Origin: Bacteroidales bacterium
GTDB taxonomy: Bacteria > Bacteroidota > Bacteroidia > Bacteroidales > UBA932
Assembly: GCA_017509755.1 (NCBI GenBank)
Contig: JAFWOY010000001.1
Coordinates: 1 to 64,000 of the forward strand
Length of the DNA: 64,000 bases
Direction: 5' to 3'
Numbering within the stretch: the first letter of the stretch is position 1; the number at the start of each line of letters is the position of its first letter. This document shows, one piece after another, positions 1-64,000 of the stretch. Both the position numbers and the translations under genes were made by a program. The notes below the pieces were generated by a model. The model worked only from the letters and a program-made list of their open reading frames with translations, was not told the origin of the DNA and searched no databases.

Positions 1-589
1 AGGAGCCTCCGGGCTTTTCGCGGTCAACGCCGCCCGGATGGGCATCGACCTTTCCGATGTGGACTATGTCTTCCTCTCCCACGGCCACTCCGACCATGTC
101 GGCGGCCTGAAGACTTTCCTGGACCTGAACAGCAAGGCGAAGGTAATCGTCTCTCCCGATGCGGTATCCGGCCGCTTCTATTCGGGAAGGGGCGGGCTGC
201 ATTCCATCTCCTGTGACTGGCCGCTCTCGCAGATGCAGGGCCGGACGATAGCCGTGACCGACACGATGACCCTTGCCGATGGAATGCAAGTGATTGCCCG
301 CATCCCGCAAAGACATCCGCTTCCTTCGGGCAACCGGCTTCTTACCGTCCGCCGGGAAGGCGGCCTGGTCCCGGATGATTTCTCCCACGAGATGGCCTGC
401 TATGTGGATGGCCTGCTCTATACAGGCTGCGCGCACAACGGCTTGGAGAACATCCTGGATGCCTGTTATCCCCAGGTTTCTTTCCTGACCGGCCACTGCA
501 CGGGAAACGGAGCCTTCCGTATCCTGCAATCTGTCATGGGATCCAGACTGCGGCAGTTTGCCTGCGGCATGCAAATTGACATGAAGTAA
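1..589 (+). CDS. MBL-fold metallo-hydrolase, 5'-truncated by window edge
   Basis: The frame is already open at base 2 and continues upstream of the visible ATG at 38, so the true start lies outside the window. The zinc-binding motif SHGHSDH (HxHxDH) follows the pattern of metallo-beta-lactamase-fold hydrolases. The later segment TGCAHNGLENIL resembles the GCxHxGixNIl stretch of the subfamily annotated as related to dihydropterin-aminobenzene-phosphate synthase. No signal peptide is visible in the part present, so a cytoplasmic enzyme is likely; the substrate is unknown. A NifX-like gene follows 23 bases downstream on the same strand, suggesting co-transcription. Confidence 0.88.
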   Translation, partial: GASGLFAVNAARMGIDLSDVDYVFLSHGHSDHVGGLKTFLDLNSKAKVIVSPDAVSGRFYSGRGGLHSISCDWPLSQMQGRTIAVTDTMTLADGMQVIARIPQRHPLPSGNRLLTVRREGGLVPDDFSHEMACYVDGLLYTGCAHNGLENILDACYPQVSFLTGHCTGNGAFRILQSVMGSRLRQFACGMQIDMK

Positions 590-612
590 AATCAATCTGA
601 TAGATATTTCTT

Positions 613-987
613 ATGCAACTCTTACAGAAAATCGCTGTCCCCACCTGCGAGGGAAAACTATGGCCCCACTTCGGCAAGGCCCCTCAGGTCAGCATCTTTA
701 CCATCCAAGACGGCCAGGTCATTGACTCCGCAGTCCTGCAGGCCCCGGAGCATGAGCACGGTGCGATGCCCAGGTTCCTGGCGGCCCAGGGCTGTACGGA
801 TGTCCTGTGCGGCGGCCTTGGTGCCGGAGCAGTCACCCTGCTTGACGATCTGGGCATCAAGGTCCACGCCGGCGCCCCTGCCATCGAGGTGGAAGAGGTC
901 TTGAAGATGTTCCTGGACGGATCCATCATCTATGGCGACGGCAGCTGCCATCACGACGGCTGCGGCGGGCATCATCACGAGCACTGA
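613..987 (+). CDS. NifB/NifX-type iron-molybdenum cofactor-binding family protein
   Basis: The 124-residue protein has the small single-domain layout of the dinitrogenase iron-molybdenum cofactor biosynthesis family: an N-terminal strand IAVPTCEGKLWPHFGKAP, a central FLAAQGCTDVLCGGLGAGA segment and a GIKVHAGAP segment. In this family the fold binds metal-sulfur clusters. The C-terminus (residues about 112-124) is rich in His and Cys (CHHDGCGGHHHEH), an added potential metal site. No nitrogenase genes are visible, so a role in nitrogen fixation is not implied. It lies just downstream of the MBL-fold gene and probably shares its transcript. Confidence 0.85.
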   Translation: MQLLQKIAVPTCEGKLWPHFGKAPQVSIFTIQDGQVIDSAVLQAPEHEHGAMPRFLAAQGCTDVLCGGLGAGAVTLLDDLGIKVHAGAPAIEVEEVLKMFLDGSIIYGDGSCHHDGCGGHHHEH

Positions 988-1019
988 TTGAGTTCGGGTA
1001 ATCCCCTTTTTCGGCATAA

Positions 1020-1345
1020 ATGATACTACCCGAGATCACACTCCTTCCCCTGCAGCCAGAAGACCGGGAGCAGTTCATCCTGGACAACCAATGGGCGTTC
1101 AAGTACGGAGCCCAGCAGGAGTTTGTGATGAGGGACGAGCGTTGCGAGGAGGGTGAAGAGGTCATCTCTCGCAAGACCATCACCCCTTACTTCGAGAAAC
1201 GCAACATCCATTTCTACGTGAACCGTTGCGGCTTCCATATCGTCGAGTTCTGGAACAAGTATCAGCACGGCCCAGCCGTCCCCGAGGAAGAGGAGGGCAA
1301 CTGGAGCATGGACGATGAGATGTTCGTGTTCAGGAAGGCTTTCGA
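1020..1345 (+). pseudogene. GNAT-family acetyltransferase with internal deletion
   Basis: The N-terminus (MILPEITLLPLQPEDREQF) and the C-terminal motif TPYFEKRNIHFYVNRCGF match, as I recall it, a Bacteroidales GNAT family of roughly 160-180 residues. Here ISRKTI is joined directly to TPYFEKRN at about base 1182, so the middle of the fold, including the acetyl-CoA-binding motif A, is missing in frame. The reading frame stays open to 1439, but beyond about 1345 it runs antisense through the HipA remnant, so its native end is also lost. I infer a non-functional remnant. The exact breakpoints need alignment with an intact homologue. Confidence 0.6.
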
Positions 1346-1963
1346 AAGAGGTCTCTTCATGGCACCCAGAACGGCCTCATACTGCTCGTTTTTCTTTGTG
1401 AATACCCGCCGTCTTTCCTGGCCGTCGATTGTTGCGTAAAGGTGGATGTTCCCGGCATCGGTCATCTCGAACCGGATCAGATCGGAAGTGGCGATCGCCG
1501 GAGCAAAGACATCCGGAGACAATTTGCGGAGCCGTGACTCTATTATGTCGATGAAGAGAGAGGCGACACCGTTTGCTGAAGCCAGGGACCGAAAGTCTTT
1601 GAGCGCTTCTTTAACCTTGTAGATGTACTTCGCGGGATTCTTGATGTCGTTCTGGGCGGCAAAGGCCAGCAGGTCCGCGGTGGTTATATCCTCGAACTTC
1701 CCCCGTACGGAGAATTCGTGACGCTTTTCCGGGGCGGTAGCTGTCTTTAAGATAAAGCAGAGGTCATAAGCAGGAGAAAGGTGCCAGGAACCGTCCTTCT
1801 CCATGATGAAGGAGAAATTCTTGGCGTGGTCGTCCGTGTTGTTGGAAAGGATGTTGAACACCATCCGGAGGAAGAGCTCGTTCAGTTCATCCTGAGGGAT
1901 GGAGAGTTGCCTGCAGGTGGAGAACAGATCCTCGTAGCAATATGCCTCCGGATTGACATACAA
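1346..1963 (-). pseudogene. HipA-like kinase, C-terminal fragment only
   Basis: The frame on the minus strand carries the HipA catalytic-loop motif NTDDHAKNFSF and the downstream SPAYDLCF (metal-binding DxF-like) motif, then the typical C-terminal helical part ending near VFTKKNEQYEAVL. HipA proteins are Ser/Thr kinases that target glutamyl-tRNA synthetase in known toxin systems. The N-terminal half, including the nucleotide-binding lobe, is absent: the frame is closed by a stop immediately before 1963, next to an integrase tail. No HipB antitoxin is present. The open frame runs on to 1262 only by reading antisense across the GNAT remnant. This is therefore a truncated pseudogene. Confidence 0.72.
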
Positions 1964-1967
1964 TTAA

Positions 1968-2130
1968 TCATTTATTAAACGATCCTGACACCAACATATC
2001 TAACTTTGTCATTTCACTCGCCTTGATGGAATCCACAATGTCGATGTAGGGCTTCATGGCCTTGTAGTCGGAGTGGCCTGAGCGGAGGAATGTTTCTTCC
2101 CGACAAGGGCTTCATCCGTTTCAAACTCAT
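1968..2130 (-). pseudogene. Tyrosine recombinase C-terminal remnant
   Basis: Reading the minus strand from about 2095 to the stop at 1968-1970 gives FLRSGHSDYKAMKPYIDI followed by VDSIKASEMTKLD. The GHS and the Tyr nine residues after the His reproduce the catalytic end of tyrosine recombinases. Further upstream (about 2100-2130) the plausible continuation EFETDEALVGKKH is in a different frame, consistent with a single-base frameshift. Nothing else of the integrase is present. It marks this patch as a scar of a mobile element. Confidence 0.6.
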
Positions 2131-2150
2131 ATAAAGAATTCCTATATTTG
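2118..2150 (+). promoter_or_regulatory. Bacteroidota-type promoter for the esterase gene
   Basis: TATATTTG at 2143-2150 fits the -7 consensus TAnnTTTG exactly. A weak -33 element (GTTTC) lies about 20 bases upstream. The start codon is 28 bases beyond the box. The promoter overlaps the degraded integrase sequence. Confidence 0.55.
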
Positions 2151-2178
2151 TTATCGCATTAACCAGGAACGTTAACCG

Positions 2179-3126
2179 ATGAAACGAACGCTATTTACCC
2201 TCGCTTTTCTATCGTTTCTCTGCGGCCTTACCGGCTGCAGCATCAAGGTGACCAAACCGATTCTGAAAATGATGGTTGCGGGAACGAATAAGGTCAAGGC
2301 GGAAGCCGCGTATGCGGATTCCGTGGAGAAGAAATTGAACGTTCCCTATGTCGATGGAGGGGTTTCGGCCCAGGTCGTCGACATCTACTATGCCCCTGCA
2401 GATGTCCGGAAAGATGCCGTCCTGATTGATATCCACGGCGGATTCTATGTGGCGGGGAAGCGGGAGAATAATCGTCGGTTCGCTTCGGTGTTCTTGAAAG
2501 AAGGGTTCGATGTGGTTCTTCTGGAGTATCGGGTGAACGATGGGGTGACGGACGTGGAGGATGAACTGCGCGACTGCGCAGCGGCGCTCGACTATCTGAC
2601 TGTGCACGCCGATGAACTGGGACTCAATCCAGACCGGATGTTCCTGACGGGCGATTCCGCCGGCGGACACCTGGCCCTCTATATGGCCGAAGGCACGGAG
2701 AATCCTGCGATGCCCATCCGACCTGCGGTCTTCAAATCCCGCGGCGCGATGCTCAACTGCCCGGCTTATGACTTCGCTTCGTTCGCCAAAGTGGAACGAT
2801 TCTCCAAAGGCGCCCGCGCTTGGTTCCTGGGCCCGCGCTACGAAAACGACGCGTGGATGAAATCCATCTCCCCACGTACCTTCATCGACAGTTATCATGG
2901 CCCGCTGCTCGTCTCGACCTGCCTCCGCGACTTCATTCGCTCCGAATCCGTCCTCCTCAAAGCCGACTGCGACGCCCGGACCAGCCCCCTGACCTTCATC
3001 GACGTTTCCTCGACCGATAAACAAATCGGCCACGTCCATAACGTTACTGCCCCCGACCTTCCGGAATCCCAGAACGTCAACGCCCGCATGATCCAATTCA
3101 TGAATGAATGCCTTGCCCTCGACTGA
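2179..3126 (+). CDS. Alpha/beta-hydrolase (HSL-type esterase) lipoprotein
   Basis: The 315-residue protein begins with a lipoprotein signal (basic start, hydrophobic stretch, lipobox LTGC at about residue 20), so it should be anchored in the envelope. The oxyanion-hole motif HGGFY near residue 95 and the nucleophile elbow GDSAGGH near residue 160 are the hallmarks of the hormone-sensitive-lipase branch of alpha/beta hydrolases, which cleave carboxyl esters. A late HVHN may supply the catalytic His. It has its own promoter and a downstream hairpin terminator. The substrate cannot be told from sequence. Confidence 0.88.
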   Translation: MKRTLFTLAFLSFLCGLTGCSIKVTKPILKMMVAGTNKVKAEAAYADSVEKKLNVPYVDGGVSAQVVDIYYAPADVRKDAVLIDIHGGFYVAGKRENNRRFASVFLKEGFDVVLLEYRVNDGVTDVEDELRDCAAALDYLTVHADELGLNPDRMFLTGDSAGGHLALYMAEGTENPAMPIRPAVFKSRGAMLNCPAYDFASFAKVERFSKGARAWFLGPRYENDAWMKSISPRTFIDSYHGPLLVSTCLRDFIRSESVLLKADCDARTSPLTFIDVSSTDKQIGHVHNVTAPDLPESQNVNARMIQFMNECLALD

Positions 3127-3165
3127 CTGCGCGATACGATGACCTTCCGCTGATCCGTTTTAGGG

Positions 3166-3203
3166 GACGGGCAAGGTCTCGTTGGATGGCCGACACCTTG
3201 CCC
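3166..3203. repeat. First hairpin of a duplicated GGGCAAGGT element
   Basis: GGGCAAGGT (3169-3177) pairs with ACCTTGCCC (3195-3203). The same arms recur in the stronger hairpin 40 bases downstream, so two related stem-loops sit in tandem between convergent genes. Confidence 0.6.
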
Positions 3204-3241
3204 GAGTGAACCGCGTCCTGCATCACTGCACCTACGAAAGC

Positions 3242-3286
3242 ACGGGCAAGGTCCCAGTGATGAAAGGAGACCTTGCCCGTTCTTTT
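3242..3286. terminator. Hairpin terminator between convergent genes
   Basis: A 12-bp perfect stem, ACGGGCAAGGTC (3242-3253) with GACCTTGCCCGT (3269-3280), is followed by a T-rich run. It lies between the ends of the esterase gene and the PEGA-domain gene and could serve both strands. Confidence 0.7.
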
Positions 3287-3304
3287 CGGAGAGGACGATC
3301 TGTC

Positions 3305-5632
3305 TTAGAAGACGCGGAGGATGTTGTTGCCTTTGGCGTCGCGGGTACCGAGTTTGACGCCTACGGAAATGACAAACTGGGCATCGTTGTACGGAATCAC
3401 ATAGGGGGCTGAAATATACCGTTCCTGCACTGCGGACGAGTACTTGACCACATCGGCAGGCCGGCAGATGTTGGCTTGTCCATAGAACGCCATCAGACCC
3501 GCCCGGATATTGACATTGAGGATGGGGAAACGCGAGGTGATTTCGCCGCCCAGGAAGATATCATGACCCGACACGTGCGTGAACGGGATAATCTTGCTCA
3601 AATTGGGATACCAGCTGTAAGCGGCCAGCAGGTCGATGTCAGCATTGTTATGCAGGGCGCCTCCGATACGGAACTCCTCGTTGAGGAAGATCATCGTCAG
3701 TGCAGGCAGGAAGGTCACGTCCTGATAATGTTCATCGCCCGGTTCAAGACCGTATTTGCCCGCCGTATTGGCCGGATAATGGATGTGACGCTGCGGGTCC
3801 GAGGGCCAGAAGAAAGCAGCCTTGGCCGCTGAGGTTGTCATGCCCGAGAAAAGCATCAGTTCCCCAAGGGTGACCTCGCCGATACGCTGGAAACCTTTTT
3901 CAAACTGGGTATCGTGCAAGAACGGCTTGGGGCGCTTGAGATAATAGTTCACCCCGAACATGCGGAAATTCTCCCGGGAATAAGAAAGCAGATTGAGCCG
4001 GTCACGGTTTCCGCTGCGGAACCAGAAATAGCCGTCATAGGCTTTCGTCAGGTTGCGGCGTGAAAGCGTCACATGGTAGAGGGACTTGCTCACCGGCAGT
4101 TCGACGACGGCCGGCGTTTTCACATCGTCCACATAAGTCACTTTATTCAAGCCCCGGCCCTTGGTAATGGTAATCCGCAGGCTGTCCTCGTCGCAAGTGA
4201 TGGGAAGTGGCCAGGTCTTGACCATCTTGATGAGATATTCCTGCTCATCGTCAGCAGCCTCCGCCTTGAGTTCCTCCGAATAGGTGAAATAGCCCTGCTT
4301 CTCATATTGCATCTGGTGCAGGCCTTCGACCAGTTGGACCTTCAACGGGGTCGTACCAGCCAGTTCTCCGTCGATATACAGTTTGCAATACGCCGGATCC
4401 GACGTGAAGGAATAGGTCGTGAACCGGTTCATCGATATGTTGAGCAGGAATTCCTTCCCTTCCTCGATGTCGAATTCATAAAGGGGATGTTCGGACAGGA
4501 AGCCCGGTTTCTCGACCCGCAGCGTGTGATGTCCTGTCTTGATCTTGCCGTTGAACGGAAGCTGCCCGACTTCTTTCTCGTCGATGAAGACCCGTGCATC
4601 CACCGCGTTCTCCGCATCCTGCACGGAAAGCATGCCATAAATGGCTGCAAGGGTGAAATCGATGTGCACTGTCTTGCCTTTTTCGAGAATCACGTTCTTG
4701 ATATCCACTTTGAATCCGTCGGACTCGGCCCGAAGCACATACTGGCCCGGATGCAGCGGAATCACATTGCCCTCATACAGGCTGTAGTAACTGATCTCCT
4801 GGTCCACATTGAAACTCTTCAGGTTATTGGGGCGCATGTCAATCTGCCGGCCGCTGATGTCCAGGGTGGCATCCGCATCGAAAATCAGGCCCTCTTCCGG
4901 CTTGATATCGACCGACAGCAAGGCGAAGGAAGGCTGCAGCTGGATGCGGTGGTACAGGTCCTCCTCCCGAGGATTGCGGGGCACGAAAAGGACGGTGTCG
5001 ATATGCTCGAACCCATTCTTTTCAATCCGGACGTGGTGCGCACCTTCCTTGAGCTGGAACTGGTCGGAAAGCATGCCCGTGTTCTGGTCGACGTAGATGA
5101 TGGAACGTTCGGGTACGGTACGGATATACACTGTATATTCGGTATCCCGCCGGCCATCCTGGGAAACCAGCACGTAAGCGGTCCGCTCCTTCCCCATCGA
5201 AACCTCCACAACCCCTTTCCGGGAAGCCTCCGCTTCGTTCGGCGCGATAGTCAGGAACAGCACATCCGTGTCGATTTCCGTTTTGCACCAGGAGGGCGCC
5301 GCCGTCACTTCCCACTTCTTGCCTGCTGTCACATAAATACTGTCCCGGAACCCTTCGCCCGGTGCCAGGATCGTCTCCTTGGACAGATTCAGGTCGCCCA
5401 GTTTGGCCAGGGCTGAGCGGCACTGCCGCAGCAGCCGGTCCGCCTGCGCTTTTTGGTCGGACGTGACGCCCGGTGCCTTCTTGGCCGCCTCGAGGGTCTT
5501 GATGGCCAGATCGTATTGCTTGCCCGTGTAATACTCCACAGCTTCGCTGTAGCGCATATCGAATGATTTTTGGGCCAAAGCCTGGGATACTGTCAGCAGC
5601 AGGACCACCAACAGAAGGACGATTCTTTTCAT
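3305..5632 (-). CDS. Secreted PEGA-repeat/BACON protein, probable envelope component
   Basis: The 775-residue protein has a signal peptide (residues 1-20, ending ALAQ), a short TPR-like helical part (about 25-75; YYTGKQYDLAIKTLEAAKK), a BACON-like beta domain (about 80-160, with APSWCK) and then several PEGA-type repeats (about 165-475) marked by patterns such as VDQNTGMLSDQFQLKEGAHHVRI and IDGELAGTTPLKVQL. The last 170 residues are beta-rich and end in Phe, which might be an outer-membrane barrel or periplasmic domain. Its start overlaps the stop of the TIR gene by four bases (ATGA), so translation is probably coupled. PEGA repeats are generally envelope-surface binding modules. Its role beside a TIR protein is inferred only. 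Confidence 0.85.
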   Translation of the reverse strand: MKRIVLLLVVLLLTVSQALAQKSFDMRYSEAVEYYTGKQYDLAIKTLEAAKKAPGVTSDQKAQADRLLRQCRSALAKLGDLNLSKETILAPGEGFRDSIYVTAGKKWEVTAAPSWCKTEIDTDVLFLTIAPNEAEASRKGVVEVSMGKERTAYVLVSQDGRRDTEYTVYIRTVPERSIIYVDQNTGMLSDQFQLKEGAHHVRIEKNGFEHIDTVLFVPRNPREEDLYHRIQLQPSFALLSVDIKPEEGLIFDADATLDISGRQIDMRPNNLKSFNVDQEISYYSLYEGNVIPLHPGQYVLRAESDGFKVDIKNVILEKGKTVHIDFTLAAIYGMLSVQDAENAVDARVFIDEKEVGQLPFNGKIKTGHHTLRVEKPGFLSEHPLYEFDIEEGKEFLLNISMNRFTTYSFTSDPAYCKLYIDGELAGTTPLKVQLVEGLHQMQYEKQGYFTYSEELKAEAADDEQEYLIKMVKTWPLPITCDEDSLRITITKGRGLNKVTYVDDVKTPAVVELPVSKSLYHVTLSRRNLTKAYDGYFWFRSGNRDRLNLLSYSRENFRMFGVNYYLKRPKPFLHDTQFEKGFQRIGEVTLGELMLFSGMTTSAAKAAFFWPSDPQRHIHYPANTAGKYGLEPGDEHYQDVTFLPALTMIFLNEEFRIGGALHNNADIDLLAAYSWYPNLSKIIPFTHVSGHDIFLGGEITSRFPILNVNIRAGLMAFYGQANICRPADVVKYSSAVQERYISAPYVIPYNDAQFVISVGVKLGTRDAKGNNILRVF

Positions 5633-6600
5633 AAGGAAAGTTGCTTTTTGATGTTTTCTAATTCAGGATCGGGGCGGATGGAGAGGACATAACCGATGCA
5701 GGAAAGTACGTTCTCCCGTTCCGAATCACGATGGGATATCCGGTATAAGGCATAGGATTCCTTGGCATAATCAGCCCAGGAAGCGGCCATGGAGTCGAGT
5801 TTGGCCTGCACACGTGCCGAACGGCTCTCCATTTCCTTGCCGAAAAGCCCCTTGAAAGGCGTATCTTCAAACTGATGCCGGACCGAAACCGCACTGTCCA
5901 GCAGTTGGCCGGCTTGTTGCAGGCTGGCAATCTGTTCACCCGTACTTTCCAGCGAACGCGAAGAGTCTTTCAACGCATCCGCCTGCTGGATCAACGCATC
6001 GGACTGTCCGATCAGATCTTCATACAAGCGCGAGGCAGACAGCGCCTCCTTGTTGTCCTGCCGGTCGCGGCCGCTCATCAAGGCAAAAACCACGGCTCCT
6101 GCTACCAACAGCGCCAGCAGGGAAACGAGACTCCAGACCAACACTTTTTTCTTACGGGATGACAGGACCTGTCGTCCGCCGATAGTCCCTTCCTCCGGAT
6201 GGGCAATGGCTTTGCGGATATCATCGATCAGGCCGGTCTGGATGGGGCATAGTTCCTTGCGGCGCCAGTTGAAATTGCCCAGCATGAGTTCCAGGTCTGG
6301 CGGCATGGATTCACTGCCATCGATGATATAGGGAATGATGGCGCCGCTGTGCTTATGGTTGAAGGCGTAGGTCACCTCGCCGCGAGTAAATCGGGACTGG
6401 AACGAGTGCTGGCTGGCCAGAAACAGGAAAATCGTGGAAGATTCCACGGCTTCGGCGAGGACTTGCGGAAAGTTCTGCCCCGCTTCGATACCCTCCTTGT
6501 CGATGAAGAAAGTAAGCCCCGCCGCCGAGAGCGCCGTACAGATTTCGTCAGCTATTTTCGCATCCTTGCGCGAATAACTGATAAAAACGTCGTAAGCCAT
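5629..6600 (-). CDS. TIR-domain protein with transmembrane segment and periplasmic tail
   Basis: The start chosen is the ATG at 6600, giving 323 residues beginning MAYDVFISYSRKD, the box-1 motif of TIR domains; an upstream extension of the frame would cross the promoter and the divergent gene. The TIR domain spans residues 1 to about 130. Glu75 in SRFTRGEV occupies the position of the catalytic Glu of TIR NADases, though many bacterial TIR_2 domains are only adaptors. A transmembrane helix at about 153-175 follows a basic stretch, and residues 180-323 form a largely helical, probably coiled-coil extracytoplasmic part. It is co-transcribed with the PEGA gene and lies divergent from the RyR gene. 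Confidence 0.88.
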   Translation of the reverse strand: MAYDVFISYSRKDAKIADEICTALSAAGLTFFIDKEGIEAGQNFPQVLAEAVESSTIFLFLASQHSFQSRFTRGEVTYAFNHKHSGAIIPYIIDGSESMPPDLELMLGNFNWRRKELCPIQTGLIDDIRKAIAHPEEGTIGGRQVLSSRKKKVLVWSLVSLLALLVAGAVVFALMSGRDRQDNKEALSASRLYEDLIGQSDALIQQADALKDSSRSLESTGEQIASLQQAGQLLDSAVSVRHQFEDTPFKGLFGKEMESRSARVQAKLDSMAASWADYAKESYALYRISHRDSERENVLSCIGYVLSIRPDPELENIKKQLSL

Positions 6601-6623
6601 TTTTCTGGTTGATACTGAAATAA

Positions 6624-6655
6624 TTTGTAAAAGTACCAAATTTATTTCACTTTTG
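6624..6655 (+). promoter_or_regulatory. Promoter of the small RyR gene, possibly leaderless
   Basis: TTTG at 6624-6627 and CACTTTTG at 6648-6655 are 20 bases apart, close to the Bacteroidota -33/-7 layout with one -7 mismatch. The ATG is nine bases after the box, so little or no 5' leader is expected. Confidence 0.45.
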
Positions 6656-6663
6656 CCATACAA
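6637..6663 (-). promoter_or_regulatory. Promoter of the TIR-PEGA operon
   Basis: On the minus strand TAAATTTG (6637-6644) matches the -7 box, with a TTG (6661-6663) upstream at somewhat short spacing. The start codon is 36 bases downstream. It interleaves with the opposite-strand promoter of the RyR gene. Confidence 0.5.
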
Positions 6664-6664
6664 T

Positions 6665-7009
6665 ATGGAAAAGAAGAACAACCCTGCCGGCCAGGCTGCT
6701 GCAACGTACCAGCCCGCGCCCATCGATACAGCGGGGGTCGTGCTCCCGGAGTCCCTTTTGGCGCTGACGGAAACCCTCGCCCGCAATACCCATGAAGTCT
6801 GGGCCCGCCAACGCATGGACGAAGGCTGGCGCTACGGACCGAGCCGCGACGATGTACGGAAACTGCACCCCAACCTGGTGCCTTACGAATACCTTTCTGA
6901 AGAAGACAAGGAATATGACAGGCTGACGGCACTGAACGCCATCCGCCTGATGGTCCTTTCGGGCTTTACGGTCACGGCTCCTGATGAAGCAGCTGCAAAG
7001 TTGTTTTGA
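6665..7009 (+). CDS. Small RyR-domain protein
   Basis: The 114-residue protein is essentially one RyR (ryanodine receptor repeat) domain after a short Ala/Pro-rich lead. The diagnostic segments are NTHEVWARQRMDEGW (41-55), YGPSRDD (57-63) and LVPYEYLSEEDKEYDR (71-86). Bacterial RyR domains are thought to bind small ligands, possibly nucleotides, but the ligand is not established. The start at 6665 is favoured over an in-frame ATG at 6653, which lies inside the promoter. The gene is divergent from the TIR gene with overlapping promoters, and its last 38 bases overlap the end of the convergent membrane RyR gene. Confidence 0.85.
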   Translation: MEKKNNPAGQAAATYQPAPIDTAGVVLPESLLALTETLARNTHEVWARQRMDEGWRYGPSRDDVRKLHPNLVPYEYLSEEDKEYDRLTALNAIRLMVLSGFTVTAPDEAAAKLF

Positions 7010-8969
7010 CCACGATCCAGTCGTAGTGCCGCGTCTGCTCCGGCAGATTCCAGTAATCCTGCAGGGCGGGATGGATCTTCAGATCTTCCCGTTTCCTGTC
7101 CCCACAACGATAACCGGCTATTTCGTGCGCCGCCTGCCAGCGCAAGTGCTCGCCAATAGCCAGATACTCTAGCACGGGAGCTGCCTTTCTGTCCGTACAA
7201 TGCTGTCCATCATACTCGACAGGAATGGCGTCTGACACAGCAGAATCCTGATACAACCGGACCGGGCAAAGCATTTTCTTGACCTCCATGTGCATATAAT
7301 CGGAGTAATCCTGGCCGACCTTGCGCCGGTACTCTTTCTTTTTCCAAAGCGGCGTGGTATCGGCCTGCTCAATCTTGCGGATCCTGTCCTCCCAGGCGAC
7401 AGGTTCGCCAGACGCACGACAATAGGCATCGTAGAAGGCACGGGCGTACTGCTCAAACGTCTCGTCAATGATATTCCATTCTGTCCAGGCGTCCAGGCCA
7501 CCCAGGATCCGGATGCAGTCCACGCCCAGGTTCTGCATATAGAAATTAATGAGTTTCTTGTATTTCTCCGGTTCATCCAGTTTGACCACAATGGCAGGTA
7601 GCCGCTGGATCGCCTGATGGCAGAACAACTCGAGCATATCCAACGCCAGGCGGACATTCTTCTGGTCTTCGCCCAGGGCGATGGCCACGTAATTGAGTGA
7701 GCCGAGCTGCTCCTGGAAATAACGCCAGAATGCCTTGGAGCCGACCTCCATGGGCAGGAAGCGGACCTTTTCATCGGAAATGGCAGGATGCTCCATCCGG
7801 AAAGTTCCTTCCAGGGCGGCGGCGGAACGGTCCACTACATCGCAGCAGAAAGGCAATGGCTTCTTGTCTTCCCCTACGAAGGCGCCGAACTCGTAAAGAT
7901 ACGAAAGCATACCCTGGCCGGTTTCCCCGAAACCCAGGACCATGGAATGGAATCCGGACCGTACCCAGCCCAGGGGCTGGCCCGCGTCATCGCAGGCCGT
8001 ATCCACGAAACGGACCGGCATCAGGGCCGCATCCATCTTCATCTGCTTGACCGTCAGGAAAGACTCATCGACCAAGCGGATGTCATGCGTAGACAGTTGC
8101 ACGATGCTGTCATTGACGCCACTGCGGCTGGCCCGGCAAAAAACCTTGCAGCGGCAAGGCGGCAACTTGTGCACCGCCGAGAGATTGTCGTCTTCATCCT
8201 CGGAAAGGAAATACAACGCGTCACTTTCCGAGACCGTCCACTTGGCCAGCTGTGTAAGGCCAAGTTCCTTGAAGAGATGATCGCCTGTACATTCTTTGAT
8301 AGACTGCCGGGCGGTCAGGATGATGGCGCCCGGGACAAGTGTCCGGATGCGCTCCAGACGGACGGTATCCGGGCGGATTCCCCGAAGGATCTGGAGGAAG
8401 GACACTTTGCCCGGAAGCGTTTCCCGCGACGGAGAGAGCACGAAAAGGAGCTGGTTGTCAGGGTTCTTCGCGAGATCTGCCGCCAATAGCAGGGAACGGC
8501 GTTCATCGCCGAAGAAAAGGTGGCGCCGCTTCCCCGAAGGACGATGGAACCAGAGCCAGAGCCGGCTTGAAAAGCGACGGGCAAAGAGATGCACCGTCAG
8601 GATGGTGGTTGTCCAGCTTGCGCAGGCCAGCAATCCTTCCAGCAGGATCAGGTTCACTTGCACGGCTTCCGCCGAACCCGACATGGCGTCGGACACATAG
8701 AAGTAATTGAAAAGGCGGCCGTACGTGGAAATCGCATTGAACAGAAAGAGATTGAGCGAACCTACGATGGAAAGGATGGTCCGCGAGAACCAGTTGGGAA
8801 CGCCCGAAGCAAGGTACGCTTGCCAGTAAAGCACAAACCCGCCAATGGCAATCAACGCGGCCGGAATCCAGAGCAGGGCGGGTTTACGGCGGAGCAGACG
8901 GAGCGTTCCGATCAAGTATAGAACTACGAAACCCGCCATCAAACAGGCGATCAGGGCTAGATTATCCAT
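6972..8969 (-). CDS. Four-TM membrane protein with Rossmann-like domains and C-terminal RyR-like domain
   Basis: The 665-residue protein has four predicted transmembrane helices (about 3-26, 32-53, 62-82, 106-130), then a cytoplasmic part. A first Rossmann-like segment starts near HLFFGDERRS (150-159). A second carries the nucleotide-binding glycine motif GFGETGQG (346-353), like TrkA/RCK domains that bind NAD(H) or nucleotides and gate ion channels. The C-terminus (about 603-661; IGEHLRWQAAHEI, then LPEQTRHYDW) resembles a RyR domain like that of the adjacent small protein. No pore signature is obvious. It starts 15 bases after the PatB-type gene and probably rides on that operon, while its end overlaps the small RyR gene. 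Confidence 0.8.
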   Translation of the reverse strand: MDNLALIACLMAGFVVLYLIGTLRLLRRKPALLWIPAALIAIGGFVLYWQAYLASGVPNWFSRTILSIVGSLNLFLFNAISTYGRLFNYFYVSDAMSGSAEAVQVNLILLEGLLACASWTTTILTVHLFARRFSSRLWLWFHRPSGKRRHLFFGDERRSLLLAADLAKNPDNQLLFVLSPSRETLPGKVSFLQILRGIRPDTVRLERIRTLVPGAIILTARQSIKECTGDHLFKELGLTQLAKWTVSESDALYFLSEDEDDNLSAVHKLPPCRCKVFCRASRSGVNDSIVQLSTHDIRLVDESFLTVKQMKMDAALMPVRFVDTACDDAGQPLGWVRSGFHSMVLGFGETGQGMLSYLYEFGAFVGEDKKPLPFCCDVVDRSAAALEGTFRMEHPAISDEKVRFLPMEVGSKAFWRYFQEQLGSLNYVAIALGEDQKNVRLALDMLELFCHQAIQRLPAIVVKLDEPEKYKKLINFYMQNLGVDCIRILGGLDAWTEWNIIDETFEQYARAFYDAYCRASGEPVAWEDRIRKIEQADTTPLWKKKEYRRKVGQDYSDYMHMEVKKMLCPVRLYQDSAVSDAIPVEYDGQHCTDRKAAPVLEYLAIGEHLRWQAAHEIAGYRCGDRKREDLKIHPALQDYWNLPEQTRHYDWIVVKTTLQLLHQEP

Positions 8970-8984
8970 GGCTATTATTGTTTT

Positions 8985-10169
8985 TTAAGGCTGCCTGAGC
9001 ACGGGAAGCATCCGCTGGAGGGCTTCGGCTAGGCGGGCGCGCTGGGTGGCAAGGTTGAGACGGAGAAAGCCTTCGCCGGTGACAGCGCCGTAAAGCGTGC
9101 CGGGGCTGACCAGGACGTGGGCTTCGTCACGAAGTCGGTCGGTGAGATGCCCGGTCGAGCCGGAAAGGGAGCGGATGTCAAGCCAGGCAAGGTAGGTTCC
9201 TTCGAGGCGGGTGACGGTGAGAGCCGGCAGCTCGCGGGCTATGAAACCGCACAGGAGGGAGTAATTACCCTGGATATACAGATTCAACGCATCCAGCCAG
9301 TCTTCGCTTTCATTGTAGGCGGCGATGAGGGCGACAGGGCCGAAAGGATTGACGTCACAGACTTCGTTGATGTTGATGGCGCGGTCGATGCGACGGCGCC
9401 AGTCGGGGTTGTGACAGACAATGTTGGCAATCTGCAAGCCGGCGGTGTTGAACGACTTGGAAGGCGAATTGAGCACGATTGCATTGTCGCGGCACGCCTC
9501 GCTGACGGCAGCGAACGGGGTGAAACGGTAACCGGGCATCACGAGTTCGCAGTGGATCTCATCGCTGACTACAATGACGCCGTGACGCAGGCAGATGGCG
9601 TTGAGCCGGGCCAGTTCTTCAGGCGTCCAGACGCGACCTGCCGGGTTGTGCGGATTGCAGAGGAGGAAGAGCGTGGTCTTTTCCTGGGCGCAGCAAGCTT
9701 CGAAGGATTCCCAATCGATATGATAAGTAGCCTCTTCGTACACCAGCGGGCACTCGAGGACCTGGCAGCCGTTGTTGCGGATGCTGGAGAAGAAACAGTT
9801 GTAAACGGGAGACAGGACGACGGCCTGTTCACCGGGCATCGCAAGGGCCTTGATGGCGCACGAAAGAGCAGGAACGACGCCGGACGTATAAAGGATATCC
9901 GCACGTTCGATGGCCCAGCCGTGACGGCGGGAAAACCACGAAAGAATGGCTTCGTAATAGGCATCGGTCACTTGGGTATAGCCGAACACACCGTGTGCGA
10001 CGCGGTCGGCCAGGGCCCGGCGGATGGCCGGTGCGGCCTGGAAATCCATGTCGGCCACCCACAAGGGAATGAAATCGGACGGCGCCCCCTCGGCGACGGG
10101 TTCATCCCATTTGTAACTGCCGGAAGCCCGGCGGTCGATGGGGGTGTCGAAGTCGAACAGATTCTTCAC
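8985..10169 (-). CDS. PatB/MalY-type PLP aminotransferase or C-S lyase
   Basis: The 394 residues match fold-type I PLP enzymes of the MalY/PatB group: an N-terminal IPLWVADMDF motif, CNPHNPAGRVW in the middle, SDEIHCEL with the PLP-contacting Asp, and SPSKSFN holding the Schiff-base Lys (about residue 236). Members cleave cystathionine or other cysteine S-conjugates, releasing thiol, pyruvate and ammonia, and some act as aminotransferases. Length is normal for the family. It begins at the base following the DUF3737 gene stop, so it belongs to the same operon. Cystathionine beta-lyase is the likeliest activity but is not proven. Confidence 0.9.
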   Translation of the reverse strand: MKNLFDFDTPIDRRASGSYKWDEPVAEGAPSDFIPLWVADMDFQAAPAIRRALADRVAHGVFGYTQVTDAYYEAILSWFSRRHGWAIERADILYTSGVVPALSCAIKALAMPGEQAVVLSPVYNCFFSSIRNNGCQVLECPLVYEEATYHIDWESFEACCAQEKTTLFLLCNPHNPAGRVWTPEELARLNAICLRHGVIVVSDEIHCELVMPGYRFTPFAAVSEACRDNAIVLNSPSKSFNTAGLQIANIVCHNPDWRRRIDRAININEVCDVNPFGPVALIAAYNESEDWLDALNLYIQGNYSLLCGFIARELPALTVTRLEGTYLAWLDIRSLSGSTGHLTDRLRDEAHVLVSPGTLYGAVTGEGFLRLNLATQRARLAEALQRMLPVLRQP

Positions 10170-11018
10170 TTATTTGCGGATTTCGATAATGCAGTCGGCA
10201 GGCTTGCGTATATTCTCGTCCAAGGTGATGCTGCCGATGCTGTCGGCAACAATATGGCCGGAGGTAGGGTTCTTGATGTTTTCGATGTGGCCGCGGATGT
10301 CGGCCTGCACTGTCGAATACTCGAAGACTCGGTCGCAGGCTGCATCGAATGTACAGTTCTCCAGCACGAGGTCTTTGGCATAGCAAAGCAGCTGTTCACC
10401 GCTGAGTTTGCAGTTGACCAGCCGCACATTTTTCGAATGCCAGGCGAGATATTCACCGGACAGTTCGGAATCGTAGATGGTAACGTTCTCACATTCCCAG
10501 AAAGAATCCTTCGTCGTGATTTTGGCATGGCGGATTACCACGTCCTGGCAATACTGGAACACGTATTTCGCATCGCTGACCAGGCCGTCCACCTCGATAT
10601 GCTTCGAAAACATGAAGGGATACGTGCCGCCCCGGAGTTCGACATCCCTGATTTTCAAGCCGTCCACCTTCCAGAAGGTCTCGTCCGCATCCGTGATCAA
10701 AACCCGTTCGAGGGTGACATTCTTCATTTCGCGAAAGAACTTCGGCCCGTCGATGGTGCAGTCGCGCATCACCAGGTCGTTGGTGTACCAGATGGCCGAA
10801 CGGGAACCGGGTGCAAAATAGCAGTTGGTAATCAGGCAACGGTCCACATGCCACCAGGGATACTTGCCATAAAACCGGCAGCCATCGGCTTCCAAGTCAC
10901 TGCAATGCTTGATAGCCGATTCGCCGTCGACGATGGTGATGTTTTCCAGACGTGCGTCGTGGACTTCGAAAAGCGGGCGTTCACCGCCGAACGATTTGTC
11001 TTTAATCAGTTGTTTCAT
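10170..11018 (-). CDS. DUF3737 family protein (right-handed beta-helix)
   Basis: The 282-residue protein is built from successive short strands such as NITIVDGE, LITNCYF, LVMRDCTIDG, VTIYDSELSG and LVLENCTFD, the ladder pattern of a parallel beta-helix. It fits, from memory, the DUF3737 family, which is widespread in Bacteroidota and Firmicutes and has no established function. No signal peptide is present, so it is probably cytoplasmic. Its ATG lies 17 bases inside the end of the OstA-like gene and its stop abuts the PatB-type start, indicating tight co-translation. Confidence 0.88.
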   Translation of the reverse strand: MKQLIKDKSFGGERPLFEVHDARLENITIVDGESAIKHCSDLEADGCRFYGKYPWWHVDRCLITNCYFAPGSRSAIWYTNDLVMRDCTIDGPKFFREMKNVTLERVLITDADETFWKVDGLKIRDVELRGGTYPFMFSKHIEVDGLVSDAKYVFQYCQDVVIRHAKITTKDSFWECENVTIYDSELSGEYLAWHSKNVRLVNCKLSGEQLLCYAKDLVLENCTFDAACDRVFEYSTVQADIRGHIENIKNPTSGHIVADSIGSITLDENIRKPADCIIEIRK

Positions 11019-13752
11019 ATTTTTTCAATTGCTTGGCAAGGCGGGCGGCGGCACGGGCAGCGCGGCGGGCTTCCCGGGCAGCCCTGCGTGCTTCGCGACG
11101 GGCTTGGCGTTCGGCCCGGCGCAACGCACGTTTTTCAGCCGGTGTAAGTTTTTCAGTATGGATGACCGTCTCAGGAGAGGCGGGCGTAACGGCTTCTGTC
11201 GAAACGGGGTTGACGTCAGCGGAATCACGGGCAGGCCGGGAAGGACGGACAGGATTGTCTTCGGGAATCAGGACGCGCTGGGCAGGCACGACATGCGTGG
11301 TGTCGGATGTGACAAGCGTGGAGTCGGTGAAATGCCCGGTTACGTCGGTCGTGACAAGCGTCGAATCCGTCATGACAAGAGTTGAGTCAGGCTGAACAAG
11401 CGTCGAATCCGGTGTAAAGTCAAGACTGTCAAGCGGATGATCAAGTTTCATCAAACTGTCCAGCCGGGCCAGGCTGTCCTGTTCGGCTTGACGGCGTTCG
11501 TATTCGGCTTTCTTTTCCGCATCGATCTTTTCGAAAAGTTCGACCATGTAGTTGTCGAAGAACTTGTTGGTCTCGCGATAGAGCGGACGGCGCATCCCTT
11601 CATACTGCTGGCGCTCCGTCTTCCTGACCGGTCGGCGGGTAATCGCGGCCCTTGACACAGGCCGCTCGTCACCCCGCCACTTGAATTCCTTGAGCCGCTG
11701 CTTTTCCGGTTCCAGTTCCCCGACGGGATAGACATCGCTCTTGATAGACTCTACATAGAGAATGCGCTGGGCCTTCGCATCTTTCATGGCGGCCGTCATC
11801 GATTTCGACTCCTTGACGTTGATGGTGGTGATCACATCGTCGTCGGTCATGTAGAAAATGGCCGACACACCGCCCAGGGCATCGAAGCGATAGATCTTGT
11901 TGTCCCGGAACCAGCCCTGCATCTCTGTACTCTTGATCTGGTCGAAATGCGTGCTGTCCTGCTTGGAGATAAGCCAGGCATTGGTAATCATGCTGCCACG
12001 GCTGAGGGCGCCGCCAGCCATCAGGAGCTGCATCTCATCGGCTGTCAACTGGTTGCGGACTTCGTTCCACAAGGCGGGTGTGCCGTAAAGGCGGGCGATG
12101 GAGTCCAGCTCCGTGAACACTACGGAATCACAGACAGCCTGCAGGTCACTGCGGTACATCTTGACATTGTGCCAGGCCTGGACATAGCGGACTGGGGTGG
12201 TGTCGCGCGGCGGGGCAGCCGGAGCGGTATCGGGGATTACAGCTGTTGAGTCGGTGAGAGGCCCAGTCAGGTCGGACATGACTGCCAAGGAATCAACCGG
12301 CATGACGGCCAGTGAGTCTGGTGGTAGGACGAGCGTCGAATCTGCAGGCATGACGAACGTTGAATCGCCAGGGATAACGAGCGTCGAATCGGTGAGACGT
12401 CCTGCCAAGCCGGTTTTGACCATTGCGGCTTTATCGATCGGAGGAGGTGGCGGGTTCAGGCCGACTTCTATCAGGGAATCGACGGACTGAAGATTGGCGC
12501 GCAAGGCATTGGAGGCGGCGTTCAGCGAATCGACCAGTCCCACTGTCACCAGCGAATCGAGACGGGCCAGGCGGGCCAGCGAATCGGCCTCGGCCTGTTT
12601 TTGTTTTTCCACCCATTCGGGCGGCAGCTTGCCGACCTCGCGCATCTTCTTGATGTTCTCTTCTTCCCGGAGTTTGGCTTCCTCCGTGCGTTTCTTGGTC
12701 AACGCATCGAAAGTAATATCCTCCAGCCGTTTTTTCGATTCATTGACTTCTTCTTCGGGAATGTCGCAACGCGGCACGGCATAGACAAAGAAAGTATCGG
12801 CCCGGGTAAAGAGCGTATCGACAACATGGTCTTCATTCTCGCCAAAATAAATGATGGCAGGGTCTCCGGTCAGCAGGCCGCGGTCGGACAGCGAATCACG
12901 GGCCGGAAGATATTGCAGGTGGTCGCCCAGGTAGATGCTCTTGTTGGTCGTGTCGAGCACCTGCGCGTTGCGGAACATATCCACCCGGCCATCGGTCTGG
13001 TAATAAAAGACTTCGTCGGCCCAGGCATCGTAGGTCGGGTCGAACATGAACACATGGTCCGCATAGTGGAGGATCTGGTTCTTCCGGTCGAACGAGCCGT
13101 CGTCAGCCCGCAGGAAGCCATCACCGCGCCAGGTATAGGTATTCTTCCCGAAATAAGCTTTCTCGGGCTCGGAAAAATAGCGCAGCGTCTGTGTCTTGAT
13201 CTCCACCGTGTCCATATAGAGTTCGACACGTTCCTCAAACGTAAAGAGACCTTCTTTCCCGTCATACGTGCCGCGCGAGCTCTCGATCACATTGCCGTCC
13301 TTGTCCTTCAGGGCACCGCCGTAATCGAAGACGGCCACGCTGTCTTTCGTATTGTATTCCAGACGGGATGTACGGAGCATGTTGCCGTCCTTGTCGAAGA
13401 GTTCCACCAGCGGACCGCGGAACTGGGCCTTGCTGTCGTCGATCCAGTAGAACATCTCCTCGCTCTTGAGCATGGTGTTGTTCTGGATCACCTGTACGTT
13501 GCCATAAGCCTCGATGTATTTGGCATCCACGTTCCAGGACGCGGAGTCGCAAAGCAGGTAGGTGTCATTGTGTAGAAAACGGGCGTGCCCCTTGACCAGA
13601 CGGTAGTTGACCCCGAATTTCTCATACTGTTCGGCACGCTCTGCCTGCACCAGCCGGAACACGCTGTCCTTGGGAGCGTTCTGCCCCCAACACAACGTGC
13701 TGCAGACCAAGGTCAGCAGCACGGCAAACGCATTCCGACACAGGCGGTCCAT
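11002..13752 (-). CDS. OstA/LptA-like outer-membrane biogenesis protein with repeat linkers
   Basis: The start used is ATG at 13752, one base after the SurA-like gene, giving 916 residues with a signal peptide ending near CWGQ. Residues about 35-330 show the OstA/LptA-type repeated beta pattern (GHARFLHNDTYLLCDSASW, YGNVQVIQNN, FRGPLVELFDKDGN), known in LPS transport proteins. Two linkers (about 444-504 and 777-824) are degenerate DSTLV-type repeats. The C-terminal 40 residues are strongly Arg/Lys/Ala-rich. Placement beside a SurA-like chaperone supports an envelope assembly role. A longer frame to 13986 is rejected because it overlaps the upstream gene. Confidence 0.83.
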   Translation of the reverse strand: MDRLCRNAFAVLLTLVCSTLCWGQNAPKDSVFRLVQAERAEQYEKFGVNYRLVKGHARFLHNDTYLLCDSASWNVDAKYIEAYGNVQVIQNNTMLKSEEMFYWIDDSKAQFRGPLVELFDKDGNMLRTSRLEYNTKDSVAVFDYGGALKDKDGNVIESSRGTYDGKEGLFTFEERVELYMDTVEIKTQTLRYFSEPEKAYFGKNTYTWRGDGFLRADDGSFDRKNQILHYADHVFMFDPTYDAWADEVFYYQTDGRVDMFRNAQVLDTTNKSIYLGDHLQYLPARDSLSDRGLLTGDPAIIYFGENEDHVVDTLFTRADTFFVYAVPRCDIPEEEVNESKKRLEDITFDALTKKRTEEAKLREEENIKKMREVGKLPPEWVEKQKQAEADSLARLARLDSLVTVGLVDSLNAASNALRANLQSVDSLIEVGLNPPPPPIDKAAMVKTGLAGRLTDSTLVIPGDSTFVMPADSTLVLPPDSLAVMPVDSLAVMSDLTGPLTDSTAVIPDTAPAAPPRDTTPVRYVQAWHNVKMYRSDLQAVCDSVVFTELDSIARLYGTPALWNEVRNQLTADEMQLLMAGGALSRGSMITNAWLISKQDSTHFDQIKSTEMQGWFRDNKIYRFDALGGVSAIFYMTDDDVITTINVKESKSMTAAMKDAKAQRILYVESIKSDVYPVGELEPEKQRLKEFKWRGDERPVSRAAITRRPVRKTERQQYEGMRRPLYRETNKFFDNYMVELFEKIDAEKKAEYERRQAEQDSLARLDSLMKLDHPLDSLDFTPDSTLVQPDSTLVMTDSTLVTTDVTGHFTDSTLVTSDTTHVVPAQRVLIPEDNPVRPSRPARDSADVNPVSTEAVTPASPETVIHTEKLTPAEKRALRRAERQARREARRAAREARRAARAAARLAKQLKKYETTD

Positions 13753-13753
13753 A

Positions 13754-15112
13754 TCACTTGATCCAGCCTTTTCGCTGGAAGTCGCACCCCTGGAACATCG
13801 GATCGATGACGATGTACGTGGTCTTCTGTTTCTCTTCGATGAACTTGTCGACTGCCGCCATCGCGTTCTTCTGGTTGACTTCCTCCAGCAACGTGTTATA
13901 GTCCTCCTTGAAGTTCGCGACATGGGCGGGAATGATCTTCTCCAGATAGAGAATCTTGTAGATGGTATTGCCGTTGCGGCCTTCATTGTCGAGCGACTCG
14001 AACGGTTCGGAGATATCCCCTTCCTGCATGTTGCGCAGTACGTTGTAGTCGTTGGGCTTGAGCTGGTCCTTCTCGAAATAGGAGGAACCGGTGTACTCGT
14101 CGGCCATCAGGCCGCCGTTGGTGGCGCTGTGGCGTTCCTCGGAGAAGGAACGGGCCGCATCGAAGAAAGCCATGCTGTCCACGACGATGAGGTTGCGGAT
14201 GCTGTCGAGTTTCTGGAAGGCACGGTCCCGGTCTGTAGATGTGTATTTCGGTTTGATGAGGATGTGGCGCGCATTGAACATGTCTCCGTCCCGCTCGATA
14301 AGCTGGATAATATGGTAACCGTCTGGCGTCTCTACGATTTGGGACACCTGCCCCACCTTGAGCGACATGGCCGCATCGGAAAAGGCGGGCCAGAAAATGG
14401 AACGCGAGGCCATACCCAACTCACCGCCCTTGGCCACACTGCCGGGGTCCTGAGAATAAAGGCGGGCCAGCGTCGCGAAACGTTCCCCGTTCACCACGCG
14501 TTCGCGCAGGCCGATGAGCTGTTCCTTCACGGCCAGTTCGGCCGCTTCCTTGTCGGGATAGATGCCGATCTGGCGGATGCGGTACTTGGTGCTGACCATC
14601 GGGAGATCCTCGGCAGGCGTGTCTTCCACATACTTCTTGACGTCACGCGGCGTGACTTTGGGGATGTCCTGGGCTACGTTGCGCTGCATCTCCTGAATCA
14701 GGGACTGGTCGCTGAGGGCAGCGCGCCATTCCTGGCGCAGTTTGTAGATGGGCTTGCCGAAATACGCTTCGGTCTTTTCCTCGCCGCCCAGCGTGGTCAG
14801 CACTTCGTTGATGCGCTGGTCGAGCATGGCGGATACCTGCGCTTCGTTGACCACCAGGGAGTCGAGTTTGGCCTGGGTCAGGAAAAGCTTCGCTACCAGG
14901 AATTCTTCCAGAATCTCACAACGGGCGCTCTTATCAACCGACAGGCCGCGGGCACGCTGCATCTGGGCTTCCGCCTCGATCTCGGACAGCATCACGATGT
15001 CGTTGCCTACCATGGCAACGGATTTCTCGACGATGCCGTCATATTTCTGTCCCCTTGCCGGCAGGAAAGCCAGCAGCAACAGAAAAACCGGAATTATCTT
15101 TTTCATCTTCAT
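13754..15112 (-). CDS. SurA-like periplasmic peptidyl-prolyl isomerase
   Basis: The preferred start gives MKMKKIIPVFLLLLAF with a signal peptide ending near ARGQ; ATGs at 15118 and 15106 are alternatives. The roughly 450-residue protein has an N-terminal SurA-like chaperone part (VAMVGNDIVMLSEIE is typical) and two parvulin/PpiC domains (about 165-270, with GGELGMASRS, and about 275-385, with ARHILIKP). Such proteins escort outer-membrane proteins across the periplasm. The gene precedes the OstA-like gene by one base and follows guaB by 44 bases. Confidence 0.9.
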   Translation of the reverse strand: MKMKKIIPVFLLLLAFLPARGQKYDGIVEKSVAMVGNDIVMLSEIEAEAQMQRARGLSVDKSARCEILEEFLVAKLFLTQAKLDSLVVNEAQVSAMLDQRINEVLTTLGGEEKTEAYFGKPIYKLRQEWRAALSDQSLIQEMQRNVAQDIPKVTPRDVKKYVEDTPAEDLPMVSTKYRIRQIGIYPDKEAAELAVKEQLIGLRERVVNGERFATLARLYSQDPGSVAKGGELGMASRSIFWPAFSDAAMSLKVGQVSQIVETPDGYHIIQLIERDGDMFNARHILIKPKYTSTDRDRAFQKLDSIRNLIVVDSMAFFDAARSFSEERHSATNGGLMADEYTGSSYFEKDQLKPNDYNVLRNMQEGDISEPFESLDNEGRNGNTIYKILYLEKIIPAHVANFKEDYNTLLEEVNQKNAMAAVDKFIEEKQKTTYIVIDPMFQGCDFQRKGWIK

Positions 15113-15156
15113 GTTCATTGCACGGAGCACCAAAGCAGCAACTCTTGCGCCAAACG

Positions 15157-16623
15157 CTAGCGCGTAGAATAGTTCGGCGCCTCGCGGGTGATGGTCACGT
15201 CGTGCGGATGGCTTTCCACCATGCCGGCTGCCGTAATCTTGACGAACTTGGCCTCGCGGAGCGCGGCCAGGTCTTTCGCGCCGCAATAACCCATACCAGC
15301 CCGCAAACCGCCGATCAGCTGGTAGATGACCTCGGCCAGCGTACCCTTGTACGGGACCTGCGCCACGATGCCTTCGGGCACGAGTTTCTTGATATCCTCT
15401 TCCATATCCTGGAAATAGCGGTCCTTCGAGCCTTTCTGCATGGCTTCGAGCGAACCCATGCCGCGGTAGGACTTGAACTTGCGGCCATTGAGGATGATGG
15501 CCTCGCCCGGAGCTTCCTCGACACCGGCGAAGAGCGAGCCTGCCATGATGGTGCTGGCACCGGCCGCGAGAGCCTTGACGATGTCGCCGGAATAACGGAT
15601 GCCACCGTCCGCAATCACCGGGATACCGGAGCCTTTGAGGGCTTCACTGGTCTGCATCACGGCTGTAAGCTGCGGCACGCCGATGCCGGCGATGATGCGG
15701 GTAGTGCAGATGGAACCGGGGCCGATACCGACCTTCACGGCATCGACGCCGCAGTCGCGAAGGGCGCAGGCCGCTTCGGCCGTGGCGATGTTGCCGGCCA
15801 CGATCTGCAGGTCTGGGAAAGCGGCCCGGATCTTCTTGATGGTATTGAGCACTCCCACGGAATGACCATGGGCCGTGTCGAGGACCACGGCATCAGTATG
15901 AACGCTGACCAGGCGTTCCACGTCTTCAAGGCTGTGGGAATTGATGCCTACGGCCGCCGCCACGCGGAGGCGGCCGAGGCTGTCTTTGCTTGCCTTGGGA
16001 TTATCCTTAATCTTGGTGATGTCCCGGTAGGTGATCAGGCCGACGAGCCGGTTGGCATTGTCCACCACGGGAAGCTTCTCGATGCGGTATTTGCGCAGCA
16101 CTTCGGTCGCTTCGGGGATGGTGGTCTGCGGGCCGACCGTGATGAGGTTTTCAAAGGTCATCACTTCGCGGATGGGTTTGGCCGGATTGTCCTGGAAGCG
16201 GAGGTCACGGTTGGTGACGATACCGATCAGGTGATGGTCCGGATCGACCACCGGAATGCCGCCGATGTGGTATTGGGACATCAGGCGGAGGGCGTCTCCG
16301 ACACAAGCCGACCCGTCGATCGTCACCGGGTCATAGATCATACCGTTTTCCGCGCGTTTGACCTTCCGGACGTGCTCCATCTGGGCTTCGATCGGCATGT
16401 TCTTGTGAATGACGCCGATACCGCCCTCCCGGGCGATGGCGATAGCCAGATTGGCATCCGTTACGGTATCCATGGCCGCCGATACGATCGGCACCTGGAG
16501 CCGGATGTCCCGGGTAAAACGGGTTTGGATGTCAACTTCCCTGGGAAGTACTTCGGAGCGGGCAGGAATGAGCAGTACGTCGTCGTAGGTCAGTCCTTCC
16601 ATTACAATCTTGTCGGTATTCAT
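15157..16623 (-). CDS. guaB: Inosine-5'-monophosphate dehydrogenase
   Basis: The 488-residue protein from ATG 16623 has the expected IMPDH length. It shows the N-terminal [11 protein letters not shown], two CBS domains (about 95-205) inserted in the barrel, the IMP-binding catalytic loop GPGSICTTR with the active-site Cys (about residue 304), and the flap segment [10 protein letters not shown]. It oxidises IMP to XMP with NAD, the committed step of GMP synthesis. It appears to head a minus-strand gene run that continues into the SurA-like and OstA-like genes, with its own promoter upstream. Confidence 0.97.
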
Positions 16624-16650
16624 CACGCGGTGGATTTTGGGATATTTCGG

Positions 16651-16658
16651 CAAATATA
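16651..16658 (-). promoter_or_regulatory. Promoter -7 box for guaB
   Basis: TATATTTG on the minus strand exactly fits TAnnTTTG and lies 27 bases before the guaB ATG. No convincing -33 TTTG is seen at the usual spacing. Confidence 0.5.
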
Positions 16659-16678
16659 CAAAATCTGTCGGGATTATC

Positions 16679-19600
16679 CTATTTGTTCACGGTGCGAAGC
16701 ATTTCCTGCACGGCCGCTTCCAGCTGCTTGTCCTCGCCGCGTAGCGAAGAGGCAGGATCGTTGGCCACGCGGATATCGGGCTCGATCTGGTGGTTCTCCA
16801 TATAATGGTCACCCTGCACCCAGCCGCCTACCTGCGGAATGCCGAAGACAATGGAAGGATGGATCTGGGTCTCCCACCACACGGCGGTCATGGTGCCCGG
16901 CACCGGCATGCCGATGAGTTTGCCGAGACCGAGGGTCTTGTAGGCATACGGGAAACCGGATGCATCCGAATAGCAGTCCTCGCCCATCAGCACGCAGGAC
17001 GGTTTGTTCCACTTGCTGTAGGGCTCCGTACCGATGTACTGGCCGCGCGGACGCCATTCCGCATAAGCCTTGCCGCCCAGCAGCGTGACCAGGTCGTCGT
17101 GGAGCCAACCGCCGCCGTTGTGGCGGATATCCACGATCAGCGCGTCGCAGGTGCGGTATTTACCCAGTGCCTTGGAATAGACCTCGCGGAACGAAGGCGA
17201 ATCCATTCCCTCCACATGCACATAGCCGATCCGGCCGCCGGAGAGACGCTCCACCATCGCTTCGCGCTGGCGGACCCAGCGCTGGTAAAGGAGCCTCGAC
17301 TCGTTGGCCACCGGCTTGACAATCAGATCTTCATCCTTGCCGCCTTTGCGGACCGTCACGACAATCTTCTTGCCGGCCTTGCCAGACAGAAGCGGGAACC
17401 AGTTCGCATCGGCCTTGATGGGCTGGCCGTCGATGGCCACAATCAGGTCACCAGCCTTGATCTGGCTGTCGGCCAGATTCAGCACGCCACCCGGCAGGAC
17501 TTCGGCAATCCGCAGGCCGTCACCGGCATAGCCATAGTCATAGAGAACGCCCAACCGGCCGAGCGTCTCACCGCCCTGCGGCCGGTAACGGGCTCCTGTG
17601 TGCGAGCCGTTGAGCTCACCCAGCATTTCGGAAAGCATCTCCTGAAAATCGAAATAGTTGTCGATGTAGGGCAGGAACTGCGCGTAATTGTCGCGATAGT
17701 AGTCCCAGTCGATGCCGTGCAGGTTCGGGTCATAGAATTTCTCCTTCACCTGCTTCCAGATGTGGTAGAACATGTATTCGCGCTCAGCCTTGGGCTTGAA
17801 CTCGAAATCGCCCGAGAAGCTGATCTGCTTGGTCTGTCCGCTGGCCAGGGCCACTTTCGTGATGCCACGGCCCGAGAAGACATAGATGTCAGCCCCATCG
17901 GCGGAGGGCGTGATGCGGCCCGTGACACCGCGGGCAAGCACTTTCACACTGCCTTCCCGCAGGTCTTTCACACAAAGGCCCATGCCGCTTTCAAGCGGGG
18001 AAACGTAATAGAGTTTGTGGCCATCCTTCGAGAGGATGTGGTCGCCGTAAGCCGCACTGGCGTTCGTCAGCCGCTGCACACGGTATTCGCGGTCCTCGAG
18101 CATGAGTTCCAGCTTCTTGGGTTTCTCCTGGGCCAGGGAGTCTTTCTTCTCTTCCTTGGCCAGTTGTTTCTCGCTCTTCCCGCTGAGGAGTTTTTCGACC
18201 TCTTCGTCTTCCTTGTCCTGGTTGAAGGCCGTCATTGCCTTGCCGTCGAAGAACATGATATATACGTCATCGTGCGCACCCCAGCTGCCGTGGCTGCGAT
18301 AGCCGTTCTTGTCGGACGACCAGGTCATCGCTTTGCCGCCGAGGGCCCAGCGGAATCCGCCGTCGGAATAACCGCTCTGGGTCAGGTCGGTCACCTTGCC
18401 GGTGCTCACTTCGACGAGGGCGATGTCCACGTTGTTCCAACCGCCGTTGGCCATGTCGGTCGCCAGCAGGTATTCGCTGTCAGGGCTCCAGGAGAAACTC
18501 TGGTCACCATCGCTATACGAATAGTTGACGTCTTTGAGCAGAGACTTGACTTTGCCGCCTTTGGTGGGCTTGACCACCAGTTCGGCGCGGTCGCGCAGAT
18601 AAGCCACCCATTTGCCGTCAGGGGACACTTCCGGCTGGAAACTGGTCTCTCCGGGTTCGGAGAAGAGTTCCTCTTTCGTCTTGACAGCATAGGTGAACAG
18701 TTTGTCGTTTTTCTCGGTCAGCACAGTACGCCAGATACCCCAGCAACCACCCCGTTCCGCCGCATAGTAGAGTTCGCGGCCGTCCTTCGAGAAACTCACG
18801 CCGCGCTCCTGCTCCGGTGTGTTGGTGATGCGCCGGGTGGTATTGTATTCCGTCGAAGTCACGAACACGTCACCACGGATTACCACGGCAATCTCCTTGC
18901 CGTCGGGAGAGACGGCCATGGACGTGGCACCATTGGTGAAATTCATCTTCACCATGTCACGCTCATTCTCGTCACGGATCACCGTGATATCGAGTTTGCG
19001 GGGCTGGCCACCCTCCTTGAGTACATAGAGGTCGCCGTTCTGGGAATAAGCCAGCGTCCCGTCTTTTGCCACGGAGACGTAACGCACCGGGTCCTTCTCA
19101 TAGCGGGTCAACTGCGTGTTCTTCGCCGGATTGCTGACGCTGCTCTTGAACAGGTTGATAGTCTTGCCGTTCTGTTCGCTCAAATAATAGAACGTATCGC
19201 CGTCGGCCGCCCAGACAGGCTGGCGGTCTTCCCCGTTGAACTTCGAAAGCTGCGTGAACACACCGTCTTTGCAGAGCCAGATGTCGCGGGTGACGGCAGA
19301 GGTATGGTGCTTGCGGAGCGGATCCTCATAGCCCTTGTAATCTTCATAAAGGATGGCACCGTCGGGACGGACACTCATCTCCGACATGGTAACGGATGTC
19401 AGCAGCATCGGACGGCCGCCGCCGTCGTTCACTGCCCACACCTGCGGATCACCGGGATATCCATCGAAATGGACATCCGGCTGCAAATTGGCCGTAAAGG
19501 CGATGCGGCCGTCGGGAAGCACGGCCTTCGGCGTCTCATTGCCCGGATAGTTGGTAATGCGTTTCGGGGTGCCGCCTTCTACGGGCACACAGAATATATC

Positions 19601-19867
19601 CTTGCTGCCTTCCCGATAGGAGCTGAAATAGAGGTATTTGCCATCCGGCGTCCAGACGGGGTCGGAATCGTAGGCCGGATTGGTCGTCAGCGGCCGGGCC
19701 GTTCCGCCCTGGATACCGACAACGTAAATGTCACCCTTGTAGGAAAAGGCGATCTGCGTTCCGTCAGGAGACAAGGCGTTCTTGCGAAGCCATTTGGGTG
19801 ACTCCTGCGCCGTCGCGCTCACCAGCCCGGACACGGCCAGCAGCACGAGAATCAAAGTTTTTTTCAT
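16679..19867 (-). CDS. Tricorn-like S41 protease with beta-propeller domains
   Basis: The 1062-residue protein has a signal peptide (MKKTLILVLLAVSGL to SATAQ), so it is exported. Residues about 30-640 contain PD40/WD40-like propeller repeats (SPDGTQIAFSYKGDIY, TPDGKYLYFSS, SPDGKWVAY). A PDZ-like domain follows (about 790-850), then an S41 catalytic domain. The tricorn His lies in LNGSHTGAR (about 755) and the probable nucleophile Ser in YSDASGF (about 967), so the enzyme looks active. Tricorn-family proteases degrade peptides to short fragments. A charged low-complexity segment (VEKLLSGKSEKQLAKEEKK) lies near residue 560. Confidence 0.92.
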   Translation of the reverse strand: MKKTLILVLLAVSGLVSATAQESPKWLRKNALSPDGTQIAFSYKGDIYVVGIQGGTARPLTTNPAYDSDPVWTPDGKYLYFSSYREGSKDIFCVPVEGGTPKRITNYPGNETPKAVLPDGRIAFTANLQPDVHFDGYPGDPQVWAVNDGGGRPMLLTSVTMSEMSVRPDGAILYEDYKGYEDPLRKHHTSAVTRDIWLCKDGVFTQLSKFNGEDRQPVWAADGDTFYYLSEQNGKTINLFKSSVSNPAKNTQLTRYEKDPVRYVSVAKDGTLAYSQNGDLYVLKEGGQPRKLDITVIRDENERDMVKMNFTNGATSMAVSPDGKEIAVVIRGDVFVTSTEYNTTRRITNTPEQERGVSFSKDGRELYYAAERGGCWGIWRTVLTEKNDKLFTYAVKTKEELFSEPGETSFQPEVSPDGKWVAYLRDRAELVVKPTKGGKVKSLLKDVNYSYSDGDQSFSWSPDSEYLLATDMANGGWNNVDIALVEVSTGKVTDLTQSGYSDGGFRWALGGKAMTWSSDKNGYRSHGSWGAHDDVYIMFFDGKAMTAFNQDKEDEEVEKLLSGKSEKQLAKEEKKDSLAQEKPKKLELMLEDREYRVQRLTNASAAYGDHILSKDGHKLYYVSPLESGMGLCVKDLREGSVKVLARGVTGRITPSADGADIYVFSGRGITKVALASGQTKQISFSGDFEFKPKAEREYMFYHIWKQVKEKFYDPNLHGIDWDYYRDNYAQFLPYIDNYFDFQEMLSEMLGELNGSHTGARYRPQGGETLGRLGVLYDYGYAGDGLRIAEVLPGGVLNLADSQIKAGDLIVAIDGQPIKADANWFPLLSGKAGKKIVVTVRKGGKDEDLIVKPVANESRLLYQRWVRQREAMVERLSGGRIGYVHVEGMDSPSFREVYSKALGKYRTCDALIVDIRHNGGGWLHDDLVTLLGGKAYAEWRPRGQYIGTEPYSKWNKPSCVLMGEDCYSDASGFPYAYKTLGLGKLIGMPVPGTMTAVWWETQIHPSIVFGIPQVGGWVQGDHYMENHQIEPDIRVANDPASSLRGEDKQLEAAVQEMLRTVNK

Positions 19868-19918
19868 GTATAAATAGTTTTAATCATTACTTACCGTCAA
19901 ACCGGCAACGACCGGACA

Positions 19919-20944
19919 TCACAACCATTTGCGGAGCTCTTCGATATGCTCCGGCGGCGTGGCCCAGCTGGTCGCGAAACGAACGGCCGTATGGTCCGCA
20001 TCGACCCGGTCCCACATGTCAAAGGCCACATGTTTGGCCAGTTCTTCCAACTGCTTGTTCTCCAAAACCACGAATTGCTGGTTGGTCGGCGAATCAAGGA
20101 AGAAGCGGCATCCTTTCTCGCGAAGCATTTCCTTGAGCAGCATCGCCATGTCGATGGCGTGGCGGCTGATATGGAAATAGAGATTGCCCGTGAAAAGCGT
20201 ATCGAACTGGATACCCAGCAGCCGGCCTTTGGCCATCATGGCACCGTGTTGTTTGGTGATGGTATAGAAATGCTTCGGCGCGTTGCCATGGGGGAAAACA
20301 ACGGCTTCCCCGCAGAAGCAGCCCACCTTGGTCCCACCGATATAGAACACGTCGCTCAAACGGGCGATGTCCGAAAGGGCTACATCGCAAGCCGGACTTG
20401 TCAGGCCGTAACCCAGCCGGGCTCCGTCGATCATCAACGGGAGGGAGAACGCATCGCAGATGGATCGGATCTCTTCCAGTTCCCGACGGGTATAGAGCGT
20501 TCCGTATTCCGACGGGAATGAAATATAGACCATCCCCGGAAAGACCATGTGCTCATAGTTCGGGTCGGTCGTGGCGGCTGTCAGATAATCCCGCAGTTCG
20601 CCGGGATCCAGTTTGCCCTGGTGACCGGGTATGGTAAGTACCTTGTGGCCAGTGTATTCCACGGCGCCCGCCTCATGGACGCCGATATGGCCTGTTTCGG
20701 CCGAGACAACCCCTTCATAATCACGGAGCATGGCGGCTATGATCGTCGAGTTGGTCTGAGTTCCGCCCACGAGGAAAAAAACTTCCGCTTCAGGCGCGTC
20801 ACAGGCCGCACGGATCTTCTCTTTGGCACTTTCGCAATAGTGGTCCACCCCATAGCCGGGCAGTTGTTCAAGATTGGTAGCACCCAGGCGCTCCAGGATC
20901 TTCGGGTGCGCCCCTTCCGAATAGTCACAGGTAAAGGAAATCAT
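19919..20944 (-). CDS. Low-specificity threonine aldolase-like PLP enzyme
   Basis: The 341 residues match the beta-eliminating lyase/threonine aldolase family: N-terminal FTCDYSEGAHPKI, VGGTQTNS, an HIGVHEAGA segment near the cofactor, MIDGARLGYG with the PLP-binding Asp, and YIGGTKVG with the Schiff-base Lys (about 204). Such enzymes split threonine or allo-threonine into glycine and acetaldehyde. It has no signal peptide and its own upstream -7 box. The tricorn-like gene follows after 51 bases on the same strand. Confidence 0.92.
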   Translation of the reverse strand: MISFTCDYSEGAHPKILERLGATNLEQLPGYGVDHYCESAKEKIRAACDAPEAEVFFLVGGTQTNSTIIAAMLRDYEGVVSAETGHIGVHEAGAVEYTGHKVLTIPGHQGKLDPGELRDYLTAATTDPNYEHMVFPGMVYISFPSEYGTLYTRRELEEIRSICDAFSLPLMIDGARLGYGLTSPACDVALSDIARLSDVFYIGGTKVGCFCGEAVVFPHGNAPKHFYTITKQHGAMMAKGRLLGIQFDTLFTGNLYFHISRHAIDMAMLLKEMLREKGCRFFLDSPTNQQFVVLENKQLEELAKHVAFDMWDRVDADHTAVRFATSWATPPEHIEELRKWL

Positions 20945-20953
20945 ATGCGTAAT

Positions 20954-21091
20954 CTATCTAGCATCACAAACATACAAAAGATATCGAGACACAGTACAGG
21001 GACTGTCCTGTTTTACTCGGAAAGTTTTATGCGAACTGCAGGCCGATAAAATCATCAGGACCGACAGCAGAAACAGGAACGGACGTTTCAT
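20954..21091 (-). CDS. Possible 45-residue mini-lipoprotein or gene remnant
   Basis: A short minus-strand frame begins MKRPFLFLLSVLMILSACSS, a well-formed lipoprotein signal with lipobox LSAC and Cys18. The mature part would be only 28 residues and has no recognisable domain. It fills the space between the barrel protein gene and the aldolase gene. The aldolase -7 box lies within it, so it may be the 5' remnant of a longer lipoprotein gene whose 3' part was replaced. Treat it as tentative. Confidence 0.35.
   Translation of the reverse strand: MKRPFLFLLSVLMILSACSSHKTFRVKQDSPCTVSRYLLYVCDAR
20967..20974 (-). promoter_or_regulatory. Promoter -7 box for the aldolase gene
   Basis: TATGTTTG on the minus strand matches TAnnTTTG and ends 22 bases before the ATG at 20944. 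It lies inside a possible mini-lipoprotein frame. Confidence 0.45.
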
Positions 21092-21111
21092 AGATTGCTG
21101 ATAAAAAAGGG

Positions 21112-22731
21112 CTATAGAATGTATTTCAAGCCGGCGAGGAAGGAAGTGGAAACGCCGGGCGTATAGCGGGCATAGGCCGTAAGCTGGAGGACATGGTCAC
21201 GGCCGCCAAGGCTCAGGCCCAAATCCTGGGTCAGACGCGCCTCAAGGCTGTGTTCCAGTGAGACGGAAGCGGGTGATAAGTCGTCTGTCCAGTTGCATCC
21301 CGTATAGAAAAGGGCGGCCGTCGTGGCGAAACGGGTGAGATATTCAGCCCGATAGGAGAAGCCGCCGAGGATGCGGTCCTGCACCTGACCGTCGCTTCGC
21401 GTATAGGAGGCAACAGCCCAGAAACGATGGGACAACGGCCGTTCCAGGCGCGCTGTCAGTGCGTAACGACTGTCGAGGATATTGCGGGAAGATATGTAGA
21501 ACGGCCGTTTCCAGGATTGTCCGTAAATGCCTTCCAAGGTCAAATAGAATTGTCCGGGCAGCCGTGTATCGATGGCGGCGAGGTTTTTCCAAACCGTTCC
21601 TTCGCCATGGACGCCATAAACGGCGGTTCCGGCGCGAAGGATCAAAGCGCCATTTCCCATCACATCGTAATTCAGGCTCACACGGGGAGAGAAAGCGAAG
21701 GGGAAGCTGAAGCGGACCCCGGCGAGCAGCGTCATCCGCTGGCCCAGCCGGATGGCATCCTGCAGATAGAAATCGAAACGCGTCGCGGCGGAATCGAGCA
21801 ACAGCTGGTTGGTGTGGGCCACCTGTACGCCCAGCAACAGGCGCTGGCTGCCGGCAGCCACCGTAAAGTCATCTGCTATGAGTAGCTGGCGGGATGTCGC
21901 TGTACTGTACCATCCGGCCTGCGCCCGGTTGGACGCGGCCCCATCTCGCAATTGGGTCGTGAAACCCGCAGCGGCCCATGCATCGGTGCCATCCAGCCGG
22001 CCACCGCTCACATCCAGTCGGTTGGTGCTGCCCAAACGGGCGTCGAAACGGCCGGCGCCATTGAATCCGGTCAAGCCGTCATATTGGAGGCCGGCGAACA
22101 ATTGATAGTCATCGCCGGAGAGAGGGGTTGCCAAGGTTAGGCCGAGATGCCCGGTCGAGCCGGAGCTGGCAGGAAAGCCATAATACCCATAGGCGGAGCC
22201 GTGAAAACGGTTGGTGCCCGTCGGGGTCATGCGCAAACGGCTGACACCCGACAGGGTAGCTTCTTGCCGGACATCGAACGGTACCGGTGTATAGATAGCC
22301 TGGCCCACCAAGTCGAAACCCAGTGGCGAAACCGGTACAGTTCCGCCTTCAAGCCCAGGACCCATCCGGAGGGACGTGGCGGCCTCATCACTGCGGACTA
22401 CGGTCTTTCCTGCCTCCAGGTCGGCATCCACCACGACATTCTGTCCGGTAAATGTATAAAGATTGCGGACTGTCAGGGGCTTATAATTGAAATAATGGAT
22501 CCGGACCGTATAGGGACCGCCCGGCAGGACATCGAGCAGCTGATACCAGCCATGGCGATCGGTGGTCGCGTAGTACTGGGTATTGGACGGTTGATGGATA
22601 GCCACTACGGTCACGCCTTCGATGGGCCCGTCTTCGTCCACAATCCGGCCTGCAATCGAAGCCGTCGTCACCTGCGCCGCCGCCGGCAGCGCAAACAACA
22701 GAACTGCCAGAAAGAATAATCTTTTCATCAT
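21112..22731 (-). CDS. Small Oar-like outer-membrane protein with carboxypeptidase-regulatory domain
   Basis: From ATG 22731 (or 22728) the protein has 539 residues. It has a signal peptide (to PAAAQ), a carboxypeptidase-regulatory-like domain (about 22-110; TASIAGRIVDEDGPIEGV) and then a beta-barrel-like remainder. Its N-terminus is similar to that of the large TonB receptor upstream (TTANLAGQIVDEGGEPLIGA), and both continue with GGPY patterns, so they are related. At half the length of a TonB receptor it may be a reduced relative lacking a full plug. A terminator separates it from the upstream genes and it has its own leaderless-type promoter. Confidence 0.82.
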   Translation of the reverse strand: MMKRLFFLAVLLFALPAAAQVTTASIAGRIVDEDGPIEGVTVVAIHQPSNTQYYATTDRHGWYQLLDVLPGGPYTVRIHYFNYKPLTVRNLYTFTGQNVVVDADLEAGKTVVRSDEAATSLRMGPGLEGGTVPVSPLGFDLVGQAIYTPVPFDVRQEATLSGVSRLRMTPTGTNRFHGSAYGYYGFPASSGSTGHLGLTLATPLSGDDYQLFAGLQYDGLTGFNGAGRFDARLGSTNRLDVSGGRLDGTDAWAAAGFTTQLRDGAASNRAQAGWYSTATSRQLLIADDFTVAAGSQRLLLGVQVAHTNQLLLDSAATRFDFYLQDAIRLGQRMTLLAGVRFSFPFAFSPRVSLNYDVMGNGALILRAGTAVYGVHGEGTVWKNLAAIDTRLPGQFYLTLEGIYGQSWKRPFYISSRNILDSRYALTARLERPLSHRFWAVASYTRSDGQVQDRILGGFSYRAEYLTRFATTAALFYTGCNWTDDLSPASVSLEHSLEARLTQDLGLSLGGRDHVLQLTAYARYTPGVSTSFLAGLKYIL

Positions 22732-22735
22732 TCTA

Positions 22736-22743
22736 CAAAGATA
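22736..22743 (-). promoter_or_regulatory. Leaderless-type promoter for the Oar-like gene
   Basis: TATCTTTG on the minus strand is followed by TAGA and then the ATG at 22731. Only four bases separate box and start, so transcription should begin at or next to the start codon. Confidence 0.6.
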
Positions 22744-22775
22744 ACACTTTTTTCGCTGCCGATTCAGGCGATACA

Positions 22776-22806
22776 AAAAGGACGACCCGTCAGGGATCGT
22801 CCTTTT
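22776..22806 (-). terminator. Terminator of the nuclease-receptor-OB operon
   Basis: AAAAGGACGA (22776-22785) pairs with TCGTCCTTTT (22797-22806) across an 11-base loop, giving a stem ending in a T-run on the minus strand just beyond the OB-fold lipoprotein gene. Confidence 0.75.
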
Positions 22807-22840
22807 CAAGAGCCCGGTCAAGCCGGGCATGACACTTGGC

Positions 22841-24337
22841 TTAGTTCGCCGGCGTGTGGCTGAAATAGACACCGTTGCTGATCTGGGGCTCGCCATTGTG
22901 GCTGCCCTTCGCACCGATGATGGTCAGCAGGTCGCCCACCTTGAGGCCGTACTTGGCGACGGCGTCCTTGCGGTTGTTGCCCGTAGCACCCCAGCCCGGA
23001 TAGCAGCCGTAGGAATACAGGCGGTTACCGTCGGCGTCCTTGATATAGACATTGCCATAAGAAGCATTGGCAATCTCGTCCAGCGTACCGGACACCATGT
23101 AATAGACGTTCGGATTGTCTTCCTTGGCGAGGAACTCGGCGATGGTCACCTCCGTAACACTGATATGGCTTTCATACTGGCCGCTACCAAGCTGGGCGCT
23201 GCCATTGTGCTCGGCCCGCTTGCCGACGAGCGTCACCACGTCACCGACCTTCAGGCCGAGGTTCGCGAAGTCGCCCTTCTTACCGATGCCATAGACATAG
23301 GTCTCACCCGACCAGTCACGGATATAGACATTGCCATAACTGGTGTTGGCCACGCTGGTGATGATACCGGTAAGCCGGTACTGCGTATCCCCGACTGCAG
23401 CAGCCAGGAAGTCAGCGATGGAGCACTCGATGATGGCACCCTTCTGGGAAATGGCCTGCTCGGCCGTATATTCCTTCTTGCCGTCCGTCGTCTTGAAGAC
23501 AATCGTGGTAGAACGGTCGCCACCCGCGTTGGCCGCAGCGTGGAACGTGACGGTATTGCCGGAAATCGCAGCAATGGAGAGCCAATCCTTGGCATTGGCA
23601 GGAACCTCCACATAGATGCCCGTGCCTTTGTTGGAAAGTTTCACCTTGAAATCGCCGCCTTCAATCGGAAGGACTGCATCCTCCGGATCGATTTCCGCAA
23701 CCTTGATGAGAGACTTGTTGACGCTGACGAACGTGGCGTCCACCAACTCGACAGTACCGTTGTACACGGTCTTCGGGCCCTGGACGGTCACCTCGTCACC
23801 CACTTCGATGTTGAAGCTCGACCAGGAATAGTTGCCGGCCGCGTTGACCGTACCGTAAATGTAGATCTCACCCGTACCGTCGTCGAGATACCAGTTTCCG
23901 TAGCTCGTGTTGGCAATCCGCGTGCAGATACCCGTCACGAGATAGGTCTTGGACTCAGGACCGGCGATCACTTCGGCGCAGGTCGCCTTGGAAACCGTGG
24001 CGAGGCCCTGGATCACATTGATGTTCTGTGTCTTTCCACCGCAGGTAAGCACGACTTCGGCCGTACGGCCGTCCAGCGTGGAAGCAGCGGAGAAATTGAT
24101 GGTGGACTGACCGGCGGAACCGGAAGCCGGGCTGATGGTCAGCCAGGAAGGAGCACCGGTGATGGACCAGCTGTCGGTGGCATCGATCTGTACGGGCGTG
24201 GAGCCTCCGTTCATCGTGATGGCCACATAAGTCGTGGACAGCGAGACCTCGCTCAGGTAGTGGTCTTCCTCAACCGCGCAACCCACGGTAATGGCAAGCA
24301 CGGCAAAAAGAGCAGCGATGATATTCTTGATTTTCAT
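22841..24337 (-). CDS. Surface lipoprotein with BACON and OB-fold-like repeats
   Basis: The 498-residue protein has a lipoprotein signal (lipobox ITVGC, Cys20). Domain order is BACON (about 28-112), OB-like repeat 1 (115-208), BACON-like 2 (212-300), OB-like repeat 2 (305-393) and OB-like repeat 3 (397-492). The OB-like repeats share the signature IANTSYGNWYLDD, VANTSYGNVYIRD or IANASYGNVYIKD, followed by a VGDxVT/LxxxG segment. OB folds commonly bind nucleic acid or oligosaccharide, and BACON domains occur on Bacteroidota surface proteins. It follows the TonB receptor gene by 17 bases, in the position SusD would hold. Confidence 0.82.
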   Translation of the reverse strand: MKIKNIIAALFAVLAITVGCAVEEDHYLSEVSLSTTYVAITMNGGSTPVQIDATDSWSITGAPSWLTISPASGSAGQSTINFSAASTLDGRTAEVVLTCGGKTQNINVIQGLATVSKATCAEVIAGPESKTYLVTGICTRIANTSYGNWYLDDGTGEIYIYGTVNAAGNYSWSSFNIEVGDEVTVQGPKTVYNGTVELVDATFVSVNKSLIKVAEIDPEDAVLPIEGGDFKVKLSNKGTGIYVEVPANAKDWLSIAAISGNTVTFHAAANAGGDRSTTIVFKTTDGKKEYTAEQAISQKGAIIECSIADFLAAAVGDTQYRLTGIITSVANTSYGNVYIRDWSGETYVYGIGKKGDFANLGLKVGDVVTLVGKRAEHNGSAQLGSGQYESHISVTEVTIAEFLAKEDNPNVYYMVSGTLDEIANASYGNVYIKDADGNRLYSYGCYPGWGATGNNRKDAVAKYGLKVGDLLTIIGAKGSHNGEPQISNGVYFSHTPAN

Positions 24338-24354
24338 ATCGGATCTTCAATTGA

Positions 24355-27300
24355 TTAGTTAAACAGATACTTGATACCCACGGAAGCGTACCAGCACTGG
24401 CCGAGCGCGTGGTTCGGAACAAAGGTCTCGGTCGTACCGCTGATGGCGGACGGCGTGGAGAACGTAGCGTAACCCTCGGCATCGACACCTTCATACTTGA
24501 GGATGCGGGCGTCAGAACCAATGGCCGGGTTGAGGTACTTGCTCACGCCCCAGCTGGAGTTGAACAGGTTGAGGACATTCTTCAGGTCGAGGCAGAGCTG
24601 CAGGGTGTTGGTGTTCTTGCCGCACTTCACAGTGAAATCGTGCTTGTAGCTGAAGTCCACGCGGTGGACCCACGGGCTGTACACGCTGTAACCTTCGGCA
24701 TACGAGCCCTGGTGCGTGCGCAGGTATTTGTCGTTGTGGACGAAGTCCATGAAACGGGTCTGATCGTCGCTCGAGACGAAACGGAACTGGCGGCCGGAGA
24801 CTTCTTCATCGGTCGGGATGTAGAGGGCGTCATAGTTGTAGCCGTCACCGTTCATGTCGTTGGTGGTCATGTAGCTGTAGTTGTAGCCGCCACGCCAGGC
24901 CTCATAGATGAAGCTGTAGTGGTTGCCGCTCTTGTCGTGGTGCGTCAGGGAGGCGACCACGCGGTCCGGGGTCACATACTGCGAGTTGTGCAGCTTGATG
25001 TAGTTCGGGCCCTCGTTGGTCGGCACATAGGTGAAGGCACTCTCGGCGGCGGAACCCGGCATGCCGGTGATTTCCTTGTTCACGGTGTGCGTGTAGGCGG
25101 CCATCAGGCTCAGGCTCTCGATCGGGCGCATGTTGATCTGTGCGCTGGCGCTCCAGCCATAACCCTGGTTGGTGTTCTCCAGGACGAAGGCCTTGGTCTC
25201 ATACCGGAAATCCGTCGGATAGATCGGGCGGTTGTCAGCGCCGTTGAAACGGGCGAAACCGGCCACGTCGCGCATGCTCCAGTCGGAGATGGCCACGGCG
25301 TTGATGGTCTTGTTGAAGATGCCTTCAGCCGTGAAGGTGAACGGGAAGGACGTCGGGAAGCTGTAGTCGAAGGCCAGCGAGCTCTTCCATACCTGCGGCA
25401 TCTTGAAGCGGGGATCCACGCCGTTGACGGCGGAAGGAACGGTACCGTCTTCAGGGCGCACGGTGCTCGGGAAGCCCATGCCCACGAGTTTGTTGTAGAG
25501 GGCTGCAACATTGGCCTGTCCGTTCTCGGTAACCAGACCGCCGCCGAACTGGGCCAGGATGTCGTTCACGCTCGCATAGCGGCTCTTGACGGCATCGGGC
25601 AGGTTGGCATAGCGGGTGGACGGGCCGATCTGGGCCTGGTACTGCACCATACCGCCGTTGGTCGGCATGTTCGTGAAGAACACGAGCGGAAGACGGCCGG
25701 AGAAGAGGCCCGTACCGCCACGCACCTTGAAGCTCTTGTCACCGAAGACATCCCAGCTGAAGCCCACGCGCGGCGAGAAGGTCACTTTGGAGGTAGGCCA
25801 TCTGCCGGTGTCGATGTGCGTCTCCTCATAGTTGTAAACACGCGGATAGTAGGTCTTGTCGATAATGGCCTTGTTGGTCATCAGGTCACCGTTGTCGAAG
25901 AAAAGACCGTCGATGCGGACACCGTAGGTCAGTTTGAAGCGATCGGTCACGTTCCAGTCGTCCTGGGCGTAGATGCCGGCTTTGTGGAACTGGACACGGG
26001 CAGCAGGATACTGCTCGCCGTCGTATCCGTAGGTAAGGCAGACGACCTGCGGAATGGCGCCGCTGAGGAAATCATCCACACTCTTGTAGCGATAGTAACC
26101 CGTACCGTTGCGCATGTACTGGTTGTCAGCCATCTGGTATTCATAGCTGATACCGGCGGTCACCTTGTGGTTACCTTTGTACCAGGTAATATCGTCCTTG
26201 ACGTTGGCAATGGTGTTATGGACGGCGTTGTTCCAGGTAAACAGTTCATAACCGAGGGCCATGTAGTTGTTGCTCTGGGTGTCGTCGAGGATGTCGATGA
26301 ACGGGAATTCGGAGGAATTCGTGCCACGGACGTCATCGAGTTTGGAGAAAGTGGCCAGGAACTGGTTCGACACATTGTCGGACAGCCGGCTGTTGAGGTC
26401 GAGCGACCAGGTGCTCACGATCTTCTGCATCGAGTACATCGCGTTGGCAAAAGACATCGAATACTGCGACATACGGGCGCCGGACATACGCGGGCCACCG
26501 TCCATGGAACTGCCGTTCGGCGAATTCCACACATTGTTCTTGGTATAGTTGTATCGGAGTGCCAGTTTGTGTTTCTGGCTGATATTCCAGTCGAGACGGG
26601 CGAGAATCTTCATGTTGTTCTCATTGGCCGGGAATTCGGTCCAGGAACCCGTGTCATAGCCGTATTTGCTCTTGACATATTCGGAAACCCGCTGCAGGTC
26701 GCTCAAGCGGGTGCGGGAGACATAGTTGTCCGGATCAGCCACACCATTGTCAGAACCTCTCCAGCGGTTCACGATGGAAGGAACCATGGAATATTCACCG
26801 TTGACGAAGAAGAAGAGTTTGTTCTTCACGATCGGGCCGCCGGCGGTGAAGCCGTAGGTCGTCGAACGGTTCTTGTTGCGGGCGCCGGTGATCTGTTCGC
26901 CGTCAACGGCATCGCCCTGCATGTTCTCGTTCTTATGATAGACATAGGCGCTTCCCCGGAAAGTGTTCGTACCGGACTTGGTGATGGCGTTCACGCCACC
27001 GCCGATGAAGTTGGTCTGGCGGACATCGTAGGGGGAGATCACGACCTGGAGTTCTTCGATGGCGTCGATGGAGATCGGGTTGCCACCGCCCGGCAGGTTG
27101 GAGCTCAGACCGAAGTTGTTGTTGAAGTTGGCACCGTCAACGGTGAAGTTGGCCATACGGCCGTCGGCACCGGCGAAGCTCATGCCATTGCCGCCATACG
27201 GCGAAAGGCGCGTCACATCGGTGATGGCGCGGCTGACACTAGGCAGATTGGTGATCTGCTGGTTGGAGATGTTCGTGGCAGCACCGGTCTTCTCCGTCGA

Positions 27301-27690
27301 GAATTTCGACGAAGCAGTAGCGACGACGATGGCCTCGTTGAGAAGTTCAGTGGCGGTCTTCATCACCACGTTCTGCTGGTAGGTTTCAGCCAGCGAAAGG
27401 ACGATGTCGGGAATCACGACGGTCTGGCAACCGATCAGCGAATAGGTCACTTCGTAAGGACCGCCGGTACGCATACCCTGGATGGTATAGCGTCCGTCTT
27501 CGTTGGTCACCGCATAGTACGTCGTACCGGAAGGAGTGTGGACTGCTACCACAGCCGCTCCGATCAGAGGCTCGCCGCCCTCATCGACAATCTGGCCCGC
27601 GAGGTTGGCCGTTGTGATCTGGCCGAACGCCGGGGCAATCATCAGCAGGAAGGCTGCGACTGCCAGAAAACATTTGAATGCTTTTTTCAT
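24355..27690 (-). CDS. Oar-like TonB-dependent outer-membrane receptor
   Basis: The 1111-residue protein has a signal peptide (to APAFGQ), a carboxypeptidase-regulatory-like domain (about 25-110), a plug domain (about 120-230, with VSRAITDVTRLSPYGGNGMS and ANFNNNFGLSSN) and a long barrel with many aromatic-rich strands. The plug wording FNNNFG and SPYDVRQTNFIGGGVNA is typical of the Oar subgroup of TonB receptors. It should import a large ligand across the outer membrane with TonB energy. The flanking nuclease and OB-fold lipoprotein suggest a nucleic-acid-derived ligand, which is inference. Confidence 0.93.
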   Translation of the reverse strand: MKKAFKCFLAVAAFLLMIAPAFGQITTANLAGQIVDEGGEPLIGAAVVAVHTPSGTTYYAVTNEDGRYTIQGMRTGGPYEVTYSLIGCQTVVIPDIVLSLAETYQQNVVMKTATELLNEAIVVATASSKFSTEKTGAATNISNQQITNLPSVSRAITDVTRLSPYGGNGMSFAGADGRMANFTVDGANFNNNFGLSSNLPGGGNPISIDAIEELQVVISPYDVRQTNFIGGGVNAITKSGTNTFRGSAYVYHKNENMQGDAVDGEQITGARNKNRSTTYGFTAGGPIVKNKLFFFVNGEYSMVPSIVNRWRGSDNGVADPDNYVSRTRLSDLQRVSEYVKSKYGYDTGSWTEFPANENNMKILARLDWNISQKHKLALRYNYTKNNVWNSPNGSSMDGGPRMSGARMSQYSMSFANAMYSMQKIVSTWSLDLNSRLSDNVSNQFLATFSKLDDVRGTNSSEFPFIDILDDTQSNNYMALGYELFTWNNAVHNTIANVKDDITWYKGNHKVTAGISYEYQMADNQYMRNGTGYYRYKSVDDFLSGAIPQVVCLTYGYDGEQYPAARVQFHKAGIYAQDDWNVTDRFKLTYGVRIDGLFFDNGDLMTNKAIIDKTYYPRVYNYEETHIDTGRWPTSKVTFSPRVGFSWDVFGDKSFKVRGGTGLFSGRLPLVFFTNMPTNGGMVQYQAQIGPSTRYANLPDAVKSRYASVNDILAQFGGGLVTENGQANVAALYNKLVGMGFPSTVRPEDGTVPSAVNGVDPRFKMPQVWKSSLAFDYSFPTSFPFTFTAEGIFNKTINAVAISDWSMRDVAGFARFNGADNRPIYPTDFRYETKAFVLENTNQGYGWSASAQINMRPIESLSLMAAYTHTVNKEITGMPGSAAESAFTYVPTNEGPNYIKLHNSQYVTPDRVVASLTHHDKSGNHYSFIYEAWRGGYNYSYMTTNDMNGDGYNYDALYIPTDEEVSGRQFRFVSSDDQTRFMDFVHNDKYLRTHQGSYAEGYSVYSPWVHRVDFSYKHDFTVKCGKNTNTLQLCLDLKNVLNLFNSSWGVSKYLNPAIGSDARILKYEGVDAEGYATFSTPSAISGTTETFVPNHALGQCWYASVGIKYLFN

Positions 27691-27747
27691 AAAGGTTTTT
27701 GAATGTTTATAAGTATAGTAAATAGTTATGTTTTATCATTAAAGTCC

Positions 27748-29811
27748 CTATAACCCCCAGGCGGACGCATCGTATTTCGATTCCGCCTCCTTTTCGTAGG
27801 CATCACTCAGGTTGTGGAAGAAATCGATACCGGTCAATGTCTCGATCTCATCCACGCTGCGGGCGAACGAACGGCTCAGGCTCGTACCGCCGTAAGCCTT
27901 GTTTTCCATCCAGAAGCCGATGGCGGAATAGCCACCGTTGGCGGTGCCGGCCTTGTATTTCAGGATTACCTTGTAATAAGCCTTCGGAATCGCCACGGGC
28001 TTCCCGTAGTTGTCGTCCGTGGTCTGCACCGTCGGATCGGCGGTCGTAGTCAGGACGCAGCCCGTCACTACGTAGAGCGTGTCGCTGCTGTTGATCTGAC
28101 CCCGGACCTGCGATTCGAGTTTCTCCCAGAGTCCCTGGTTCAAGTCGGCATTCTGCGGCGTGATGTTCGTGAAATAGAAGGTCTGTTCGTTGGCCGCCGC
28201 GTTGCAGAGCCGGTCGCTGGAAGGAAGCTGATGGCCCCGGTCGTAACCAGCGTAACTCTTGTAAACAGCACCTTGGTAGCGTTTGGGCACCAGCGGATCG
28301 TATTCCCACTTGTCCGAACGGGAGGTCCCGGTAGTCATCCCTTTATATAGAGGATACGCCACCCAGCGGGAAACACGACCCGGCAGGTCGAGCAGGAAGG
28401 AGTAGTTGCGCACGACTTGCCCGTTGTAGGTCATGTCGTGGCTGAAGAACGCCGCATCCGGATCCGAAGCCGGAACGGCAGGAAGTTCCAACCACGCCTG
28501 CACCGCACTCGGTACCAGCGACTCGAAAGGCTGCTGCGTGATGGTGAGCTGGAGCTCCTTTTGGGCAATCGCAGCGTCTTCCGTACGGAACGTTATCACG
28601 GCCGAACGGGATTCCGTCGTGCTGGGATTGTCCCCGTACGTGACGGTGACCTGACCGCCTTCCGTGCCTGAAGCAGGGCTGACCTGGAAAGCACTGTTCG
28701 AGGAAGACGCTTTCCAGGCGACCGAGGCAGCCAGCGTAATGTTGAACGTACCCGCATCGCCGCTGACCGTCATGTCCGTCGTTTCCAAGGAGAAGCGGGC
28801 GCCACCATCAAAGCGGGCGCCCGTCAGGCCTGCATAGTCGTTCTTCTCCGAGATGGATAACTGGAAACGGGACCCGTATTTGCCGGCGATCCCTTTGAGG
28901 GTGCCGCTGCCGGTCGGGACGGTCTCGTTCCGGAAAGTCGCATAGCGGGATGTGAACAAGTCGAAATCACCGCCTGCCTTTCCTATGAATTTTATAGAGG
29001 TATTGGCATCGGACGTGGCGAAAGTCTTGCCCATGTATTCCTGGGCGACCTGGACGTCCTTCACCGCCACGTACATGCACTCATAATCGCCGGTCAGCAA
29101 CTGGTCGATGGAGATTTCCTTGGCAGCCGGCGTGCCTGTTCCGGCCGGTTCGATATTGCCGAGCGGAATGCCGTTGACCTGGAGGGCGCCGTTGGCGTAA
29201 ACGGACAGCGTCTGGTCTTTCAGTTTGACGCGCAGGCGCTGGCCACGGGCGAAATCTTTGTTGTCGGTGGCACAATAAAGCATGATACCGGCGTCTCCGT
29301 CGGTGATGATGATGGTCTTGGCCGAGGAATAGTTGTTCAGGCCCCCGTCCGTGTCACGGCGGTAGTCACTGATGACAAGGCCTTCGATAATGATATCGTC
29401 GGTAATCTTATAGTCGTTTCCTTTGTAAAGGTCGCGTACCTCCCGGATCGATTTCTGCACCGGACCCGGATCCACGTACATATCCTGCGATACGCTCACG
29501 GTCGTAGCCTGGTCGGATGTCTTGAAAGTCAGGGTCGCGTAACGGGCCGCACCTGAGTTGGCGTCAGCCGAGATCGTGATCGAACCGTTGCCCGCACCGG
29601 CCGTGGCCGACAACTGGACCCAGTTGTTATCGGTCTGGACGTACCAATTCCCGTTAGAAGTCACGGAAACCGACTGAGACCCACCCTCCGTCTTGAAGGA
29701 AACGGAGGAAGGAGACACACTAACTGTTTGCTTCTCAGGCTCGGGCTTTTCACAAGCGGACACAACGAGCACTAAGACAGCAAGATAAAAAAGCAGTCTG
29801 GTGGGTTTCAT
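27748..29811 (-). CDS. Surface DNA/RNA non-specific endonuclease lipoprotein
   Basis: The 687-residue protein from ATG 29811 has a lipobox (VVSAC, Cys20), an N-terminal BACON domain (about 28-112), a DUF5689-like OB region (about 120-335; YKGNDYKITDDIIIEGLV), a second BACON domain (about 340-428) and a NUC-type nuclease domain (about 440-687). The nuclease carries the catalytic DRGHQLPSSD (524-533, His527) and the metal-binding Asn region FTNITPQNADLNQG. The family cuts DNA and RNA with Mg. The signal indicates an envelope-anchored, probably surface enzyme. It is the first gene of the operon leading into the TonB receptor. Confidence 0.93.
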   Translation of the reverse strand: MKPTRLLFYLAVLVLVVSACEKPEPEKQTVSVSPSSVSFKTEGGSQSVSVTSNGNWYVQTDNNWVQLSATAGAGNGSITISADANSGAARYATLTFKTSDQATTVSVSQDMYVDPGPVQKSIREVRDLYKGNDYKITDDIIIEGLVISDYRRDTDGGLNNYSSAKTIIITDGDAGIMLYCATDNKDFARGQRLRVKLKDQTLSVYANGALQVNGIPLGNIEPAGTGTPAAKEISIDQLLTGDYECMYVAVKDVQVAQEYMGKTFATSDANTSIKFIGKAGGDFDLFTSRYATFRNETVPTGSGTLKGIAGKYGSRFQLSISEKNDYAGLTGARFDGGARFSLETTDMTVSGDAGTFNITLAASVAWKASSSNSAFQVSPASGTEGGQVTVTYGDNPSTTESRSAVITFRTEDAAIAQKELQLTITQQPFESLVPSAVQAWLELPAVPASDPDAAFFSHDMTYNGQVVRNYSFLLDLPGRVSRWVAYPLYKGMTTGTSRSDKWEYDPLVPKRYQGAVYKSYAGYDRGHQLPSSDRLCNAAANEQTFYFTNITPQNADLNQGLWEKLESQVRGQINSSDTLYVVTGCVLTTTADPTVQTTDDNYGKPVAIPKAYYKVILKYKAGTANGGYSAIGFWMENKAYGGTSLSRSFARSVDEIETLTGIDFFHNLSDAYEKEAESKYDASAWGL

Positions 29812-29835
29812 GTTTGCAGGCTTGAAACGACGGTG

Positions 29836-29843
29836 CAAAAATA
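29836..29843 (-). promoter_or_regulatory. Promoter -7 box for the nuclease operon
   Basis: TATTTTTG on the minus strand matches TAnnTTTG and ends 24 bases before the ATG at 29811, back-to-back with the metK promoter. Confidence 0.5.
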
Positions 29844-29852
29844 GCAATAATT

Positions 29853-29882
29853 TTTGTTTCTGAAAATTAAAGCCTACCTTTG
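29853..29882 (+). promoter_or_regulatory. metK promoter
   Basis: TTTG at 29853-29856 and TACCTTTG at 29875-29882 are 18 bases apart. The leader to the metK ATG would be about 60 bases; I see no SAM riboswitch fold in it. Confidence 0.6.
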
Positions 29883-29945
29883 CCGCCGAAAACACAGTGG
29901 ATGGATTTGACTGCTTGCCAACCACGCTAAAAAAAGGCTAAAATT

Positions 29946-31184
<1,239 letters not shown>

Positions 31185-31547
31185 CAGGAGCTGCTTGGGT
31201 ACCGGCGCTTCAAGCATCGGCACCGCAAGTTCATAGTGGACGACGGCCCGGGCGGCCTCCTTGTCCACTTCTACGGAAACAATGTTGAAAGAGGTCCCTG
31301 AAACGGCCTCTTTCATTTTTTCGGCGATAGCTTCGGGAACCGCACCCTGCACATCGGCGATCCGGGTGATTTTTCCGGCATAAGCCGGCGTGCAAAAGCC
31401 GGCCGCATCCCGGTATTCACCGGAATAATAAGCCTTGAGAAACTGTTCCGCCGTGCTGCGCACCCGTTTCTGGGGCGACTGGCAGGCGTTCAGTCCGAAC
31501 AGGCAGCAAACAAGCAGTACAAGGGTTGCCGTTCTTTTCATAGCGCA

Positions 31548-34058
31548 TCAAATGTCCATTTCAACGACCGTAATGCCGGCGCCACCCTGCTGGATGGCCT
31601 CGTCGCGGAAAGATTTGACAGCCGGTACGGTTCTGAGGTATTTCCGGATCTCCTCCCGCAGCACGCCGTTCCCCTTGCCGTGGAGGATCTTCACCTGGCC
31701 CACGCCGACCATGGTGGCATCGTCAATGAAGTGCATGACAATCTCCAGCGCGTCGTTCAGCCGTTCGCCGCGGATATCGATGGTGGGGCGGAATTCCAGT
31801 TTGCGGCGGCTGATGGACTCGCTGTCGTAATGGATTACCGGCCGGAACGTAGCCCGCGATTTCTCTTTGTACTGCTGGTTGGAGATTCTTTCCACTTTGG
31901 CAGGCGCGATTTTGGAGATGATGCTGCCGATCGACACGGAGATGTACTTGGCAGCAATCTGGGTCACCTCTCCCACCATGTCGTTGTCCTTCAACCGGAC
32001 TTTGTCTCCGACTTTCAACGGGGTCGTGTCGGCGGCCGACTTCTCTTTGCGGGAGCCTGTACCTTTGTCGTGCCCGGGGTCAGGCATCTCGCCCCGCTTG
32101 ACCTTCCTGGCCCTTTCGCGTTCCTTGCGGGCGACGATCTGCTGCATCTTGCGCTCGATGGCCGCGTCGTTTTCGGAGGGATGCTCCTGCTGCAGGTCTT
32201 CCTTGAACTGGGTCAGGCGCTCGCGGGCCACTTTGGTCTTGTCGCGCTCCGCCTGCGCCTCCCGAATCTCGCGGATGGTACGTTCCACCTGCTTGTTGGC
32301 TTCGGACAGAATCTCCTGCGCCTCTTTCTTTGCCTCCTCCACAATGCTCTTTTTCAGCGCCTTGACCTCGCTGAGTTCTTTCTCATACTTGTCGGTCAGG
32401 CTCTCCAGCGTCTTGTCGGTGCTCTTGATGCGGGCCAGCTTTTCGTCGAGGACGCGGCGGCTGCGGGCAATCTGGCGCAGATTGCGCTCGATGTTGACGA
32501 ATTCGCTGCCGGCGCGTTCTTCGGCATCTTTCACCACGTCGCCGGGCAGACCCATCTTCCGGGCCAGTTCGAAGGCAAAGGAATTGCCGGGCATCCCCTG
32601 CTGCAGCTGGAACAGCGGCTTGATGGCCGCCCCGTCGAAGAGCATCGCACCGTTGACCACGCCGGAGCTCTTGTCCGCATAAAGTTTGAGGTTGGTATAA
32701 TGGGTCGTAATGACGCCATAGGCACCCATCTCATCGAGACGGGCCAAGACAGCCTCGGCAATGGCACCGCCGGCTGCGGGCTCTGTCCCGCTGCCGAATT
32801 CATCGATCAGCACAAGCGAGGAGGAAGAGGCGTGCATCAAGATCTCCCGCATGTTCTTCAGGTGGGAACTGTACGTGCTCAGGTCGTTTTCCAGCGACTG
32901 GTCGTCGCCGATATCGATGAAGATGCTGTCGAAGATCATCATCTCACTCACCTCCGATGTCGGGATGAGCATGCCCCACTGGAACATGTACTGGAGCAAA
33001 CCGACTGTCTTGAGGCATACCGACTTACCGCCCGCATTCGGGCCGGAGATCAGCAGGATGTGCTTCTCCCGGCTGAGCGAGAGCGTGAGCGGAACGATCT
33101 CTTTCTTTTCCCGGCGGAGCGAGGCTTCCAGCAGCGGGTGACGGGCCCGGCGCAAATTGAGTTCGCCATTGTCCGACAGGATCGGCATGCCGGCAATCAT
33201 ATCGAGCGCTACCAAGGCCTTGGAGCGGATGAAATCGATCTCGCCGATATACTCGGAGGCTGCGATCAGCCCGCCCAGGTAAGGCCGGAGGAATTCGGTG
33301 AATTCAAAGAGGATCCGGGCAATCTCGCGTTGCTCCTCGAACTGGAGTTCGCGGATCTGGTTGCCCAGTTCGATGATCTCAAGCGGCTCGACGAACGCGG
33401 TCTTGCCGCTGGCCGACTCGTCGTAAACGATGCCGGGCAGTTTTTTCTTGGAACCGGCAGGGACGGGAATGAGGATTCTGCCGTCGCGCACAACGGCCTC
33501 TGCCTCAGAATCAACCAGGCCTTCACTCTTGGCGGCGCCCATGATGGCATTGATGCGCCGGGACACCTGCCCTTCCTTCGAACGAAGGGTGCGGCGGATC
33601 TCGCCGAGCGCTTGCGAGGCGGTGTCGCGCACCTCGCCGGTCCGGTCGAGAATGGTTTCGATCCGCCGCCCGATCTCGGGCTCATAGTTCACGGAAGCGG
33701 AGATCTGCCGAAGTGTAGGATAGAGGTCGTCCTTGCATTCCCGGAAAAAAGCCAGGATACGGCGCAAGGTATCGAGGCTTGTGCGCAACGCACGCAGGGA
33801 CGGCAAGTCGATGGTTGTCTCGGAGGCCTGCAGGGGGACGAGGAAGGCTTTGGTATCCAGATAACCGCCTGCCGGGAAACTGTCTTCAAACAAGCAGATG
33901 AGCCGCATCTCGTCGGTCAGGCGGAGTCGGAACATGATTTCTGCACTGTCCCGGGAAATCTGCTCGGCTTCCACTTTTTTCGCCGCGTACTGCGTGGCGC
34001 ACTTGGCGGCTATCTTTTCCCTGACCTTGTCAAATCCGATTTTCTGTTCCAGCACCAT
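31548..34058 (-). CDS. mutS2: MutS2-type endonuclease/ATPase
   Basis: The 836 residues have the MutS2 order: clamp and lever helices, an ABC-type ATPase with Walker A GPNAGGKS (about 342) and Walker B LVLIDEFGSG (about 416), a long charged coiled coil (about 520-660) and a C-terminal Smr nuclease domain (about 755-836; TIDIRGERL and HGKGNGVLR). MutS2 acts on recombination intermediates, and in some bacteria it rescues collided ribosomes. It follows cdaA by 12 bases. Confidence 0.95.
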   Translation of the reverse strand: MVLEQKIGFDKVREKIAAKCATQYAAKKVEAEQISRDSAEIMFRLRLTDEMRLICLFEDSFPAGGYLDTKAFLVPLQASETTIDLPSLRALRTSLDTLRRILAFFRECKDDLYPTLRQISASVNYEPEIGRRIETILDRTGEVRDTASQALGEIRRTLRSKEGQVSRRINAIMGAAKSEGLVDSEAEAVVRDGRILIPVPAGSKKKLPGIVYDESASGKTAFVEPLEIIELGNQIRELQFEEQREIARILFEFTEFLRPYLGGLIAASEYIGEIDFIRSKALVALDMIAGMPILSDNGELNLRRARHPLLEASLRREKKEIVPLTLSLSREKHILLISGPNAGGKSVCLKTVGLLQYMFQWGMLIPTSEVSEMMIFDSIFIDIGDDQSLENDLSTYSSHLKNMREILMHASSSSLVLIDEFGSGTEPAAGGAIAEAVLARLDEMGAYGVITTHYTNLKLYADKSSGVVNGAMLFDGAAIKPLFQLQQGMPGNSFAFELARKMGLPGDVVKDAEERAGSEFVNIERNLRQIARSRRVLDEKLARIKSTDKTLESLTDKYEKELSEVKALKKSIVEEAKKEAQEILSEANKQVERTIREIREAQAERDKTKVARERLTQFKEDLQQEHPSENDAAIERKMQQIVARKERERARKVKRGEMPDPGHDKGTGSRKEKSAADTTPLKVGDKVRLKDNDMVGEVTQIAAKYISVSIGSIISKIAPAKVERISNQQYKEKSRATFRPVIHYDSESISRRKLEFRPTIDIRGERLNDALEIVMHFIDDATMVGVGQVKILHGKGNGVLREEIRKYLRTVPAVKSFRDEAIQQGGAGITVVEMDI

Positions 34059-34070
34059 CCTGTGAGCCTC

Positions 34071-34850
34071 CTATTTGTATGATTCTTCGATGGCCAGGCG
34101 GAGTTCCGTGATACTGCCCATAGTGCGGATATTCCCGCCTTTCACAAAGGAAATGGAACCGGTCTCTTCCGACACCACGATGACCGAAGCATCCGACACT
34201 TCCGACACACCGAGGGCGGCGCGATGCCGCATTCCGTAGTGGGCCGGAATATCCTGCCGCTGCGTGATAGGCAGCGTGCAGCGGGCCGCCAGGATCCGGT
34301 TTTCCGACAGGATCATGGCGCCGTCGTGGAGCGGGGAGTTCTTGAAAAAGATATTCTCGATGAGGCGGCGGCTGATGCGGGCGTCAATTTCGTCACCCGT
34401 ATCGATGATGTCGCCCAGGGCGGAGCCGTGGCGCAGCACGATCAGGGCGCCGGTCTTCGTTTCCGACATTTTCCGGCACGCCGCGGTCAGTTCTTCCAGT
34501 TCCTGGGAAGCCATCCCGCCGGAACGCCGCTGGCGGAACAGTTTGTTGAACACGCCTTTCTGGGCGGCTGTCGTACTGGAACTGATGCGCAGCAGGAAGC
34601 GACGGATCTCAGGCTGGAATATCACCAGCAAGGCCACCACGCCGACACCCAGCACCTGGCCCATGATAAACGAGAGCAGTTTCATCCCCAGTGCCCGCGA
34701 GGCGATCCAGATCACATATAGAAGCAGGATGCCCAGAAAGATATTGACTGCCGACGTCCCGCGGACGACCCGGATGAGCCAATAGATCAGCAAGCCGACC
34801 ATCAGCACGTCGAGCACGTCAATAAAGGAGATGTCGATAAAGTCAAACAT
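34071..34850 (-). CDS. cdaA: Membrane diadenylate cyclase CdaA
   Basis: From ATG 34850 the protein is 259 residues, with three transmembrane helices (about 11-29, 36-52, 58-78) and a DAC domain (about 100-250). The catalytic motifs HDGAMI (DGA at 176-178) and GMRHRAALG (RHR at 208-210) are intact, so it should make c-di-AMP from two ATP. No CdaR homologue is adjacent. It leads the cdaA-mutS2-lipoprotein operon from a leaderless-type promoter that is back-to-back with that of the ComF-family gene. A longer upstream frame is rejected because it crosses this promoter. Confidence 0.95.
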   Translation of the reverse strand: MFDFIDISFIDVLDVLMVGLLIYWLIRVVRGTSAVNIFLGILLLYVIWIASRALGMKLLSFIMGQVLGVGVVALLVIFQPEIRRFLLRISSSTTAAQKGVFNKLFRQRRSGGMASQELEELTAACRKMSETKTGALIVLRHGSALGDIIDTGDEIDARISRRLIENIFFKNSPLHDGAMILSENRILAARCTLPITQRQDIPAHYGMRHRAALGVSEVSDASVIVVSEETGSISFVKGGNIRTMGSITELRLAIEESYK

Positions 34851-34857
34851 ATTCAAA

Positions 34858-34865
34858 CAAAGATA
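34858..34865 (-). promoter_or_regulatory. cdaA promoter, near-leaderless
   Basis: TATCTTTG on the minus strand lies seven bases before the cdaA ATG. On the opposite strand TAACTTGC (34877-34884) is a weaker candidate -7 box for the ComF-family gene. Confidence 0.55.
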
Positions 34866-34919
34866 GCAATTTTTCGTAACTTGCGAAAGATTTTCGAGGC
34901 GGGCGGCCTGAGGCGAAGC

Positions 34920-35645
34920 ATGATTCCACTGAAAGACAACTTGGTTACGGCCCTGCGGGGACTGCGGGAATTGTTTTTTCCGCGCCGCTGCGTCGTATGC
35001 GGCCGGTGGCTGGCACAGGAGGAAACCGACCTTTGCCCGGCCTGTCTGGAGGATCTGCCGATGACCTGCCAATGGGACATCGTGCAGAACGCGGCTTTCG
35101 AGCGGCTGGCGTGCCGTTTCGAAGTCGAGGCGGCCGCTTCGTTGTTTTTCTTCCGGACGGAAAGTGATTACCGGAAAATCATCTATGCCCTCAAATACGG
35201 TGGCCGGCCGGATCTGGGCTGGCGGATGGGGAACCTTCTGGGAGAACAACTCAAAGACAGCCGTTCATTCCGGGACATCCAAGCCGTCGTACCCGTTCCG
35301 CTGCACCCGTTGCGTCGCTGGAAGCGCGGCTACAACCAAGCGGAGGTCATCGCCCTTGGCCTGGGAGCGGCACTCGACAGCCCAATAGAGACGGCCCTGC
35401 TCCGCCGCAGCCGCTACACGAAAACGCAGACCCGCCTGCACGGCGCGGCCAAAACGAAAAATGTAGCACACGCGTTTCAATGCAATGACGTACGGGCCGC
35501 CCAACTCCAAGCCGCCGGCATCTGCCATCTCCTGCTGGTCGATGACGTGCTGACTACCGGCTCGACCCTCGCTGCCTGCGCCGCTCCGCTTCTGGACGCC
35601 GGCTTCAAACTGAGCGCCACAACGCTCGCCTTCGCGGAGGGCTAG
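34920..35645 (+). CDS. ComF-family amidophosphoribosyltransferase-like protein
   Basis: Starting at the ATG at 34920 (an upstream ATG at 34881 lies too near the putative promoter), the protein has about 241 residues. It has an N-terminal four-Cys zinc motif (CVVCGRW and CPACLEDL), a central YALKYGGRPDLG, VPVPLHPLRRWKRGYNQA and the PRPP-binding LLVDDVLTTGSTL, all typical of ComF/GntX proteins. ComF helps internalise transforming DNA in competent bacteria, but homologues are common in others. The final codons and stop lie within a 30-bp inverted-repeat arm. Confidence 0.93.
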   Translation: MIPLKDNLVTALRGLRELFFPRRCVVCGRWLAQEETDLCPACLEDLPMTCQWDIVQNAAFERLACRFEVEAAASLFFFRTESDYRKIIYALKYGGRPDLGWRMGNLLGEQLKDSRSFRDIQAVVPVPLHPLRRWKRGYNQAEVIALGLGAALDSPIETALLRRSRYTKTQTRLHGAAKTKNVAHAFQCNDVRAAQLQAAGICHLLLVDDVLTTGSTLAACAAPLLDAGFKLSATTLAFAEG

Positions 35646-35763
35646 TGTTCTCCCTCTGAAAACGTCTCGCTTCGCTCGACCCCTCCCAAGCTGCGCTTGG
35701 GCCCCTCCCTCTTACAGTGCCGAGGGTGGCATGGTTTTCAGAGGGAGAACACTAGCCCTCCGC
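35634..35763. repeat. 130-bp element with perfect 30-bp inverted repeats
   Basis: The arms at 35634-35663 and 35734-35763 are exact reverse complements over 30 bases (outer end GCGGAGGGCTAGTGTTCTCC). The 70-base interior holds a second stem, CCCAAGC (35685-35691) with GCTTGGG (35695-35701). The 5' arm includes the last codons and stop of the ComF-family gene; the 3' arm lies 16 bases beyond the end of the convergent peptidase gene. It may be a bidirectional terminator or a MITE-like insertion. No clear target-site duplication is seen. Confidence 0.85.
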
Positions 35764-35778
35764 AGATACCGGTGGTGG

Positions 35779-37755
35779 TTATTCAGAAAGGATTTCCGAA
35801 AGGAGGGTGTCGGCGTGGGCGTATTCGCGGAGGAGCCACAGGACGTAGCGGATATCGACACAGATGCAGCGGTTCATCGCATCGACGAAATAGGTATCGC
35901 CCGCCAGCGACTCTTTGTTGCCGTCGAAGGCCAGACCGACCAGTTCACCTTTCGCATTGAGGACCGGCGAACCCGAATTGCCGCCTGTAATATCGTTGTC
36001 CGTCAGGAAATTGACTGGCACGCCCGGATGCTTCTCCAGCAACTCGCGAACCTCCGGCTTCAGCGTGAATTCGTAGTCATCCGGATCGTATTTCTCCAGG
36101 ATGCCCGCTGTCGAAGTCTTCGAGGCCAGCGAGACAGCATCGCGCGGCTGGATGGCCCGCACCTTGCCGTACGTGATACGCATCGTGGAATTGGCATCCG
36201 GATACATCAGCTGATGCTTGGCCTGCTTCATCTGATAGACCGCATTCTTGTACTGCCGCTCCAAATCATTCTTGCTCTCCCCCGCCTCGATCTTGTCCCG
36301 CTTCTCATTGAAGCCCGTGATCCGGCAGGAAATCAGCGCATCCCGGATATGCCCGCCTTCAAACACGTCCCGGAGGATGGCATCCACATCGCCGCCGCAG
36401 CGGTCATACACCTGCGTCAGGTACTCACCCCAGTATTCCCGGTGCACATACTTGTAGAACTGCCGGAGCGAATAGCGCAGCAAGTCACGCTCGACACGCA
36501 TGTCCAACGATTTCAATTCTTTCTGCGCCAACGCCGTATCCCCCCGCGACAAGGCATTTGCATAGCGGTGCAGGTTGGTGCCCCGGACCAGCGTTTCCTG
36601 GAAATAGACGATCTGCTGGTTGATGCCGGCCACATCTTCGTATTTCTGGCCCAGGCGATAGATCAAGTCGGAGTTCCCCAGCCATTTCTGCAACTGTTGC
36701 TCCTCCGCCCGCTTGGCCTCAACGACCCCGAAGCGATTGTAGCAATAGATCTCGCCTTCCCGGATTTCCTGGACGTTGCTCAGACCGAAATAGCGGTCGG
36801 CGTATTTCAGCCGGATGTCCGCTTCCTCGTTCATCCATTTGTCGAGAATCTTCATCTGGTCCATCCGGAACTGGGCCTGGATGGGATTCTGGACCTGGAC
36901 GATCTCCTCAACGGCATAGGAAGAAGCAAAGCGGTTGGTCCGGCCGGGATAGCCGATGACCATCGTGAAATCGCCGTCTTTCAAGCCGTTCTGCGCGATC
37001 TTCAGGATCTTTTTCGGATGCAGCGGCACATTTTCAGGCGCATACTCCGCCGGAGAGCCATCGGGTGCCGTATAGATGCGGTAGATGGCGAAATCCCCTT
37101 TGTGCTGCGGCCATTCCCAATTGTCGGTATCTCCGCCGAAAGAAGCGATGCACACGGGCGGCGCCGCCACCAGACGTACGTCGCGATACACTTGGTAGAG
37201 CGCCATATAATACTGATTCCCATTGTAATAGGACGAGCAGATGAGTTCGCCCTGATCCGGATAGAAGGTCGCATACTTGTCCTCCATCAACTTGTACACC
37301 CGGCGCATGGCCATCGGATGATGAGCCACGTCGAGCGAGTCACGCAACCGCATGACTTCACCCGTCACGTCGAAGACTTTCTTGAGGAAATAGATGGCCT
37401 GCCCCTTCACCGGCAACTCGTCGGCCCGGTTCATCGCCCAGAAGCCGTTTTCCAGGTAGTTGTGGTCCAACGAACTGAGTGCGTGGATGTCGCTGTAGGC
37501 ACAATGATGGTTGGTAATCATCAGTCCGTCCGGGGAAATCATACTGCCCGTGCAACTGAAGGCAAGGGCGACAACGGCATCGGAAAGGCTCTCCTTCTCT
37601 TCATCGTAGATCATTTTGCCATCGAGTTTCAAGCCGGTGGCTTTCATCCGTTTTTCAAGCATCCGGTCGATGGTGTTGATCATCCACATGCCTTCGTCGG
37701 CGAAGGAGCTGAAACTGCTCAGGAGAAGGGTGGCTATAAGGAGGATTCTTTTCAT
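35779..37755 (-). CDS. S46-family dipeptidyl-peptidase, DPP7-like
   Basis: The 658 residues have a signal peptide and the S46 signatures: DEGMWMIN at the mature N-terminus, TNHHCAY with the catalytic His (about 85), and GGNSGSPVLN with the nucleophile Ser (about 594). These enzymes remove dipeptides from oligopeptides in the periplasm. The FDGN motif (about 609) has Gly where acidic-specific DPP11 has Arg, as I recall the family, which points to a DPP7-like preference for hydrophobic P1 residues. It is the last gene of the six-gene operon that includes a TonB receptor. Confidence 0.94.
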   Translation of the reverse strand: MKRILLIATLLLSSFSSFADEGMWMINTIDRMLEKRMKATGLKLDGKMIYDEEKESLSDAVVALAFSCTGSMISPDGLMITNHHCAYSDIHALSSLDHNYLENGFWAMNRADELPVKGQAIYFLKKVFDVTGEVMRLRDSLDVAHHPMAMRRVYKLMEDKYATFYPDQGELICSSYYNGNQYYMALYQVYRDVRLVAAPPVCIASFGGDTDNWEWPQHKGDFAIYRIYTAPDGSPAEYAPENVPLHPKKILKIAQNGLKDGDFTMVIGYPGRTNRFASSYAVEEIVQVQNPIQAQFRMDQMKILDKWMNEEADIRLKYADRYFGLSNVQEIREGEIYCYNRFGVVEAKRAEEQQLQKWLGNSDLIYRLGQKYEDVAGINQQIVYFQETLVRGTNLHRYANALSRGDTALAQKELKSLDMRVERDLLRYSLRQFYKYVHREYWGEYLTQVYDRCGGDVDAILRDVFEGGHIRDALISCRITGFNEKRDKIEAGESKNDLERQYKNAVYQMKQAKHQLMYPDANSTMRITYGKVRAIQPRDAVSLASKTSTAGILEKYDPDDYEFTLKPEVRELLEKHPGVPVNFLTDNDITGGNSGSPVLNAKGELVGLAFDGNKESLAGDTYFVDAMNRCICVDIRYVLWLLREYAHADTLLSEILSE

Positions 37756-37779
37756 GGGGTGATTGTTCTGATTGGTTGA

Positions 37780-39222
37780 CTAAAAGGAAAATGAGGCGGT
37801 AAGGCTGGCAGCGTGGCGGAAGCCGTCGAAAGCGGTAGCGGCATCCATCCCATAGTCAGCACCAAGGGTCATCCGCCCATGCGTCCAGGTTACGGTCAGA
37901 CGGCTGCTGATGCTGTCGCCCGTCCAAAAGTTGATCTGTCGCATCAGCGGCTCAGGCAGTTGCCAGTGCGAGATGTCATGCTCTTCTTCATAATTGATGG
38001 TATAGCCCGTCTCAGCCGACAGATGCCAGGCTGGACCGATAGGAATCTCCAACCGTATGGAAGGCGTGACCATCGAGACACGCTGCTCGAAGCGCTTGGG
38101 ATACTCCGTATAGGAATGACGGAACCTGAGGTTCTCGGCGCCGACCGACAGTTTCCAGAAAGACCCGAAGGTATAGCGGAAATACTCCTCGTGATAGGCC
38201 CGGAAGTAGCAGAAAACCGGATCCCCGTACGTGACCCAGATCCGGATCTTGGAATCCGGATCCAGTTCCTGCTGTTGCAAGGGTTTGAAACCCTGCATGG
38301 TACACCAGGAAAATCCAGCATCGATAGTATGACGGTCGCCAATAGAGAGCGACAGGTCATCCCGCCAGAACCAGGCGCGTACCGTACCGTGCTGCAAGTT
38401 GTTGTATCCGGTCTCCGTCTGCCGCTCCTGTTCCCATTTCAACCCGAGATTGTTGTGCAGGGCAACCGGACCCCATTCAAAATCTGTCTGGAAATCGCCG
38501 AACAAACGGTCATCCTCTTTGAGGCGCTTTGTCTCCGCGCTGCCGAAGCCAAAACCCTGGCCAACCCAACAGCCATAGATCGAGAAGAGGACATGCTCCA
38601 CGCTGGATGACTCCTGGGAATACTCCACCTTTTCGGTCCCGCGTTCATAACCGAGGTCAAGACCGGCGCCCATGTGGCCGCCCTGCCAGTGGATACCCGG
38701 AGCCACACGGAAATCCATGCCTGTATTCTTGTTGCGGAGATCCTTGTGTTTGGCCAGTAAAGCGACGTTGTACGACAGGTCGAGACCGGCTGACCAACCG
38801 TTGCCGAGCGGCATGGCCATTCCGGCCTGCATCGCATAGCGCTCGATCGAAATATCGCCCGGAATCGAATCGGCCAGCATGAACGGCGTCTCATAGGGAT
38901 CGATCCAGCCCCGCCAGGTACTCCGTTTCCCCAGTTCATAGCTGTAACCGAAATGCCCGAAAAGATGGACCTTGTCCAGCGTCTGCCGCGAATAAGCATC
39001 CATCGTTCCCCGCAGCATGGACTCCGGCATGAAGATATCCTTCTCCTCGAAATCTCCGTTTTCCCCATGCACCCCCATCAGCACATGGACATACGTACTG
39101 TCCTCCAGGACCAGACGCGCCATGTTGCGCGCTGGCTCCGGTACCGGTACCTGTGCCCGGGCCGGCCAGCCGGCGAGCAGTTGGTATAGCGCGATTCCGA
39201 TGATGATCATAATCTTCTTCAT
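37780..39222 (-). CDS. DUF6850-type outer-membrane beta-barrel protein
   Basis: The 480 residues have a signal peptide (to PARAQ) and a remainder of amphipathic, aromatic-rich strands (GYSYELGKRSTWRGWID, GAGLDLGYERGTE), ending in SLTASFSF with a terminal Phe typical of outer-membrane barrels. The family name is assigned from memory of the usual TonB receptor, DUF4876, DUF6850 gene order. The function is unknown. Gaps to both neighbours are short (4 and 24 bases). Confidence 0.78.
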   Translation of the reverse strand: MKKIMIIIGIALYQLLAGWPARAQVPVPEPARNMARLVLEDSTYVHVLMGVHGENGDFEEKDIFMPESMLRGTMDAYSRQTLDKVHLFGHFGYSYELGKRSTWRGWIDPYETPFMLADSIPGDISIERYAMQAGMAMPLGNGWSAGLDLSYNVALLAKHKDLRNKNTGMDFRVAPGIHWQGGHMGAGLDLGYERGTEKVEYSQESSSVEHVLFSIYGCWVGQGFGFGSAETKRLKEDDRLFGDFQTDFEWGPVALHNNLGLKWEQERQTETGYNNLQHGTVRAWFWRDDLSLSIGDRHTIDAGFSWCTMQGFKPLQQQELDPDSKIRIWVTYGDPVFCYFRAYHEEYFRYTFGSFWKLSVGAENLRFRHSYTEYPKRFEQRVSMVTPSIRLEIPIGPAWHLSAETGYTINYEEEHDISHWQLPEPLMRQINFWTGDSISSRLTVTWTHGRMTLGADYGMDAATAFDGFRHAASLTASFSF

Positions 39223-39226
39223 GGCG

Positions 39227-40393
39227 CTACGGTTTCAAACGGGGTGAAGGGGTGCTGTCGGGCAGGAAGTCAGCATCCGAATTGTTCGTATCCTGGAAGA
39301 CGTCGATACCGCCTTCCGTGAAATCAAGGCGCCGCGTCACGCACAGGCCGGAATAATGGCCCGACCGCATCCACACGTACGAAGCGTCGACCGAGCCGGG
39401 CAGGCGCTTGATGGCGGCCGACGGCGAATCCACACATTCCACGCCGTCGAGAATCCAGTCCTTGTGGATGTGCCAATATTTGGAACCGGAGCTGGTTCCC
39501 GGCTCATAATCTTCCCAGACAGCCGCTTGCGACTGCCAGGCTGCCACGCCCATCTCGGGACGGAACACCACGATGGCGGGGCTGTGAACCGAGAGCGCCC
39601 AGGCATTTCCCTGCCCGGTCATATTGAGCACCATCGGCACAACTCCGGCCGCAATCTCATGCCGCGGTAAGGTCTCCGACCAGCAGCCGAAATGCGCCTT
39701 GTTCAGGTGCAGGCCGGACGTGGCCCGTCCGGCATGGTCAACCGCAGCCTGACAGGCCACGACAGCCGATTCACCCGGCGCAAGGGGATAGGTATGCCCG
39801 TCACCCGGGAACATCCAGTACATCTGGGCGATGGCCAGTTTGTCGCTGCCCGTCCAGGCATTGTTGCCCGTGGTCGAATTGTACGGAAAGATGGCAGCCA
39901 GGCAGAGCGAATCCAAGTAGAGCGTCTGTCCGCCGGGACCGGCATTGTTGTAGAGTTCGATATATGTGTCCTTCGTATAGTTGGCTCCTTCTAGTGTCGA
40001 AGAGCCATGGAAGTAGGCCTCCCGGATGATGAGTGGATTGGGCACCGCCACAAGGAGCGGTATCTCAAGCCGGAGTTCGTCCAGCAGGATGAATTCTTCG
40101 CTGGCACCGTTGACCGCGATGCGCGTGGCCTTGAACCAGGCCGAAGCCACCACATCGTATTTGCCGGGCTGCACGTCGAACGAAACAAGGCCGTCCGCAT
40201 CGGGATGCTCCAGATACGTAAAGTCGGCACTCTTGTTCTGCAGGCGCACTTCCAACTGGGTCAGGTCCACCTCGACATCCGTTTCCTGGAGCCGGAACTG
40301 CACAGTCAGATGCGCGACGGACGGCTCCTCGCGATAGCAGGAAACAACCAGCAGGAGGAGCAGCGCACCCAGGATCAAACTACACTTTTTCAT
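39227..40393 (-). CDS. DUF4876-type surface lipoprotein
   Basis: The 388-residue protein has a lipoprotein signal (LLVVSC) followed by an N-terminal beta-sandwich (about 27-115; FDVQPGKYDVVASAWF, a prealbumin-like pattern) and a larger domain with PLIIREAYFHGSSTLEG and TYIELYNNAG, a lamin-tail-like segment. The order between a TonB receptor and a DUF6850-type barrel supports the DUF4876 assignment. It may replace SusD as the surface ligand-binding partner; that role is inferred. Confidence 0.82.
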   Translation of the reverse strand: MKKCSLILGALLLLLVVSCYREEPSVAHLTVQFRLQETDVEVDLTQLEVRLQNKSADFTYLEHPDADGLVSFDVQPGKYDVVASAWFKATRIAVNGASEEFILLDELRLEIPLLVAVPNPLIIREAYFHGSSTLEGANYTKDTYIELYNNAGPGGQTLYLDSLCLAAIFPYNSTTGNNAWTGSDKLAIAQMYWMFPGDGHTYPLAPGESAVVACQAAVDHAGRATSGLHLNKAHFGCWSETLPRHEIAAGVVPMVLNMTGQGNAWALSVHSPAIVVFRPEMGVAAWQSQAAVWEDYEPGTSSGSKYWHIHKDWILDGVECVDSPSAAIKRLPGSVDASYVWMRSGHYSGLCVTRRLDFTEGGIDVFQDTNNSDADFLPDSTPSPRLKP

Positions 40394-40395
40394 GG

Positions 40396-43266
40396 CTACC
40401 GGAAGGATATTTTGACTTCCGCGCCGAAATACAGCGGCGTGTTGCGGTCGTTCGGGTAATGGGTGACGCTGTTGCGCACGCGTCCCCGGAGATTCAGGAA
40501 ATTGTTGGCATAGAAGGAGACGGTGGCGATGCGGCGGATCTCCTTGGAGAGCCTGAGGTTCAGCATCCCGTAGAACGGATAGGACTGCGGGACATAATAG
40601 GTGTCGGTATTGGTGGTCAGGATCAGGTTGCGATACTGCGGATCACGCCGCATCGTTTCCGTAAAAGGATAGAGGGCGCCCTGGCGGTCCATGATATAAA
40701 GCGGATCGATGCACCAGGTTCCTGCCTCGGCATCGAAATAGGCCCGGTCCGTCCCTTCAAACTGGCAGATATTCTGTGTGCGTTCGAAAAAGACCAGCTG
40801 CGTGGAAAGCGTCACGACCATGGCCAGGCGCGGAATGTGGGTAATGAAGCGGATATTCGTATTGAAGCGCTCTTTGACCGTCCCGTTCGAGGAAGTGGAC
40901 GATCCGCCGTAAAGGCCCACGTACGGGAATGTCCGACCATTGGCCAGCCCCGCATAAAGCCGCTGCGTGACAGCTGTGCTGTGTGTCGCGACATGCATGT
41001 AAGCACCACTGACGTTGATGGATGTACCGAGCGACGGGATCTTGGCCACATCCAGGGTAAATTCCACACCCCATTTGTCGGCCGCAACCCCGTTCACCGG
41101 CCGGGAAAGGGCCATGAAGGTCGTGTCGGTGACGGACGGCAACTTCTTTCCATCGGCCCGGACTTCCCCGACCAACCAGCCAATCTGGGCACCCGAAGGC
41201 AGCACGACCTGGGTCGGAACCCCGTTCTGCCAGGTGTAGCCATAGCGGGAAAAAGTCATCGGTACATATTCCGTGACAAACCCGTAACCGTCGGTCATCT
41301 TTTCATTGAACCACACCAGCGACCCGCCCAGATGGTCCGTTTCGAACTCCAGGCCGGCTTCCACGTTGCGGCTCTGCTGGGGTCGGAGCACCGGGTTGCC
41401 GGCCTCCGCCCGCTGCGTCGTAATCACAGCCAGGCCGTATTGGTTGGCGTCGAAATCGTTGTAGTAGAATGACACCATATCCTTGAAGGCCGGTTCGGGA
41501 TACAGATAGATCAGCGAAGGCATTTTGAAAGTCCGTCCCCAACCCCCGCGGACAACCAGTTCGCGCAAACCGGATGGACGTTTGACCAGCACGTACCGGC
41601 CATTGAAGCGCGGCTCGATGCCGAAGAATCCCTCCGTGGAGATACCCGAGGCCAGGATGGTATTCACACGTGCGCCGGCTTGCAGTTCCAGTGTCGTGCT
41701 GCCCAGCCCGACCTTGAAATTGTCTTCCAAGTAGCCGGTCAGGGCGTGCAGGAACGGAATATCCCGGTAGGATCGCTCGCGGAAAGCCGAAGCCGAACCC
41801 GGGGAAGGCGGCATCGTGGCATCGAAGACCTTGCCCCGGCCGATATTGCCCTGGCTCTTCCATTCGAATCCGGCCAGGACTTTGTTGGTGACCGCCCCAT
41901 ACTGGCCCATCTGGTGGGCGGTGACCTTCGCCTGGGCATCGACCGGCCGGCCGAAGACCTGCACGTCAGAGTAATACTGCGCCGGTGTGAAGAAAGCCTC
42001 GTTTTCCCCGTCATACATCGCGGTGGATGTCGGCGTGCGGCCGGCGGAACCCTGATACGTCCGATTGCGGGAAAACTGGTCGGTCAGACTGCCGGCCAGA
42101 AGGTATTCCACATTGGTAATCCAGGGCTTGTTCAAGATCCAACGGCCGCTCACGTTGAGCCGCAAACCACGGTCCCGTTCCTGTTTCAACTCGTCAAGCA
42201 GCAGGTCGGGATCGCTCGCATTGGTGGCGTTCGACCAGTTCGCACGAAGTTTGACATTGACCGTCAGCTTCTTGTCGAAATTCCCCGACCAGCCGGTCTG
42301 GAAATTGAAACGGTTGTAGGCAGAAGCAGGCGTCCGGACATCGTTCTTTGCGTGCGCGTAATCGGCGTCGAAATTCATGACACCCGCTTTCTCGCCGAGC
42401 GAAAAGCCCTTGCCGAAGGAAACTTGTTTGAGCTGCGGATCGGCCTTGAGCCGGACTTCCCAGGGCGTTACGCCCGCTTTGGTCTTGACGACCACAGCAC
42501 CGGAAGTCAAGTCACCATAGACCACCGACGGGATGCCGCGGATGACTTCCACCGACTCGATATTGTCGGTCGAAACCTGCCGGGCGTCCACGCCGGAGCC
42601 GGCCGTCGCCGCCACATTGCTTTCCCCGCCGCCCATGGCCGTACTTGTGGACAGCATCTGCATGTTGGCATCGTTCGAGAAAGACGCACCGTCCACAATC
42701 AGGGCTGTGCCCGCAGCATTGGCTGCGTTATGGCCGATGTCACGGATGGAAAGCGCGCCCACCTGCGTAAGCGAAGGGTTCTCCGTCACGCTGCCGGGCA
42801 GCAGCTGCATCACGTCCGTCAGGCTGGAGGGCTGGATGTGTTCAATGGTCTGCTTGGTGATCTTCGAAGCAGATGTGATCTCGCCACCTTCCTTGGCCGT
42901 AACCACTACGGCATCGAGCGAAAGGCTGGATATGGGAAGTTCCACCCCCAGGTTCAGCACGTCGCCGTTGACGGTGACAGGAACTTTCAGCGTCTCATAG
43001 CCCAGCAGGGCAAATTCAAGTACATGCTTGCCCTGCGGCACGTTCGCAATCTCAAAATGGCCGTCAGCATCGGTAACCGCCCACAAACCCAGTTCCTTGA
43101 TGACGACCGACGCCATCACCACCGGTTCTCCGAGCCCTCGTTCCACCACCAGGCCGGCCACTTTATACCGAGGCCGGGTCTGGCCGGACAACATAGTGAA
43201 ACTGCCTGCCACGAGAATGGCAAGCAGTATCACGCAGCGGACAGCCCGATCGCGTCCGCGCAACAT
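40396..43266 (-). CDS. TonB-dependent receptor of the DUF4876 locus
   Basis: The 956 residues contain a signal sequence, a CarboxypepD_reg-like domain (about 32-115; YKVAGLVVERGLGEPVVMASVVI), a plug domain (about 125-260; TDVMQLLPGSV, STDNIESVEVIRGIPSVVYGDLTSGAVVV) and a full barrel ending in VKISFR. It imports a substrate through the outer membrane using TonB. There is no SusD gene beside it. Its start is one base after the FISUMP lipoprotein gene and its end is two bases before the DUF4876 gene. Confidence 0.94.
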   Translation of the reverse strand: MLRGRDRAVRCVILLAILVAGSFTMLSGQTRPRYKVAGLVVERGLGEPVVMASVVIKELGLWAVTDADGHFEIANVPQGKHVLEFALLGYETLKVPVTVNGDVLNLGVELPISSLSLDAVVVTAKEGGEITSASKITKQTIEHIQPSSLTDVMQLLPGSVTENPSLTQVGALSIRDIGHNAANAAGTALIVDGASFSNDANMQMLSTSTAMGGGESNVAATAGSGVDARQVSTDNIESVEVIRGIPSVVYGDLTSGAVVVKTKAGVTPWEVRLKADPQLKQVSFGKGFSLGEKAGVMNFDADYAHAKNDVRTPASAYNRFNFQTGWSGNFDKKLTVNVKLRANWSNATNASDPDLLLDELKQERDRGLRLNVSGRWILNKPWITNVEYLLAGSLTDQFSRNRTYQGSAGRTPTSTAMYDGENEAFFTPAQYYSDVQVFGRPVDAQAKVTAHQMGQYGAVTNKVLAGFEWKSQGNIGRGKVFDATMPPSPGSASAFRERSYRDIPFLHALTGYLEDNFKVGLGSTTLELQAGARVNTILASGISTEGFFGIEPRFNGRYVLVKRPSGLRELVVRGGWGRTFKMPSLIYLYPEPAFKDMVSFYYNDFDANQYGLAVITTQRAEAGNPVLRPQQSRNVEAGLEFETDHLGGSLVWFNEKMTDGYGFVTEYVPMTFSRYGYTWQNGVPTQVVLPSGAQIGWLVGEVRADGKKLPSVTDTTFMALSRPVNGVAADKWGVEFTLDVAKIPSLGTSINVSGAYMHVATHSTAVTQRLYAGLANGRTFPYVGLYGGSSTSSNGTVKERFNTNIRFITHIPRLAMVVTLSTQLVFFERTQNICQFEGTDRAYFDAEAGTWCIDPLYIMDRQGALYPFTETMRRDPQYRNLILTTNTDTYYVPQSYPFYGMLNLRLSKEIRRIATVSFYANNFLNLRGRVRNSVTHYPNDRNTPLYFGAEVKISFR

Positions 43267-43267
43267 G

Positions 43268-44647
43268 CTAGTTGTTCTTTACGCAACGGACGGAGACACC
43301 GTTGCGGTAGTTGTTGAGAGCTCCGTTGTAAGTTCCATTCCCGATGAACGGCATCAAGGCCATAAACTGGCAGTTCTTGAGCGTACCGTCGTCGTTGAAA
43401 GTGAGATTCTTGCCCGTGTCCACAAGCGTGGATCCCGCAATGTAGCCCGTGTTCATTCCGCCCTGGTAGGACTTGACGGCACCCATCAGCGAGGCCTTGG
43501 CCACCGTCGTATTGCCGATGGAAACGGCACCCCAGGCACCGGCGTTGAAGCCGGAGACATTCAGCAGGGCCACGCTGCCGTTTCCGCCATTCAGGTCGGG
43601 ATCGTAGTACGGGGCGTTCGGATTGGTGTCGTCCTTGTCGTTCGTCTTGCCCACCAAGGCAATGATGTCGGCACGGGTCGGGATATGCCAGCCTTCCGGA
43701 CAGATACCCTGCACGCCTTCGTAATTCCTGCAGTTGTCGCCGGTCAAGTCGCCGGTCTTCAAGCCGAGCGCAGTTTCCGTATTGTACAGATAACCGTTGG
43801 CTTTGATATCGGCCGCGTCGCGGCTGAACTTCACCGAAGCCTTGTCGGGCGTCAGCTCGTTGACCACGATCGGATACCAGATGCCAGCCGTAACGGCATT
43901 CTGGTCGTCGCTCGGTGTCAGGCCTGCCGGAATGTAGCGCAGGTTCTCGGCCATCCACCACTTGCCGTCATTCATCTTGACAGTCTGATAGATTTCGCCG
44001 CCATAGACCAGGAGACCGCCGGCCTGCTTGAACTCATATTTGTTCGTGGTGGAGCCCGCCTGCGAAGAAGCGTTCAGGGTGAAGGTGATGGTACGTCCCT
44101 CAAAGACCGGACAAGCCGGTACTTCGGCAACGACGGTGGCCGAGAAGGAGGTGGTGGCAGGATTGTTGACCTTCACGTCCTGTGCATCCCACGACAGCAA
44201 CCAGGGCGCATTGCCTTCGATGTGCAGGGTGATGGTGCCGCCTTCAGCAGGAAGCATATCCGTTCCTGTCACGACGGGATTCATTTCATAGCTTGTAACC
44301 TCCGCTTCGCCGACAGCGCAGAATTGCTTGATGTTCAGCGTCTGCGAAGCCACTTCGGAACGGCTGGCACAAGTAATCAGCAGGGTGGCTTCCCGGTTGC
44401 TGGAAGTCGTGTTGGGCTGGGCGGTGACGGTGATGTAGCCGTTGCGGGACCCGGCCGTCGGGGAGACGGAATAGAAAGCGTTGTCGGCGGTGACGGTCCA
44501 ATCATTGTTGGCCGTGATGGCTACAGTCTGGCTGCCGCCGTTTTCACTGAATTCGATGCTCGACTTATCCAGCGACAGGACAGGGTCGGGTTCGCAGGAT
44601 GGCAGGATGAACAAGCAGGCTGCCAACAGGAAGAACAGCTTTTTCAT
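43268..44647 (-). CDS. BACON and FISUMP-domain lipoprotein
   Basis: The 459 residues have a lipobox (ILPSC), a BACON domain (about 22-107), a second beta domain (about 115-205) and a C-terminal FISUMP domain (about 210-459) identified by KWWMAENLRYIP, CPEGWHIPTRADI and VSVRCVKNN. FISUMP is a C-type-lectin-related fold found in secreted Bacteroidota and Fibrobacter proteins; its ligand is unknown. It precedes the TonB receptor by one base, indicating co-translation. Confidence 0.87.
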   Translation of the reverse strand: MKKLFFLLAACLFILPSCEPDPVLSLDKSSIEFSENGGSQTVAITANNDWTVTADNAFYSVSPTAGSRNGYITVTAQPNTTSSNREATLLITCASRSEVASQTLNIKQFCAVGEAEVTSYEMNPVVTGTDMLPAEGGTITLHIEGNAPWLLSWDAQDVKVNNPATTSFSATVVAEVPACPVFEGRTITFTLNASSQAGSTTNKYEFKQAGGLLVYGGEIYQTVKMNDGKWWMAENLRYIPAGLTPSDDQNAVTAGIWYPIVVNELTPDKASVKFSRDAADIKANGYLYNTETALGLKTGDLTGDNCRNYEGVQGICPEGWHIPTRADIIALVGKTNDKDDTNPNAPYYDPDLNGGNGSVALLNVSGFNAGAWGAVSIGNTTVAKASLMGAVKSYQGGMNTGYIAGSTLVDTGKNLTFNDDGTLKNCQFMALMPFIGNGTYNGALNNYRNGVSVRCVKNN

Positions 44648-44673
44648 AGTCGTATGTTTTAAATAACTTTCTT

Positions 44674-45294
44674 TCAGGCATCCTGCCCGATGACCAGCGT
44701 AACGGAGGTATCAGGATTGGATTCCAGGGCGAGACGGACAGCGAAGGTACGCTCGCTGCCTGTCGTGTTTTCGGGCACCAGCACCGAAACTTCCGTGCGG
44801 TTGGGACCGGCCGTGCGCGGATCTACGGAAAGGCTGAAGGCGTCCCCGTCGCAGGATGTTTCCGCGACTTTCCAAGACGCATTCGCATTGACATGGAAGC
44901 GGACCGTACCGCCGGAAGCCGGCGTGCGCAGGAACGTCTCCTCGCTGAAAATGAAGGGCCGGCAGGCTTGCGTGATGACGATCTTGGACGACCGGGACAG
45001 GTCGTCCAGCTTCGACGTCAGGGTAATCCGGATGGATTTGGTATAGTTCTCATCATTCGTACCGACCGTAACGTGCAGCGGCGCCGTAAAATCGCCCGAA
45101 GCAGGCGTGAAGGACACGGCCTTATCGTCGCACGAAGCGGTCCAGCTGCCGTTGGTAAAAATCACGGCATCAAAGGAACCGCCGTCCGCACCACAGGTGT
45201 AAGAGGCGATGTCCGGGGTGATGCTCAGGGTCGTCTCCTGGCTGCAGGCAGCCAGGAGGAGCATCCACAGGGCAAAGAGCAAGGTCTTTTTCAT
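44674..45294 (-). CDS. Two-domain BACON lipoprotein
   Basis: The 206-residue protein has a lipoprotein signal (LLLAAC, Cys17) and two BACON-type domains: about 22-112 (GADGGSFDAVIFTNGSW and ending ITQA) and about 113-206 (ASGGTVRFHVNANASW). BACON domains are thought to contact glycans or other surface ligands. It is the first gene of the six-gene operon running to the DPP7-like peptidase and is driven by a leaderless-type promoter. Confidence 0.83.
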   Translation of the reverse strand: MKKTLLFALWMLLLAACSQETTLSITPDIASYTCGADGGSFDAVIFTNGSWTASCDDKAVSFTPASGDFTAPLHVTVGTNDENYTKSIRITLTSKLDDLSRSSKIVITQACRPFIFSEETFLRTPASGGTVRFHVNANASWKVAETSCDGDAFSLSVDPRTAGPNRTEVSVLVPENTTGSERTFAVRLALESNPDTSVTLVIGQDA

Positions 45295-45298
45295 ACTA

Positions 45299-45306
45299 CA
45301 AATATA
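45299..45306 (-). promoter_or_regulatory. Leaderless-type promoter of the DUF4876/DPP7 operon
   Basis: TATATTTG on the minus strand is followed by TAGT and the ATG at 45294, so only four bases separate box and start codon. Confidence 0.6.
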
Positions 45307-45320
45307 TCAGTTTTTTTTCA

Positions 45321-45328
45321 TACCTTCG
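45321..45328 (+). promoter_or_regulatory. Candidate -7 box for the small BACON-like gene
   Basis: TACCTTCG differs from TAnnTTTG at one position and lies 20 bases before the ATG at 45349, divergent from the operon promoter. Confidence 0.35.
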
Positions 45329-45348
45329 CACCGGAAACCAAAAACCGT

Positions 45349-45729
45349 ATGCGAAAAGTCGCCACCATCCTCCTGGCAGCCGGCCTGCTGCTCGTCTTTG
45401 CCGCCCAGTTCACGGCCTGCGAGAAGTATGTCCTGCCGGCCTTGAGCATCGCGCCCGACACGCTGCGGTTCACGGCAGCAGCCGATTCCCAGGCCGTCGT
45501 CGTCACGACCAATGTCATTACCACGCTCTATCCTGAAAACGACGACCACTGGGTGCGCGCCCTTCCCGAATGGCTCGACCAGAGCCATACCGTCATCATC
45601 CGGGTCGGTGAGAATCTATCCTCAGAAAGCCGTACGGCCGTCATTCCGGTCAAGTCGGAAGTCATCGTGCACCAGCTCGTTGTCATCCAGGAAGGGGCCC
45701 CGAAACCCGATCCGGAACCGGAACCCTGA
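45349..45729 (+). CDS. Small single-domain lipoprotein, BACON-like
   Basis: The 126-residue protein begins MRKVATILLAAGLLL, with a lipobox QFTAC (Cys24). The remaining 100 residues form one beta domain (LSIAPDTLRFTAAADSQ, then LVVIQEGA) that resembles BACON, followed by a Pro/Glu-rich end (PKPDPEPEP). An upstream extension of the frame is rejected because it would read through the promoter region. It is probably co-transcribed with the small secreted protein gene 13 bases downstream. The function is unknown. Confidence 0.75.
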   Translation: MRKVATILLAAGLLLVFAAQFTACEKYVLPALSIAPDTLRFTAAADSQAVVVTTNVITTLYPENDDHWVRALPEWLDQSHTVIIRVGENLSSESRTAVIPVKSEVIVHQLVVIQEGAPKPDPEPEP

Positions 45730-45742
45730 AAAACGAAATGAA

Positions 45743-46144
45743 ATGAAACGATTCCTCTTTTTGCTTGCCACGCTGCTGCTCACCGCGACCGTCGCCTCCG
45801 CCCAGGAGCCGCAGGAACCCGACATCGACAAGATCGTCAGCACCCAGCTGGAAAACATTACCCGCACCTTCAAGCTCGACGACGTGCAGGTATTCTACGC
45901 CGATTCCATCCTCCAGCACAACTACCCCGCGATGATGGAAGAACTCAACCAGGTCAAAAAGACAGGCGCCAGCAACAGCGACACCTTCCAGGCTGTCTCC
46001 GACAAATGGATGGCCGCCACGGACGAGGCCTTTGAAAAGCTTTTCACGGAAGCGCAGTGGGCGAAATACATGAAATCCGTTTACGGCAAAGAGAAGAAAC
46101 GCCGTGACAAACGGATGGCAGAGCGCGGTCCGGTTTCGTTCTGA
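45743..46144 (+). CDS. Small secreted Bacteroidales protein, unknown function
   Basis: The 133-residue protein has a clean signal peptide (MKRFLFLLATLLL to ASAQ) and a helical mature domain with FKLDDVQVFYADSILQHNY and FTEAQWAKYMKS. The pattern of alternating hydrophobic and charged residues with Lys/Arg-rich end suggests a periplasmic helical protein, slightly reminiscent of Spy-like chaperones, but I do not recognise a named family. A start at 45743 is used; an overlapping ATG at 45738 is out of frame. Confidence 0.72.
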   Translation: MKRFLFLLATLLLTATVASAQEPQEPDIDKIVSTQLENITRTFKLDDVQVFYADSILQHNYPAMMEELNQVKKTGASNSDTFQAVSDKWMAATDEAFEKLFTEAQWAKYMKSVYGKEKKRRDKRMAERGPVSF

Positions 46145-46147
46145 TCC

Positions 46148-46777
46148 CTATACTCCCAAGATTTCCCGCAGGGAAGCGGCATCCGTGAACCGGTACTCAG
46201 CTGCAATGCCCTGCATACCCCTTTTCCGCCAGTCCGCGAGGGCGAAGTCGCAGCCGGCATCGTGACCGCAGCGGTAGTCATGCATCGTGTCGCCCAGGAA
46301 GAGCGTGGCTTCCTTCCGGGCGCCAGTCCGTTCCAGGTAAGTGAGCATCGGGTCGGGAAAAGGTTTGGGCCGGGGCGAATCTGCCGAACAGACCACCGTA
46401 CCGAAAAAGGGCAGCAATTTGGCCAGGTGCGGATCGTATTGGATCTCCAGGCGCGAGCGGGATGTCACGATGCCCATGCCGGCACCCGTCGCATGCAGGT
46501 CCTCCAGCACTTCCAGGACACCCGGGAAAGGAATGACCAGATGCATGAGTTCCTGGTAATGCTGCTCCCAGACAGCCGCGAACCGGGCCTCGTCGGCATA
46601 GCCCAGGATGGAAGAAGCCTGGGAACTGGGAACGCCGAAAAAGTAATAGGCTTCCTCGTAAGGCACCTCTTTGCCAATCAGTTCCCGAATGGTCTGCATC
46701 AGGGAGAGTACGCCGGTCTGCTCCGTGTCGAGCAGCGTGCCGTCTATGTCGAAAACGAAATCCGTGTACTGCTTCAT
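46148..46777 (-). CDS. HAD-family phosphatase, phosphoglycolate-phosphatase-like
   Basis: The 209 residues carry HAD motif I FDIDGTLLDT, motif II as IVTSRSR, motif III with PKPFPDP and motif IV FLGDTMHDYRCG. The helical cap between motifs I and II places it in the phosphoglycolate phosphatase/beta-phosphoglucomutase group. The substrate cannot be fixed from sequence. Its start overlaps the end of the EEP-family gene by four bases (ATGA), so the two are coupled. Confidence 0.92.
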   Translation of the reverse strand: MKQYTDFVFDIDGTLLDTEQTGVLSLMQTIRELIGKEVPYEEAYYFFGVPSSQASSILGYADEARFAAVWEQHYQELMHLVIPFPGVLEVLEDLHATGAGMGIVTSRSRLEIQYDPHLAKLLPFFGTVVCSADSPRPKPFPDPMLTYLERTGARKEATLFLGDTMHDYRCGHDAGCDFALADWRKRGMQGIAAEYRFTDAASLREILGV

Positions 46778-47739
46778 CGCCTGTCCATCTTGATCAGGAC
46801 CGGAAGGTGGTCGCTGTAGCCGTTGTCGAACGTATTGCCATAGTAGCTCCGGCGCGGGGCACCTTTGCGGAGCATGAAATTACGGCGGAAAATCTCCCCG
46901 TAGTGATTCTTGCTGTCGAACCGCACGAGACGGAACCCCTTGAGGTCGGGCCAGGTCGGAAGCAGGTTGTGCGATACGATGATGTTGTCGTAGAGCACCC
47001 AGCGGTGGTTGTGGATACTTGTGCCCTGGCCCTCGTCGGCCAGCAGCCAGAACGGATTGTAATACTCGCCTTCCGGCACATTGAAGATACTCTTGTGCGC
47101 CTTGAGCAGGCCGGACAGCGAATCATCGGAGGGGCTGTCGTTCATGTCGCCCAGGATCACCACCTTGATGTCGGGATACTGGCTGCGGAGCATCGCCGCG
47201 TGGTCACGGGCCGTTTCGGCGCCGGCCCGGCGGAAACCGGCTGAGGAAGCCACACCGGTCCGGCGCGACAGGAAATGGCATACGTAGAAGGCAAACATCT
47301 CGCCGTCGATGGCACCCCACGCCGCGAGGATGTCCCGGCCGATGTATTCCCGGCCGCTGCGAAGGGACAGCTTGACCGGCTCGCACCCCATCAGGGTGAA
47401 CTTGTCGGGCCGGTAGAGCATCCCCACCTCCACGCCGCGTGCATCGTTCGACTCGAAATGGATGCACTTGTAGTGGGCGCCAGCCATGCGCGTCTGGGAA
47501 GCCAGGTCCTTCAATACTTTCAGGTTTTCAACCTCCGATACGCCGGCCACCACGGGAAAGCCGTTGTGGGCGGAGGAAACGGCGGAGAAGATCTCACTCA
47601 GGTTGGCCAGCTTTTTCTGGTACTTGTCGCGGGTCCAGCGCCGGTCGCCCATCGGCGTGAAATCATCGTCGGCCGTATTGGGATCGTCTACCGTATCGTA
47701 GAGATTCTCCAGATTGTAGAACATCACGGTATATGCCAT
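46774..47739 (-). CDS. Endonuclease/exonuclease/phosphatase-family hydrolase
   Basis: From ATG 47739 the protein is 321 residues. It shows MFYNLENLYD at the N-terminus, SEVEN with the metal-binding Glu, LGDMNDSPSDD with the catalytic Asp/Asn pair and SDHLPV with the general-base His. These are the EEP-fold motifs shared by nucleases and phosphatases. No signal peptide is present. The ATG lies four bases after a perfect -7 box, so translation is probably leaderless; an ATG at 47724 (MFYN) is the alternative. Confidence 0.9.
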   Translation of the reverse strand: MAYTVMFYNLENLYDTVDDPNTADDDFTPMGDRRWTRDKYQKKLANLSEIFSAVSSAHNGFPVVAGVSEVENLKVLKDLASQTRMAGAHYKCIHFESNDARGVEVGMLYRPDKFTLMGCEPVKLSLRSGREYIGRDILAAWGAIDGEMFAFYVCHFLSRRTGVASSAGFRRAGAETARDHAAMLRSQYPDIKVVILGDMNDSPSDDSLSGLLKAHKSIFNVPEGEYYNPFWLLADEGQGTSIHNHRWVLYDNIIVSHNLLPTWPDLKGFRLVRFDSKNHYGEIFRRNFMLRKGAPRRSYYGNTFDNGYSDHLPVLIKMDRR

Positions 47740-47743
47740 AGCA

Positions 47744-47751
47744 CAAAAGTA
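47744..47751 (-). promoter_or_regulatory. Leaderless-type promoter of the EEP-HAD pair
   Basis: TACTTTTG on the minus strand is followed by TGCT and the ATG at 47739. A -33 element is not clear. Confidence 0.55.
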
Positions 47752-47827
47752 CACAAAAAACTGTGAATAATCACCTGTTTTTCCTAACTTAGCGAGTTAT
47801 TTTACAAAATAGGAGAACGATCTCTTC

Positions 47828-49120
47828 ATGAAGAAAATATACGAAAACGACTGGCGGTACAACATCCTCCACGTGCTCGCCATTCCCTATATCCGCGGCT
47901 CATTCAAAAAGATACGCTTTGAAGGACGCGAGAACATCCCGGACGACGGAGCCGTGATCTTTGCACCGAACCACTGTGACGCCCTGATGGATCCGTTAGC
48001 CCTGCTGGCCATGGACCTCCGGACGATCGTATTCGTGGCGCGGGCAGACCTTTTCCAGAAGCCTTTTCTTCGTAAAGCGCTGACTCTTATTAAGATCATG
48101 CCGATCAACCGGGTCCGGGACGGCTTCCGCAGCGTGGCCAATACCGAGGATACCATCAAAAAATCGATTGAAGTACTCAACAATCAGGTGCCTTTTTGCA
48201 TCTTACCTGAGGGAATGCACCGCTCGATGCACAGCCTGCTTCCGCTTGGCAAGGGTATTGCGAGAATCGCCTACGGTGCCGACAAAGCCCTTGCGGGCAG
48301 CCGGCCTGTCTATATCGTTCCCGTGGGTTGTGAATACGGCGACTACTACCGTCTCCATTCCACCCTGCAGGTAACCTATGGCAAACCGATCGATGTCTCG
48401 GCCTACATTGCAGCCCATCCGGAACGCAGCGAACCGCTCCTGTATTCCGACATCCGGGCGCTGACGGCAGAAGCCATGAAGAAGCTGATCGTCTACATCC
48501 CGGACGACGACGATTATGAGGCCACGTGGGAACTCGCCAAACTCTCGAGCGGAAGCGTCCCCGAAACCGATCTCCGGGGCCGGTTTGAAACCAACCGCCG
48601 CACGGTGGAAAAACTCGGAAAACTCCGCGAGGAGGATCCCGGGAAAACCCGGAAGCTCTTTGAAAAAGCCGTTGCTTACGCGCGCGCCCGCAAAAGCGCC
48701 CGTATCAGCAGCCATGTGACGTACACGGAAAGGCCGTTGCTGTCCGCCCTGTGGTGGACGCTCAAGACGCTGGTGTGCCTGCCCTTCTTCCTGGCCTGGG
48801 CCATCGCGTCCCTGCCGGTCTGGGCCTTGAACGAATCCGTAGCCGGCAAATTGAAAGACCGGACGTTCCGGAACTCTTTCCGCTGCGGCATTGCCATCAT
48901 CCTCTGGACGATCCTCTGGCTGATCGGGACCGTGGTCCTGTTCTGCACGATGAAATGGTACTGGGCCCTGGCCTGTGCCCTGCTGCTGATGCCGGCACCC
49001 ATGATGGCCTATGCCTGGTTCGAGCAGGTACGCCGCTGCACCTCTTCCTGGCGATACCTGTCCAACCGGCGGATCCGGAAGATGAAAAACGACTTGACCG
49101 AAGATTTGAAAACTATTTGA
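47828..49120 (+). CDS. PlsC-like lysophospholipid acyltransferase
   Basis: The 430-residue protein carries the acyltransferase HX4D motif in PNHCDALMDP (about 41-50) and LPEGMHRS (about 126-133), as in PlsC enzymes that acylate lysophosphatidate or related lipids. The C-terminal third has two to three transmembrane segments (about 310-335, 360-385, 390-405), longer than minimal PlsC proteins. An AGGAG-like ribosome-binding stretch precedes the ATG. It heads a five-gene plus-strand operon, three bases before the Omp85-like gene. Confidence 0.9.
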   Translation: MKKIYENDWRYNILHVLAIPYIRGSFKKIRFEGRENIPDDGAVIFAPNHCDALMDPLALLAMDLRTIVFVARADLFQKPFLRKALTLIKIMPINRVRDGFRSVANTEDTIKKSIEVLNNQVPFCILPEGMHRSMHSLLPLGKGIARIAYGADKALAGSRPVYIVPVGCEYGDYYRLHSTLQVTYGKPIDVSAYIAAHPERSEPLLYSDIRALTAEAMKKLIVYIPDDDDYEATWELAKLSSGSVPETDLRGRFETNRRTVEKLGKLREEDPGKTRKLFEKAVAYARARKSARISSHVTYTERPLLSALWWTLKTLVCLPFFLAWAIASLPVWALNESVAGKLKDRTFRNSFRCGIAIILWTILWLIGTVVLFCTMKWYWALACALLLMPAPMMAYAWFEQVRRCTSSWRYLSNRRIRKMKNDLTEDLKTI

Positions 49121-49123
49121 AAG

Positions 49124-50422
49124 ATGAAACATATCACAACCTTGCTTGTCCTTCTGGCGCTCGCCTTCCCGGCGGCGGGACAGGACAACGAATCCAAGGA
49201 AATCACCAAGACGGGCTTCTCGTTCGGCGGTTTCCCGATCGTTGCCTTCGACCAGGACAAAGGCTTCCAGTTGGGTGCCCTCGCCAATGTCTATGACTTC
49301 GGCAAGGGGAACTGGTATCCCAATCCGCGCCAGCAACTGTATGTGGAGGCTTCCTGGTTCACGAAAGGCTCGCAGCTCTATGTGCTCAGCTATGACAACC
49401 GGTTCCTGATTCCGGGTGTCCGCTTCTCGTTCGCCGCACAGTTCTCCAACGAAAAGGCCCTTGACTTCTTCGGTTTCAACGGCTACAAGACCTACTACGA
49501 CGCCTCCCTGCCCACGGCCTATTATAAGCTGAGCCGCATGATGCCCTATGGCAAACTCGACTTCACGGGCAAGATCACGGAGCATTTCTACTGGAAATTC
49601 GGCTACCACTTCAAGTATTTCATCCTTGATGAATTCGCCAGCGACAACCTGCAGGAACTCCCTTACGGGAAGTCCCTGTTCGGCTGGTACAAGGACCTGG
49701 GCTTCATCGAGGCCGGCGAATACAAGGGCGGAATGACGAGTGCCTGGCGCGCCGGCCTGACGATTGACAGCCGCGACGTGGAGAACGCGCCCACCCGTGG
49801 CGTCTGGGCCGACGCCTTTGTGGAATGGGCGCCCAAATGGATGGGGACCAACAAGCCTTACGGACGCTATTACGCGGTCCTGCGCCAGTATTTCCCGCTG
49901 GCCGGAGACAAACTGGTCTTCGCATACCGTGCCAATGTCCAGGGATTCATCGGCAAACCCGCATTTTACGTGCTGCCTTTCGAATCGGTGCTCGGTCCCG
50001 GTTACGACCGCGACGGTTTCGGCGGCTACCGCACCATCCGCGGCCTGATGCGCAACCGTATGCAGGGTCAGGTCATCTGCTACTTCAACACGGAACTGCG
50101 CTGGAAATTCCTCAACACCCGCGTGCTGAACCAGAACTTGTCGCTCGGGGCCAACGCCTTTTTCGACGGCGGCCGCGTCTTGAAAGACTACGTGGATGTC
50201 TCGGTTGACGGTGCCACCTGGCAGAGCATGATTGCCCAGGGCCGCTTCCCTGAGCAGCTCACCAAGGGCGGTCCGGAAGCCTTCCACCTGGCAGCGGGTG
50301 GCGGCCTGCGCTTCATCCTCAACAAGAACTTCATCATCGCCGTGGATTATGGCCGGGCCTTCAACCGGCAGGACAACGGGAAGGGAGGTTCCCTGTACAT
50401 CAACACCGGCTATCTTTTCTAA
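49124..50422 (+). CDS. Omp85-like outer-membrane barrel without POTRA domains
   Basis: The 432 residues have a signal peptide (to AAGQ) followed almost at once by barrel strands (GFSFGGFPIVAFDQDKGFQ). The GGYRTIRGLMRNR segment (about 305-317) matches the RGY/RGF loop motif of the BamA/TamA surface-antigen barrel. The barrel closes with a C-terminal YLF. No POTRA repeats are visible, unlike canonical BamA. It is translated directly before three DUF4988 lipoproteins, suggesting a shared surface function. Confidence 0.83.
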   Translation: MKHITTLLVLLALAFPAAGQDNESKEITKTGFSFGGFPIVAFDQDKGFQLGALANVYDFGKGNWYPNPRQQLYVEASWFTKGSQLYVLSYDNRFLIPGVRFSFAAQFSNEKALDFFGFNGYKTYYDASLPTAYYKLSRMMPYGKLDFTGKITEHFYWKFGYHFKYFILDEFASDNLQELPYGKSLFGWYKDLGFIEAGEYKGGMTSAWRAGLTIDSRDVENAPTRGVWADAFVEWAPKWMGTNKPYGRYYAVLRQYFPLAGDKLVFAYRANVQGFIGKPAFYVLPFESVLGPGYDRDGFGGYRTIRGLMRNRMQGQVICYFNTELRWKFLNTRVLNQNLSLGANAFFDGGRVLKDYVDVSVDGATWQSMIAQGRFPEQLTKGGPEAFHLAAGGGLRFILNKNFIIAVDYGRAFNRQDNGKGGSLYINTGYLF

Positions 50423-50434
50423 GGACGTTCGAGC

Positions 50435-51892
50435 ATGAAAAGAAAACTCATTCTGACCCTGTTGACCGCCGCCTTCCTCGCAAGCGGCTGTTACGACTCC
50501 TACTACGACAAAGTCACCGAACTCCAGGACCGGGTGCTCGACCTGGAACTGGCCTGTGAACAGATCAACCGGAACATCTCCGCCATCCGCGGCCTGGTCG
50601 AGGTCATCGAAAAGCAGGATATGATCACCGGCATCACGGAACTCCGCGCCGGTTCTTCTCTTCTCGGCTACAAAATCAATTTCGTGGAACATGACCCCGT
50701 CACCATCATCAACGGACAGGACGGACAGGCGCCGCTGGTCTCCAGCCAGCGCGATCCCGAAGACGGCAACTACTATTGGACCGTCCAATACGGAAACGGG
50801 GCTGCCCAATGGCTGCTGGCGCCCGACGGAAGCAAGATGCTGTCCATCGGCCTGCTCCCCTACATCGGCATCCGGAATGGATGGTTCTGCTATACGCTGG
50901 ACGGAAAAGAATGGATCGAACTGGCTGAAGCGAATGGCCAGAGCGGTGACTTGATGTTCGCGTCGATCGACACACGCCACGACGACTACGTGATCTTCAC
51001 CCTCACCACCGGGGAAAAGCTGAAGATCCCCACGTATGCCACCTACTTGTCGCTCAAGACGGAATACGACAAAGTCAACGAGAATACCGCTGCCCAGATC
51101 CAGCTGGTCCAGGCTGACATCGACAAGATCAACCTCTACATCACCCGGGTGGATCCGATCCTGTCCGGCAAGGACACCGTCGGCCTGACTGTGACGATGT
51201 CCAACGGAAAGAAATTCCAGATCCACGACTGGACCGCCTCGCTCAGTCCGACTATCTTCATCAAGAAAGATACGGACGGGAAATTGTACTGGGCCTACAC
51301 CATCGGTTCTTCCCCGGAGCAATGGGTCTATTCGCCCGAAGGGAACAAGATTCCCGCTTCCAGCGATTCCGTGGACATCCCCATCGTCGGCGTGACGCGT
51401 GACAGCGACGGTCAGTACTACTGGACCGTGACGCTCGATGGCAAAACCGAATTCCTGCGTTACAAGGTCGCTTCGAACTGGACGCCCCGGGCGATTGATT
51501 CTGTCGCCCGCGCCTTTGCAGTCGTCAAGAACTATTCCGACTCGCTCGTTGTCGAGCCCAAAGGCGGTACCGCTCATTTCTCGCTGCCGAAACAGTATGC
51601 GGTCTCCATCACGAATGCCAAAGGGGTGGCTGTCGAAACCCTGACCATGAAGCCGAACGAAGAGGTCCGCCTCCAGTATGTCGCAACCGGCCCTTCCGCC
51701 TCCCTTGCGCTGATGGCGCAGGGCGGATTCACCGCCGCATCTGAAAGCGAAGGCGGCAAGAACTACATCCGGATCAAGGCGCCTGCCGCATTCGAAAACG
51801 GTGCGGGAAAAATCGTGGCTGTCTTCTCCTTCTCGGTGAAGAACGCTCCCGTCACCCGCATCAAAACCATTACCATCCAAAAAGGAGAATAG
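50435..51892 (+). CDS. DUF4988-type surface lipoprotein 1
   Basis: The 485 residues have a lipobox (LASGC, Cys19), a short coiled-coil segment (about 28-65; VTELQDRVLDLELACEQIN) and repeated DUF4988-like modules in which a GYKINF strand is followed by NGQDGQAP and then YYWTVQ. Two or more such modules (about 70-180 and 235-345) are seen, with a beta-rich C-terminal domain ending TITIQKGE. DUF4988 also occurs at the N-terminus of PL29-type proteins, but no lyase domain is present here. It is closely related to the next two genes. Confidence 0.83.
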   Translation: MKRKLILTLLTAAFLASGCYDSYYDKVTELQDRVLDLELACEQINRNISAIRGLVEVIEKQDMITGITELRAGSSLLGYKINFVEHDPVTIINGQDGQAPLVSSQRDPEDGNYYWTVQYGNGAAQWLLAPDGSKMLSIGLLPYIGIRNGWFCYTLDGKEWIELAEANGQSGDLMFASIDTRHDDYVIFTLTTGEKLKIPTYATYLSLKTEYDKVNENTAAQIQLVQADIDKINLYITRVDPILSGKDTVGLTVTMSNGKKFQIHDWTASLSPTIFIKKDTDGKLYWAYTIGSSPEQWVYSPEGNKIPASSDSVDIPIVGVTRDSDGQYYWTVTLDGKTEFLRYKVASNWTPRAIDSVARAFAVVKNYSDSLVVEPKGGTAHFSLPKQYAVSITNAKGVAVETLTMKPNEEVRLQYVATGPSASLALMAQGGFTAASESEGGKNYIRIKAPAAFENGAGKIVAVFSFSVKNAPVTRIKTITIQKGE

Positions 51893-51895
51893 GCC

Positions 51896-53386
51896 ATGAA
51901 ACGACGGATTATCCTCCCCCTCCTGCTCCTCTCGGTGGTCCTCTTCCTTCCGGGCGGCTGCTACAACCAGATCGAGAACGAACTGAACCTGCTCGAGCGG
52001 CGCATCGAAAAAATGGAACAGCGCTGCAAAGAGATGAATGCCACGCTGGAAGGCTTGCGCAAGATTGTCGATAAACTCAACGAATTCGACTTCCTGAAAA
52101 AGGTGGAAACCTTGTACCATAACGGCGAGATCATCGGTTATACTTTGTATTTCACGCATTCCTCCCCCGTAACATTGTACAACGGCACCAGCGCCGAGAC
52201 TCCGATCCTGGGTGTCGGCCTGGGCGAAGACGGCATCTGGTACTGGACGGTCAAATATCCCTCCGACCCTGAAGCCACATTCCTGACCGACAACTTCGGC
52301 ATCCGGATTCCCACCTCGGCCGCTTCGCCGCTCATCAAAATCGAGAACGGCTACTGGATGGTGACCTACGACGGCGGCGAGATCTGGCACAACATGGGTC
52401 GCGCCACGGGTGAAGACGGGGCTTCCTTCTTCGAAAGCGTGAAGGATATGGGCGACTATGTGCAGTTCAACCTGCTCAACGGATCGTCCATCCAGCTGCC
52501 GACATGGAGCCGCTATGAAAAACTCGTGGAATCCTGCCGCAAGGCCAATCAGAACCTGGAGACGTTCCGGAAGCTGGCTTCCACGATCAAGGACAAGGTC
52601 TATGTGCAGGAAATCATTCCGATTCTCAGCGGAACGGATACCATCGGCTTCACCTTGTCGCTTACCGACGGCACGTCTTATTCATTCTACAACGGTACCG
52701 GTACCAACGCCCCCGTTATCGGGGCCCGGCGGCTTACCAACAACGCGGACGACAATATCTGGTACTGGACCATCCGCTATGGCTCCGCCCCCGCGGAATG
52801 GATTCTGGATGAGAAAGGCAACAAAATCCAGGCGAACGCCCCGGAAGGCCTTTCCGTCAACATCTCGATCCAGCAGGACAAGAAAGACGGAAACTATTAT
52901 TGGGCGGTTGCCTACGGAAGCGGCCAGCCGACCTTCCTGCTGCACAACGGCGCTCGCATCCAAGTCAACCTGGATGTGCCCGATCCGGTCGTCGAATCCC
53001 TTGTTTCCGTCGAGGATGACATGGTGTGCCTGACGCTGGCCGGCGAACAGACCATCCTGATTCCGTTGGCCAAAGCCTGGTCCGTGACGCTGACGTCGCC
53101 GGTTTCCAACAACCGCCTGACCATGGCCGCCGGCGACACGGTCTCTTTCACTTGCCGGCTGAGCGCCGTCAACCAGGATGCCGATGTGCTTCCCGTTGCA
53201 GCCGACGACTTCTATGCGTCGGCCCGCACGACGGACCACCGGAACTGGACCATCCGGGTCATCGCGCCGGCGTCATTTGCCAGTCCCGCGACAAGCAAAC
53301 TCAATCTCTTGATATCCAACGGCAAGGGTTCTCTTAAAACCGTCGTCGTGACCATTCAGGCCAAAGAGGCCAAAAAGGAGGCATAA
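51896..53386 (+). CDS. DUF4988-type surface lipoprotein 2
   Basis: The 496-residue protein repeats the layout of its neighbour: lipobox PGGC, coiled coil (ELNLLERRIEKMEQRCKEM), GYTLYFTHSS and YWTVKY modules, a second module with GFTLSLTDGTSY and NIWYWTIRYG, and a terminal beta domain ending VTIQAKEAKKEA. It starts three bases after the previous stop. A tandem duplication is the simplest explanation. The function is unknown. Confidence 0.83.
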   Translation: MKRRIILPLLLLSVVLFLPGGCYNQIENELNLLERRIEKMEQRCKEMNATLEGLRKIVDKLNEFDFLKKVETLYHNGEIIGYTLYFTHSSPVTLYNGTSAETPILGVGLGEDGIWYWTVKYPSDPEATFLTDNFGIRIPTSAASPLIKIENGYWMVTYDGGEIWHNMGRATGEDGASFFESVKDMGDYVQFNLLNGSSIQLPTWSRYEKLVESCRKANQNLETFRKLASTIKDKVYVQEIIPILSGTDTIGFTLSLTDGTSYSFYNGTGTNAPVIGARRLTNNADDNIWYWTIRYGSAPAEWILDEKGNKIQANAPEGLSVNISIQQDKKDGNYYWAVAYGSGQPTFLLHNGARIQVNLDVPDPVVESLVSVEDDMVCLTLAGEQTILIPLAKAWSVTLTSPVSNNRLTMAAGDTVSFTCRLSAVNQDADVLPVAADDFYASARTTDHRNWTIRVIAPASFASPATSKLNLLISNGKGSLKTVVVTIQAKEAKKEA

Positions 53387-53388
53387 CC

Positions 53389-55191
53389 ATGGGCAAACCT
53401 ATACACTCTTTCCTTCGGCTGTTTTTCCTCTCATGGGCGAGTCTCTTGCTGCTGGGTTGCCATAAGGATCTGGACAACCAGATCGAGACCCTGAAAGAAG
53501 ATGTCTCGCAGCTGGAGCAGCAGATTTCCAAACTGAACGAAAGCATCAGCACCCTGTCCAACCTGATCTCCGCGTTGGAAAAGAATGACCACATCGCCGA
53601 CATTTCGGAATTCATGGACGGCTCCCGGCAGGCGTACCGCATCACTTTCACGAGCGGCACATCCCTGGTGCTCCATCACGGAACAAACGGTGTCTCTCCC
53701 ATTCTCGGCGTACGTTACAATGAGGAATTCGAGGCCTATTACTGGACGATCCAAATGGGTCCGAACGGAACGCCGACCTGGATGACCAACAGCTATGGCC
53801 TCCGGGTCCGGGCTTCCGGGTCCGTTCCCCACTTGAAGATTGAAGACGGTGTCTGGTGGTTCAGCCTGGATGACGGCGCCACCTGGAACAAATGCGGCTG
53901 GGCGCCCGCCCAAGGTGAATCCGGCACTTCCATCTTCACCAGTGTCGATACTTCGGACCCGTACTATGTAACCTTCCTGCTCAGCGACTGGATCGCTTTA
54001 AAGTTCCCGACCCAGAAGGCCTTTGATGAACTGGAAGCCCAATGTCAATCGGTCAACGACGAGATCAAGACCTACACACGGATGATCAATGGCCTCGACC
54101 CGAATCTGTTCGTCAAATCCGTGGTCCAGTATCAGGACGGAGATGTCTCCGGATACCGCTTCACGCTGGAAAACGGCAAAGTCCTGTCCATCCGAAACGG
54201 CTTCAGCAGCCGCGATTCGGTCCTGCTCAGCGCCAAGGAATGGACCGACGGAAAATACTACTGGGTCTTCCGCAACCGTTCCAACGAGGCATACCAATGG
54301 CTCCGCTACCAGGGTGAAATGATCTGCGTGACTTATCCGGACGTGACGCCGCACATCGGTATCGTCGATTCGCTCGGCACCCTGTATTTCACCATCTCCT
54401 ATGCCGACGGCAAGACCGAGATGATGCGGGATGCCCAGGGCAAGGCTGTCGCCGCCACGGGAAAGATCGTCCCTGACTTCTTCACGAGCGCGGATGTATC
54501 CGACATGGCGGAAGTCGTCCTGACAATGGCCGACGGAACCGTCATCCGCCTGCCCCGGACCCGGGAATACTATCCGTCATTCGTAGAACTCTCCTACGGC
54601 TCTACCGCGGTCGAGCCCATGAAGAGTTATCGGTACCAGTTGCTTGCCTTTACAACGGATACCCTGCCGGGAAAGGAGGCTTTGCCCGATTTTGCGGCCT
54701 ACCAGAAAGCCTCTGATACGAAACTCGATGCCATCGCCGTGGACCACGGATATGTGGATGATGTCTACGTCGCGGAATATCGTACGACCGTTCTGGAAAA
54801 CAACCTTGTCGCTTACGACATCATCTACGACATCCGTTTCTCCACCGGTCCTTCAGATACCTGGGACCCCACCCGCAAATTCCGCATTGCACTCTTCCTC
54901 ACCTGGAACAGCCACAGCACGATGAAAGTGGCCGAATTCGACCGGCTCATTCCGGCAACCAGCGTCCGTATTCCCAAGAGCATCCAGCTCAAGAAGGGTG
55001 CGACCGGTACTTTGGAATGCACCTATGCGCCGCTCAACACGACAGACCAGGTCACCTGGTCTTCCAGCGACACGAAGGTAGCCACCGTCTCAGCCAAAGG
55101 CCTGATCACAGCCGTAGGCGTCGGCAAATGCACCATCACGGCCACGATGGGCAAACAATTCTCGACCAGCACCTGCACGGTCACGGAATAA
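53389..55191 (+). CDS. DUF4988-type surface lipoprotein 3 with Big2 domain
   Basis: The 600-residue third paralogue has the lipobox LLGC, a heptad-rich coiled coil (DNQIETLKEDVSQLEQQIS), DUF4988-like modules (AYRITFTSGTSL, YYWTIQMG, GYRFTLENGKVL) and a unique C-terminal part. Residues about 520-600 form a Big2 immunoglobulin-like domain (VTWSSSDTKVATVSAKGLITAVGVG), commonly found in surface adhesins. It starts two bases after the previous gene and is followed by a terminator. Confidence 0.85.
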   Translation: MGKPIHSFLRLFFLSWASLLLLGCHKDLDNQIETLKEDVSQLEQQISKLNESISTLSNLISALEKNDHIADISEFMDGSRQAYRITFTSGTSLVLHHGTNGVSPILGVRYNEEFEAYYWTIQMGPNGTPTWMTNSYGLRVRASGSVPHLKIEDGVWWFSLDDGATWNKCGWAPAQGESGTSIFTSVDTSDPYYVTFLLSDWIALKFPTQKAFDELEAQCQSVNDEIKTYTRMINGLDPNLFVKSVVQYQDGDVSGYRFTLENGKVLSIRNGFSSRDSVLLSAKEWTDGKYYWVFRNRSNEAYQWLRYQGEMICVTYPDVTPHIGIVDSLGTLYFTISYADGKTEMMRDAQGKAVAATGKIVPDFFTSADVSDMAEVVLTMADGTVIRLPRTREYYPSFVELSYGSTAVEPMKSYRYQLLAFTTDTLPGKEALPDFAAYQKASDTKLDAIAVDHGYVDDVYVAEYRTTVLENNLVAYDIIYDIRFSTGPSDTWDPTRKFRIALFLTWNSHSTMKVAEFDRLIPATSVRIPKSIQLKKGATGTLECTYAPLNTTDQVTWSSSDTKVATVSAKGLITAVGVGKCTITATMGKQFSTSTCTVTE

Positions 55192-55212
55192 CCTTTGCTG
55201 CAAGCAAACGAA

Positions 55213-55247
55213 AAGGGCGGCCCTGAAAAGCCGCCCTTCTTGCTTTA
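55213..55247. terminator. Bidirectional terminator
   Basis: AAGGGCGGC (55213-55221) pairs with GCCGCCCTT (55230-55238), with T-rich sequence on both outer sides. It can end both the DUF4988 operon on the plus strand and the RTX gene on the minus strand. Confidence 0.8.
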
Positions 55248-55288
55248 GGGACCCTCAGGCAGTTCGACGACAGTCAGGAGTCGAATGA

Positions 55289-57187
55289 TTACTCTGGATC
55301 TTCCGGATTTTTCGTGGAGAGGGTTATCTCTTGATCCCCATTTGCTGGATTGCCCGTCACATACAGCGAAGTTTCAAGAATGAGGGTAAAGGATTCGCAG
55401 GTAAAAGTGATTGTCTTCATCCCGTTTTCGCAAGTAACAATGTCCTTCCATTGTGTGTTATACGAAACCGTGAGCACGACCTTTTCCTCGTCCTGGTCAA
55501 AGGACATTCCCAACTGTTCAGAAAGCATTGACAAGCTGGTAAGGTTCAAATCATCGATATCGTCGAATTCGTCCGATGCCTTGAGGAATTTGAGGAATAT
55601 TTCCACTTGGGATACATTCGTAAGGCCAGCCAGCGAAGCATCTTCCCCACTGCCACACAATACATCGATACCGTTGCCACCGTCAATAGCGTCATCGGAA
55701 GAGTAACGGATGATATCCATTCCGTCTCCACCGCTGATATTATCCTTGCCGTCACCGCCACATAGATAGTCATTCCCCTTTCCGCCATCGAGGGTATCAT
55801 CACCGCTTCCACCTAACAGCATGTCATCCCCTCCATCACCATGCAGCACATCCGCGCCGCCAAGGCCGAAAAGCCTGTCTTGTCCCATTCCACCATAGAT
55901 GAAGTCGCTGCCATCGGTCTCCTTTTCCCGGTCAGCCAAACCCTCATTAAGCGTGGAGACGGGCATTGCTCCCAATGCAGTCGCATAATTGGAAACTGAA
56001 AATTCTCCACCGGCAATATTAAGCCAGCCGACAATGTCTTTGAACGAAGAGTCGCCAAAAAGAATATCGTCATTGCCCTGGCCGAACAGGATGTCGTCGT
56101 CAGCATCGCCGATAAGCAAGTCGGCATCGTCGTCGCTTTCGTCAGTATCCGGATTTGTCCTGCTGTTTTCTGCACCGGGCCATCGGGCAATAACCTGGGG
56201 ATTCTGGAAGATATAATCTTGAATTTCCTTCTCGGTCAGACTCTCAACGGATATACCTATCGCGTTGGCAATTAACTGTGGCATAGCGGGTATACCCGCA
56301 TCGCCAAACAGGAAATCCTTGCCAGCCATCGTCATTCTCAGACTGAAAGGATACATTTTGCCTCTAGAGATTTCCTTGCCTGTTACGCATTTCTCATAGA
56401 TTTCGTTACCATCGGTGACGGCGTAAAAGCGAACTGTCCGTCTAGAGTAAACAGTCGTCATAGCCACGTAGATGGGCCCGGGCGCGGGAATGCGGTCAAC
56501 GGTATATACGTGTACACCGTCGTTGATGACCAACTTGGAAATGCTGCTGGTAATATCGCTCGAGCCGTCGGCGTTCTTGATTGTGAATTGACAGATGGCC
56601 AGTTGGTTTTGGAGTTTCGGACTGTCAGGAAGTTCACCTTCCTCGGTTAACCTGCCATCGTAATAGCAGAGATCAAGACCGTCGGAAATGCTCTTCAGCG
56701 TACCGTTCTGCGTCAAGAGGGCATCGATATTAAAGGTTCCCCTATTAAGTCGGTCATTGTCGGCATCAATGCCAACAAGAGACGCTTCATTATATCCGTC
56801 AACACTTGCCATCGCGGCGGGATAAATGAAACGCACGTAGCTGCGTGGTTGTGGTTCGGTCAGTGTCACGGTGAAATTGGCCGTCTTACCGTCAGCGCTT
56901 ATATTCTCAGCCGTCAGTTTCAAGGTCACGGCCTTCCGCATTTCTTCTTCCGTATCCATATAAAAAACGGCCATCTGGTCACCCACGGCAAAGGTTTTCA
57001 CACCGCTGGCATCCAGTGCCTTCGTGGATGGAGCGCTGAAACTGACCTGGGTAGTCAGGGTGACAGTATGGCCATCCTGAGGTAGCGGAGTAGTGCTTAT
57101 CTCGTCATTAAGGACACTACACCCGGATGAAAGGGCTCCCACAAAGAAGAGGGCGGCAATGATCAGCGTCTTGTTTGTCTGTTTCAT
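55289..57187 (-). CDS. Fimbrillin-like lipoprotein fused to RTX calcium-binding repeats
   Basis: The 632-residue protein has a lipobox (LSSGC, Cys23). Residues about 35-290 look like a fimbrillin/Mfa-type N-terminal domain (KTFAVGDQMAVFY, YVRFIYPAAM, GKMYPFSLRM). Then follow RTX-type nonapeptides at about 355-380 (DLLIGDADDDILFGQGNDD) and 425-515 (GGMGQDRLFGLGGADVLHG and onwards), which bind Ca in beta-rolls. Between them, EIQDYIFQNPQVIAR and a loop region resemble the C-terminal arm of LapA-type proteobacterial adhesins. No type I secretion signal or transporter is visible. A tiny peptide gene lies 26 bases upstream. Confidence 0.82.
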   Translation of the reverse strand: MKQTNKTLIIAALFFVGALSSGCSVLNDEISTTPLPQDGHTVTLTTQVSFSAPSTKALDASGVKTFAVGDQMAVFYMDTEEEMRKAVTLKLTAENISADGKTANFTVTLTEPQPRSYVRFIYPAAMASVDGYNEASLVGIDADNDRLNRGTFNIDALLTQNGTLKSISDGLDLCYYDGRLTEEGELPDSPKLQNQLAICQFTIKNADGSSDITSSISKLVINDGVHVYTVDRIPAPGPIYVAMTTVYSRRTVRFYAVTDGNEIYEKCVTGKEISRGKMYPFSLRMTMAGKDFLFGDAGIPAMPQLIANAIGISVESLTEKEIQDYIFQNPQVIARWPGAENSRTNPDTDESDDDADLLIGDADDDILFGQGNDDILFGDSSFKDIVGWLNIAGGEFSVSNYATALGAMPVSTLNEGLADREKETDGSDFIYGGMGQDRLFGLGGADVLHGDGGDDMLLGGSGDDTLDGGKGNDYLCGGDGKDNISGGDGMDIIRYSSDDAIDGGNGIDVLCGSGEDASLAGLTNVSQVEIFLKFLKASDEFDDIDDLNLTSLSMLSEQLGMSFDQDEEKVVLTVSYNTQWKDIVTCENGMKTITFTCESFTLILETSLYVTGNPANGDQEITLSTKNPEDPE

Positions 57188-57213
57188 GGCTATCTTCGTT
57201 TTTTACGGGTGAC

Positions 57214-57354
57214 TTAGAATTCTTCTTCCGGTTGAAGATAATAGTCCTGCAGACCGGCGCTCCTTGTCTGACTTGCGCAAAGGAAACATTCGTTGCAGAG
57301 TTGCAGGGGTTCTGACATCGGAGTCATGTACAATTTTTTGACCTTCCTTTCCAT
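57214..57354 (-). CDS. 46-residue Cys-containing peptide upstream of the fimbrillin-RTX gene
   Basis: The short frame begins MERKVKKLYMTPMSEPLQL and ends in an acidic PEEEF. The KKLYxTPxxxxLxL start, a Cys-containing centre (CNECFLCAS) and an acidic tail resemble small Bacteroidales proteins found beside fimbrillin-type lipoproteins. It has its own well-spaced promoter immediately upstream and sits 26 bases before the lipoprotein start, so the two are probably co-transcribed. Its function is unknown; a structural subunit, signalling peptide or precursor are all possible. Confidence 0.6.
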   Translation of the reverse strand: MERKVKKLYMTPMSEPLQLCNECFLCASQTRSAGLQDYYLQPEEEF

Positions 57355-57379
57355 AAGACATATCTAGTTATTGTTGAGG

Positions 57380-57411
57380 TAAATATAGGAAAAAACCACC
57401 ATTTTCGCAAA
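57380..57411 (-). promoter_or_regulatory. Promoter of the small peptide/fimbrillin-RTX operon
   Basis: On the minus strand TTTG (57408-57411) and TATATTTA (57380-57387) are 20 bases apart, a near-perfect -33/-7 layout with one mismatch, ending 25 bases before the ATG at 57354. Confidence 0.6.
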
Positions 57412-57427
57412 TAATTCACCGGTATGG

Positions 57428-57505
57428 CCAATGGTCCTGAAAATGATCCATTGGGTGCAAAAAAGGGCCTGTTTGTAACCAATGGTCCGAAAAAAAAGCC
57501 ATTGG
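57428..57505. repeat. Tandem pair of CCAATGG/CCATTGG hairpins
   Basis: Two copies of CCAATGG-N13-CCATTGG lie at 57428-57454 and 57479-57505, 51 bases apart, with similar A-rich loops. They sit between the tRNA terminator and the promoter of the peptide gene. Their function is unknown; paired regulatory stem-loops or a recombination-site scar are possible. Confidence 0.65.
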
Positions 57506-57540
57506 CCACGGTTGCAGCGAAGAACCCGTGCAGACACAAA

Positions 57541-57565
57541 AAAGAAAGCAGCACTTCTGTGCTGC
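57541..57565 (-). terminator. Terminator of the tRNA transcript
   Basis: GCAGCAC (57548-57554) pairs with GTGCTGC (57559-57565) across a four-base loop, followed on the minus strand by a T-rich run, immediately after the tRNA. Confidence 0.85.
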
Positions 57566-57571
57566 CTTTTG

Positions 57572-57645
57572 TGGTCCCTGCAGGACTTGAACCTGCGACC
57601 CACGGATTATGAGTCCGCTGCTCTGACCGACTGAGCTAAGGGACC
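57572..57645 (-). tRNA. tRNA with CAU anticodon (probably Ile2, possibly Met)
   Basis: The minus strand folds as a full cloverleaf: acceptor GGTCCCT pairing with AGGGACC, D-arm AGCTCAGTCGG, anticodon loop around ACTCATAATC and T-arm with GGTTCAAGTCC. The anticodon is CAT. The CCCTTAGCTCAG start and the body resemble bacterial tRNA-Ile2, whose C34 is changed to lysidine by TilS, more than elongator Met, but the two cannot be separated with certainty by eye. CCA is not encoded. Confidence 0.92.
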
Positions 57646-57723
57646 AGAGTTACTGGGGCTCTGCCCCAAAACCCTGCCGCTACGGCCTGCTATTCCACAG
57701 GCTTTCGCAACGGCCTCCGCTAG

Positions 57724-57750
57724 CGGCTGATGCCGCTTGGGTATCAGCCG
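57724..57750. other. Hairpin downstream of rpsJ
   Basis: CGGCTGAT (57724-57731) pairs with ATCAGCCG (57743-57750) 20 bases after the rpsJ stop. There is no T-run on the minus side, so it may be an attenuator or 3'-end processing site rather than a strong terminator. The remaining bases to the tRNA (57646-57723) hold another short GGGGCTCTGCCCC palindrome. Confidence 0.5.
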
Positions 57751-57769
57751 ATCAGGGAGACTCTTCTAT

Positions 57770-58075
57770 TTAGACTTTGATTTCAACTTCGACACCGCTG
57801 GGGAGCTCGAGTTTCATCAGCGCGTCCACGGTTTTCGGAGTGGAGCTGTAGATGTCCAGGAGGCGGCGGAAGGAATTCAATTCAAACTGTTCACGCGCTT
57901 TCTTGTTGACGAAGGTCGAACGGTTGACCGTAAAGATCTTCTTGTCGGTCGGGAGGGGAATCGGGCCGCTGACGACAGCGCCGGTAGCCTTCACCGTCTT
58001 GACGATCTTATCGGCTGACTTGTCAACCAATGCGTGGTCGTAAGATTTGAGTTTAATTCTGATTTTCTGGCTCAT
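57770..58075 (-). CDS. rpsJ: Ribosomal protein S10
   Basis: The 101 residues ([49 protein letters not shown]) are unmistakably S10, a 30S head protein. It follows fusA on the same strand. In many Bacteroidota rpsJ leads directly into rplC and the S10 operon; here it is followed by a hairpin and a tRNA. Confidence 0.97.
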
Positions 58076-58096
58076 TATACTTAATTTTTTAACATT

Positions 58097-60217
58097 TTAA
58101 TCTTCATCGTCCAAATATCTGCGAGGACCGCCCTGCCTGTCGATGATCTCCTTGGCCAGGTTCGCAGGAACTTCCGCATAGTGGGAGAATTCCATCGAAC
58201 TGGTGGCCCGGCCCGAGGTCAGGGTACGCAGGACCGTCACATAGCCGAACTGCTCGGCCAACGGGACCTTTGCCTTGATGATCCGGGCATTGCCCTTGGA
58301 GTCCATGTTCACGATCTGGCCGCGGCGGCGGTTCAGGTCGCCCACCACGTCGCCCATGTAATCTTCGGGTGTCACCACCTCGAGCGACATGATCGGCTCC
58401 ATCAGCACCGGGTTGCATTTGCGGAGCGCTTTGCGGTAGGCAAGGCGGGCGCAAATCTCGAAGGAGAGCGAATCCGAATCGACCGGATGGAAGCTGCCGT
58501 CCAGCAGACGGGCCTTGAGGGCCGTCATCGGGAAACCGGCCAGCACGCCATTGGTCATCGCGGCCTTGAATCCTTTCTCGACCGACGGGATGAACTCCTT
58601 CGGAATATTACCACCCTTGACTTCGTCCACGAACTGGAGGCCGGCGACACCTTCGTCGGTCGGACCCAATTCAACTTGGATGTCAGCAAACTTGCCGCGG
58701 CCGCCCGTCTGTTTCCGGAACACCTGCCGGTGGACCACCGAACTGGTGACCGCTTCCTTGTAGTTGACTTGCGGTGCACCCTGGTTAATCTCCACGCCGA
58801 ATTCCCGGCGCAGACGGTCCACGATGATGTCCAGATGAAGCTCGCCCATCCCGCTGATGATCGTCTGGCCGGTCTCCTGGTTGGACTGCACCGTGAAGGT
58901 GGGATCCTCTTCGGAGAGTTTGCCGAGGGCAATGCCCAGCTTGTCGAGATCCTGCTGCGTCTTCGGTTCGACCGCGATGCCGATCACGGGATCGGGGAAC
59001 GAGATCGATTCGAGGACAATCGGATGGGTATCGTCACAGATGGTATCACCCGTCCGGAGCTCCTTGAATCCGGCCGCGGCGCAAATGTCGCCGGCTTCGA
59101 CAAAGTCGATGGGATTCTGCTTGTTGGAGTGCATCTGGTACAGGCGGACGACACGCTCTTTCTTGCCGGAACGGGTGTTGAGCACCTGGTTGCCGGCATT
59201 GAGGCGGCCTGAATAGGCGCGGATGAAGGCCAGCCGGCCCACAAACGGATCGGTCGCAATCTTGAACACAAGACCGCAGAACGGCTCCGTTTCGAGGGGA
59301 CGGCGCTCGACCTCCTTGTCGGTGCGCGGGTCGGTGCCATGGACGCTTCCCTTGTCGAGCGGCGAAGGGAGGTAGCGCATCACGGCGTCAAGCAGGAACT
59401 GGATGCCTTTGTTCTTGAACGAAGAACCGCAGCAGGTCGGAACGACGGCCATGTCGATCGTCGCCTTCCGCAGCGCGTCGATGATCTCCTGGTCGGAGAT
59501 GGCATCGGGATCGTCGAAGAATTTCTCCAGGATCTCGTCGTTGTACTCAGCGACGGATTCGATGAGTTTGCTCCGCCACTCCTCCACATCGGAAAGCATC
59601 TCCTCGGGAATCGGCCGCTCCTCGTAGTTGTGGAGCTCCTTGCTGTTTCCGTCGTAGTAATAGGCTTTCCGGGCAATCAGGTCCACGATGCCCTCGAAAT
59701 GTTCTTCGGCACCGATGGGGAGGCAGATCGGAATGGAGCGGGCGCCCAGTTTTTCATGGATGTCCTCAACGACGGCAAGAAAATCCGCACCGGTACGATC
59801 CATCTTGTTGACGTAGGCGATCTTGGGGACATGGTATTTGTCCGCCTGGCGCCAGACCGTCTCCGACTGGGGCTGCACGCGGCCCACGGCACAGAAAGTA
59901 GCGATCGTCCCGTCCAGGACGCGAAGCGAACGCTCGACTTCGACCGTGAAGTCCACGTGACCCGGCGTGTCGATCAGGTTGATCTGATACTGCTCGCCAT
60001 TGTAATGCCAGAAGGCCGTGGTAGCGGCCGACGTGATGGTAATCCCGCGCTCCTGCTCCTGGACCATCCAGTCCATGGTCGCAGCGCCTTCGTGCACCTC
60101 TCCGATCTTGTGGGTCTTGCCCGTATAATAGAGGATGCGTTCGGACGTCGTGGTCTTACCGGCATCAATGTGCGCCATTATGCCGATGTTACGGGTATAT
60201 GTAAGGTCTCTTGCCAT
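58097..60217 (-). CDS. fusA: Elongation factor G
   Basis: The 706-residue protein from ATG 60217 begins [20 protein letters not shown] with the GTPase P-loop [10 protein letters not shown], then DTPGHVDF and NKMDRTGAD, and has all five EF-G domains to FSHYAEVP near the end. It drives tRNA-mRNA translocation on the ribosome. Its length is normal and there is a 20-base gap to rpsG. Confidence 0.98.
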
Positions 60218-60238
60218 CAAATGCAGACGGGTAGCAGA

Positions 60239-60715
60239 TTAGAAACGGAAGTGGGCGAATGCCTTGTTGGCCTCGGCCATCCTGTGCATATCCTCTTTCC
60301 GCTTGAAGGCTGCACCTTCGTTGTTGTAGGCAGCCATGATCTCTGCAGCCAGTTTCTCCGCCATGGAGTGACCGGAGCGCTTGCGGGCGAAGACAATCAT
60401 GTTCTTCATCGAAAGGGAGACTTTTCTTTCCGGACGCACCTCCATAGGGACCTGGAAGTTGGCACCGCCCACGCGGCGGCTCTTCACCTCGACCTGCGGG
60501 GTGACGTTCTCGAGTGCCTTCTTCCAAATATCGATAGGAGCCTGTTCAGAATCTTTCATCTTCTCGCCGATGATATCGATGGCATCGTAAAAAATAGAAT
60601 ACGCGATACTCTTCTTCCCCTGCAACATAAGATTGTTCACGAAACGGGTAACCTGTACATCGTGAAACTTAGGATCAGGAAGTAGAATCCTCTTTTTAGG
60701 CTTCGATTTTCTCAT
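60239..60715 (-). CDS. rpsG: Ribosomal protein S7
   Basis: The 158 residues ([61 protein letters not shown]) match S7, which organises the 30S head. It lies between rpsL and fusA in the classic str order. Confidence 0.97.
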
Positions 60716-60740
60716 TTTTGTAAGAGTTTAAAAAGGTGAA

Positions 60741-61136
60741 TTACTTCTTAGCGGCTTTCTTGGCAGCTTTCGGCCGTTTGGCGCCATAGAGGGAACGACT
60801 CTGCGTACGACCCTCGACGCCAGCGGTATCCAATGCGCCCCTAAGGATGTGGTAACGAACACCAGGGAGGTCTTTCACACGGCCGCCACGAACCAGCACG
60901 ATGCTGTGTTCCTGAAGGTTGTGACCCTCGCCCGGGATGTATGCATTGACCTCTTTCTGGTTGGTAAGACGAACACGCGCCACCTTACGCATGGCAGAGT
61001 TCGGCTTTTTCGGCGTCGTGGTGTACACACGGACACACACACCGCGCCGCTGAGGGCAAGCATCCAGCGCGCGAGATTTGCTCTTCTCGACGATAACCTC
61101 GCGTCCTTTGCGAACTAATTGTTGAATTGTTGGCAT
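60741..61136 (-). CDS. rpsL: Ribosomal protein S12
   Basis: The 131 residues carry [21 protein letters not shown] and [21 protein letters not shown], the conserved S12 loops. The lysines of PKKPNS and GGRVKDLPG, where streptomycin-resistance changes usually occur, are the standard ones. A Lys/Ala-rich tail ([13 protein letters not shown]) ends the protein. It leads the str operon. Confidence 0.97.
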
Positions 61137-61170
61137 AAATAGTTGTAAATCTATTATTTATGTTTGCTTT

Positions 61171-61185
61171 CCCGCTTTTTGCGGG
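61171..61185 (-). promoter_or_regulatory. 5'-terminal stem-loop of the str operon leader
   Basis: CCCGC and GCGGG pair around TTTTT, a few bases downstream of the expected transcription start and about 35 bases before the rpsL ATG. Its position at the very 5' end of the mRNA suggests a stabilising or regulatory element; neither role is shown here. Confidence 0.5.
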
Positions 61186-61189
61186 GTTG

Positions 61190-61220
61190 CAAAGATAGGA
61201 CAAAAATTCCTAACTGCCAA
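61190..61220 (-). promoter_or_regulatory. str operon promoter
   Basis: TATCTTTG (61190-61197) on the minus strand fits the -7 box and TTGG (61217-61220) lies 19 bases upstream as a -33-like element. Confidence 0.65.
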
Positions 61221-61236
61221 CAAGTTTTGAACAAAA

Positions 61237-62928
61237 TTACTCCACCTCGAACGAAGTTTCGGCCCGGAGCGGCTGTCCGTCGGCCGAAAGGCCTTCGACG
61301 ACGACCCGGAAACGGCCCTTGTAGTCAGGCAACCTGCAGGGAATCTGCAAATCCTCGCCGGGCTGGACTGTCTGGAGGGGATGCCAGTAGATGGTCTGTC
61401 TATAATCGGGATAACGGCCGTCCTCCGGCATGTCGCCCAAAGTGTAAGCCATCGGATAACTCACGCCCTGCCAGTCGATGATGCGCGCACTCCCGTCGAA
61501 GGTGAACGAGGGAAGGTTGCGCTTGTAGGTCACAAAATTGGCCACCCCTTCGAAAATCCTGCTTCCGATAAAATACGTATGTGGATAGATGTTGATCGAC
61601 TCCACCAGCAACGGATCATACTGCATGATCTTTTCCTGGTCGAAGACCGGCACGCCGTCGAGCATCATCAGGGTCTTTTCCCGGGAGAAGGCCACGCCGC
61701 TGAGGTGTTCGTCGAGCAGGATCCGGATGTCCCGCTCGCCTGCCGCGTTGCGCCGGGCCCTGATCTCCGAGATGAATTCCACGAAATCTTCCGCCATCGT
61801 CGGGAAACGGGTATAGTCATCCAGGACATAGCGGATGGCCTCTTCGCCGAAAAGCCCGTTGTCGTGGACCGGCAGCCAGTCGAACAGCGTATCGGCTTCA
61901 AAGCGGCGCTCCACCTGCATGCTGACGCTGCGCGCTTTCAGGGCGTCCGACAGGCTGGTGGCGATACGCAGCGGGGCGGCGGCTTCCAGCTTCGGATTCA
62001 CGAACGGAGAAAAGAGCTCCACATGGCAGGACAGTTTCGGGTCAATGCCTTCGATCTCGCAGACACATTCCTTGTTTCCGTAAATATTACTCGTATAGAA
62101 GGTCAGGGAGCCGTCTTGTCCGACAGGCGCTGCATAGACATCGGATTTGTCGGAAGGCGAGGAAATGAAAGCGTATTTGCCGATCAGTTGCGGAATCATC
62201 GCTTCGCTGAAGCCGACGATATGGCCGCGGATTACCTCTCCTTCGTAATCCGGCGGAATCGCGCCCCGGAAACTGCGGACACCGACATGGCGGCTTTCCG
62301 CCAGGAACTGCCGGATGTCGGGATTGCCGTTCGAGGCAAAGCCGTCATCGTGGAAAACCGACACGCTGAAGGTTGCCGGACTGTCACCCTGATTGACCAG
62401 TGTCAAGACACCGTTCCCGTACGACAGTGCCATCCAGGGCGTCCGCTCCGGTCCGACCGGAGCTTTCAACGCGGCATACTCCTCCGGCGTCACTACCTCG
62501 ACCCCGTCGTTCACGCGCTCGTTGGAAAACACGTTGAAGACAGAGAGCGTCTTGCCGGCAATCCCGGCATAATCGTAATCCACCTCGTCCTTGTTCTGGG
62601 CCGTGTAGGCAATCAGCCGGTAATTGCCGGTCGGCAGCGTATTGGGCAGCATCAGGCGGCCGCCGCCACGTCCGTCCGAAAGGGCCACTTTGGAAGAGAC
62701 CACCATACCGTCAGGCGAATGCAGTTCCAGATAGGCCACACTGCTGACCGGAGAAAGCGTACCCCGGGCCGCATCCACGCAGAAAGCCGAATACCACACG
62801 GCATCACCCGCCACATAGACATCTTTGTCGGTGGAAATATACGTCCGCTCCACAACCCGCTCCTGCGCGAAAAGAGGCAGGCAGGCTAGCAGAACACAGG
62901 CAAGCAAAGCAAGATAGCTGTTTTTCAT
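61237..62928 (-). CDS. Secreted MG2-like protein with reduced TonB-plug-like region
   Basis: From ATG 62928 the protein has 563 residues. A signal peptide ends near PLFAQ. The mature N-terminus (YISTDKDVYVAGDAVWYSAF) is a macroglobulin MG2-like domain common in Bacteroidota surface proteins. A later segment (about 410-490; TLMMLDGVPVFDQEKIMQYDPLLVESINIY) resembles the plug domain of TonB receptors, but no barrel follows. The C-terminus is a further beta domain (FRVVVEGLSADGQPL). It lies 12 bases after the DUF4249 gene and probably works with it at the outer membrane. Confidence 0.8.
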   Translation of the reverse strand: MKNSYLALLACVLLACLPLFAQERVVERTYISTDKDVYVAGDAVWYSAFCVDAARGTLSPVSSVAYLELHSPDGMVVSSKVALSDGRGGGRLMLPNTLPTGNYRLIAYTAQNKDEVDYDYAGIAGKTLSVFNVFSNERVNDGVEVVTPEEYAALKAPVGPERTPWMALSYGNGVLTLVNQGDSPATFSVSVFHDDGFASNGNPDIRQFLAESRHVGVRSFRGAIPPDYEGEVIRGHIVGFSEAMIPQLIGKYAFISSPSDKSDVYAAPVGQDGSLTFYTSNIYGNKECVCEIEGIDPKLSCHVELFSPFVNPKLEAAAPLRIATSLSDALKARSVSMQVERRFEADTLFDWLPVHDNGLFGEEAIRYVLDDYTRFPTMAEDFVEFISEIRARRNAAGERDIRILLDEHLSGVAFSREKTLMMLDGVPVFDQEKIMQYDPLLVESINIYPHTYFIGSRIFEGVANFVTYKRNLPSFTFDGSARIIDWQGVSYPMAYTLGDMPEDGRYPDYRQTIYWHPLQTVQPGEDLQIPCRLPDYKGRFRVVVEGLSADGQPLRAETSFEVE

Positions 62929-62940
62929 AAGACGTGTCAA

Positions 62941-64000
62941 TTAGATTTCCGGTGTCGGCCAATAGGCGGGTTTCTGCTTGGTACCTCCCTGGAAACGGCA
63001 ATCCACGCAATTGGCCGGAAGCCAGTTGTACAACTGCACATAGCCCGGGCGCATCGTCACTTCCGGATTATCGGGCTCATACTCTGAAACCGGCAGCCAC
63101 CCCTCCCGATAAGTGATGGACCAGTTTGGTTTGCCCGGTACCAGATATTCCGGTACAAGCCGTGGATTCAATTCTTTGTAGAAACGGATTTCACGGTCGT
63201 CGATAAATAATCGGTATTTGACCGGATTGACCACGCTCACATAACCCAGCACCATTTCCGCTTCGTCATCCACGTTCACGATGTTCCCGCGCAATTCCGA
63301 CGGTTCCGGAGAGAAAAGGCCACCCACATTCGTGCTGTTGCGCTCCATCATCTGCCAGTATCGATACGCTTCTTCCGTAATCCGGGTCTGGTTCACTTCG
63401 ACAGAATAGACATAGGATATCTTCCTGTCATGATAATTGAGCGTGTAAAGTTCATGGTCCACCAGGCGGTCTTCGGAGAGCGACTCGGTCGTGGCGGTCA
63501 TCAGGCCGCCACGCTGCTCGGAGGACCAGCAATAGAAGAGGTTTTCACCGTTCTCATAAGGCAGGATGCTGTCTTCCTGGAGAGGCTGTCCTTTGTACCG
63601 GGAACCTGCCGGCAGGAAATAATACGTGGCAAAACGCTCGGCCCTGTACTCCCAGGTCTCGAAGGCCGTCCACCGGTAGTATCCTGTGCTTTCATTGGAG
63701 TGGGTTGAAATCCGGACGGAAATGTCTGTCTTGGCATCATTGATGGCGAAGGACATACTGTCGATAACCGCATTCGGAACGATGGACGTCCAATGGGACG
63801 CATAGTGCCGGCCTTCGCAGTCGAAAGCCAGCCTGTATTCCAGGGAAGGGTCGGCACCGCGCAGGTCGATTTGACCCGCCCCTCTGCTGAAAGGGCCTTC
63901 CAGTCCGAAAGCGCGCTCCGGATAAAGCGTGCCGTCGCTGGCTTCCACGCGCAGATTGGAATACGCCGCAAATTCATATAAATTCCAGGAATCCAACGCA
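62941..64000 (-). CDS. DUF4249-type protein, 5' end outside the window
   Basis: The frame is open to the window edge and its start lies beyond 64000, so only the C-terminal roughly 352 residues are seen. The stretches YRLAFDCEGRHYASHW, TAFETWEYRAE, SVEVNQTRITEEAYRYWQMMERN and GLFSPEPSELRGNIVN match the C-terminal part of DUF4249 lipoproteins, usually encoded beside TonB-type receptors. A CVDCR motif lies near the end. The function of the family is unknown. Confidence 0.8.
   Translation of the reverse strand, partial: ALDSWNLYEFAAYSNLRVEASDGTLYPERAFGLEGPFSRGAGQIDLRGADPSLEYRLAFDCEGRHYASHWTSIVPNAVIDSMSFAINDAKTDISVRISTHSNESTGYYRWTAFETWEYRAERFATYYFLPAGSRYKGQPLQEDSILPYENGENLFYCWSSEQRGGLMTATTESLSEDRLVDHELYTLNYHDRKISYVYSVEVNQTRITEEAYRYWQMMERNSTNVGGLFSPEPSELRGNIVNVDDEAEMVLGYVSVVNPVKYRLFIDDREIRFYKELNPRLVPEYLVPGKPNWSITYREGWLPVSEYEPDNPEVTMRPGYVQLYNWLPANCVDCRFQGGTKQKPAYWPTPEI

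Follow-up and report, generated by a model that had tools for sequence, protein, structure and literature searches.

A cluster of four genes in a draft genome of 2.54 Mb probably, though by no means certainly, constitutes a TIR-based second-messenger module, in which a membrane protein with tandem RCK domains and a C-terminal ryanodine receptor (RyR) domain would be the gated effector. What the computation shows is the genes themselves, their domains and folds, the conservation of the pocket residues and a linkage that recurs. The window, i.e., the whole stretch of DNA that was analyzed, comprises positions 1-64000 of one contig, and the cluster occupies positions 3305-8969 (Table 1). The original prediction had placed three genes at 5629-8969, encoding a TIR-transmembrane (TIR-TM) protein, a stand-alone RyR domain and a membrane protein with Rossmann and RyR-like domains. 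Pfam searches, a TM scan and structural models confirmed that all three are real, they lie contiguously, and a fourth gene, encoding a secreted PEGA/BACON protein, had been missed.

Table 1. Features of the TIR/RyR gene cluster in the window
Feature	Positions	Strand	Evidence
Secreted PEGA/BACON protein, 775 aa	3305..5632	-	Pfam PEGA 6e-26, BACON 0.001; signal peptide, PEGA repeats, C-terminal Phe
TIR-TM protein, 323 aa	5629..6600	-	Pfam TIR_2 E=4e-21; TM scan; conserved Glu column
Divergent TIR-RyR intergenic region, 64 bp	6601..6664	.	Sequence; one TAnnTTTG box
Stand-alone RyR-domain protein, 114 aa	6665..7009	+	PF02026 E=4.6e-32, 110.6 bits; 3nrt 5e-31
Channel-like effector candidate, 665 aa	6972..8969	-	AF2 pLDDT 85.9; RCK structural matches
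Repeat12-like RyR domain at the C-terminus of the 665-aa protein	6975..7472	-	AF2 pLDDT 95.1; best 28 structural matches RyR; invariant residues

In the mechanism that we propose, the membrane-anchored TIR protein and its secreted PEGA/BACON partner would act as sensor and enzyme, responding to a stimulus at the envelope. The TIR domain, through a putative NADase or cyclase activity, would turn NAD+ into a signal of the ADP-ribose type, most probably an isomer of cyclic ADP-ribose (cADPR), and the RyR (Repeat12) domain that the 665-aa membrane protein carries would bind it. The tandem RCK ring of this protein would then change the state of the membrane domain, by ion flux or depolarization, and the cell would be arrested or its physiology altered. 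The stand-alone RyR protein may bind or degrade the same signal, setting the threshold or switching the response off, or it may be a second sensor. In a more specific version, the Repeat12 domain would be part of an RCK-gated channel that opens once this domain has bound a cADPR isomer produced by the TIR. This version would define bacterial TIR-signaled RyR-domain ion channels; it is put forward tentatively, as slightly more probably wrong than right.

The ATG of the PEGA/BACON gene lies inside the TIR stop codon (ATGA overlap, 5629-5632). The stand-alone RyR gene is antisense, between the TIR and channel-like genes; it diverges from the TIR gene across the 64-bp gap, and its 3' end overlaps that of the 665-aa protein gene by 38 bp. 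The window genes are in mixed orientation and do not form one operon. A listed TIR open reading frame of 395 aa (to 6816) is too long and over-runs the divergent RyR gene; the true start (MAYDVF) is the ATG at 6600. The TAnnTTTG box TAAATTTG (6637-6644, minus strand) faces the TIR gene, but matches to this pattern in a stretch of 3.3 kb did not exceed chance. A promoter and terminator scan gave 7 promoter-like sites against 3.3 in shuffles and 9 terminator-like sites against 6.5, none of clear meaning. The base composition of the cluster was typical of the window, with no sign of recent transfer found, and the genes to its right look housekeeping, so the cluster bears no defense-island signature. 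Elsewhere in the window, an open reading frame at 1262-1963 (minus strand) encodes a HipA domain of which just the C-terminal part is present, and is possibly a truncated HipA toxin-kinase gene.

The 665-aa protein comprises a membrane domain (residues 2-141), tandem RCK domains (~148-505) and the RyR Repeat12-like domain (500-665). When the full-length protein was modeled with AlphaFold2 from 19 aligned sequences, the best structural matches were RCK gating rings (GsuK, Z 16.9; MtDMI1, 15.9; LjCASTOR, 15.5; TrkA, 15.4), which bears out the earlier description of its Rossmann domains as TrkA/RCK-like and identifies them as a predicted tandem RCK gating ring. Relatives match TrkA_N and RyR in Pfam (1.5e-20 and 7.4e-14 in L036; 3.7e-8 and 0.0014 in L092), and a Slo-like RCK match also occurs among the relatives. 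The membrane domain had been described as four-TM; the window model instead contains three long membrane helices and two short ones at 60-91, partly at low confidence, and four hydrophobic peaks were found by TM scan in the channel-like protein of a related locus, L073. The candidate pore region (residues 79-97) was modeled at pLDDT <50. No selectivity filter was recognizable in the membrane domain of the window protein or in its branch. One sister branch has HFVDPGNQ, with the pore-like motif DPGNQ, before the last membrane helix, and this resembles the CASTOR filter (AD265S/AGNHA), the Asp of which is required for conduction (PMC6697748). Because the filter is unrecognizable and the pore region poorly modeled, we infer, rather than identify, a channel in the window protein. 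In locus L056 (6887-9389), an MscS-type gene (Pfam) lies beside a shortened RCK-RyR gene without membrane helices, followed by a stand-alone RyR gene and secreted TPR proteins; L065 (6803-9373) has the same layout and similar sequence, the Pfam scan having covered L056 only. In both, the pore has apparently been replaced by the MscS-type gene.

At the sequence level, the Pfam RyR match of the C-terminus (residues 595-662) was weak, with 23.3 bits (E=7.9e-5) in hmmscan against a cut-off of 27.4, and borderline in the genome search (27.2-27.5 bits). Residues 500-665, the C-terminal 166, were modeled alone, from an alignment with the corresponding ends of channel-like relatives. The best 28 structural matches of this model were all RyR domains, and the next match, which is unrelated, had a Z of 3.5. 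The RyR matches included 3nrt (Z 9.0, rmsd 4.6 over 83 residues) and human RyR3 Repeat12 (Z 8.4, rmsd 3.6 over 126 residues); Foldseek also ranked the RyR family first, but with an E of 0.013. Structure prediction, together with conservation, firmly establishes that the C-terminus is RyR-like. A model in which this end did not resemble RyR would have counted against the original prediction, and the model speaks in its favor on this point. As modeled, it probably consists of a degenerate first repeat and an intact repeat.

The TIR-TM protein contains an N-terminal TIR domain, one strong TM segment (~residues 153-171) and a C-terminal domain of ~130 aa predicted to lie outside the cytoplasm. Glu75 (codon 6376-6378), to which the original prediction had drawn attention, is present, and its column is kept in 28 of the 29 TIRs that span this position at loci with an RyR gene. 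For the window TIR, Pfam listed no ThsB_TIR match at E<=0.1; the TIRs of L051 and L073 scored above the cut-off for this family. The TIR architectures at RyR loci vary (TIR-TM, Sel1-TIR, SIR2-TIR and TIR at the C-terminus), suggesting that TIR and RyR have been paired repeatedly. The PEGA/BACON protein probably partners the TIR protein on the envelope side, and its orthologue in L073 (E=3e-52) sits between the TIR and channel-like genes. In L022 (5086-6171), the TIR position is occupied by a protein that starts RIFLASSAELD and has a TM segment and a CarboxypepD-like domain; its resemblance to the TIR-like NADases of DUF4062 was judged solely by eye, and Pfam gave no match to that family.

Neighboring genes bear on the biological role that the module may have. 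Secreted PEGA, TPR/CarboxypepD or outer-membrane-type neighbors recur at RyR loci, and small sigma-factor-like genes, assigned by eye, precede the RyR genes at C29, L026, L053 and L060. The secreted partners, the sigma-factor-like genes and the ordinary genomic setting, base composition included, favor envelope-stress or housekeeping signaling, in which secreted PEGA/TPR proteins would sense the envelope, the TIR would signal inward and the RyR-RCK protein would adjust ion or osmotic balance; the MscS-type pore gene in L056, with the same layout in L065, also speaks for this. Against such a role stand the patchy distribution of RyR, which was found in 37 of 393 genomes, the defense-type neighbors at several loci (nSTAND1, SLATT and SIR2-TIR), and the nearest biochemistry, which is that of phage anti-defense (PMC13232231). 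We regard the envelope-stress alternative as credible, if less probable than not being the case. The defense-type neighbors and the patchy distribution favor anti-phage defense, which is a plausible role for the module.

The stand-alone RyR protein may be a sponge, an enzyme, a second sensor or a partner subunit. Among loci ascertained through the channel-like protein, a separate RyR gene accompanied none of 6 channel-like proteins with two full repeats and 11 of 15 with a single repeat (Fisher P=0.004), in a small sample without phylogenetic correction; the 11 include RyR proteins of greater length as well as one truncated where its contig stops. This distribution suggests that the two RyR proteins are functionally tied. 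It also fits a role of the stand-alone protein as a partner subunit, pairing with the channel RyR domain to make up a Repeat12-like dimer, rather than as a sponge, an enzyme or a separate sensor, as does the N-terminal RyR fusion carried by one relative (L076). However, the isolated 500-665 model aligns over ~130 residues of human Repeat12, and the degenerate first repeat that it suggests in the channel C-terminus weakens a simple heterodimer model; the stand-alone domain of Bacteroides thetaiotaomicron is described as a dimer in PDB titles, and the sample is small and phylogenetically uncorrected. The partner-subunit reading is somewhat unlikely.

Phage RyR-domain proteins recognize Thoeris signals, and they bind or cleave TIR-made 2'/3'cADPR, with nanomolar affinity (PMC13232231, preprint of May 2026). 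One of them, RyDEP of phage DyoEdafos, binds cADPR via H75, W78, H100 and D117 (PMC13232231). The putative ligand residues are H43, W46, H68 and D85 in the stand-alone RyR protein and H608, W611, H633 and D650 in the 665-aa protein, and the H/W/H/D spacing (3/25/42) is identical in all three proteins. The residues of the RyDEP catalytic dyad, H and D, are present in the window RyR domains. This mapping relies on published residue numbers and spacing; in the phage collection, DyoEdafos was not among the 40 matches listed of the 144 phage records with RyR domains. An alignment of the channel-like family (13 members, 27% mean identity) has only 11 invariant columns, and H/W/H/D make up four of them (hypergeometric P 4e-8); in wider sets the W never varies, and conservation is at least 89% for each of H, H and D. 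Tested homologues other than DyoEdafos RyDEP showed no cleavage despite high conservation, and most bound the signals (PMC13232231), so sequence cannot tell binding from hydrolysis.

The same pocket bears on whether a dedicated cyclic messenger is involved. The TIR might just consume NAD+, with the RCK ring and the RyR domain reading NAD, ADP or ATP as a sensor of NAD status; the top structural match, GsuK, was solved with NAD and ADP, and structure titles list AMP-PCP, ADP and ATP with human RyR3 Repeat12. The nanomolar binding of 2'/3'cADPR by phage RyR proteins through pocket residues conserved here (PMC13232231), and the concentration of invariant residues of the channel-like family in the RyR pocket, make NAD-status sensing improbable. 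Among the 144 phage records carrying RyR domains, the human-gut phage contigs MT836850.1 and MT837259.1 are 46-51% identical to the window RyR; their RyR genes are possibly a counter-defense against such a module.

Linkage was assessed by searching 393 genomes of the order for PF02026, and those with an RyR match for TIR_2. Of 42 independent RyR loci, 20 had a TIR gene no more than 5 kb away, where TIR density predicts 0.29, a ~70-fold enrichment that treats loci as independent and is inflated by shared ancestry. At about half of the RyR loci, no TIR could be recognized within 10 kb. A separate search for the channel-like family, made without reference to RyR or TIR, guarded against ascertainment bias; 21 genomes had strong matches, and 8 of these had a TIR within 5 kb (0.17 expected), a count that likewise treats loci as independent and is inflated in the same way. 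Loci L069-L148 came from a wider contig scan with an RyR alignment, which is biased to stand-alone RyR, and were left out of the co-occurrence statistics.

The related loci showed varied gene orders. In L073, a contig of a Bacteroidales metagenome-assembled genome, four genes run in the same direction with overlaps or short gaps, encoding RyR (with a zinc-ribbon-like tail), TIR-TM, PEGA/BACON and channel-like proteins; their identities to the window proteins, all significant, are 56-63%, 24%, 26-29% and 43-44%, respectively. TIR, RyR and channel-like genes form operons or contiguous sets in varied orders at L027, L050, L051 and L066, and in Neobacillus niacini and Cytobacillus gottheilii the TIR gene diverges from an RyR-channel pair (-TIR/+RyR/+channel). 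The source genome has a second RyR and TIR locus (C29:21300-23900; L033, 7364-9886), with a sigma-factor-like gene, a 346-aa RyR protein with a zinc ribbon and a TIR-TM protein, and no channel-like gene adjoins it. The closest channel-like relative (54% identity) is in L070, where the RyR gene is convergent as in the window and a protein kinase-AAA fusion (3136-4881) replaces the TIR. With this kinase-AAA gene in the TIR position, TIR is a frequent but not obligatory partner of RyR and channel-like genes.

TIR and RyR genes co-occur far more often than by chance, with TIR linkage at about half of the RyR loci; RyR genes regularly lacking a TIR nearby had been named as evidence against the original prediction, and the other half of the loci bear this out in part. 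The predicted sensing of a TIR-made nucleotide by RyR/RCK proteins is strongly supported, on independent grounds, by the linkage, the recurrent operons, the RyR fold and the pocket residues, and it is weakened by L070 and by the RyR loci that have no TIR nearby. A chance or loose neighborhood, with a TIR-PEGA operon next to an unrelated RyR/channel pair, would fit the mixed gene orientation and these TIR-less loci but is very improbable, being largely refuted by the TIR enrichment, by the L073 operon with all four proteins homologous to those of the window, by the three-gene operons elsewhere and by the other RyR-TIR locus that this genome has. Two loci have a more defense-like context: in L057 (7647-8972) the RyR gene adjoins a SIR2-TIR gene, and in L059 (9270-14908) it adjoins genes for a TIR protein and an nSTAND1 NTPase.

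Thoeris is an anti-phage system that pairs a TIR protein, ThsB, with a cADPR-activated effector. Like Thoeris, the window has a TIR enzyme candidate with the catalytic Glu (E75) beside a candidate small-molecule-responsive effector; unlike Thoeris, the TIR is anchored in the membrane and accompanied by a secreted PEGA protein, and the candidate for the effector, a membrane protein with RCK and RyR domains, is uncatalogued as a Thoeris effector. Thoeris models matched the TIR domain only, in NCBIfam far below the cut-off, and searches of PADLOC (2023), NCBIfam (June 2026) and PHROGs assigned neither the RyR protein nor the 665-aa protein to a named system or an effector model. The 665-aa protein shares with CASTOR/POLLUX/DMI1 and GsuK a membrane domain followed by a tandem RCK gating ring (Z 15-17), but differs in its C-terminal RyR domain and in that its branch has neither a recognizable K+ filter nor the CASTOR-like filter seen in a sister branch. 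Among stand-alone RyR proteins, the putative ryanodine receptor of B. thetaiotaomicron (3nrt) is the closest solved native bacterial relative of the window RyR. The phage RyDEP/PF02026 Repeat12 proteins have the same H/W/H/D pocket with identical spacing (PMC13232231), whereas the window RyR is a bacterial chromosomal gene beside a TIR gene and a fused channel-like protein. Our literature search returned no paper on a chromosomal TIR-RyR-channel system, although a study of TIR-based systems outside our comparison (Yirmiya et al. 2025) might include one. Provisionally, we consider the gene set a variant of TIR-based signaling and not a new category.

Animal ryanodine receptors carry Repeat12 on a membrane protein, and a link between them and cADPR has been proposed. 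The 665-aa membrane protein likewise has a Repeat12 domain, but it is only a fraction of their size and relies on RCK rings, and no other similarity was found. The same search found no description of a biochemical role of RyR domains outside animals before the 2026 phage study, which urges work on whether cADPR-type signals act on the Repeat12 region of animal ryanodine receptors (PMC13232231). A TIR next to an RyR domain on an RCK membrane protein makes the cADPR-RyR link directly testable with small, expressible proteins. If the proposed module is real, its effector would be a new class in TIR immunity or stress signaling, and the system would be a prokaryotic counterpart, possibly an ancestor, of the proposed animal cADPR-RyR axis. 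The suggested new output of TIR signaling is membrane ion flux, by a gene set found across Bacteroidales and in Bacillota. RyR domains also occur within proteins of ~380-790 aa on the cyanobacterial contigs L088, L096, L099, L101 and L116, two of them near large TIR proteins.
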